Positions 1 to 32,877 of a DNA stretch of 32,877 nucleotides are shown one piece after another; the stretch's first letter is position 1, and each line of letters starts with the position of its first letter. The notes beneath the pieces were generated by a model. The model was not told where the DNA came from and did not search any database. It saw only the letters and a list, made by a program, of their open reading frames with translations. Made by a program: the position numbers and the translations under genes. This stretch comes from Microcaldota archaeon. Its GTDB lineage: Archaea; Micrarchaeota; Micrarchaeia; Micrarchaeales; Micrarchaeaceae. Location of the stretch: positions 1-32,877 of the forward strand of contig JAGWHI010000011.1 in the NCBI GenBank assembly GCA_028866905.1, given 5' to 3'.

Positions 1-1
1 C

Positions 2-583
2 ATGAGGAAGATAAAACTATTCATGATGGTGAGCCTCGATGGCTTTTTCGAGGGCCCTAACCACGACCTGTCGTGGCACAATGTGGATCCAGAGTTTGAC
101 AGGTTCGCAGTGAAACAGTTGGAAAGCTCGAACCTAATACTGTTCGGAAGGAGGACCTACCAGCTGATGGAGGCCTTCTGGCCGAAAGCCGCGGATGACC
201 CGAAGATATCCGGCGACAACATGAAGGTCGCAGACTTCATGAACAACACGGACAAGATCGTTTTCTCGAGGAAGGGCATCAGGATAAACGAAAGGAAGAA
301 CTGGAGGAACGTCAGGCTCATGAAAAGCGTGGACGCGGATGAGATGAGGCGCCTCAAGCGCATGCCTGGAAAGGACATAATAATACTGGGAAGCAACGGC
401 CTGTGCGTCAGCCTCATGAGGAAGCGCCTCGTCGACGAGTTCGGCATAATGATTAACCCAGTCTCGATAGGCAGGGGCACGCCGCTGTTCAAGGGGCTCG
501 GCAAAAAGATAAAGTTCGAGCTCCTCGGCGTCAGGGCGTTCAATTCGGGCAACATCCTTGCGTACTACAGGCCGAAGATGTAG
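2..583 (+). CDS. Dihydrofolate reductase-like (RibD C-terminal family) protein
   Basis: The 193-residue product begins with a hydrophobic strand followed by VSLDGFFEG, the N-terminal signature of the RibD C-terminal/DHFR-like family (YyaP/YwjB type), and later has LILFGRRTYQLM and IIILGSNGL, matching the NADPH-binding strand pattern of that fold. These proteins are presumed NAD(P)H-dependent reductases of small molecules; the substrate is unknown here. The length is normal, so the ATG at base 2 is probably the true start although upstream DNA is not visible. It converges on an AHSA1-ArsR operon with only 3 nt between stop codons. DHFR-like, AHSA1 and ArsR genes often occur together in bacteria, so this may be one functional set. 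Family assignment is firm, function is not. Confidence 0.85.
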   Translation: MRKIKLFMMVSLDGFFEGPNHDLSWHNVDPEFDRFAVKQLESSNLILFGRRTYQLMEAFWPKAADDPKISGDNMKVADFMNNTDKIVFSRKGIRINERKNWRNVRLMKSVDADEMRRLKRMPGKDIIILGSNGLCVSLMRKRLVDEFGIMINPVSIGRGTPLFKGLGKKIKFELLGVRAFNSGNILAYYRPKM

Positions 584-586
584 CGG

Positions 587-1069
587 TCAGATCCCCCCCA
601 GCTCTTCAGCAAGCTTGTCGATCTGCTGCTTCCATCCCATCTCCATGCCCTGGAGCATGAATTCGGTCTTGCCCTTGACCGCCCTGGTCACTGCGATGTG
701 CAACCGCATCTCGGTCTTTCCTCCAGACTCCTTGAAATCCACAGTAACGATGTTCTCGAGCAGCGCCTCTTGCTTCTCGTCTATCGCGTTGGACATGAAA
801 ACCAGCCTGCTCCTGGGCGTCACCTCCTTGAACGTGCCGTTCATGGGCCATCTCTGGCCGGCCATAGGGCCAAGCTCTTTGCCGGCCTCCATCACTATGT
901 TGATCCTGCCATTCGGCCTGGGATCCCATTCACATACCGGATTGGTAACTCCCCTGGGACCCCACCACCTCTTCACCATCCTCTGGTCGGTCCACGCCTT
1001 CCAGACCAGGTCGAGCGGCGCATCGAAGGTGCGCGTTATGACCAGTTCCCTTATGGGTTTGTTTTCCAT
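587..1069 (-). CDS. AHSA1/SRPBCC domain protein
   Basis: A START-like SRPBCC (AHSA1, activator of Hsp90 ATPase homologue) protein of 160 residues. Visible signatures are ITRTFDAPLDLVWKAWTD at the N terminus, the RWWGP motif that follows it, and a C-terminal amphipathic helix (GWKQQIDKLAEEL). This fold makes a hydrophobic pocket for small ligands. I chose the ATG at 1069 (MENKPIRELV) because a GGTGA ribosome-binding sequence lies just before it and because the longer reading frame to 1129 would run into the upstream arsR-like gene. Four nt separate it from that gene's stop codon, so the two are one operon, the common ArsR-AHSA1 pairing. Ligand unknown. Confidence 0.85.
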   Translation of the reverse strand: MENKPIRELVITRTFDAPLDLVWKAWTDQRMVKRWWGPRGVTNPVCEWDPRPNGRINIVMEAGKELGPMAGQRWPMNGTFKEVTPRSRLVFMSNAIDEKQEALLENIVTVDFKESGGKTEMRLHIAVTRAVKGKTEFMLQGMEMGWKQQIDKLAEELGGI

Positions 1070-1073
1070 TGTT

Positions 1074-1397
1074 TCACCTGATAAAGCGTTTCCTCTTTTC
1101 CGACTGGACGATCCCGTCCAGCCTGTCAAGCCTTTGCCCCCAACCCTTTTCCAATTCCATTATCCATCTTTCAAGCTCCTTCATCGAATCACGGTTTATG
1201 CTGTAGAAGCGCTTCTGGGCGACGCGCTCCATATCGACGACCTCGCTCTCGCGGAGAACCTTCAGGTGCTGCGACATCGCCTGGGGAGTGACATCGAAGT
1301 TCCTGCTTATCTCAGTAGCTGACATACGCCCCTTCCTGGCCAACAGCTCTACCACCTTCCGCCTCTGCGGCTCTGCGATGGCGTTGAACATGTCCAT
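1074..1397 (-). CDS. ArsR-family winged-helix transcription regulator
   Basis: A 107-residue ArsR/SmtB-type repressor. It reads as a canonical winged helix-turn-helix: AIAEPQRRKVVELLARKGRMSA, then the recognition region EISRNFDVTPQAMSQHLKVL, then a wing ending in KRFYSIN, and a C-terminal dimerisation helix. There is no cysteine metal-sensor box, as in the non-metal subgroup paired with AHSA1 proteins. A TATA-like TTTATAA sits about 26 nt before the ATG on this strand, so transcription is probably leaderless and the repeated box overlapping it is a plausible autoregulatory site. Likely represses itself and the downstream AHSA1 gene. Confidence 0.88.
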   Translation of the reverse strand: MDMFNAIAEPQRRKVVELLARKGRMSATEISRNFDVTPQAMSQHLKVLRESEVVDMERVAQKRFYSINRDSMKELERWIMELEKGWGQRLDRLDGIVQSEKRKRFIR

Positions 1398-1404
1398 GGA
1401 TATA

Positions 1405-1430
1405 TTATAAAGCTATCACTTTATAAAGCT
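1405..1430 (-). promoter_or_regulatory. Promoter and candidate operator of the ArsR-AHSA1 operon
   Basis: The sequence ttataaagct occurs twice on the plus strand, at 1405-1414 and 1421-1430, with a 16-bp period. The second copy contains a perfect 10-bp palindrome ctttataaag (1419-1428). Read on the minus strand this copy supplies a TATA box at the right distance for a transcript starting at the regulator's ATG (1397). Binding by the ArsR protein is inference. Confidence 0.5.
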
Positions 1431-1585
1431 TCTGCTTAAATAAATTCCCAACACTACATGGGCCCCCTAAACCTTGAGAAAGTGATTAAGCCTTATCTGT
1501 AGCAGTATTATCGGGTAAATAGTGGTGGTAGGCTGCGGACATCAATGAAAACGAGCATTACCCTGAGATCAATGCCGTAAACAGG

Positions 1586-2077
1586 ATGCTCTCGCCAGGA
1601 GAATCGGTGGAGTTGCTCGTAGTGCAGCGAAGGATCGGCCCTGGCGGAACGCTCATAACTCCGAAGCTCGTGGTGGTGACGGACAAGAGGCTCATAATAG
1701 GGAGCAGGACCGTCTTCAGGCTGAAGAGGAGCTTCGAGATAATACACTTCAACTGGATACGGCGCGTGAAGCTCGAGCACGGCCTGATATCCAGCACTGT
1801 GGTGATAATATCGGACCTCTACGGGAAGGACGAGGGGGAGGCGTACACTGGGTACGGGGTGATAACCGGCCTTAGATACGAGGACGCGGTAGAACTGGTG
1901 AAGCTCATAAACAAGAAGACCTTGTCCGTGCACCAGCAGACAGGCGTCACTAGGATATCCCCTGCGAAGCCGCATCTCAGGACAGCGATGGAGACGTACA
2001 TACGATGCAGGGAGTGCGGGGCCGAGAACAAGGCGGATTCTAATTTCTGTTCTAACTGTGGTACAAAATGGGAGTGA
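1586..2077 (+). CDS. PH-like domain protein with C-terminal zinc ribbon (5' end uncertain)
   Basis: First of three paralogues in the window (others at 24038-24574 and 24579-25145). It has a bacterial/archaeal PH-like domain (VQRRIGPGG, then VTDKRLIIGSR, then a SSTVVIIS strand) followed by a short linker and a zinc ribbon, CRECGAENKADSNFCSNCG. No signal peptide or membrane segment. ATG 1586 is the first in-frame start, but the frame is open upstream to 1532 and that stretch resembles the N termini of the paralogues. It has no start codon, whereas an ATG at 1545 is one base out of frame beside an A-run. The gene therefore may carry a 1-base deletion or sequence error (see findings). The function of the family is unknown. 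Confidence 0.75.
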   Translation: MLSPGESVELLVVQRRIGPGGTLITPKLVVVTDKRLIIGSRTVFRLKRSFEIIHFNWIRRVKLEHGLISSTVVIISDLYGKDEGEAYTGYGVITGLRYEDAVELVKLINKKTLSVHQQTGVTRISPAKPHLRTAMETYIRCRECGAENKADSNFCSNCGTKWE

Positions 2078-2088
2078 GGGCGACGAAC

Positions 2089-2994
2089 ATGGGAAAGATA
2101 GCTAGCATAGATCTGGGCGTGGAGCATCTCAGCGTAGGGCTGGTGGATGCCGCCACGCAGAGGATGAAGGTTGTATACCGGGAGAGGGGCAACGACCCAG
2201 GCTTCATGCGGAGGGTTTTCAAGGTGCTCGACGGTGCAGGGAGGCTTGACGGCATAGGAATATCTTCGCCGGGGACCATAGACATGAACAAGGGGATCAT
2301 ACTGGGGTGCCCCAACCTCAAGATAAGGAACCTTCCAATCGTGGAGCGGATGAGGGACAGGTACGGCGTGCCGGTGTCGCTCCTTAACGATGCCATAGCG
2401 GGCGTCATGGGCGAGAAGTTCTACGGCGCCGGCAGGGAGGAATCAAACATTGCCCATATCAAGTTCGGATCGGGAATAGGTTGCGGGGTAATCGCGGACA
2501 ATAGGGTACTGTTGGGGAAGGACGGCAACGCTCACGAGGTCGGCCACTATGTGATAAACCCGTTCAGCACGCTAAAGTGCTCGTGCGGCAAGTTCGGGCA
2601 CTGGGAGGCGTATTGCTCAGGCCGTGGAATACCGAATTTCGTGAAGTATATGCTGAACGGGAAGTATAGCCATGCCCGCTCCTCGCTCAGGCAGAAGAAA
2701 CAGCTTGTTGCCAAGGATCTTTTCACTGCGGCAAAGAAGAGGGATAAGGTCGCACTTGACGTGCTAAAGGTGGTGGGAATGATAAACGCCATGGGGATAG
2801 CAAACGTCATCAACAGCTACGACCCAGAACTGATAACGATAGGGAATAGCGTAGTGCTGGAGAACGAAGACGCCATACTAAGACCGATAATCAAGGATGT
2901 CGGTAAATATACGGTCAACAGGGTGCCGAAAATAATAGTGACCCCGCTTGACTACAGGCTCAGCCTTTACGGCGCAGTGTCCGACTTCCTCTAG
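2089..2994 (+). CDS. ROK-family sugar kinase
   Basis: ROK (repressor, ORF, kinase) family protein of 301 residues, without an N-terminal DNA-binding domain, so probably a glucokinase-like sugar or sugar-amine kinase. Visible motifs are the phosphate-binding IDLGVEHLSVGL, GISSPGTID, the catalytic Asp in LLNDAIAG, GSGIGCGVI, HEVGHYVI, and the zinc-binding CSCGKFGHWEAYCSG, in which the usual third Cys is His. I prefer ATG 2089 (MGKIASIDLG), which matches the family's N terminus, over ATG 2068, which overlaps the preceding gene by 10 bases. It begins 11 nt after the PH gene, so the two probably form an operon. Its stop codon abuts that of the convergent propeller gene. Confidence 0.88.
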   Translation: MGKIASIDLGVEHLSVGLVDAATQRMKVVYRERGNDPGFMRRVFKVLDGAGRLDGIGISSPGTIDMNKGIILGCPNLKIRNLPIVERMRDRYGVPVSLLNDAIAGVMGEKFYGAGREESNIAHIKFGSGIGCGVIADNRVLLGKDGNAHEVGHYVINPFSTLKCSCGKFGHWEAYCSGRGIPNFVKYMLNGKYSHARSSLRQKKQLVAKDLFTAAKKRDKVALDVLKVVGMINAMGIANVINSYDPELITIGNSVVLENEDAILRPIIKDVGKYTVNRVPKIIVTPLDYRLSLYGAVSDFL

Positions 2995-4212
2995 CTACAC
3001 GCTGTTGGCCTCGCCGACCGCATCGCTGAATGGGAACTTTCCGGCTTCTATCTGCGCCACCACAGAATACGTGGAGGAATCCAGCACCACGACATAGCCT
3101 GGATTCTCGCTGCCCGGAGGGCTCCCGGTCCCGCTCTGCTGCTGCTTGGCCTGCTGCGTGTTCTTCGTCAGGCTTACAACAGTGACATAGATGTATTTCC
3201 CGTCAGGGGAGACGGATATGCCATTGGGGAATGCTCCTACCGTGACGTTTTTTACGAAGCTGCCGGTGGCCGTGTCTATGACCCCCAACGTGCCCTTGCC
3301 GTAATTCGCGACGTACGCGTACGCGCCGTCAGGTGAAAACGATATCGCCGCGGTGTTTGTTCCCTCCGGGATGGTGGACTCCAATTTCATCGTAGACGTG
3401 TTTATTATCGATATGGCCTTTCCTATGGAGGTGGTTACGTATGCGCTCTTCCCATCCGGAGTGATAGCGGCCCCACCGGCGTGGCCCTCCAAGCTTACAG
3501 TGGCCACCACCTTCCTGGACGTCAGGTCCACCACAGAGGTGTCGTTGCTCCCGTAATTCCCGACATAAGCGTACCTGCCATCGGATGTTACCGCCACGCA
3601 GTTTGGCCCGGTACCTACGCGAATGGTGAATTCCACCTGGTTTGTTGTTGTGTTTATCGCGTCTAGATTTCCAGTCCCGGAGAGGGCGACATAAACATAG
3701 CTCCCGTCAGGGCTTATCGCGAGCCCGGTCGGATGGCCGTTGACCGAAACGTTCTTGACCACCCTCAATGATCCGGAGTCTATCACTGCAACGCTGTTCT
3801 GGAAATCCTGCTGGTTGGAAGAGCCGCTCACCGCTACGTATGCGTATCTCCCGTCTGGCGTGACCGCTACTCCGACAGGGGAATCGCCCACAGACACATT
3901 CGCCACGACCTTATAGGTGGAGGTGTTGATGATACTGACCGTTGTGCCGTTGTAGTTTGTGACGTACAGGTAACCGGGACTCGAGAACAGAGCCTGCTGG
4001 TTTGAGGCGTTTGATCGAATCGTCGTGGCAGAACTTCCGTGCATTATTGTTGTGGATGGCTGGCCACTTTGGGCGATGTGATTGGCTGTTTGCGATCCTG
4101 CACCGACCGTTCCCTCTCCAGCCGGACCTCCGAAGACGTGCAGGGTGTATACGGCAGCAGCTGCAATCGCTATTATTACGATTGAGACCAGGACCGCAAT
4201 TGTTTGGGGCAT
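2995..4212 (-). CDS. Membrane-anchored YVTN-type beta-propeller protein
   Basis: A 405-residue protein with an N-terminal hydrophobic segment (about residues 5-26) that would anchor or export it, then a low-complexity Gly/Ser/Thr-rich linker. Repeats of about 40 residues follow, of the form SPDGxYxYVxxxxxxxxxVIDxxTxxVxxxVxVGxxP. The repeats (PGYLYVTNYNG, TPDGRYAYVAVSG and others) are YVTN/lactonase-like blades and are numerous enough for one seven-bladed propeller facing outside the cell. Several N-x-S/T sequons suggest glycosylation. Such proteins are common on archaeal surfaces, with binding or adhesion roles proposed. It follows the PEP-utilising gene by 30 nt. No enzymatic residues can be assigned. 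Confidence 0.85.
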   Translation of the reverse strand: MPQTIAVLVSIVIIAIAAAAVYTLHVFGGPAGEGTVGAGSQTANHIAQSGQPSTTIMHGSSATTIRSNASNQQALFSSPGYLYVTNYNGTTVSIINTSTYKVVANVSVGDSPVGVAVTPDGRYAYVAVSGSSNQQDFQNSVAVIDSGSLRVVKNVSVNGHPTGLAISPDGSYVYVALSGTGNLDAINTTTNQVEFTIRVGTGPNCVAVTSDGRYAYVGNYGSNDTSVVDLTSRKVVATVSLEGHAGGAAITPDGKSAYVTTSIGKAISIINTSTMKLESTIPEGTNTAAISFSPDGAYAYVANYGKGTLGVIDTATGSFVKNVTVGAFPNGISVSPDGKYIYVTVVSLTKNTQQAKQQQSGTGSPPGSENPGYVVVLDSSTYSVVAQIEAGKFPFSDAVGEANSV

Positions 4213-4242
4213 ATTTAAACTTGAAAGGCAATGTTTTTAGCA

Positions 4243-5796
4243 TCAGGGCTCTGCCCGTCCGCTGCGCTTGACAGAGACGATGCCTTGCGCAAGATCAAGT
4301 TCCACTGTGTCTCCGTCGGCTATAAGCTTTGTAGCCTTGCCGGTACCGATTATGCATGGCTTGTTCATCTCCCTGCTTATTATCGCTGCATGGCACAGCA
4401 GCCCGCCCTCATCGGTGACGAATGCTGCAGCGCGCTCCATTGCAGGTACAAAGTTCGGCTCGGTCATCGGCGCTATCAGGATGTCGCCCGGCTTGACCCT
4501 TGAGACGTCTTGTACGCTGTTGACTACCCTGGCCACTCCTGTTATCGAGAGCACCGGCCTGCTGGCAACCATGCCCTTTATCTCCCTGTTGTGGGTTTCG
4601 AGTCCCAGCAAATCGCTTTCTGCAAAGGCGCGCAGCCTTTCAACGTCGCCGCCGCAGAAGAGAAGGCCGTTGGATGAGCCTACGAATGCCAGTGCGAACC
4701 GTTCCATCCTCTTTTCTATCGATCTCATGTCAGGGATGCTCCCCGATACTATCTCGTCTATCGTCAGGTAATGCGCGCATGCTTCTGGGATGCCATACCG
4801 ACGTCCGATCTCGTCGATAAGGGGCTTAGCCCTGCCCAGGGCCTCGTTTATCGCGTCGGTCCTGTATGTCCTGAGCCAGACGAACTCCTTTGCAGCCATC
4901 GCCTGTTCGACGATGTCTGGGCCCAGGCCGTAGGATTTTGCGGCGCTGGAGAACGCCTCGGTTGTTTGGGCCTCCTTGCCCTCCAGAAACCTAAGTTGGC
5001 TACCGGGCTCCTTTATCGACTTCGCCCTTTCGAGTATCTCCTCGCGCGTCCACAGCCTCCCGAAATCGAAGCGGTAACCCAGCCAGGAATATTTCCTCTC
5101 GTGTTCGTCTAGCTCCTTGGATATGTCCCTTCCCTCCTGCAGCCTTTCTGCCAGGCGCAACATCGACACCTGCTCAAGGTATGGGACATTCTGCTTCGTA
5201 GGTGCGGTCAGCGTCATCATTACCTGGTCGAGTTTTCCTTTGTCCATTATCGAGCGCGACAGGGATTCCCTCAGCGCCTTCTCGACGTTCAGCTCTAGCG
5301 ACACGGTTATTACGGTGATCGGCATTATCGCGCAGACGCGGTCGACATATTCGCCGAAGAGCATGAGGAGTTCCGCCTTGCTCTTGCCGCGCAGGTCCGT
5401 CGCCTCTATCCCCTTAGCGAACTCTATCGCGGCCTCGCCGGTGGATATGCAGCGCTCGAGGACCTCCTTTGCGAAGCTGAGGTTGCCGCTCCGCCTGGAT
5501 ATCAGTTCCCCCTCCGCCATTGCAAGCGCGGTGTCGTAGAATACATAGTAGAAGTCGCGCGTGGAATCCTGAACGCAGAGATAGTTTCCGTAATCGAACT
5601 CGAAGCCCAGTATGCGCTTGTGCAGCGAAGGGTTTGCAAGGCCGTTTATGTGAAGGTTCGCGAACAGCAGAGATACGCGCCTTCCGACAGTGGTCTTCAA
5701 TTCGGACCCCGCCGCCAGCCGCCTGACTGCCTCTTCGGGATTGGCGCCAGCCGATATGCCCAAGCTATCTATCATTCCCGCACCCCACGCCAACAT
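4243..5796 (-). CDS. PEP-utilising swivelling-domain protein without ATP-grasp domain
   Basis: The last ~90 residues are a PEP-utilising enzyme mobile (phosphohistidine swivelling) domain: PGDILIAPMTEPNFVPAM, then GGLLCHAAIISRE with the phospho-accepting His at about residue 469, then KPCIIGTGKATKLIADGDTVELD. The first ~400 residues are helical and contain no recognisable ATP-grasp (PEP synthase/PPDK N domain) or PEP-binding TIM barrel. It therefore cannot be a complete PEP synthase, and the phosphate donor and acceptor are unknown. Similar domain-poor proteins exist in other archaea. Start is ATG 5796 or the Met at 5775; the second is also plausible. Followed 30 nt later by the propeller gene. 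Confidence 0.75.
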   Translation of the reverse strand: MLAWGAGMIDSLGISAGANPEEAVRRLAAGSELKTTVGRRVSLLFANLHINGLANPSLHKRILGFEFDYGNYLCVQDSTRDFYYVFYDTALAMAEGELISRRSGNLSFAKEVLERCISTGEAAIEFAKGIEATDLRGKSKAELLMLFGEYVDRVCAIMPITVITVSLELNVEKALRESLSRSIMDKGKLDQVMMTLTAPTKQNVPYLEQVSMLRLAERLQEGRDISKELDEHERKYSWLGYRFDFGRLWTREEILERAKSIKEPGSQLRFLEGKEAQTTEAFSSAAKSYGLGPDIVEQAMAAKEFVWLRTYRTDAINEALGRAKPLIDEIGRRYGIPEACAHYLTIDEIVSGSIPDMRSIEKRMERFALAFVGSSNGLLFCGGDVERLRAFAESDLLGLETHNREIKGMVASRPVLSITGVARVVNSVQDVSRVKPGDILIAPMTEPNFVPAMERAAAFVTDEGGLLCHAAIISREMNKPCIIGTGKATKLIADGDTVELDLAQGIVSVKRSGRAEP

Positions 5797-5859
5797 TTTA
5801 ATATCGGAGATTATAATATCTTTTGGCGGCTTTCTCCCTTATTGACGAAAGGAGTGCTA

Positions 5860-5868
5860 TATATAAAA
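5860..5868 (+). promoter_or_regulatory. TATA box for the isoprenyl diphosphate synthase gene
   Basis: tatataaaa centred about 26 nt before ATG 5889, preceded by a purine-rich gaaagga that could be a BRE. The spacing implies a leaderless transcript starting at the ATG and argues against the earlier in-frame start at 5823, which lies upstream of this promoter. Confidence 0.6.
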
Positions 5869-5888
5869 AGGGCTTCGACCTAACCGCT

Positions 5889-6926
5889 ATGGATTGTGAT
5901 CAGATGAATTTCAAGGAGTACATTGAGACCCACAGGAAGGCAGTGTACGACAAGATATGCGAATACATACCCATAACGGAGCCCAAGGAGCACTACGAGA
6001 TGGTCAGGGACTACATAGACAGGCAGGGCAGCTACAGGAGGCCCGGCCTTGTCATGCTCGCGGGGCAGATGTTCGGCGCGAGCGTGGGCGAGCTGCTGCT
6101 GCCGGCTGCCGCACAGCAGCTGTCGGAGGACTGGATACTGGTTGTTGATGATGCGCAGGACGATTCCGAGCTGAGAAGGGGGAAGCCCGCGCTCCACAGG
6201 ATTCACGGGTGGGTACACTCTGTAGACGCGAGCATGACCGGCCACATGGTGATGTGGAAGATGCTCAAGGACTACATAGCCCAGGTCGGGATAGAGCGGG
6301 GCGGAAGGCTCTACGACAGGTTCTTCGACATGATAAAGTACACCGTCGAGGGCCAGTACGTGGAGAACACGTTCATACACGACACCAAGGACCTCAAGAG
6401 GGCCTCTGAGGACCTCTATTTCAAGATAGTCGACAGCAAGACTTGCTTCTACACTGTTTACGGGCCGATGCAGCTGGGCGCGATTGCCGCGGGCCAGCCA
6501 GACAACGTACTGGATGCGCTGAAGGAGATAGGCACCTACGCCGGCATAGCGTTCCAGATAACGGACGACGTGCTGGACCTGATAGGCGACGAGAAGGTGT
6601 TCGGGAAGAAGAACCGCGGCGACCTGTACGAGGGCAAGCTGACGCTCATGGTGCTGCACGCGTACAGGAGCGCGACGCCTGAAGAGAAGGAGCGCATGGA
6701 CTCCATATACAGGAAGAGGAGGCAGGAGAAGAGCGCCGAGGAGATACAGTTCATAGTCGACATGATAGACAAGTACAGGGGCCTCGACTACGCGAAGGGC
6801 GTTGCCGAGCAGTACGGCCAGAAGGCTAAGGCTGCGATAGACAGGCACAGGAGCCTGCTTCCCGACAACGATTACGCGAGGATAATGATATCCGCCATGG
6901 AGGAACTCTACGTAAGGAAGAAGTGA
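5889..6926 (+). CDS. Polyprenyl (geranylgeranyl-type) diphosphate synthase
   Basis: A trans-isoprenyl diphosphate synthase of 345 residues, which condenses IPP with allylic diphosphates to make archaeal lipid precursors. The first Asp-rich motif is seen in VVDDAQDDSELRRGKP (DDxxD plus the following Arg-Arg-Gly-Lys-Pro), and the second in FQITDDVLDLIGD. GKLTLMVLHA after the second motif also fits the family. Chain-length specificity cannot be read with confidence. ATG 5889 was chosen over the in-frame 5823 because a TATA box lies at the leaderless distance before it. Its stop codon directly abuts that of the convergent VIT1-like gene. Confidence 0.92.
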   Translation: MDCDQMNFKEYIETHRKAVYDKICEYIPITEPKEHYEMVRDYIDRQGSYRRPGLVMLAGQMFGASVGELLLPAAAQQLSEDWILVVDDAQDDSELRRGKPALHRIHGWVHSVDASMTGHMVMWKMLKDYIAQVGIERGGRLYDRFFDMIKYTVEGQYVENTFIHDTKDLKRASEDLYFKIVDSKTCFYTVYGPMQLGAIAAGQPDNVLDALKEIGTYAGIAFQITDDVLDLIGDEKVFGKKNRGDLYEGKLTLMVLHAYRSATPEEKERMDSIYRKRRQEKSAEEIQFIVDMIDKYRGLDYAKGVAEQYGQKAKAAIDRHRSLLPDNDYARIMISAMEELYVRKK

Positions 6927-7865
6927 CTATATGCTGATGTGCAGCGTGGTCCTGGCGAAGTAACCAAGCAGTATCGTCACGGCGGCCGCGCCGAGCGATA
7001 TCAGAAGGGACTTGACGACCCTGGTCTTTATCGATGTGCCGCTTATTATGCTTATGAGCGACGAGGCCACGGCAAGCACTATCGATGTAGATATTATCGA
7101 TAGCACGATCCCGACTGCACCGGTGTATCCAAAGATGAACGGGAGCAGCGGGAAGAATGCACCTACAAGGTAGAGAAGGCCGACGTAATACGCGGACCGC
7201 TTCGCCCGTGCGGTCTCCTTCTCAGACCCGGCGAGGCTCGCCTCATACTCGGTAGACAGGTACGCACCGCCGCTCATCGAGAGCGTGCCAGATATCGCGA
7301 CTATGAACCCGGCGAGGAGCACTATCGATGCGCTCTGCACCGCAGCTGCGAAACCCACAGTTGCCGCGAGCACTTCGACAAGCCCGTCGTTCATTCCGAA
7401 TATGACGTCGCGGATGTTGTTGAGTATCGGGCTGTAGCCTATTATGCGCCTCTCTAGCGGCGCCTCCTTGCTGGTCTCGTAAGCCATCAGCCTGTGCACA
7501 AGGGCTGCGTCCTTGTCCCTGGGGCCAAGCCTCTTTATCAGCGCCTCGAGCTTTGCGTGCAGCTGGGCCTCGTTGTACTCGATGAACTTTGCCGTAAGCG
7601 CTACGCCGAACACCTTCCTGAATGCGATTACCGCGCTCCCCATGAAAGGGGACAGGTATCTGCGGCGCTCTATGGGGGCGCCATGTGCCTTAGCCCAGAG
7701 GTTCGAATGCTCGTGCTCCATCGCGGAGAACTTGGCTAGCAGGTCCTTCATCCCCCTGTCGCGCTCGCTGTCTGCGAGCGCCCTGTATATCTCCGTGTGC
7801 AGCATCTCGGTCTCGGCGATCTTCCTAAGATATGCGCGCTCCTCGGACTCCATCCAGCTCATCAT
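6927..7865 (-). CDS. Ferritin-like/VIT1 (CCC1) metal transporter
   Basis: A 312-residue fusion. The N-terminal half (about 1-130) is a rubrerythrin/ferritin-like helical domain with Glu/His pairs, ETEMLHTEIY and AMEHEHSNLW, that would bind iron or manganese. The C-terminal half is a VIT1/CCC1 transporter with DVIFGMNDGLVEVLAATVGFA as its first transmembrane helix, GTLSMSGGAYLSTEYE after the second, and three further hydrophobic helices. This class exports or sequesters Fe/Mn, the ferritin-like domain presumably sensing or delivering the metal. Its ATG overlaps the stop of the upstream phosphomannomutase fusion gene (ATGA, with a second ATG in frame), so the two are translationally coupled. 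Confidence 0.9.
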   Translation of the reverse strand: MMSWMESEERAYLRKIAETEMLHTEIYRALADSERDRGMKDLLAKFSAMEHEHSNLWAKAHGAPIERRRYLSPFMGSAVIAFRKVFGVALTAKFIEYNEAQLHAKLEALIKRLGPRDKDAALVHRLMAYETSKEAPLERRIIGYSPILNNIRDVIFGMNDGLVEVLAATVGFAAAVQSASIVLLAGFIVAISGTLSMSGGAYLSTEYEASLAGSEKETARAKRSAYYVGLLYLVGAFFPLLPFIFGYTGAVGIVLSIISTSIVLAVASSLISIISGTSIKTRVVKSLLISLGAAAVTILLGYFARTTLHISI

Positions 7866-9826
7866 ATGTTCTTTGATATCTCATCTATTAAAACAGATTT
7901 GCCGAACTCGAAGAGTTCCTTCGCCTCCTCCTTTGTCCTCGCCTCTGAATTAACCTTTACCTGCGGCATCGTGTTCGAGGCCCTCACCAGCACCCAGCCG
8001 TCGCCCTTGAACGCCTTTATGCCGTCTATGTCCACTATCTTGTCGAACCCGGACGACCTGAACTTCGGCTTTATGTTCTCGACGACCTTGAACTTCAGCT
8101 CGTCAGGACAATACACCTCCTCGATCGGGACAGCAGGGTATATCGGGAACTCGTCGACCAGCTGAGAGAGGCTCTTGCCCGTGGACGAGACCACCTCCCC
8201 CATCTTTAGCGCTGCGAAGCAGCCGTCATCAAAGTTGTAGTTCTCGGGGAAGTATATGTGGTTGCTGTACTCCGCTCCGAACACCGCTGATTCCTCCATC
8301 ATGCGCGAGGTTATGTGCGAATGGCCGGTCCTGTTCATTATCGGGATTCCCCCGCTTTTGCGCACCACTTCCTCGATTACGCTGGTGCATGGCACATCGT
8401 AGATGACTTTGCCCTTCCTCTTGCCAAGCACATAGGACGAGAATATCGGGATTATGCTAGCAGATCCCACGAACCTGCCCTTGTCATCGATAAAGCCTGC
8501 ACGGTCACCGTCGGAATCGAAGCCTACGCCGAAGTCAGCAGAGCGCTTCAGCACCTCCGCCTTCAATCCGTTGAGCGCAAGGTAGTTCGGGTCGGGCCCC
8601 CTGGCGGTGAAGTTCGGGTCCGGATTCCCGTTTATCTCTGCGACATCGCACCCCATGTTCCTGAATATGTCCGCCGCTATGCGGCACCAGCTCCCGTTGC
8701 CCGGGTCGACGACTACCTTTAGCCGCTTGGTTATCCTGGCTTTCTCTGCAACGTGCTTTCCGTAGTCCGGTATTATCTCGGACTTGGCAAGGCTGCCATC
8801 ATGCCCGCCGCCGAATTCCCCTTTGGTGAATATCTCCTTGAGGCGCTCCATTCCGCGCCCCTCCGACACTATCTCAGCACCCTTCTCGCAGAGCTTGAAC
8901 CCGTTCCACATCGGTGGATTGTGGCTCGCGGTCACCATTGCGCCGCCGTCGAGGTTCTTGTGCACTATGGAAAAGTAGAATATCGGGGTGGAAACTATCC
9001 CAAGGTCGATTACATCGACGCCTACGGACCTGACACCCTGGACGAACGCGGCCTTTAGGGACTCGCCACCGTTCCTGTAGTCCATGCCGACGCACACCTT
9101 CTTCCCAGCGCCTATGTATGTACCGAACGATTTGCCTATGCGTATCGCAAGCTGCTCGTCAAGATCGAGCTTGTATATTCCCCTGACATCATACGACCTG
9201 AATATGTGGGTCGGCAGGCTGAACCTTGCGCCGTACTTTGACGTCAGCTCTGCATAAAGGCCGACAGGACCCTTATACACGAAGGCGTTCATCCCGGCTT
9301 CGATTGCACCTTTAGCGTTGCGCTCCTTGTCGTCTATGAACAGGCATTCCGAAGGCTGCACGCCGAAGTCCTTGGCGACCTGTAGGTACGCCTCCTTGTT
9401 TGGCTTCTTTATCCCAGTGTAGCACGATACGTACACCTTTTCGACAAGCTTGTGAAGGCCGTATCTCATCTTCATGTAGTCTATCCACTCCTTGCCGTTG
9501 TTGCTGAGGAACGCTAGCTTCCATCCGTTCTTTCTCAATTCGCCGAGTATGTATCTGGTCCCCGGAAGCTCGGCCTGGCATGCCCGTATAGCGTTCTGTA
9601 TTTCTGCAGTGCTCGCCTTGGTGCCGCTGTACGACTTTATCCAGGAGAGGAACTCGGCTTCGCTGAGCTTGCCGTACTGGAACTCGCGCATCTTCTCCCC
9701 CTCTGTGATCTCGTTGAGTTTCTCGTGGCTCATATCGGCAATGTCCGGTATCAGCCTGTTGAAGCCGTGCCACGACCCTATGACCACATCTTCTATGTCG
9801 AATATCGCGAGTTTTATCTGCGCCAT
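7862..9826 (-). CDS. HAD-hydrolase-phosphomannomutase/phosphoglucomutase fusion
   Basis: A two-domain enzyme of about 654 residues. Residues 1-205 are a HAD (subfamily IA, YihX-like) domain: motif I AIFDIEDVV (nucleophile Asp, but Glu at +2), motif II LSNNGKEW, motif III KKPNKEAY, motif IV FIDDKERNA. The rest is a complete alpha-D-phosphohexomutase: YDVRGIY, the phosphoserine loop TASHNPPMWNGFK, the metal loop FDSDGDRAGF and the C-terminal phosphate-binding RASNTMPQV. It would interconvert hexose 1- and 6-phosphates for glycan or nucleotide-sugar synthesis, while the HAD part may dephosphorylate a sugar phosphate. Start taken as ATG 9826 (MAQIKLAIFD), which matches HAD N termini; ATG 9853 is possible. 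Coupled to the VIT1-like gene. Confidence 0.88.
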   Translation of the reverse strand: MAQIKLAIFDIEDVVIGSWHGFNRLIPDIADMSHEKLNEITEGEKMREFQYGKLSEAEFLSWIKSYSGTKASTAEIQNAIRACQAELPGTRYILGELRKNGWKLAFLSNNGKEWIDYMKMRYGLHKLVEKVYVSCYTGIKKPNKEAYLQVAKDFGVQPSECLFIDDKERNAKGAIEAGMNAFVYKGPVGLYAELTSKYGARFSLPTHIFRSYDVRGIYKLDLDEQLAIRIGKSFGTYIGAGKKVCVGMDYRNGGESLKAAFVQGVRSVGVDVIDLGIVSTPIFYFSIVHKNLDGGAMVTASHNPPMWNGFKLCEKGAEIVSEGRGMERLKEIFTKGEFGGGHDGSLAKSEIIPDYGKHVAEKARITKRLKVVVDPGNGSWCRIAADIFRNMGCDVAEINGNPDPNFTARGPDPNYLALNGLKAEVLKRSADFGVGFDSDGDRAGFIDDKGRFVGSASIIPIFSSYVLGKRKGKVIYDVPCTSVIEEVVRKSGGIPIMNRTGHSHITSRMMEESAVFGAEYSNHIYFPENYNFDDGCFAALKMGEVVSSTGKSLSQLVDEFPIYPAVPIEEVYCPDELKFKVVENIKPKFRSSGFDKIVDIDGIKAFKGDGWVLVRASNTMPQVKVNSEARTKEEAKELFEFGKSVLIDEISKNI

Positions 9827-9896
9827 GGAGAAACCTTGGTTATCTATGTGCACTAGCCCAATTAAAAACGTTCAGAAAGATTTCCGCCACAGAAGG

Positions 9897-9904
9897 TATA
9901 AATA
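9897..9904 (+). promoter_or_regulatory. TATA box for the UPF0147-PolD operon
   Basis: tataaata lies 45-52 nt before ATG 9949, predicting transcription start near 9924-9927 and a leader of about 24 nt containing GGTG upstream of the start codon. It is the only good TATA element on the plus strand in the spacer between the divergent HAD-phosphomannomutase and UPF0147 genes. Confidence 0.5.
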
Positions 9905-9948
9905 GGCATTCGACACAATTAATCTGTCTTATTATCTGTGGTGTTTTT

Positions 9949-10215
9949 ATGAAGGATGAAAAGGAGATAGCAGAGCTTATAAACCAGGCTACGCAGCGCA
10001 TGGACATGGTGATAAACGACCTCAGCGTGCCGAAGAACGTGAGGGGCGCGGTATCCGAGGCGAAGAGCAAGCTCAGCGCGCAGGGGGATTACACGGTCAG
10101 GGTCTCGTCGGCGATCTACAAGCTGGACGAGGTGACGAACGACATAAACCTCCCGCCCCAGGCCCGGACAATGATTTGGAACATACTCAGCATGCTTGAA
10201 TCGATCAGGGAGTAA
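9949..10215 (+). CDS. UPF0147 family protein
   Basis: An 88-residue all-helical protein matching the archaeal UPF0147 family. The diagnostic stretch is the C-terminal INLPPQARTMIWNILSMLES; the N-terminal half (LINQATQRMDMVINDLSVPKNV) repeats the same helix pattern. The function of the family is not known. It is the first gene of a tight operon: seven nt after its stop begins the DNA polymerase D small subunit. That context is compatible with a replication-related role, but nothing in the sequence proves it. Confidence 0.85.
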   Translation: MKDEKEIAELINQATQRMDMVINDLSVPKNVRGAVSEAKSKLSAQGDYTVRVSSAIYKLDEVTNDINLPPQARTMIWNILSMLESIRE

Positions 10216-10222
10216 ATGCCAT

Positions 10223-11728
10223 ATGGCCGTCGATGCGGTAGCCGAACTGGCCAAACGCCTTGCTTCAGCCAAGGTTCTGGTGGCTGCCGATGTAAGGGCG
10301 GAAACTGTTTCTAGGATAGACCTCGACGTGCTTGTCGCCAAGATCATCGAGAGGCACACGGGGGAGGAGCTCTCCTTCGTCGACGAGGCGGAGATCGCCA
10401 TGATAGCCGATACGGTTGAGACCGAGAAGGCGCCCAGGCCGATCGAGATAACGATGCAGTCGGACTTCAAGCCCGCGGCTGCCGAGTACGACTCCAACTA
10501 CCAGATAGTGGACGGCAAGGACAGGGAGCGGGTCGAAGGGACCGTCAACGACTTCGTGGAGCATTTCCGCAACAGGCTGGCCCGGATACGCGAGCTCATG
10601 GGGGTCCGCGGAGGGATATCGTGGAACGGCTCGAAGCTGGAGAGCCTTAAGAGCATGACCGATGGCAGGGAGGTGGTGATAACGGGCATCGTCTCCAACA
10701 AGGTGCACACCAAGAACGGAAACATCATGCTGATGATAGAGGACGAGACTGGGTCCGCTCGGGCGATATTCATGAACGGTGGCTCAGAAAGGGCCAGGGA
10801 GCTCTTCGAGAAGGCGGGCACCATAGTGAACGACGAGATAATAGGCGTGAAGGGCAAGGTGTCCGGCCCCTTCGTGATCGTCAACGAGATGATATGGCCC
10901 GATGTGCCGATACACGAGAAGAAGAGCACGGAGGAGGACCTGGCGATAGCGTTCATATCCGACACCCACGTCGGCAGCAAGCTGTTCATGGAGAAGAACC
11001 TGGCGCACATGCTGAAGTGGCTGAAGGGCGGGGTGGACAGCAAGTCGAAGGCGATAGCAGGCAAGATAAAGTACATCGTGGTCGGCGGCGACATCGCCGA
11101 CGGCATAGGAGTGTACCCCCGCCAGGAGCGCGACCTTGCAGTGCTGGACGTCTACGCGCAGTACAGGATATTCTTCTCGTTCCTCCAGCAGATCCCAGAC
11201 TACATCCAGGTGTTCGTTATACCGGGCAACCACGACGCCGTGCAGAGGGCAGAGCCGCAGCCCCCGTTCAACGAGGACATACTGCAGGACTTCAAGCAGC
11301 ACAACGTGAAGATACTCCCCAACCCTAGCTACCTGAGGCTGCACGGCATTGACGTGCTAACGTACCACGGGACCTCGCTCGACTCGGTGATAGCGGCTGT
11401 CCCGGGGAGCAGCTACGCCAGGCCGGAGAAGGCGATGCTGGAGATACTGAAGCGAAGGCACCTCTCGCCGATATACGGCGGCAACATAATAGTGCCGACA
11501 AAGAACGACAGCCTTGTGATCGACCGCATACCCGACATACTCCACATGGGCCACATACACAAGAACGGCCTTACAGAGTACCATGGCGTTGACATAGTCA
11601 ACAGCGGCACGTGGCAGGACAGGACGGACTTCCAGATACAGCAGGGGCACATACCCACGCCCTGCCTGATGCCGGTCTTCGAGACCAAGACGCACAACTT
11701 CACTACGATAAACTTCGCCAACGATTAG
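10223..11728 (+). CDS. polB: DNA polymerase D small subunit DP1 (3'-5' exonuclease)
   Basis: DP1 of the archaeal family-D replicative polymerase, 501 residues from ATG 10223. An OB-fold domain (about 145-230: GREVVITGIVSNK ... LMIEDETGSARAIFM) precedes a calcineurin-like phosphoesterase domain with all metal-binding motifs: FISDTHVGSK, VVGGDIADG, IPGNHDAV, TYHGTS and HMGHIHKNG. An intact set implies active proofreading. It is shorter than euryarchaeal DP1 proteins, mostly in the N-terminal region. ATG 10196 is in frame but overlaps the preceding gene. The large subunit starts 1 nt after its stop codon. Confidence 0.93.
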   Translation: MAVDAVAELAKRLASAKVLVAADVRAETVSRIDLDVLVAKIIERHTGEELSFVDEAEIAMIADTVETEKAPRPIEITMQSDFKPAAAEYDSNYQIVDGKDRERVEGTVNDFVEHFRNRLARIRELMGVRGGISWNGSKLESLKSMTDGREVVITGIVSNKVHTKNGNIMLMIEDETGSARAIFMNGGSERARELFEKAGTIVNDEIIGVKGKVSGPFVIVNEMIWPDVPIHEKKSTEEDLAIAFISDTHVGSKLFMEKNLAHMLKWLKGGVDSKSKAIAGKIKYIVVGGDIADGIGVYPRQERDLAVLDVYAQYRIFFSFLQQIPDYIQVFVIPGNHDAVQRAEPQPPFNEDILQDFKQHNVKILPNPSYLRLHGIDVLTYHGTSLDSVIAAVPGSSYARPEKAMLEILKRRHLSPIYGGNIIVPTKNDSLVIDRIPDILHMGHIHKNGLTEYHGVDIVNSGTWQDRTDFQIQQGHIPTPCLMPVFETKTHNFTTINFAND

Positions 11729-11729
11729 T

Positions 11730-14700
11730 ATGGACATAAAGGATTATTTCGAAAGGCTCAACAAGGGCTACGAGTCAGCCTTCGAGACTGCCGCGCTGGC
11801 TAGGAGCAGGGGCTACGACCCGGAGAGGTTCGTGGAGATAAAGCTCGCCCCCGACATCGCGTCGAGGGTCGAGGGAATCATAGGCATAAGCGGGCTCGCG
11901 GATACGATAAGGTCTATGGCTGGCAGCAAGACCCACCAGGAGCTGGCGTTCGACCTTGTGAAGGAGATATGCACAAACCCGAAGTTCGAGATGGACAGGA
12001 ACAGAAGGCTGACATTGGCGGTCAGGGTCGGGCTCTCGGTCATAACGGAGGGCATACTCGTGGCGCCCACCGAAGGGCTGCAGGGGGTGGAGGTCAGGAA
12101 GAACCCAGACGGGTCCGACCACATCGCTGTACTGTACGCAGGGCCGATCAGGGGAGCCGGCGGAACAGGAGCCGCACTTTCCGTTGCGCTGGCCGATTAC
12201 GGAAGAAAGACACTGGGAATAGGCGAGTTCAAGTGCGGCAAGAAGGAGGTCGAGAGATACCTTGAGGAGATACAGCTCTACCATTCCAGGATAGCGAGGC
12301 TCCAGTACTACCCGAGCGAGGCCGACATACGCGTCATACTGGAGAACTGCCCGGTATGCATCGACGGGCTGCCCACCGAGCAGATGGAGGTGAGCATACA
12401 CAGGAACCTCACGCGTCTGGACGGGAGCGGGAAGGAGGTTCCGGTCACCAACCGCATACGCGGTGGCATAGGCCTTGTGGTTTGCGAGGGCATCGCGCAG
12501 AAGGCGAAGAGCGTGCTCAAGCACACCAAGAACGCCGGCCTCGACTGGAGCTGGCTGAACAACATAATAAAGGTGGAGAAGGCTACAGGCCAGGCGAAGG
12601 AGAAGAAGGACCCGAAGAGCTCCGTATTCCTCCAGGAGCTGGTGGCAGGCAGGCCGATACTTGCATATCCCGATTACCAGGGAGCGTTCAGGCTCAGGTA
12701 CGGTAGGTCGCGCATGACCGGCATAGCGGCGAAGGGATTCAGCCCTGCGACGATGATAGTACTGGACGAGTTCATAGCCACAGGCACGCAGCTCAAGATG
12801 GACAGCGCAGGCAAGGGCTGCGTGGCGACCCCGGTCGACAGCATAGAGGGGCCGTTCGTGAAGCTGGCGACTGGCGAAGCGTTCAGGGTGAACGACGCGA
12901 AGACAGCCAGGGAGGTGAAGGACAGGGTCGCGAAGATAATATCGGTGGGCGACATACTCATAACCCTGGGCGACTTCAAGAAGTCGAACGCGCAGCTGAA
13001 GCCCTCGAGCTACACGGAGGAGTTCTGGTACGACCAGCTGAAGGCCAAGGGTTATGCCGGGCCGATGCTCAGGGAGCCGAGCTTCAGGGTCGCGTACGAC
13101 ATCTCAAAGAAGTACGGGGTGCCCATGCACCCGCTCTACATATACGACTACGACGACGTCAAGGAGGCGGAGATGATAAGCATTGCGAGGGCGCTCTCCA
13201 GGGCGAAGGTTGATGGCGAGGAGCCATTCGGGATAAAATCCGTAGAGATAACTGGCGATGACGCGCGGCTCGTGCGCGACCCGATAGAAAGGCTGTGCGT
13301 GCCCCACCATGACAGCGGTGAATCCATAACGATAAAGGCGGACAATGCGCAGGCGCTGCTCTGCTCGTTCGGCTTCGCTACGGAATCCGGAGTCGATATG
13401 GATAGGTTGCCCGGATGGGCCGATGACGGGAAGACCTCGCTCGAAATGATAAACATGTCAGCGCCCTTCACGATCATGAGGAGGGCGTCGAGGATAGGCG
13501 CTCGAATAGGCAGGCCTGAGAAGGCCAGGGAGCGGCTCATGAAGCCCGCGCCGAACATACTCTACCCGATAGGCGAGAACGGAGGCAAGGAGAGGAGCCT
13601 TTTCAGGGCGTATTCGGTAGAGAAGAAGAAGTTCAAGGTCACAGGCGTGGAGCTCGACATAGCTAGGTTCGTGTGCAGCGCCAAGGGCGAGACGCTGGAA
13701 TCGCCGTACTGCGCCAGGCACAACTCCGCTGCCAGGATAGTCAGGCTCTGCGCGAACTGCAAGGCGGAGTCTGACGAAAGCGTCTGCAGGAGATGCGGCG
13801 GGAGAGTTACAGGCTATGAGACGAGGAACGTGGACGTGGCAAGGGCGATAGACGAGGCCGCAGCCAAAGTGGGCGTGCAGTCGATACCCAAGAACCTGAA
13901 GGGCGTCAAGGGCCTGTCGAACAGGGACAGGATGGGAGAGCCGATAGAGAAGGGAATCCTGAGAGCGCTATACAACATACACATATTCAAGGACGGCACG
14001 GCAAGGTTCGATGCTACGGACGTCCCGATAACGCACGTCTATCCGTCGGAGATAGGGACCCCGATAGACAGGCTCAGGGAATTGGGATACACCCACGACT
14101 ATGAGGGCAAGGAGCTGGAGAGCGACGGCCAGCTCCTTGAGATGAGGCACCAGGACGTTATAATAAACAGGAAGTGCGCGCACAACCTGCTCAACACGTG
14201 CAAGTTCGTCGACGACCTGCTCGTCAAGTTCTACAAGGCCGAGCCGTTCTACAAGGCGAACGGCATAGAGGACCTTATCGGCCACCTGGTAATAACCCTT
14301 TCGCCCCACACCTCTGCCGGAGTGCTGTGCAGGATAATAGGCTTCACCGACGCCAACGTCGGATTCGCCCACCCGTACGTGATCTGCGCGAGGAGGAGGA
14401 ACTGCGACGGGGACGAGGACACCACGATGATGCTGATGGACGCGCTGGTGAATTTCTCGAAGCACTACCTTCCGACAACGATAGGAGGCACAATGGATGC
14501 TCCGCTGATTCTCACCGCAAACGTACTGCCTGAGGAGGTGGACGACGAAGTATGGGCTATGGAGACGATCAACGACTACGGCCTTGAATTCTATGAGAAA
14601 ACTATGTCGTACCCGTACCCTGGAGAGGTGAGCATAGAGAACGTAGGCGCGCGCATTGGCAGCGGCAACGCCTACTCTGGCATAGGGTTCACCCAGTACA

Positions 14701-15170
14701 GCGGCGCGACATCGGTTGTCGACGCCCCGAAAAGCAGCGTGTACACGAAACTGAACACGATGAAGGAGAAGATCGACCTCCAGTTCAGCCTTGTGGACAG
14801 GCTGTGTAGCGTGGACAAGAGGGATTCGGCGCTGCGCCTGATAATAAGCCACTTCATACCCGACCTGATAGGCAACATGCACTCGTTCTCCAAGCAGAGC
14901 TTCAGGTGCGTGTCGTGCAACGCGAAGTACAGGAGAGTCCCGCTCGTTGGCAAGTGCACAAAGTGCGAGGGCAAGCTGGTGCTCACAATATCGAAGGGCG
15001 GGATAGAGAAATACCTTGACACTGCCGCTAACCTTGCCGAGAAGTACAACCTCGACCCATACATAAGGCAGAGGATAGCTCTGATAAGGGACGAGATAGA
15101 GACCGTGTTCGGAGGTGTCGGCGGAGGCACGACCCCGACAAGGCAGTTCAACCTGTCGAAGTTCATGTAA
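11730..15170 (+). CDS. polC: DNA polymerase D large subunit DP2 (catalytic)
   Basis: Catalytic subunit of archaeal polymerase D, 1146 residues, complete and without an intein. The double-psi-barrel active site is visible as NCDGDED (about residues 891-897, Asp893 and Asp895 corresponding to the known catalytic pair). Cys-rich zinc-binding regions appear at about 650-700 (CxxC clusters including CANC and CRRC) and 1060-1080 (CVSC ... CTKC). The last eight residues, QFNLSKFM, fit a PCNA-interacting peptide (Q-x-x-hydrophobic-x-x-F-hydrophobic). It directly follows DP1, so equimolar synthesis by coupling is likely. It converges on a RelE-like gene with a 6-nt gap. Confidence 0.96.
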   Translation: MDIKDYFERLNKGYESAFETAALARSRGYDPERFVEIKLAPDIASRVEGIIGISGLADTIRSMAGSKTHQELAFDLVKEICTNPKFEMDRNRRLTLAVRVGLSVITEGILVAPTEGLQGVEVRKNPDGSDHIAVLYAGPIRGAGGTGAALSVALADYGRKTLGIGEFKCGKKEVERYLEEIQLYHSRIARLQYYPSEADIRVILENCPVCIDGLPTEQMEVSIHRNLTRLDGSGKEVPVTNRIRGGIGLVVCEGIAQKAKSVLKHTKNAGLDWSWLNNIIKVEKATGQAKEKKDPKSSVFLQELVAGRPILAYPDYQGAFRLRYGRSRMTGIAAKGFSPATMIVLDEFIATGTQLKMDSAGKGCVATPVDSIEGPFVKLATGEAFRVNDAKTAREVKDRVAKIISVGDILITLGDFKKSNAQLKPSSYTEEFWYDQLKAKGYAGPMLREPSFRVAYDISKKYGVPMHPLYIYDYDDVKEAEMISIARALSRAKVDGEEPFGIKSVEITGDDARLVRDPIERLCVPHHDSGESITIKADNAQALLCSFGFATESGVDMDRLPGWADDGKTSLEMINMSAPFTIMRRASRIGARIGRPEKARERLMKPAPNILYPIGENGGKERSLFRAYSVEKKKFKVTGVELDIARFVCSAKGETLESPYCARHNSAARIVRLCANCKAESDESVCRRCGGRVTGYETRNVDVARAIDEAAAKVGVQSIPKNLKGVKGLSNRDRMGEPIEKGILRALYNIHIFKDGTARFDATDVPITHVYPSEIGTPIDRLRELGYTHDYEGKELESDGQLLEMRHQDVIINRKCAHNLLNTCKFVDDLLVKFYKAEPFYKANGIEDLIGHLVITLSPHTSAGVLCRIIGFTDANVGFAHPYVICARRRNCDGDEDTTMMLMDALVNFSKHYLPTTIGGTMDAPLILTANVLPEEVDDEVWAMETINDYGLEFYEKTMSYPYPGEVSIENVGARIGSGNAYSGIGFTQYSGATSVVDAPKSSVYTKLNTMKEKIDLQFSLVDRLCSVDKRDSALRLIISHFIPDLIGNMHSFSKQSFRCVSCNAKYRRVPLVGKCTKCEGKLVLTISKGGIEKYLDTAANLAEKYNLDPYIRQRIALIRDEIETVFGGVGGGTTPTRQFNLSKFM

Positions 15171-15176
15171 TTATCC

Positions 15177-15437
15177 TTAACTGCCTGAAATGTACTTGTA
15201 CACCTCCTCCCTGCTTTTAAATAATAAAAAAATAACCTTTTTCTCGTTCTTTGGCAGTTGGTAAACGAGCCTTTTATTTTCTATTCTTACAGAATACACA
15301 TCCATTACATAATGGAGCGCTTTTCCAGGCCTTTCATTATTCATCAATAACCTGGCGACTGCATCAATCCTCTCAAGCATATCCGTAGGTAAATTTTTGA
15401 TATCTTTTTCGAATTGTTTAGTATAAACTATCTCCAT
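15177..15437 (-). CDS. RelE/ParE-superfamily toxin-like protein
   Basis: An 86-residue protein with the RelE/ParE layout: an N-terminal strand and helix (MEIVYTKQFEKDIKNLP), a second helix, then three strands YSVRIENKRLVYQLP and KKVIFLLFKSREEVYKYI. RelE-type toxins cut mRNA on the ribosome; ParE-type ones act on gyrase. The subtype cannot be told here. An AT-rich TATA element (tatataaaag on the minus strand, around 15490-15500) and a ggtagg Shine-Dalgarno-like sequence directly before the ATG suggest it has its own promoter. The ribbon-helix-helix gene upstream on the same strand is the likely antitoxin, although 186 bp away. The region is visibly more AT-rich than its neighbours, which suggests acquisition. 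Confidence 0.7.
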   Translation of the reverse strand: MEIVYTKQFEKDIKNLPTDMLERIDAVARLLMNNERPGKALHYVMDVYSVRIENKRLVYQLPKNEKKVIFLLFKSREEVYKYISGS

Positions 15438-15512
15438 CCTACCAGTTGCCCAATTTTACTATAGACCGCGTTTTTATATTATAATATACTTTTATATACT
15501 TTACTAAAAGCA

Positions 15513-15585
15513 GTTTTAGCTGGCCTTGTATATAAAGCCGACATTATTGACAGATTTTTGCATTATGGACAAGGCCGTTTTAGCT
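15513..15585. mobile_element. 55-bp MITE-like element with 9-bp target duplication
   Basis: The core 15522-15576 (55 bp) begins with ggccttgt and ends with its exact reverse complement acaaggcc (8-bp terminal inverted repeats; the similarity continues imperfectly inward). It is flanked on both sides, with no spacing, by the 9-bp direct repeat gttttagct (15513-15521 and 15577-15585). Direct repeats touching inverted repeats are the signature of a transposition event with a 9-bp target duplication. It encodes nothing and is far too short for a transposase, so it would need one supplied in trans, or be the residue of an internally deleted insertion sequence. It lies between the toxin and antitoxin genes. 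Confidence 0.65.
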
Positions 15586-15623
15586 TCGAATTTTGTATGC
15601 GGGCCATTAATAGGCGGATATCA

Positions 15624-15854
15624 CTAATGCCTAAAGCGATAGGGCTTAACTTTTTCCTTTCCAGATTTTATATCAGAGATTATTTTTTGTGCTGCTTTCG
15701 CATAAAGCTCATCTTCGGTCAATTTATGCACCTGATCAAACTCAAAGACGGCCAGCCTGATGGCTTCGGTCTTAGTCTTTGCATAACCATCGGTTAGCAT
15801 TTTTTCAATCACCTCTGCAGTATAACCGCTTAATTCTATGTTGATATTAGGCAT
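15624..15854 (-). CDS. Ribbon-helix-helix-type antitoxin
   Basis: A 76-residue protein with an N-terminal strand (MPNINIELSG) and two helices, YTAEVIEKMLTDGYAKTKTEAIRLAVFEF, the pattern of ribbon-helix-helix DNA-binding antitoxins (KTKTEAIRLAV is the second helix). The C-terminal part, with LTEDELYAKAAQKIISDIK, would wrap the toxin. A TATA-like cttataata about 26 nt before the ATG predicts a leaderless transcript. It probably partners the RelE-like gene at 15177-15437, but the gap of 186 bp (including the MITE-like insertion) is unusual for such pairs, and a missing intervening gene cannot be excluded. Confidence 0.65.
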   Translation of the reverse strand: MPNINIELSGYTAEVIEKMLTDGYAKTKTEAIRLAVFEFDQVHKLTEDELYAKAAQKIISDIKSGKEKVKPYRFRH

Positions 15855-15921
15855 TATATCATCTATAATAATATTATAAGAGATTAGTATAAATATCTTA
15901 TGGTTTTAGCAGACCTTCGTA

Positions 15922-17655
15922 TTAAATCTCGAGATACCTCTCGAGTTCCTTTAGGCCCATCGCGTTTATCACGCGGTCCTTTGTGAGCCAGCCCCTCCTT
16001 GCCGTCCCGACGCCGTAGCGCATGTACCCGAACTGCGGGGTCCTGTGCGCATCGGAGCTTATGGCGAACTTGACCTTGTACTTTGACGCGGCCATTATGT
16101 TGGTGTCGTTGAGGTCCAGGCGCTTCGGCTGCGCGTTGATTTCAAGTGCGACCATGTTCCTCTCGCACGCCTCGTACACCTTCTCCAGGTCTATCTTGTA
16201 GGCGTCCCTGCTCGGCATCTCCCTTCCCGTCGGATGGCCCAGGACATTGATCAGCCCGGAGTCTATGGCCTTCACAACTCTCCTTGTCATCTCCTGCTCA
16301 CTTTGATTAAATGCGCTGTGGACCGACCCGACGACCCATTCCATCGACTTCAGGGACTTGGCATCTAGGTCCAGGGAGCCATCCTTCAGTATGTCGCACT
16401 CTGCCCCCTTGAGTATCCTTATCCTGCCATCCAGTTTCCTGTTGAGCGCATCGACCTGCTTGAAGAACGCGGCGAACTGCTTCTCGTCCATCCCATTCTC
16501 GACGTTAAGCGACTTTGTGTGGTTTGTTGAAGCGAAATACTTGTAGCCGAGCGACGCTGCAGTGCCGGCCATCTGCGGGAGCGGATCCGTATTCCAGTCC
16601 TTGTCCCTTCCGTGGGTGTGCATGTCCCCCCTTATGTCCTTGAGCTCCACTGGCATCTTCAGCTCGTTCCGCTGCGCCAGCTGCACCTCCCCGCGCGCCT
16701 CGCGCATCTCAGGAGGCATCCACTGCATGCCGAGCTTGGCGTATATGCCCTCCTCGTCCTTAGTGGGCATTATCCTGCCCTTCCTATCTAAGAGCCCGTA
16801 CTCGTTCAGCTTGTACCCCTTCCTGACGGATATAGTCCGGACCTGTATGTTGTGATCCTTGCTGCCCGTGAAGTACTGCACGGCAGCGCCGAAGCTTTCG
16901 ACAGGTATCACCCTGAGGTCGCAGTTGAGGCCTATCTTCAGCCTGACCGCGGTCCTTGTGGGGCCCTCGGCTATGGTCTCCTCCACCTCGGGCAGCTTCT
17001 CGAAGAACTTCATCACCTGGGCGCTCTTCCCGGACAGCGCGAGTATGTCGAGGTCGCCGACTGTCTCCCGCATGCGCCTGGCCGAACCGGCCACCAGGGC
17101 CTCGTCGACCAGCCCGCTCTTCTTCAGCTTTGAGACTATCTCCTCCGCCACGGGCAGAGCTTCGCCGAGCAGCATCCTTCCCGAGCTGCTGGCAAGCAGG
17201 TCGAGCCCCTTCTGCATCATCTCCTCGCTCTTCTCCCCGAACCCTTCGAGCTTGCTTATCTTGTGGGCTGCGATCGCCTTCTTCAGCGTCGGTATGTCCT
17301 TGACTCCGAGCGCCTTGTATAGCGCCAGCGCCTTCCTTGCGCCAAGGCCCTGTATGCTGGTCAGCCCCTTCATGTCAATCGGGTACTTCTTCTTCAGCAT
17401 CTCGTACTTGGACATGCGCCCGGTCTTTATGAACTCCTCTATGCTGCCAGCTATGCCCTTGCCTACTCCGGGAAGCTCCATGAGCGCAGCCATGCCCCCG
17501 CGCTTGTATATGTCCTCGATCGGCTCCTGGAGGCTGGACACGGTCTGGGCGGCCTTCTGGTAGGCGCGCACCTCGAACCTTATGGTGGGTTTGTCGTCGA
17601 GGCTGAGCATCGCGGCTATCTCGGCGAAAAGGTCCGCTATCAGCTTGTTGTCCAT
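15922..17655 (-). CDS. DNA polymerase X with PHP phosphoesterase domain
   Basis: Family X DNA polymerase of 577 residues, a repair (gap-filling) enzyme. Helix-hairpin-helix motifs at LPGVGKGIAG (61-70) and IQGLGARKAL (101-110), nucleotidyltransferase Asp pair in VGDLDIL (Asp201, Asp203) and third Asp in NCDLRVI (Asp246). The PHP domain from about 340 supplies a metal-dependent nuclease: DMHTHGRD, GAECDI, GSVHSAFN, GHPTGRE and SSDAHR are all present, while the usual TDH is TNH (STNHTKS, about 377-381). The architecture is that of bacterial PolX. A TATA box centred about 27 nt before its ATG is apparently shared with the divergent gene. Confidence 0.92.
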   Translation of the reverse strand: MDNKLIADLFAEIAAMLSLDDKPTIRFEVRAYQKAAQTVSSLQEPIEDIYKRGGMAALMELPGVGKGIAGSIEEFIKTGRMSKYEMLKKKYPIDMKGLTSIQGLGARKALALYKALGVKDIPTLKKAIAAHKISKLEGFGEKSEEMMQKGLDLLASSSGRMLLGEALPVAEEIVSKLKKSGLVDEALVAGSARRMRETVGDLDILALSGKSAQVMKFFEKLPEVEETIAEGPTRTAVRLKIGLNCDLRVIPVESFGAAVQYFTGSKDHNIQVRTISVRKGYKLNEYGLLDRKGRIMPTKDEEGIYAKLGMQWMPPEMREARGEVQLAQRNELKMPVELKDIRGDMHTHGRDKDWNTDPLPQMAGTAASLGYKYFASTNHTKSLNVENGMDEKQFAAFFKQVDALNRKLDGRIRILKGAECDILKDGSLDLDAKSLKSMEWVVGSVHSAFNQSEQEMTRRVVKAIDSGLINVLGHPTGREMPSRDAYKIDLEKVYEACERNMVALEINAQPKRLDLNDTNIMAASKYKVKFAISSDAHRTPQFGYMRYGVGTARRGWLTKDRVINAMGLKELERYLEI

Positions 17656-17677
17656 ACGGAACAGCTTCGATGCGCAT

Positions 17678-17688
17678 GATTATAGACT
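17678..17688. promoter_or_regulatory. Single TATA element shared by divergent leaderless genes
   Basis: The spacer between ATG 17655 (minus) and ATG 17710 (plus) is 54 bp and has one good TATA element at its centre: gattatagac on the plus strand, gtctataatc on the minus strand. It is about 27 nt from each start codon, the distance for leaderless transcription in both directions. A second AT stretch at 17695-17704 is too close to the plus-strand ATG to serve that gene. Confidence 0.5.
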
Positions 17689-17709
17689 TTTGCAGTCATA
17701 TAATCATAC

Positions 17710-18288
17710 ATGGGGGATGAAGGGTACGAGCGGGAAGCGAAGCTCAACCAGCTGTACCTGGCGATCATTTCCAGGTACAAGGAATACATAGAGGAAAAGG
17801 AGAGCATAGCGGTCGCCGAGCTGCCGACCCTGGTGAGCCCGAAGAACCCGCTCGTGGTCGCAAAAGCCAACGAGATAAAATCGTCGTTCGGCACGTACAA
17901 CTACAGCGCCAGGTTCAATGATGCGGGCAGGATCGCCTTCGATTTCGTCAGGACCCGCGTTGGGGAGGTGACGCTGCCGCTGCAGTTCTGGATATCCCCT
18001 GAGGAGACACTCCGCTTCATGATGGGGGACGTGATGGACAAGAACATACTGCTCTGCAGCCTGCTCATCGCACTAGGTAACCCGTCGGCAAAGGTGCTCG
18101 TTACCATCAGAGACAGCTCGCTGAAAGCCGTCACGTACTACGAGCTCAATGGAAAGGCCTATGCCATGGACCTCTCGTCAGGCATAAAGGAGTACCAGGG
18201 CAACGATGCGTTCGTAGCGACTCTTGGAATCGATGACGAGACCACGGCCTACGAGTTCAACGACCAGATGTACAGGGACATCTCCTGA
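17710..18288 (+). CDS. Transglutaminase-like protein, catalytic residues apparently lost
   Basis: A 192-residue cytoplasmic-looking protein. The stretch FWISPEETLRFMMGDVMDKN followed by ILLCSLLIALG matches the transglutaminase-like core pattern W-x-x-PEETL ... GDCxDkaiLLaSLLraLG, with Val at the position of the catalytic Cys (residue 108). The downstream strand that should carry the catalytic His reads KAVTYYELNG with none, while an Asp follows in AYAMDLSSG. It is therefore probably a non-enzymatic relative, perhaps binding peptides or polyamines. The fold call rests on pattern memory, not a profile search. It is divergent from polX and monocistronic. Confidence 0.5.
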   Translation: MGDEGYEREAKLNQLYLAIISRYKEYIEEKESIAVAELPTLVSPKNPLVVAKANEIKSSFGTYNYSARFNDAGRIAFDFVRTRVGEVTLPLQFWISPEETLRFMMGDVMDKNILLCSLLIALGNPSAKVLVTIRDSSLKAVTYYELNGKAYAMDLSSGIKEYQGNDAFVATLGIDDETTAYEFNDQMYRDIS

Positions 18289-18329
18289 TTGGTTGCAGCG
18301 CAAATGTTCTGCCTCGGAGCATGACAACG

Positions 18330-18338
18330 AATAAATAG
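18330..18338 (+). promoter_or_regulatory. TATA box for the Sec61 beta gene
   Basis: gaataaata-type element about 30 nt upstream of ATG 18365, giving a predicted start of transcription about 5 nt before the ATG. No other candidate lies in the 76-nt spacer after the transglutaminase-like gene. Confidence 0.45.
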
Positions 18339-18364
18339 ATTGGCATGCATCATCTATTGATTTT

Positions 18365-18526
18365 ATGCCAGGACTTGGATCTCCGCAGACGCAGGCCGGG
18401 GTTCTCAGCTTCTACGACGCCCAGACAAAGGGGCCGAAGATGAATCCGAAGGTCGTGCTGATAGCCGTGGCTGTGTTCTCCTTCGCTGTCCTGGTGATAG
18501 ACCACTTCCTGTACTACGCGGCGTAA
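18365..18526 (+). CDS. Preprotein translocase subunit Sec61 beta (SecG-like)
   Basis: A 53-residue protein. An N-terminal Gly/Gln-rich segment leads into AGVLSFYDAQTKGPKMNPKV, the archaeal Sec61 beta pattern (AGLxxFxD ... GxKxxPKxV). A single transmembrane helix, VLIAVAVFSFAVLVIDHFLY, ends the protein. It is the small tail-anchored subunit of the SecYE-beta protein-conducting channel. Length and topology (cytoplasmic N terminus, C-terminal membrane anchor) are normal. Its TAA stop directly abuts the stop codon of the convergent AbrB-like gene. Confidence 0.88.
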   Translation: MPGLGSPQTQAGVLSFYDAQTKGPKMNPKVVLIAVAVFSFAVLVIDHFLYYAA

Positions 18527-19384
18527 TCAGGCGAGCTTGAATACGTCCCTTCTGACTTCTATGAATTCGCCGCTCTCCGACATCAGGTAGAGTATCGCGC
18601 GCACACCGTCCTCGTCGACGCCTATCGCCTTCGCTATTTCGGTGACGCTCATGCCCTTCGAGCCCATCAGCTTGGTTATCTTGGGCGCGTTCTGGTTTAT
18701 GAAGTCGCGGAGCACCACGTAGAACTTCCTGTTGAACGCGCGTATGCCCAGCACAAGGCCCCTCCTTATGCTGTCCTCCAGCTTCGAGGACAGGCTTGCC
18801 GCCTCGGCGTCGGTCTGGACGACTATGTATCCCTTTGTCTCCAGCAGCGTGACTGACGCATCGCTCTCCTTGAGTATCGACTCCCATTTCTTCTCCTTGG
18901 GCTGCGCAGGAGCCGGCGCCTCGGCCTTGCGGGGCTGCTCCTGGGCGGCCTGGGGCTGCGCCCTCTTGCCGAAGAGGAACTCGTTGTAAACGCTCCTGGG
19001 TATGCTGTACTTCGGTTCGGTTTCCCCCTCCTTCTTGTACTTGGTGACTGCCTTCTTTTCCAGAAGGCTCTTCAGGATGTCGAACTCGTCGACTGTCAGC
19101 GTCTTCTTCACCTTGGCGTCGGTGCGCTCGCCGTACCTTATGGTGTCCAGCCTCCTGAGCACCTCTATCTCCTGGTCCGACAGCCTTGCCTGCTCTGGCG
19201 AATATCCGGTGTGAAGGTTGCCGAGGAGCTTCGCTATGTCATCGGGCTTCGCGAGCGATACTATCTTTGTGCCCTTCTTCATGTAGAACTTTACCTCGTC
19301 GCCGTCCTTCAGGCCGAGGGCCTCGGCTACGTTCGTGGGTATGTTCAGCGCAAGGCGGTTGTTCCACCTGAATATCTTTGCCAT
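18527..19384 (-). CDS. AbrB-type DNA-binding protein with C-terminal winged-helix-like domain
   Basis: A 285-residue putative regulator. Residues 1-50 are an AbrB/SpoVT swapped-hairpin domain (IFRWNNRLALNIPTNVAEAL, then GLKDGDEVKFYMKKG). A charged helical region follows, then a disordered Pro/Ala/Gln/Lys-rich linker (about 145-165, AQPQAAQEQPRKAEAPAPAQ). The C-terminal domain has a helix-turn-helix-like MSVTEIAKAIGVDEDGVRAI preceding strands FIEVRRDVFKLA. No metal-binding or ligand motif is visible. It is divergent from nnr with a 47-bp spacer and one central TATA element, so it may regulate itself and nnr together. Specific targets unknown. Confidence 0.7.
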   Translation of the reverse strand: MAKIFRWNNRLALNIPTNVAEALGLKDGDEVKFYMKKGTKIVSLAKPDDIAKLLGNLHTGYSPEQARLSDQEIEVLRRLDTIRYGERTDAKVKKTLTVDEFDILKSLLEKKAVTKYKKEGETEPKYSIPRSVYNEFLFGKRAQPQAAQEQPRKAEAPAPAQPKEKKWESILKESDASVTLLETKGYIVVQTDAEAASLSSKLEDSIRRGLVLGIRAFNRKFYVVLRDFINQNAPKITKLMGSKGMSVTEIAKAIGVDEDGVRAILYLMSESGEFIEVRRDVFKLA

Positions 19385-19401
19385 CAGCGCACCAAGGAAA
19401 C

Positions 19402-19412
19402 CGATTTATAGG
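19402..19412. promoter_or_regulatory. Single TATA element shared by AbrB-like and nnr genes
   Basis: Within the 47-bp divergent spacer the only TATA-like sequence is cgatttatagg (plus) / cctataaatcg (minus), about 25 nt before nnr ATG 19432 and 23 nt before the AbrB-like ATG 19384. Both genes would be leaderless. The architecture is the same as at 17678-17688. Confidence 0.5.
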
Positions 19413-19431
19413 CTTACAGTACTATTTCACC

Positions 19432-20973
19432 ATGCAAGGCTTAAAAGAGTTCTCCATCTACACGAAAAGGCTTATAGGCGTGAAGGACGCCTACGCCATA
19501 ACGGCCAACGCCGCTGCGCTGGGCATGGACGAGCACACCGTGGACGAGAATGCGGGCTTCGCAGTCGCCATAGCGATAGAGAGAAGGCACAAGCGCGACG
19601 CGGTTCTCTTCGTATGCGGGCCCGGGGGCAAGGGCCAGATAGGCCTGTCGGCAGCAAGGCACCTGGTATACAACTCCAACGTCTCTGTTGCGTTCGTGGC
19701 CGACCCGGGCAAGGGCGCAGGCTACAGGGAGGGATTCGAGTACAGGTCGGTCAACGACGCGGTTGGCGTGGCCGACATAGGCATGGACAACATCAACGAG
19801 CTCAAGTCCATGGCGAAGAAGCCGGAGGTCGTTGTGGATGCGCTGCTGGGCGTTGGCATGAAGGGCAGGCTTTCAAGCCTGATGATAAACGCCATAGAGG
19901 CGATAAACAAATCCGGGAAGCGCATACTGTCCATCGACGTGCCGTCTGGAATAGACGCGGACACAGGCAACCAGAACCTGGCGTGCGTTAAGGCCGACGA
20001 GGCGCTTGTCCTGCACAAGATGAAGAAGGGCGTCGAGCTGTCCAAGTCTATAGGTGGCTCTGTGGTGCTGGATGTTGGGATACCTGTATCCGCGGAGCTG
20101 CTCTGCGGGCCAGGCGACGTCTACATGGCCACCGAATCCAGGATGCTCTACTCCAACAAGTACACCCATGGCAAGGTGATGGTGGTCGGGGGCAGCAAGG
20201 ACTACACCGGCGCGCCGCTGCTGTCGGCGTTCGGATCGGACAACGCCTTCGCCGCGCTGCGGTCCGGCTCAGGCTACGTGACCATAGCAGTCCCGAAGGG
20301 AGTCAGCCAAAGGATACAGTCCATATCCGAGGACCTGATTGTCAACGAGATCGACATAGAGGGGGACCCGAAGGGGGCCGCTGCAAGGGCGGCGCAGATC
20401 AAGCACGACGTCACAGTCATCGGGCCGGGCCTGTCCAAGAGCGACAATGTTGTGGACTTCGTCGAACGGCTCCTCAAGTCCGAATCCGCCAAGGGCAATG
20501 CGGTCGTGGTGGACGCTACCGCGATAAAGGTGCTGGCTAAGATGCGCATAAACATAAGGAAGAACATGGTGATAACCCCGCACGACGGCGAGTTCGAGAC
20601 GCTGAGCGGCATGGACCTCAAGGACAGGAGCCTCCATGAGAGAGTCTCGCGCGCCATTGAGTTCGCAAGGATACATGGGTGCACGCTTGTGCTGAAGGGA
20701 CACGAAACGATCATAACCAACGGCGAGCTCCTCAAGATAAACAGGGCGAGGAGCGCGGCGCTCGCGGTCATGGGCACCGGCGACGTGCTGTCCGGGATAA
20801 TAGCGAGCTACGCAGCGCTGCACAAGGACTTATTCGAGAGCTCCGCCGCAGCGGTGTACGTGCACTCGGCGATCGCGGACAGGCTCTACGAGCAGAAGGG
20901 CGCGCACATAATAGCGAGGGACATCGTTGACGCGCTACCCGAGATGCTAAAAAGCTTCGATACAATAGCATAG
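19432..20973 (+). CDS. nnr: Bifunctional NAD(P)H-hydrate repair enzyme (epimerase/ADP-dependent dehydratase)
   Basis: A 513-residue fusion of YjeF-N epimerase and CarKD dehydratase, repairing hydrated NADH/NADPH. Epimerase: DENAGFAVAI, DALLGVGMKG and the catalytic SIDVPSGIDADTG are present, but the usual GNNGGDG loop reads GGKGQIG, a notable divergence. Dehydratase (from about residue 245): GKVMVVGGSKDYTGAP, LRSGSGYVT, VIGPGLSKS, ITPHDGEFE, VLKGHETII and MGTGDVLSGIIA, all expected for the ribokinase-like fold. ATG 19432 is preferred over the in-frame 19378 because a TATA box sits 25 nt before it and the earlier start overlaps the divergent gene. argS begins 9 nt after its stop, so the two are an operon. 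Confidence 0.92.
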   Translation: MQGLKEFSIYTKRLIGVKDAYAITANAAALGMDEHTVDENAGFAVAIAIERRHKRDAVLFVCGPGGKGQIGLSAARHLVYNSNVSVAFVADPGKGAGYREGFEYRSVNDAVGVADIGMDNINELKSMAKKPEVVVDALLGVGMKGRLSSLMINAIEAINKSGKRILSIDVPSGIDADTGNQNLACVKADEALVLHKMKKGVELSKSIGGSVVLDVGIPVSAELLCGPGDVYMATESRMLYSNKYTHGKVMVVGGSKDYTGAPLLSAFGSDNAFAALRSGSGYVTIAVPKGVSQRIQSISEDLIVNEIDIEGDPKGAAARAAQIKHDVTVIGPGLSKSDNVVDFVERLLKSESAKGNAVVVDATAIKVLAKMRINIRKNMVITPHDGEFETLSGMDLKDRSLHERVSRAIEFARIHGCTLVLKGHETIITNGELLKINRARSAALAVMGTGDVLSGIIASYAALHKDLFESSAAAVYVHSAIADRLYEQKGAHIIARDIVDALPEMLKSFDTIA

Positions 20974-20982
20974 ATTGGTTTT

Positions 20983-22851
20983 ATGCCGCTGTCACCGTTC
21001 TCAGCAGTGAAGGCCGACATAGCGGAGGCGATAGGGGCCGAGCTGAAATCCACGGTGCACCACGCGAGCGGGGTTGCCGAAAGCATAGACAGGTCGAAGG
21101 GATTTGGCGACTTCTCCTCATCGATAGCGTTCAGGATAGCCAGGGAGCAGAAGAGGAACCCCAACGATGTCGCTGCCGAGATAGCGTCCGGGTTGAAGGG
21201 GATAAGGAACGTCGAGAGGGTCACGGCGGAGGGCGGATTCGTTAACTTCCATCTCGACAGGCCCGCGTTCTCCACAATGACGGTGAACGGTGCGCTTAAG
21301 GAGGGCGGGGGCTTCCTGAAATCCGATTCCGGGAAAGGGAAATCGGTGATGATAGAGTACATAAGCACGAACCCGAACAAGCCATGGCACATCGGCCACC
21401 TTAGGAACGCGCTGCTCGGCGACGCGCTAGCCAACCTCTACGACGCTTGCGGCTACAAGGTGGAGCGCGAGAACTATGTCGAGGACCTCGGCCTGCAGAT
21501 GGTGGAGAGCCTTTGGGGATACCTCAAGCTCAGCAACAAGCCGGACAAGAAGTTCGACCAGTGGCTGGGCGAGGAGTACGTCAAGGTAAACAGGCACATG
21601 CAGGCCAACGACATAAAGGAGGAGCTGTCGAAGCTGATGGAGCTCGTGGAGCAGGACGGCACCTACGAGCGCAAGATGGTGCGCGATATCGCTGAGATGT
21701 GCGAGTCCGCGCAGTACGAGACGGCCAGGAACTACAACATAAGCCAGGACGTCATGATATGGGAGAGCGACATAGTCAGGGCGAGGCTCGTGGACAAGGC
21801 GCTGGGCCTGCTCACTAGGTCGGATGCGATAAGGAAGGAGACGTCCGGCGAATACAGGGACTGCGTTGTGATGGACCTGGACAGGGTCAAGGAGCTGCCG
21901 AAGGAGTTCGAGGGCGTCAAGGAGCGGATAAAGGTTCTGGTAAGGTCGAACGGCACAGCCAACTACGTGATGAAGGACATAGCGTTCCACATGTGGAAGT
22001 TCGGCATGGTGGAGGACACCTTCCTGTACAGGACATTCATAGACAGGCAGGCGGACGGCAAGCCGCTCTACACTACGTCCGGGGAGGGCAAGAGGATGAA
22101 GTTCGGGAGCATTGGCAGGGCGATAAACCTCATAGACGCGAGGCAGAGCCACCCGCAGGCGATGCTGAAGCTCGCGTTCAGGGCGATGGGCAGGGACGAC
22201 ATCGCAGACAGCATAACCCACCTGGCGTACGCGAAGGTGGACGTCGCAGGCGGATCGCTGTCCGGCAGGAAGGGCACATGGATAGGCTACAGCGCCGACG
22301 ACCTCATCGCAGAGGCCGAGGCCAAGGCGCGCACGCTGATAGGGGACAGGTTCAAGATAGACAGGGAGGAGCACGAGAGGATAGCCAGGCTGGTCGCGCT
22401 CGCCGCAATAAAGTTCGAGTTCATGGGCATAAGCCCGGAGAAGGAGATAATGTTCACGTGGGACAGGGCGCTCAACTTCAGCGGGGTGTCTGGGCCATAC
22501 TGCCAGTACACTTACGCTAGGGCGACAAGGATAATAGAGAGCTCTGGGATGAAGCACAGGCTCGGCTCGGAGTTCGCGAAGGTGTCGGACCACGAGTTCG
22601 AGATGGTGAAGCTCCTCTCCATGGCCAGGGACGTCGTCCAGAAGGCGTGCAGGGAGAACAGGCCGAACGCGATAACCGACTACCTCGACAGCCTCGCTAC
22701 GGCGTTCAGCGCTTTCTACGAGACCACGCCGGTGCTCAAGGCCGAATCCGAGAAGGATGTGGCCAACAGGGTGGCGCTTGTTGCCGCTCTGCGCGACACA
22801 GTGGGTGGGATGCTCAGGCTCATCGGGATAGAGCCGATAGAGAGGATGTAG
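20983..22851 (+). CDS. argS: Arginyl-tRNA synthetase
   Basis: Class I aminoacyl-tRNA synthetase of 622 residues. The N-terminal Add1 domain (SKGFGDFSSSIAFRIAREQ) recognises the D-loop side of tRNA-Arg. The catalytic domain has IEYISTNPNKPWHIGHLRNA with the HIGH motif and the ArgRS-specific NPNKP. KMSKS is degenerate as is usual in ArgRS (GEGKRMKFGSIGRA region). The C-terminal DALR anticodon-binding domain starts around SGPYCQYTYARATRIIES. Complete and normal length. It follows nnr by 9 nt and is followed 49 nt later by tRNA-Arg(CCU), its own substrate. Confidence 0.95.
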   Translation: MPLSPFSAVKADIAEAIGAELKSTVHHASGVAESIDRSKGFGDFSSSIAFRIAREQKRNPNDVAAEIASGLKGIRNVERVTAEGGFVNFHLDRPAFSTMTVNGALKEGGGFLKSDSGKGKSVMIEYISTNPNKPWHIGHLRNALLGDALANLYDACGYKVERENYVEDLGLQMVESLWGYLKLSNKPDKKFDQWLGEEYVKVNRHMQANDIKEELSKLMELVEQDGTYERKMVRDIAEMCESAQYETARNYNISQDVMIWESDIVRARLVDKALGLLTRSDAIRKETSGEYRDCVVMDLDRVKELPKEFEGVKERIKVLVRSNGTANYVMKDIAFHMWKFGMVEDTFLYRTFIDRQADGKPLYTTSGEGKRMKFGSIGRAINLIDARQSHPQAMLKLAFRAMGRDDIADSITHLAYAKVDVAGGSLSGRKGTWIGYSADDLIAEAEAKARTLIGDRFKIDREEHERIARLVALAAIKFEFMGISPEKEIMFTWDRALNFSGVSGPYCQYTYARATRIIESSGMKHRLGSEFAKVSDHEFEMVKLLSMARDVVQKACRENRPNAITDYLDSLATAFSAFYETTPVLKAESEKDVANRVALVAALRDTVGGMLRLIGIEPIERM

Positions 22852-22864
22852 GGCGGGGCAAAAA

Positions 22865-22873
22865 GTATATAAG
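22865..22873 (+). promoter_or_regulatory. TATA box for tRNA-Arg(CCU)
   Basis: gtatataag about 32 nt upstream of the first tRNA base, in the 49-nt spacer after argS. This spacing suits a start of transcription a few bases before the mature 5' end. Confidence 0.5.
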
Positions 22874-22900
22874 ATGCAACGCGCATAGATATTGGAAAAT

Positions 22901-22975
22901 GGGCCCGTAGCTCAGCTTGGATAGAGCGGCATCCTCCTAAGGTGAAGGTCGCGGGTTCAAATCCCGCCGGGCCCG
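22901..22975 (+). tRNA. tRNA-Arg (anticodon CCU)
   Basis: A complete intron-less tRNA of 75 nt. Acceptor stem GGGCCCG pairs fully with CGGGCCC and the discriminator is G; CCA is not encoded. D stem GCTC/GAGC, T arm GCGGG-TTCAAAT-CCCGC. Anticodon loop CTCCTAA puts CCT at 22936-22938, reading AGG. The anticodon stem GCATC/GGTGA has one G-A mismatch at its base and one T-G pair. AGG is by far the commonest arginine codon in the window. An exported-protein gene starts only 12 nt after the 3' end. Confidence 0.93.
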
Positions 22976-22987
22976 TGAAGTGATTAT

Positions 22988-24037
22988 ATGCCAAAGCAGA
23001 ACAGGTCGAAGAAGAACGAACCGGTCTTCCTTGTGAAGCCTGCGACTAGGCTCGGGGGCCTTGATTTCCTCCACGTGTCGCTGATAGCGCTAGTGGTCAT
23101 ACTGATAGGGGTGGCGTTCGCGCTGTCCACTTTCAAGACCGCGGTCATATACAAGAACTGCCCGGGGGGCATAGTCAACGGCACGTGCGCGAACCAGACG
23201 TCAACGCCAACGAGCGAGAACGCGACGAAGGCGTTGCAGGCCGCGGAGCGCGTGATAGCCAGCTATGCGTCGCTCAACACGACGTTCTCCCTCCTGCCGT
23301 TCTACACCGAGACGAACGCCAGCCACGTCTACTACCTGAACACCACGAAGCAGTGGCTGGTGATAGTGCCCTACGTAGACCCGCTGCTGAAGAACCAGAG
23401 CCACAACATGACGATACTCCTGTACAACAACTTCACGCTGGCTGACACGTTCTTCCACATTTTCAGGCCGGGCTTCATGGTAAACGAGAGCACGGTCTCG
23501 TACGGCGTGGTCTCTTTCGACAACAAGGTGCTGTGCGAGCAGAAGCCGCCGATACCCCTGTACCTGTTCGTGGACCCTTACGCGCCCGGGGCAATCAGCG
23601 CGATAAACCAGTCGATACAGCTGGAGAAGAGGTACAACAATTCGCTGAACGTGAGCTACGAGATAATGTTCACCAACTACGCAACAAGCCTCTACAGCCA
23701 GTACGGGGCCGTGCCCGTGCAGAGGGCGGGTAACTACCTAGCGTGCGCATCCCACCAGAGCAACTTCACGGGCTTCTTCGGCGTGTTCAGCAACGTGTTC
23801 AATGACAGGCCCATACCGAACGCCTCGCTCTACCAGCTGGCGCAGGTCTCGAAGTTCAACATGAGCAGCTTCAACGGCTGCATGGACAACGTCTCGCAGA
23901 AGCTCGACGCGCAGGCCACGCTCGCGGGCTTCTACAACATCATAACCACGCCGACGTACATAGCGAACTGCAAGTACGAGGCGATACCGCAGACGGTCAA
24001 CTACGCCGTCGAATACGCGCTCAACAGGACCAGATGA
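22988..24037 (+). CDS. Exported DsbA-like protein lacking the CxxC pair
   Basis: A 349-residue membrane-anchored protein: positively charged N terminus, one transmembrane helix (about 28-47), and an external domain with about 16 N-x-S/T sequons, suggesting heavy glycosylation. The C-terminal ~165 residues resemble the DsbA/thioredoxin_4 fold: a strand PIPLYLFVDPYAPG where the CPxC should be, now APGA (199-202), then a helical insertion. LYQLAQVSKFNMSSFNGCMD and ITTPTYIANCKYEAI then follow, keeping the cis-Pro loop (TTP, 320-322). Both active-site cysteines are thus Ala, so it cannot be an ordinary oxidoreductase. The assignment rests on visible pattern. The gene follows tRNA-Arg by 12 nt and its stop abuts that of the convergent gene. 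Confidence 0.6.
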   Translation: MPKQNRSKKNEPVFLVKPATRLGGLDFLHVSLIALVVILIGVAFALSTFKTAVIYKNCPGGIVNGTCANQTSTPTSENATKALQAAERVIASYASLNTTFSLLPFYTETNASHVYYLNTTKQWLVIVPYVDPLLKNQSHNMTILLYNNFTLADTFFHIFRPGFMVNESTVSYGVVSFDNKVLCEQKPPIPLYLFVDPYAPGAISAINQSIQLEKRYNNSLNVSYEIMFTNYATSLYSQYGAVPVQRAGNYLACASHQSNFTGFFGVFSNVFNDRPIPNASLYQLAQVSKFNMSSFNGCMDNVSQKLDAQATLAGFYNIITTPTYIANCKYEAIPQTVNYAVEYALNRTR

Positions 24038-24574
24038 TCACGAGACTTTCGCTCCGCAGCTCGGGCAGAAGTTCGCGCCTGCCTGCAGGCTTGCGCCGCA
24101 CTTGATGCAGAATCTTGCATTAGACTGCTGCGCAGGAGCCTGGTTTTGGCGGGGCGAACTGATGTCGTCCCTTCCCTGTAGCCTCCTGCTTATGTAATCG
24201 GCAAGCCTCTTGGCGTCGTCCTTGCGCAGCCCGTCTATCTCCCCTTCCTCCCTGCCGTTCTTGAGCAGGCCTACGTCCTTGTCGTACCCCGCAACCCTGA
24301 CGAACACCGAGGAGGAGATCATCCCGGACTCGATGCGTACGCTGGTTATCTGCGAGTATGGTATAACCTCATAGTCCTTTCTTATCCCAAGATTTGCCTT
24401 GTTGACTATTATGAGGCGCTTGTCGGTTGCGAATACGCTGGTCGGCATGACAGGGGAGCCGCCCGGGCCTATCCTGCGCTGCTCCACGTGGATTGCGACC
24501 TTCTCATCATCCCATATTATCCCGTTCAGCAGCTTCATTTCGTTCTGGTCCACTTGGTCTAGGTCTTTGGCCAT
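24038..24574 (-). CDS. PH-like domain protein with C-terminal zinc ribbon
   Basis: A 178-residue paralogue of the proteins at 1586-2077 and 24579-25145. PH-like core: VEQRRIGPGGSPVMPTSVFA, TDKRLIIVNKANLGIRKDYE and VIPYSQITSVRIESGMISSS. A linker rich in Gln, Pro and Ala follows, then a zinc ribbon, FCIKCGASLQAGANFCPSCG. The VIPYSQITSVR pattern (structural strand of bPH domains) is shared with the next gene. No membrane segment. The start codon lies 4 nt from the stop of the upstream paralogue, so both belong to one operon, probably after tandem duplication. Function unknown. Confidence 0.78.
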   Translation of the reverse strand: MAKDLDQVDQNEMKLLNGIIWDDEKVAIHVEQRRIGPGGSPVMPTSVFATDKRLIIVNKANLGIRKDYEVIPYSQITSVRIESGMISSSVFVRVAGYDKDVGLLKNGREEGEIDGLRKDDAKRLADYISRRLQGRDDISSPRQNQAPAQQSNARFCIKCGASLQAGANFCPSCGAKVS

Positions 24575-24578
24575 ATGA

Positions 24579-25145
24579 TCACGCCTTTATCTCCTTCGCC
24601 TCCTCTTGCTTCTGCGCCATGACAACCGGGTAGCCGCAGTTATTGCAGTACTTGGAGCCGGCGGCGTTCCTCCAGCCGCAGTTGCTGCAGTAAATCTGGC
24701 CCTTCCGGGACACCTGGGATTCCTCCTCGGCCGGCCTCCTCTCATGCGCCGCGTTCACGGCCTTGGTTATGAAGTCGGCAAGCTCGAAAGCCGGCTGATG
24801 CGGCAGGCCGTGCAGGTCGCCCTTCTCCGACTCCCGCGCGGACGCGTGCGCAGAGGTGTCGCCGAAACCCTGTATGCGAATCAGTATCGATGATGCCAGT
24901 ATGCCCCTCTCCATGCGTACACTGGCGATCTGGTTGTAAGGTATGACCTCATACTCCTTCCTTATACCGAAGGTGGTCCTGTTCATTATTATGAGGCGCT
25001 TGTCTGTGGCTATCACTACCTTCGGGGTCGTGAGCGACCCGCGCACCAGCCAGTTCCTGCTCTGCTGAACGTACATCTTTATGGTCTCCCCGGGCCACAG
25101 CACTGTGCTGGCCACGAACCTCAGGGTGTTGTACTTCAGTGACAT
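24579..25145 (-). CDS. PH-like domain protein with zinc ribbon, upstream tandem paralogue
   Basis: A 188-residue protein of the same family: YVQQSRNWLVRGSLTTPKVV, ATDKRLIIMNRTTFGIRKEY, VIPYNQIASVRMERGILASS, then a zinc ribbon, YCSNCGWRNAAGSKYCNNCG, with a short tail. It differs from its neighbour in the IGPGG segment (NWLVRG). A TATA-like gatatttatcc on the minus strand about 30 nt upstream of ATG 25145 marks the operon promoter. Family function is unknown; the combination suggests a scaffold or adaptor. Confidence 0.78.
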   Translation of the reverse strand: MSLKYNTLRFVASTVLWPGETIKMYVQQSRNWLVRGSLTTPKVVIATDKRLIIMNRTTFGIRKEYEVIPYNQIASVRMERGILASSILIRIQGFGDTSAHASARESEKGDLHGLPHQPAFELADFITKAVNAAHERRPAEEESQVSRKGQIYCSNCGWRNAAGSKYCNNCGYPVVMAQKQEEAKEIKA

Positions 25146-25202
25146 CCGACCACAGCTATAGCGGTTTTGCAGGATAAATATCTTTCCATGTAACGGCGCA
25201 AG

Positions 25203-25230
25203 GTTTAAGTATTATCTAGGGCTCAGCCCT
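25203..25230 (+). promoter_or_regulatory. Promoter with interrupted palindrome before the Nudix-like gene
   Basis: A TATA-like tttaagta (25204-25211) lies about 32 nt before ATG 25240. Between them is the 13-bp interrupted palindrome agggct-c-agccct (25218-25230), at the expected transcription start. A repressor site is possible but unproven; it could also be a short hairpin in the 5' leader. Confidence 0.4.
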
Positions 25231-25239
25231 TATGGTTAC

Positions 25240-25791
25240 ATGCAGTCCGTAACGATAAGCACGGTAAACAAGGTCGGCGTAGTGCCCATAATGGTAGGCA
25301 TAAGGCACAGGGACGAGCCGCTCGTGCTCATGCAATTCAGGATGGACAGGAAGGTGGGCCATCCTGTGCCTGAAATAGGCGCGAAAGGTCGCGCGTTGGA
25401 TGGAGAGGACGCGAGGATAACAGCGGCCAACCACCTGAGGAGGGAGACTGGCATCAGCATCTCCCTGATGCACACGGATCCGAAGCACAACTACATACAC
25501 AGGAACGTCTACGCAGTCCACGGCAAGGAGGGGAACGTGACCATAGTCAAGGCTGACTACTTCGCGCAGGTGGTGAGCAGCAGGAACAGGGGAAACGGCC
25601 ACAACGGCAGCCATTGCGCGCTCGAGTGGATGCGGTTCGGCGACGCCGAGGATGCCCTGGTGGACAACGGCTACCTGAGGAGCCTTGAGATACTCGACAA
25701 GGCTAGGAAGTTCTGGCAGTCTTGGAACGCCAGGCAGTCGGTAAGGTCTGCCGCAAGGAAGATGATAGACGGCTTCGTGAACGGCCTCTAG
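25240..25791 (+). CDS. Divergent Nudix-fold-like protein
   Basis: A 183-residue protein. The N-terminal half reads like a Nudix domain: strands VGVVPIMVGIRHRDEPLVLM, then PEIGAKGRALDGEDARITAA and NHLRRETGIS, which aligns with the G-x5-E-x7-REUxEExGU box but has lost most of its metal-binding Glu residues. A core strand NVYAVHGKEGNVTIVKADYF follows. The basic C-terminal helical tail (KARKFWQSWNARQSVRSAARK) is not part of Nudix. If correct, it probably does not hydrolyse nucleoside diphosphates. The call is tentative and needs a profile or structure comparison. Confidence 0.4.
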   Translation: MQSVTISTVNKVGVVPIMVGIRHRDEPLVLMQFRMDRKVGHPVPEIGAKGRALDGEDARITAANHLRRETGISISLMHTDPKHNYIHRNVYAVHGKEGNVTIVKADYFAQVVSSRNRGNGHNGSHCALEWMRFGDAEDALVDNGYLRSLEILDKARKFWQSWNARQSVRSAARKMIDGFVNGL

Positions 25792-25943
25792 CCCCGAACG
25801 CTTTTTAAACCATTGGGTTGTAATTAATACCACGACCGTCCATCCTAGTCCGACCCAGTGGTAGATTGCAGAAGACCCGACCCGTCCACATAAGCAGGAG
25901 CACAGCGCGCACGCGATTCCTCGAGATAAAGTGTGGGTTCACG

Positions 25944-26663
25944 ATGATGCCGCTCAAGAGCCTGAGCTACGCCATGCAGCACGCGAAGTCGAACAGGGAG
26001 ATGCGCGCTGTTGCAAAGAAGGGCCAGATAAGGATATGCCTCGATGAGATAAACAAGAGCCTCAAGGCGCTCACGCTCAACGTGTACTGGCTGAACAGGC
26101 TCAACGAGCTCGGGACAGACGAGGTGTACAGGTCGATACAGAAGGCCTCGGCATCGTACGTCGACCTGTTCTACAACATGAGCAGGAGCGAGTGCAGCGC
26201 GTACATAAAGAGCTGCGAGAAGGCGATGTACGCCGGGAATGTGGACCCTGAGGACAACCTGCTCCTGATGCCGGCCATCATGTCCGCGCACAACAGGCCG
26301 AAGAAGGACACAGTCATGAGGATAGCGCAGAGCCTGTACCGCATGCCCTTCGCGATGCTCTACAAGCACAGCAAGGCTGCGATAAGGGTGGAGCTCCTCC
26401 AGCAGGCGATGGGGATAAAGAGCACGCCGCAGCATGTGCTCAAGGAGCTGTCGGGATCGCTCAACAGGGTGGAGACCCTTCTCAACGCCATGGGGCCGGT
26501 AAGGGTCGACGCGCAGAAGGACGGCGACGTCATGGACGGCTTCATAAACGACGTGGTCAGCCTGTCGGACAGCGGGGAGATGAAGGTGGCTGAGGTGCTC
26601 ACCCAGAAGGCTATGCACACGGCAGTCAACCACCTGGTCGCAAAAGCCTTAATAAGGAGATAG
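25944..26663 (+). CDS. Uncharacterised helical protein
   Basis: I do not recognise this protein. From ATG 25944 it is 239 residues, almost entirely helical and rich in Lys, Met and Ala, with no signal peptide or transmembrane segment. Notable segments are AMQHAKSNREMRAVAKKGQI, LKALTLNVYWLNRLNELGTD and SRSECSAYIKSCEKAM. An in-frame TTG at 25866 would extend it by 26 residues, but that part has two rare CGA codons and looks non-coding. A TATA-like tttttaaac at about 25803-25811 is the nearest promoter, giving a leader of about 110 nt. Its last eight codons and stop form the left copy of the 26-bp direct repeat that borders the toxin-antitoxin module. Confidence 0.6.
   Translation: MMPLKSLSYAMQHAKSNREMRAVAKKGQIRICLDEINKSLKALTLNVYWLNRLNELGTDEVYRSIQKASASYVDLFYNMSRSECSAYIKSCEKAMYAGNVDPEDNLLLMPAIMSAHNRPKKDTVMRIAQSLYRMPFAMLYKHSKAAIRVELLQQAMGIKSTPQHVLKELSGSLNRVETLLNAMGPVRVDAQKDGDVMDGFINDVVSLSDSGEMKVAEVLTQKAMHTAVNHLVAKALIRR
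26638..26663 (+). repeat. 26-bp direct repeat, left copy
   Basis: A 26-base sequence starting tcgcaaaagcc and ending aaggagatag, identical to 27256-27281. This copy encodes the C-terminal ALIRR-stop end of the preceding gene. With the right copy it exactly brackets the antitoxin-toxin module. The distance between corresponding ends is 618 bp. Confidence 0.9.
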
Positions 26664-26667
26664 CAAG

Positions 26668-26712
26668 ATTTTTATATCTATTAATTCCATATTAATATGG
26701 TGTTAATATGGT
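26668..26712 (+). promoter_or_regulatory. Promoter and operator of the antitoxin-toxin module
   Basis: TATA-like gatttttata (26667-26676) is followed by a perfect 14-bp palindrome ccatattaatatgg (26687-26700). A 10-bp direct repeat ttaatatggt (26692-26701 and 26703-26712), with an 11-bp period, has its second copy overlapping the antitoxin ATG at 26708. Repeated boxes one helical turn apart over the start site are typical of ribbon-helix-helix antitoxin autoregulation; binding here is inference. Confidence 0.55.
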
Positions 26713-26950
26713 AAAGGCATTAGTGACGATAAGCGCTCAGGCTAACAGGATTTTAAACATAGTAAAAGCCGAGTATGGGCTCAGGGATAAATCGCAGGCC
26801 ATAGACAAAATGGCAGCAGATTACGAAGAGTTCGTCTTCGAACCGATGGTCAAGGCTTCTTACATAAGGAAACTCAAGAGCATTAAGAAGGAGAGGTTGA
26901 TAGACGTGGGAACCCTGAAGGACTTCAGGAAGAGATACAAAATGGATTAG
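26708..26950 (+). CDS. Antitoxin of a RelE-type module (DUF2683-like)
   Basis: An 80-residue protein with an N-terminal strand VKALVTISAQANRILNIVKA and second helix KSQAIDKMAADYEE, fitting a ribbon-helix-helix antitoxin of the archaeal DUF2683 type. The basic C-terminal helices KASYIRKLKSIKKERLI and LKDFRKRYKMD probably contact the toxin. It is the first gene of a two-gene operon, with the toxin gene 9 nt downstream. The module is visibly more AT-rich than the flanking genes and lies between two identical 26-bp repeats, consistent with recent insertion. Confidence 0.72.
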   Translation: MVKALVTISAQANRILNIVKAEYGLRDKSQAIDKMAADYEEFVFEPMVKASYIRKLKSIKKERLIDVGTLKDFRKRYKMD

Positions 26951-26959
26951 GGTGGTCCG

Positions 26960-27229
26960 GTGGAATCTCCCTACAACATAAAATTAAGGGACCACGTAGA
27001 TAAGCTCTTTGCAAAGATGGCGAAAAGGGAGACGCGAAATCTGGAGAGGATATATTCAAAACTTGAGGAGATATGCATTGATCCAAAGAGGTTTAAACCG
27101 CTAGTGGCCCCCATGCAGGGCTTGAGAAGGGTGCATGTACTGGGAAGCTTTGTGCTAACCTATTCGATAGACGAACCTTCGCATACGGTATGGATTGAAG
27201 ATTTTGCCCACCACGATGAGATATATTGA
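26960..27229 (+). CDS. RelE/ParE-type toxin
   Basis: An 89-residue RelE-like protein with a GTG start preceded by a GGTGGT ribosome-binding sequence. The pattern is helix-helix-strands: YNIKLRDHVDKLFAKMAKRE, RIYSKLEEICIDPKRFKPLV, then MQGLRRVHVLGSFVLTYSID and HTVWIEDFAHHDEIY. The DFAHHDEIY ending is characteristic of archaeal RelE toxins paired with DUF2683. It probably acts as a ribosome-dependent mRNA endonuclease, with conserved basic residues (Arg, His) available for catalysis. It follows the antitoxin by 9 nt and sits just before the right 26-bp repeat. Confidence 0.78.
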   Translation: MESPYNIKLRDHVDKLFAKMAKRETRNLERIYSKLEEICIDPKRFKPLVAPMQGLRRVHVLGSFVLTYSIDEPSHTVWIEDFAHHDEIY

Positions 27230-27255
27230 ATAGTTACTATCCACTAAATGTGACT

Positions 27256-27281
27256 TCGCAAAAGCCTTAATAAGGAGATAG
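27256..27281 (+). repeat. 26-bp direct repeat, right copy
   Basis: Identical base for base to 26638-26663. Here it is not in a gene: it lies 27-52 nt after the toxin stop codon and 24 nt before tRNA-Glu. It therefore looks like a duplicated 3' end of the upstream helical protein gene, left by the event that brought in the toxin-antitoxin module. Confidence 0.9.
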
Positions 27282-27305
27282 GCAAAATTATCCTGTAAGT
27301 CTATT

Positions 27306-27380
27306 GCTCTGATCGTCTAGCACGGTCAAGGACACGGCCCTCTCAAGGCTGAAACTCGGGTTCAAATCCCGATCAGAGCA
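27306..27380 (+). tRNA. tRNA-Glu (anticodon CUC)
   Basis: A complete intron-less tRNA of 75 nt. Acceptor GCTCTGA pairs with TCAGAGC, discriminator A, CCA not encoded. The anticodon arm CGGCC-CTCTCAA-GGCTG puts CTC at 27342-27344, reading GAG. T arm TCGGG-TTCAAAT-CCCGA. An AT-rich caaaatta about 20 nt upstream is a possible promoter element. It separates the repeat-bounded toxin-antitoxin module from the radical SAM operon, whose stop codon is 22 nt past the tRNA's end on the opposite strand. Confidence 0.92.
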
Positions 27381-27402
27381 CCTCTTTAACAGGAATAGCC
27401 TT

Positions 27403-28434
27403 TTACCTTTTATTTGTGAGGCGTTCCCTATTAATTTGTATAAGCCGGGTGTCTGGGGTTTTATCCTTGTCCCTAAAGATATTCAGGATGCACTGACCTC
27501 CAGCAATATCCAGATTCATGAAACGTTCCTTTGAGCGCGACCATATCTCGCGCCAGGACTCGGTATAGAGATTTCCTAGTGGAACATTCCTTATGGTCAC
27601 GCACGGAGTGACAGTACCATCGACAAATACTCCGGACCTAAGCAATCCTGCGGTGCAGGTTTTAAACCCGTATGTGTCTATAAGCGGCTGATTGTCGCCC
27701 AGTGCAAGAGTGCATTCCTCAACCACTCCGACAATCTTTACGTCCTTCCTTCCCGCTTCGCTTGCCAGCCTATTGACGCCATTGTATATCCCGACCATCG
27801 ACTCGGAGCTTAATCTCAATGCGTTATACGAATCGTAAGTCATGCTTATCGTAGGCTGCAGCGGCTCTAGGTTTATCGAATCCAGGCATTTGTAATTGGA
27901 TAGCAAACCCCTCGCAGTATCCATAACGTCGCTGGCGTTGATTGATGTAAGGACAATCCCTACAGAGAATTGCACACCGTGGCGCTCAAGAGCATCAATG
28001 CCTTTAATGGTCTCTCTTGTCTTGCCCCTGCTCTTATCGTTCACCTCAGGATTCAGGCTATCCAGTGAAACCTGAAGGGACAACCCCTTATCCTTTTCTG
28101 TCAGCAGTTTAAGCCTTCTCCATTTATCGTCGCCTAATCCGTCCAGCAAGGTACCGTTTGTGCTCATACCTACGCCGCTTTTGAAGGTTGAATCGGCACG
28201 CTCCAGTACGTCTATTATGTCCCTCCTTATGAACGGCTCGCCGCCCAGTATTATAATTTCGAATGGGTCCACTTCAGCCTGTGTCTTCCTGAACAAGAAA
28301 TCTAAATCCTCAAGCTCCGGATGTTTGTTCGTGGACGACTTCCAATAGCAGCCTACGCATTCTAGATTACAGGTACTTGTTACCTCGAACTCCACCCTAA
28401 ATGGTAGGTCCGGAAGTATCATCTGGTTGGCCAT
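27403..28434 (-). CDS. Radical SAM peptide maturase with partial SPASM/Twitch region
   Basis: A 343-residue radical SAM enzyme. The 4Fe-4S/SAM motif is CNLECVGC (Cys22, Cys26, Cys29, CX3CX2C). GGEP at 64-67, MSTNGTLL and LSLQVSLDS are the usual SAM-binding and barrel strands. The C-terminal part has CTAGLLRSGVFVDGTVTPC (260-278), PLGNLYTESWREIW and a final Cys315. This is the shape of a SPASM/Twitch region but with fewer Cys than a full two-cluster SPASM, so probably one auxiliary cluster. This group modifies ribosomal peptides. It starts 4 nt after the stop of the Trp-repeat protein, with ggtgtgag as ribosome-binding sequence, so that protein is its likely substrate. Confidence 0.85.
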   Translation of the reverse strand: MANQMILPDLPFRVEFEVTSTCNLECVGCYWKSSTNKHPELEDLDFLFRKTQAEVDPFEIIILGGEPFIRRDIIDVLERADSTFKSGVGMSTNGTLLDGLGDDKWRRLKLLTEKDKGLSLQVSLDSLNPEVNDKSRGKTRETIKGIDALERHGVQFSVGIVLTSINASDVMDTARGLLSNYKCLDSINLEPLQPTISMTYDSYNALRLSSESMVGIYNGVNRLASEAGRKDVKIVGVVEECTLALGDNQPLIDTYGFKTCTAGLLRSGVFVDGTVTPCVTIRNVPLGNLYTESWREIWSRSKERFMNLDIAGGQCILNIFRDKDKTPDTRLIQINRERLTNKR

Positions 28435-28438
28435 GCAC

Positions 28439-28900
28439 TCACACCTTTCGGTATAAAGCCATCAGTATCTCCGGATTATCCTTGTTTATCTCACTAAGCG
28501 AGGTATCGAGCAGGGAACTCAATAGAGACAGCGTATTGTTATCCGCATAGAATATCACGCCGCTTTCTAATTCGTGCACGAATCCGAATTTCTCGTTGTC
28601 CTGCCTTATTTTTATTATGGTACGTAATTTGGTTTCTCCGTTTATCTCGGTATTGCCAATAGGGCCCATCTTATCGCGCCATTGGTCTGTCCAACCTCCC
28701 CCATCATGCCACGAGCTGGATTGTGTCCACCCGAACTGGTCATGCCACGGATTGGATTGGTCCCATGCTACCGGATCATTTTGTGCTTTGGAGGTGCCGT
28801 CCTTCTTGGGAGACGCAAACTCCTGGCTTGCACTTTTTGAGAACGGTATCAACACTATGTTCGTAGGATTTTTACGTGATTCCGCCCCCTTTTCTGGCAT
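28439..28900 (-). CDS. Putative RiPP precursor: Trp-x-(Asp/Gln) hexapeptide repeats plus RRE-like domain
   Basis: A 153-residue protein, likely substrate of the adjacent radical SAM enzyme. Residues 1-45 form a polar leader. Residues 46-76 are the repeat core: Trp at 46, 52, 58, 64 and 70 (exact spacing 6) and 74. Each starts a triplet W-D-Q, W-H-D, W-T-Q, W-H-D, W-T-D or W-R-D, and spacers are rich in Gly, Ser, Asn and Gln. Residues 88-153 resemble a PqqD/MftB-type peptide-recognition (RRE) domain: KIRQDNEKFGFVHELESGVI, then ADNNTLSLLSSLLD. No signal peptide and no CxxC. The gene starts the operon, with a TATA box about 55 nt upstream. The RRE assignment is from pattern only. Confidence 0.7.
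   Translation of the reverse strand: MPEKGAESRKNPTNIVLIPFSKSASQEFASPKKDGTSKAQNDPVAWDQSNPWHDQFGWTQSSSWHDGGGWTDQWRDKMGPIGNTEINGETKLRTIIKIRQDNEKFGFVHELESGVIFYADNNTLSLLSSLLDTSLSEINKDNPEILMALYRKV
28673..28765 (-). other. Core with six Trp-x-(Asp/Gln) triplets
   Basis: Codons 46-76 of the putative precursor. Five tryptophans recur every 18 bases and a sixth after 12. The third residue of each triplet is Asp (four times) or Gln (twice), the type of residue used as X3 in triceptide three-residue cyclophanes. DNA in this stretch is locally repetitive (catgccacg occurs twice on the plus strand), so the array may have grown by duplication. Crosslinking is a prediction. Confidence 0.65.
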
Positions 28901-28952
28901 CCCCCTGGTTATTACGGACAGCTAAACACCATAAGATGCTCTCTATTTGTTG

Positions 28953-28960
28953 CTTAAATA
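28953..28960 (-). promoter_or_regulatory. TATA box for the Trp-repeat/radical SAM operon
   Basis: tatttaag on the minus strand about 55 nt before ATG 28900, giving a predicted leader of about 30 nt that ends in accaggggg directly before the start codon. No operator-like palindrome is evident. Confidence 0.45.
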
Positions 28961-28993
28961 GGGTGCGGAAACCGTTCGATTATTGACGACAAC

Positions 28994-29001
28994 ATTTATA
29001 G
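28994..29001 (+). promoter_or_regulatory. TATA box for the Sua5 gene
   Basis: tttatag-type element centred 25 nt before the GTG at 29023. This is exactly the leaderless distance and supports GTG 29023 as the start codon. Confidence 0.55.
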
Positions 29002-29022
29002 ATTAACCAACTATAGACTAAC

Positions 29023-30078
29023 GTGCAAATAATAAGACTTCGAGCTCTGTCGCCAACACTGGCCAGATACGTAGCTAAGACCATAAAAGATGGTAAGATC
29101 GTAGTGCTGCCTACCGAAACAGTATACGGCATAGGCGCGAACGCATTCGATGCAAACGCCTGCAGGAGGATATTCAGGATAAAGGGCAGGAAGAGGGACA
29201 ACCCGCTGATTGTGCACGTGTCGTCCATGGAGATGGCGAAGAGCATAGGGTACATACCCAGGAAGTACGAGAGTGCGATAAAGAGGGCCTGGCCTGGGCC
29301 TATAAGCTTCGTTGTGAAGAGGAGGGCAAAGCTCCCCAGCATAGTTACCGCGGGTTTGGATACGGTGTCCATCAGGATGCCGGACAACAAGGTAATGCTG
29401 GCATTAATCAGGTATGCGGGAGTCCCTATAGCTGCGCCCAGTGCCAATTTGTCTAAAAGGCCTTCTGCTACATCGATACGGCATATCCCGAAGAGCATAT
29501 TAGACAAGGTCGACATAATAATCGACGCCGGCAGGACGAAACACGGACTCGAGTCCACAGTATTGGACCTCAGGACATTTACGCTGCTCAGGCCTGGCGC
29601 TTTCACTTTGGAGAATATACGGAAGTACTTTGGAAGGTTCCCGAAGGTGCCTGGCGCGATCCTGTCCGGCAAGGAAGCGAAGAGGGCGATAAGCCCGGGC
29701 ATGAAGTACAGGCATTACTCGCCAGAAACTCCGATTTTCATCTACACCGGGAGGCCCGATAAAATATCAGATGCCCTTTCTAGAGCTAGGGGCAAGTTCG
29801 CTTTTGTGGGCTCCAGGCAGACGGCGTACAGGATTAGGGCTATGCCCCATAAGGACGTGATAATCGGGGACAGGAACAGACCGAATCAGATAGCCAGGAA
29901 CCTTTTCGACGGCCTCATACGGGTGGACGGCACATCCTCGGATTTCGCAGTGAGCGAGACCTTCGCAGAGAAGGGGCTAGGGCTGGCGATAATGAACAGG
30001 CTGAGGAAGGCGGCGGATGGCAGGACTTTCAGGACAGCAAGGGAACTGGAAAGGCTAATAAAATCCAGCCGCAGGTAG
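29023..30078 (+). CDS. Threonylcarbamoyl-AMP synthase, Sua5 type
   Basis: A 351-residue Sua5 protein that makes threonylcarbamoyl-AMP for the t6A37 modification of ANN-decoding tRNAs. The YrdC domain shows LPTETVYGIGANAF, IFRIKGRKRDNPLIVHV, the PSANLSKRPSAT region and STVLDL ... LLRPGA. The linker ISPGMKYRHYSPETP and the Sua5-specific Rossmann-like C-terminal domain (about 230-351) are present, so it is full length. It starts with GTG, with a TATA box 25 nt before it (leaderless). It is divergent from the radical SAM operon. A nucleotidyltransferase gene follows after 53 nt with its own promoter. Confidence 0.93.
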   Translation: MQIIRLRALSPTLARYVAKTIKDGKIVVLPTETVYGIGANAFDANACRRIFRIKGRKRDNPLIVHVSSMEMAKSIGYIPRKYESAIKRAWPGPISFVVKRRAKLPSIVTAGLDTVSIRMPDNKVMLALIRYAGVPIAAPSANLSKRPSATSIRHIPKSILDKVDIIIDAGRTKHGLESTVLDLRTFTLLRPGAFTLENIRKYFGRFPKVPGAILSGKEAKRAISPGMKYRHYSPETPIFIYTGRPDKISDALSRARGKFAFVGSRQTAYRIRAMPHKDVIIGDRNRPNQIARNLFDGLIRVDGTSSDFAVSETFAEKGLGLAIMNRLRKAADGRTFRTARELERLIKSSRR

Positions 30079-30086
30079 CCAACAAG

Positions 30087-30117
30087 GTTTTTAAACCCGA
30101 ATACCAAGTATACTTGG
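30087..30117 (+). promoter_or_regulatory. Promoter with 14-bp palindrome for the nucleotidyltransferase gene
   Basis: TATA-like gtttttaaac (30087-30096) is followed by the perfect palindrome ccaagtatacttgg (30104-30117), which covers the predicted transcription start near 30117. ATG 30132 is 14 nt farther. The symmetry and position suit a dimeric repressor, not yet identified. Confidence 0.5.
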
Positions 30118-30131
30118 AATTGGCGTTTAAC

Positions 30132-30836
30132 ATGAAAGCCGTTATATTGGCGGGCGGACTAGGGACAAGGCTCCAGCCTTACACGACGTTCCTACCTAAG
30201 TCGATGCTGCCCGTAGGCGAGAAGCCGCTGCTCGAGCACCTCATAGAGTGGATGAGGAAGAGCGGTGGAATCAAGGACTATGTGCTGGGGGTCAGCTACC
30301 TCAGGAACATGATCGAGGAGTATTTCGGGGACGGCAGCAGGTTCGGTGTCAACATAGAGTACGCTGTCGCGCCAAGGCCGCTCGCGACCGCTGGCCAGCT
30401 CAAGTTCGCAGAGAGGTTCGTGGACGACACATTCGTATGCGCATACGGCGACTCGATATTCGACTTCAACCTCAGGAAGATGATAGCACACCACAAGAGG
30501 AGCAGGCTGTTCACGACAATGGGCCTGCTGGAGTACAAGACCCACCTGCAGTACGGCTTCGTGGAGATGAACAAGGGCAACATCGTCACTGCGTGGAAGG
30601 AGAAGCCGGAGATAAAGGGAAACATAAACATAGGCTGCTACGTGATGGAGCCGGGCATATTCAAGCTCATACCCCCGAACAGGTCATACGGGATGGACCA
30701 GGTGATAAGGAAGGCGATGGACCAGAGGAAGAGGGTCGGCGGCTTCGTGATAAAGAAGGGGTTCATGGACATAGGGGACAAGAAGTCCTACAGGCAGGCG
30801 CACAAGCACTTCATAGAGAAGCTCGGGAAGATATAG
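30132..30836 (+). CDS. Sugar-phosphate nucleotidyltransferase
   Basis: A 234-residue nucleotidyltransferase of the NTP_transferase family, making nucleotide-activated sugars from hexose 1-phosphates. Signature ILAGGLGTRLQPYTTFLPKS binds the nucleotide and phosphate; ANTP-type metal site around CAYGDSIFDF; later AWKEKPEIKGNINIGCYVME contains the sugar-binding EKP and NIGCYV. There is no C-terminal left-handed beta-helix, so it is the short RmlA-like or GDP-mannose-type form; the sugar is not determined. ATG 30132 (MKAVILAGG) matches family N termini; an in-frame TTG 18 nt upstream lies too close to the palindrome to be the start. Together with the HAD-phosphomannomutase and ROK genes it indicates glycan synthesis. 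Its stop abuts the antiporter's. Confidence 0.9.
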   Translation: MKAVILAGGLGTRLQPYTTFLPKSMLPVGEKPLLEHLIEWMRKSGGIKDYVLGVSYLRNMIEEYFGDGSRFGVNIEYAVAPRPLATAGQLKFAERFVDDTFVCAYGDSIFDFNLRKMIAHHKRSRLFTTMGLLEYKTHLQYGFVEMNKGNIVTAWKEKPEIKGNINIGCYVMEPGIFKLIPPNRSYGMDQVIRKAMDQRKRVGGFVIKKGFMDIGDKKSYRQAHKHFIEKLGKI

Positions 30837-32090
30837 TCACTTCTTCTCTATTTTCTTCTCCACCTTCTCCTCCCGCACGTACTGCATCGCGTAGAGGAAC
30901 ATCCCTATGCTGATCATCGCGTTGGTGCAGAATATCACTATGAACACTATGTTCACAAGGTTCGGCACGGCTATACCCACCGTTGCCGGCAGGGTGGCCA
31001 CTATCGCAGGGGAGAGCCCCTTTGCCACGAAGAACTTTGCTATCGTCGTCTCGCTCTTGGAGTGCACCCCTGTAGTGATAGTCTGCGCCCTTATCGGAGT
31101 GAATGCGTACCTGAGCAGCAGGTAGAATATCGAGAGCGCCACTGCGATCGCGCCGGCGATTAGGGTGATCTGCCCGATGTCGAAGAGCAGGCCAAGGTAT
31201 ACGAAGAAGAAGGTGCTCACGAAGAACGTTATCTCCCTCTGGTAGCTCCTGACGTGCCTTATCTCCTGCGCTATGGGCGCCGTATACGACCTCAGCATAG
31301 GAGACATGTCGGGTATGTTGACCAGCGCTATGCCGAAAATGAATGTCGAGAGCGCGCCGTTGAAGCCGACGTACTCGGCGAACCCGTAGGTCGCTATGAC
31401 CATGGTGAGGGTCAGCATCCAGCTGTAGCCCTTGCTGTACTCCCTGAACCTCTTAAGTATCACGAGCCAGAAGAACGCGGACAGAACGCCGAAACTGAGG
31501 GAGCCTATTATGAAGCTCGAGAACATGTTGGCTATCCCGGAGGGGCTGACTCCGGTCGTGAGGACCACGAAGAGCGCTAGAGGCACTATAAGGCTGAAGA
31601 TGTCGGTGAGCACGCCCTCGAATGTGAGGGAGGTCGCGAGGGTGTCGGACAGCTTGGCGACCCTTATAACCGAGGGCACTATTATCGAGCTTGTCCCCGA
31701 CAGGGCGAACCCGGCCATCAGCGATATTATCAGGCCCCATCCGAAAACGAGGTAGAACACGCCGCTGGCTATGAACCCTGCTACCAGGCTGAACGCGAAG
31801 GTGAAGAGCGTCGTCCTAAGTATTATGTCCTTGAGCTTCGATGCCTTTATGTTCATCCCGACGTCGAACAGCACGAACGCTATGGCGAAGGCGCTTATGT
31901 ACGGCGACAGCTCCGATATCAGGCTGCTTCCGCCATTCCCTATTATCCCGAACACTGGGCCGATCAGCAGGCCGAGCAGCATCAGTGGCAGCACGGCCGA
32001 TATCTTTATCTTGTAGAACAGCGAATTGAGCAGGAAGCCTATGAACGCGATGGACGAGAATATTATGAACAGCAGTGTTACTGTTATCAT
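30837..32090 (-). CDS. Monovalent cation:proton antiporter (CPA family)
   Basis: A 417-residue membrane protein with about 12 hydrophobic segments. Visible features of the Na+/H+ exchanger (CPA2/Kef-like) fold are the first helix MITVTLLFIIFSSIAF, FVLFDVGMNIKAS, the broken-helix region AGFALSGTSSIIVPSVI, and FEGVLTDIFSLIVPLALF, where the acidic pair lies. GFNGALSTFIFGIAL follows. No TrkA-N nucleotide-binding domain is attached; the C-terminal tail is short and charged (EEKVEKKIEKK). I chose ATG 32090; a longer in-frame reading to 32198 adds a polar, non-coding-looking extension. The promoter cataaaag on the minus strand (32119-32126) lies about 30 nt before the start. Confidence 0.88.
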   Translation of the reverse strand: MITVTLLFIIFSSIAFIGFLLNSLFYKIKISAVLPLMLLGLLIGPVFGIIGNGGSSLISELSPYISAFAIAFVLFDVGMNIKASKLKDIILRTTLFTFAFSLVAGFIASGVFYLVFGWGLIISLMAGFALSGTSSIIVPSVIRVAKLSDTLATSLTFEGVLTDIFSLIVPLALFVVLTTGVSPSGIANMFSSFIIGSLSFGVLSAFFWLVILKRFREYSKGYSWMLTLTMVIATYGFAEYVGFNGALSTFIFGIALVNIPDMSPMLRSYTAPIAQEIRHVRSYQREITFFVSTFFFVYLGLLFDIGQITLIAGAIAVALSIFYLLLRYAFTPIRAQTITTGVHSKSETTIAKFFVAKGLSPAIVATLPATVGIAVPNLVNIVFIVIFCTNAMISIGMFLYAMQYVREEKVEKKIEKK

Positions 32091-32140
32091 GTGGACCGTT
32101 GGTATAGTGGACTGAAGACTTTTATGCGTTTGGCTACGGT

Positions 32141-32877
32141 TCACTCCCTGAGCAGGTCGATGGGAGTGAGCCTGCCGCCCTCCATCTCGAGCACGCACAT
32201 CCTGTTGGTCCTGCGATCAGAGGTGCAGACGGTAACCACCTTGCCGCCCATCTGGTACCTGACCCCGTCGACGACCTCGTGCCCCTTTATTATGCCCTTG
32301 AGCCCGTTCGCGCCGAGGAAGTCGTCCACAGCCCTGGTACCGAAGTAGAACACGCCGTAGTCCGACCTTTGGTAGTCGGGCTCGAACCCTAGTATGTCCT
32401 CGTTAGAGTCGTTCCACACCAGCTGCATCCCTATGGGGTCGCTGGAGTCGGCGTCTGGATATCTGACGCTCTTTATCTGCTCTACTGTGCTGAGCCCCTT
32501 CGCTATGCCCGCGTGCACAAGGAAGTAGCCGTTCACCACAGCGGCGAGCGGCATCCTAGAGAAGAGGTTCTGGAATTTTGGGTATGCGTCGTGCCCCAGC
32601 TTGTCCTGCACCTCCCAGTAGAATCCGTGGTTCTGGTTCATCAGCATGGACTCGTGGTTGCCCCTGAGGAGAAGGAGCTTGCCGTCGTCCTTCAGGTAGT
32701 TGGAGAGCAGCAGGTCCATGGTCTCTACGCCCTGCCTGCCGCGGTCGACATTGTCGCCTAGGAAGACTATAAGGTCGGCCCTGTCGTAGAACCTGTCGAA
32801 TATCTGCTTCACTACAGGTAGGTTGCCCTCGACGTCGCTGGCTATTATCGCCCTCTTAACTTCGAAGGCGCCCGCAA
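32141..32877 (-). CDS. PPP-type metallophosphatase, N terminus beyond window
   Basis: Visible part is 244 codons and the frame stays open to the window edge, so the true start lies outside; the GTG at 32812 is an internal valine. The motifs are SDVEGNL (normally GDxHG, so the metal-binding His is Glu), FLGDNVDRGR (GDxVDRG), LRGNHES (GNHE) and FLVHAG, in the order of the PPP Ser/Thr phosphatase fold. A C-terminal region GIIKGHEVVDGVRYQMGG gives the second His. It may remove phosphate from proteins or small molecules. It is on the same strand as, and 50 nt upstream of, the antiporter gene. Confidence 0.85.
   Translation of the reverse strand, partial: AGAFEVKRAIIASDVEGNLPVVKQIFDRFYDRADLIVFLGDNVDRGRQGVETMDLLLSNYLKDDGKLLLLRGNHESMLMNQNHGFYWEVQDKLGHDAYPKFQNLFSRMPLAAVVNGYFLVHAGIAKGLSTVEQIKSVRYPDADSSDPIGMQLVWNDSNEDILGFEPDYQRSDYGVFYFGTRAVDDFLGANGLKGIIKGHEVVDGVRYQMGGKVVTVCTSDRRTNRMCVLEMEGGRLTPIDLLRE

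Follow-up and report, generated by a model that had tools for sequence, protein, structure and literature searches.

The window (the whole analysed stretch of 32,877 nucleotides from a Microcaldota archaeon) carries two adjacent genes on its minus strand, verified as open reading frames: a precursor gene (P0001, 28439–28900) for a putative substrate protein of 153 amino acids and a gene for a radical SAM/SPASM peptide maturase of 343 amino acids (27403–28434). All features within these genes that are described below lie on the same strand. Between the stop codon of the precursor and the ATG of the enzyme there are 4 nt (28435–28438, from the coordinates of both ORFs), exactly the spacing given by a sequence-only reading of this DNA, and the genes are likely to belong to the same transcription unit. 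A divergent Sua5 gene flanks the pair upstream, and a tRNA-Glu and a ParE-like gene pair are located downstream on the opposite strand. At 26708–27229 (plus strand), the ParE-like toxin gene (PF05016 over cut-off) is preceded by a small gene weakly matching DUF2683, with which it likely forms a toxin-antitoxin pair, and the tRNA-Glu (27306–27382) follows this pair and converges on the radical SAM gene. Elsewhere in the window, two related proteins are encoded in tandem (24038–25145, minus strand); the one tested (24579–25145) combines a PH domain of the bacterial type with a zinc ribbon at its C-terminus. The archaeal SSU rRNA model is matched over its full length in the genome (1393 bits), which is only supportive of an archaeal origin because this model also matches bacteria.

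The sequence-only reading had called the larger gene a radical SAM maturase. The encoded protein (P0002) is indeed over the Pfam cut-offs for Radical_SAM (8.6e-16) and SPASM (1.4e-6), and its fold neighbours are of the peptide-maturase type: the closest PDB folds to its AlphaFold model (pLDDT 75, pTM 0.79) are SuiB and SkfB with E about 1e-13 in Foldseek, and the peptide epimerase EpeE ranks lower. The CxxxCxxC motif (C22, C26, C29; 28348–28371) is invariant in all aligned orthologues. The SPASM region is shortened (C241, C260, C278, C315; 27490–27714). C260, C278 and C315 are invariant and a further cysteine is found 15–19 residues before C260 in every orthologue; the CxxC...C stretch of a second auxiliary cluster is absent, from which we infer that one auxiliary cluster at most can be expected. 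Of 64 NCBIfam models, the 25 best contain no curated family whose cut-off was reached. The best ones include the RiPP-type maturases ScmE, WgkB and the mycofactocin maturase, all far under their cut-offs (ScmE, the best, with 82 of 400 bits). With no model near its cut-off among these best 25 of 64, the enzyme does not fall in a characterised sequence family of three-residue cyclophane forming enzymes (3-CyFEs).

Alignment and modelling divide the precursor into a conserved N-terminal motif ending in QE(F/Y), a disordered core of triplets and a C-terminal domain roughly 60 residues long. The structure model, for which only 9 sequences were available (mean pLDDT 60), places a strand at residues 17–21, disorder at residues 24–83 and a confident domain (block pLDDT 83–89) thereafter. 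A Pfam match of the precursor to PagL was under the cut-off and was rejected. The N-terminal motif VLIPFSKSASQEF (residues 16–28; 28817–28855), of which residues 17–21 make up the modelled beta strand, aligns as LIPFSKSASQEF in the window and as LIPYVSRADQEF, IRLYARSADQEF, LIPFSRGSDQEF, LIPYARSASQEY and IVPYSHTADSEF in relatives and is a candidate recognition (leader) element. The C-terminal domain (28442–28630) is a candidate RiPP recognition element (RRE) fused in cis. Its modelled part (residues 96–148) has strands at 96–100, 105–110 and 116–120 followed by helices at 121–129, 135–141 and 143–148, the beta3-alpha3 order by which RREs are defined in the literature (PMC12710340). Neither Pfam, Foldseek against the PDB nor hhalign against ten PqqD-family domains detected PqqD/RRE homology. 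We therefore refer to the domain as RRE-like and not as an RRE. Since all other strands of the model lie in this domain, the N-terminal strand 17–21 most likely adds to its sheet, as inferred from the prediction without inspection of the coordinates.

The core (residues 46–76; 28673–28765), which is modelled as disordered, contains six W-x-(D/Q) triplets. Tryptophan at residues 46, 52, 58, 64, 70 and 74, each followed two residues later by Asp or Gln in the triplets WDQ, WHD, WTQ, WHD, WTD and WRD, was read correctly from the sequence alone. For the statistics, we set the boundaries of the core ourselves, within the stretch that separates the QEF/QEY motif from the C-terminal domain. In the window core, D, N or Q stands at +2 of 6/7 aromatic residues, a value reached in 0.055% of shuffles of that core. 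In the pooled cores, from which near-duplicate loci were excluded, this holds for 37/45 aromatics compared to 10.5 expected; none of 20,000 shuffles reached 37, and the counts at all other offsets from -4 to +6 range from 8 to 16. Tryptophan is nearly restricted to the cores, with 37 residues inside and 1 outside.

What the relatives conserve is the aromatic-x-(D/N/Q) triplet: its third residue is D, N or Q, its middle residue is free, and the distance from one triplet to the next varies. The period of six that the sequence-only reading had emphasised is present in the window but, unlike the +2 rule, is not kept in relatives and hence appears incidental. The triplet alphabet differs by clade. 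Only W-x-Q is used in two loci of genome G241 (a and c) and in G243 (WEQ W(T/N)Q WDQ WVQ WDQ), W/Y-x-N/D in G207 (WDN WDN YKD YVN YKD) and G021 (WHN WGD WND WAD YDN YTD), and mainly W-x-N/D in G211 (WDD WHD WDN WDN WGN YGD WDN) and G076 (WDN WDD WDN WDN); the core of G001 reads YED WKD WGQ.

Among 301 genomes of the phylum, the enzyme profile matched 8 genomes at 10 loci (E below 1e-140). The precursor profile matched precisely these genomes and loci, and neither gene occurs as an orphan. The precursor, which has homologues at 10/10 enzyme loci and nowhere else in these genomes, is located directly upstream of every enzyme on the same strand. The expectation that the two genes always occur together was thus borne out throughout the phylum genomes, and conservation of the triplets was largely so: at least three aromatic-x-(D/N/Q) triplets occur at 9/10 loci, whereas L015 is degenerate. 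This locus (G241:C20:18232-19670) is a second-type paralogue of G241 with an apparently intact enzyme and a single triplet, YSN, in the core. The enzymes of the relatives are 43–53% identical to the window enzyme and retain all cluster cysteines. No other small gene common to the loci was found.

The distribution is patchy, covering 7/126 genera in two families of one order, and the enzyme tree leaves vertical descent versus transfer unresolved. Nearly identical copies of the locus exist in two species of one genus (L010, G243:C18; L014, G241:C20), and G241 has three loci; recent duplication, transfer or a binning artefact could each account for these two observations. A single-sequence precursor search of genome contigs gave no match, and the corresponding search with the enzyme alignment returned only remote radical SAM proteins among the matches listed. 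Triplet-rich small ORFs near these remote radical SAM matches and among viral matches included no convincing relative. Searches for enzyme orthologues, without internal positive control, were negative in the phylum of L016, titled Nanoarchaeota (371 genomes), and in that of L019, titled Thermoplasmatota (293 genomes). Two further candidate homologues were rejected, L002, a match in the window's own genome that proved to be an unrelated reductase region, and L005.

The sequence-only reading had also stated that no transporter or protease lies in the operon. This is correct for the window pair, but an adjacent accessory gene of one of two types was found at 9/9 related loci, so that the absence of a protease may not apply to the system as a whole. 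A protein with an HExxH motif is encoded directly downstream on the same strand at L007, L008 and L013; at L015 a shorter HExxH protein is adjacent and at L011 the HExxH gene is convergent. The members of this family (L007, L008, L013, L015, L011/L134) have about 285 amino acids, are poorly annotated without a Pfam match over cut-off and are often encoded stand-alone, and the main family is present in 24/301 genomes, also in the absence of the system. The HExxH protein could be a peptidase or an oxidative cleaving enzyme. An HExxH enzyme of the latter kind has recently been shown in another RiPP pathway (PMC12636437). At the four remaining related loci the adjacent accessory gene is of a second type, unrelated to the first. 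It lies in the operon at L012 and is divergent at L009, L010 and L014, and its proteins are placed in one family by P0024 and P0025 (E 1e-16). These proteins (L012:531-1463, L010:5-928, L232-L239) are unannotated, have about 310 amino acids and share a C-terminal GxGH-E motif. Next to the intact gene of this second type, G241 and G243 also carry a decayed additional copy interrupted by stops. Both accessory families are absent from the window genome, which is 90% complete.

Gene pairing at 10/10 loci, triplets at 9/10 loci and a peptide-maturase-type enzyme support the proposal of a RiPP substrate with its maturase, and pairing, motif conservation and enzyme class are demonstrated. We consider it probable that the locus represents a minimal triceptide-like RiPP system, in which the 153-residue protein is the substrate of a dedicated maturase that makes a C-C cyclophane at each triplet, although the chemistry is inferred. 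Known 3-CyFEs connect a ring carbon of an aromatic residue (Trp, Phe, Tyr or His) with the C-beta of residue i+2, for which Asn, Asp, Arg, Ser and Ala serve as acceptors. At i, i+2, Trp is paired with Asn, Asp or Arg, Phe with Asn or Ser, and Tyr with Asp, and Gln is not among the listed third-residue acceptors (PMC11002830). The locus meets the triceptide criteria of a precursor with repeated aromatic-X2-X3 beside the enzyme gene and of a radical SAM enzyme with a (shortened) SPASM domain. We commit to the cyclophane because the motif fits the known i, i+2 rule of 3-CyFEs and the enzyme class fits as well. Counting against it are the position of the enzyme outside curated families, the unconfirmed RRE, Gln as an unlisted acceptor, the loss of triplets at L015 and the single auxiliary cluster.

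In the proposed mechanism, the substrate would be kept on the enzyme by its N-terminal motif together with its C-terminal domain. The domain would probably serve as a recognition element in cis, taking up the motif as an additional beta strand, and the disordered core would be fed into the active site. The 5'-deoxyadenosyl radical would take a C-beta hydrogen from the third residue (Asp, Asn or Gln) of each triplet, and the resulting carbon radical could close on the aromatic ring to give a three-residue cyclophane, with a predicted loss of 2 Da per triplet and up to six such rings in the window protein. Trimming or other processing of the product may fall to the adjacent accessory protein in most relatives, a step that would be missing from the window genome or provided there by an unlinked gene. 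Bond type, bond number, mode of recognition, processing and fate of the product are all inferred, and the rod-like shape foreseen in the sequence-only reading remains a prediction. A more specific proposal, that a few ultra-small archaea possess an archaeal RiPP class with a self-carried recognition domain, an enzyme with one auxiliary cluster, up to six consecutive cyclophanes including Trp-to-Gln and an internal core perhaps left joined to its folded domain, is possible but remains tentative.

The chemistry is also where the explanation that survives best besides cyclophane formation comes in. Radical SAM peptide maturases perform several chemistries and sequence leaves this enzyme outside the characterised groups, so the same pair might install another modification at the triplets, namely epimerisation, another bond at Asp/Asn/Gln or an aromatic-heteroatom bond. 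EpeE is found in the Foldseek list, albeit lower down. However, epimerases need no aromatic residue at a fixed -2 position, and the conserved W/Y together with a free middle residue observed here is the known signature of cyclophanes (PMC11002830). A darobactin-type ether joins Trp to Trp, whereas the Trp-Trp spacing varies in these cores. We regard another modification as unlikely. The core could further be an unmodified binding or metal-binding repeat next to an enzyme that acts on another substrate or makes a cofactor, as Trp/Asp-rich repeats can serve as binding modules and no measurement was made; the exact co-occurrence in 8/301 genomes at 10 loci with immediate adjacency, the lack of another small gene common to the loci and the predicted disorder of the core render this very improbable. 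That the small protein is merely an RRE- or chaperone-like partner of a substrate encoded elsewhere, as the resemblance of its modelled C-terminal domain to a recognition domain might suggest by analogy to PqqD for PqqE, seems the least probable reading of all, given that the conserved triplets reside in the same protein and that the loci share no other small gene.

Overall, the triceptide-like substrate–maturase pair is probably a new archaeal branch of natural-product systems that staple an aromatic residue to a near neighbour. In the literature searched, which did not extend to subscription sources, we found neither a description of this system nor a triceptide from archaea or DPANN; antiSMASH RiPP regions have been reported from DPANN genomes without such detail (PMC12153355). 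If the proposal is correct, cyclophane-type stapling of peptides reaches archaea with small genomes, for which there are hardly any descriptions of dedicated peptide natural products. The two-gene pair of an enzyme and a naturally self-tethered substrate, with third residues that depend on the clade (N/D versus Q), would then be useful for studies of acceptor choice. As these organisms are thought to depend on hosts, one might speculate that the product has a role in contacts with a host or neighbour, or in competition with them.

Parts of the system resemble several known ones. SuiB (streptide) and SkfB (sporulation killing factor) are the closest solved folds of the enzyme, but identity is only 15–20% and those maturases make other bonds. 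ScmE of the SynChlorMet cassette (TIGR04250) is the best NCBIfam match among the best 25 of 64 models, extending over 290 residues with 82 bits; the cut-off is 400 bits and the cassette is not seen here. The modelled residues 96–148 share the beta3-alpha3 order with PqqD-like RREs (PMC12710340), but this likeness lacks support from sequence and fold searches, and here it is the substrate, not the enzyme, that carries the domain. With the cyanobacterial cyclophane RiPPs GrrA/OscA1 (TIGR04260) the cores have in common repeated W-x-N/D in a Gly-rich context. The core of G211 matches this model weakly (E 0.08, far below cut-off) and none of the three proteins compared exceeds its cut-off (P0014, 13.5 of 31 bits; P0004 and P0001, no match); outside the core there is no relation. 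The nearest parallel is with the triceptide systems of the 3-CyFEs XncB, OscB, MscB and YxdB, which likewise combine a SPASM-type radical SAM enzyme with an adjacent precursor of repeated aromatic-x-x, Asn/Asp being the third residue in OscB and YxdB substrates (PMC11002830). The archaeal system differs from these in an enzyme that matches no curated family and has a SPASM domain cut to one auxiliary cluster, in its small-genome archaeal host, and in a substrate with an internal core, possibly Gln as third residue and a folded C-terminal domain of its own.
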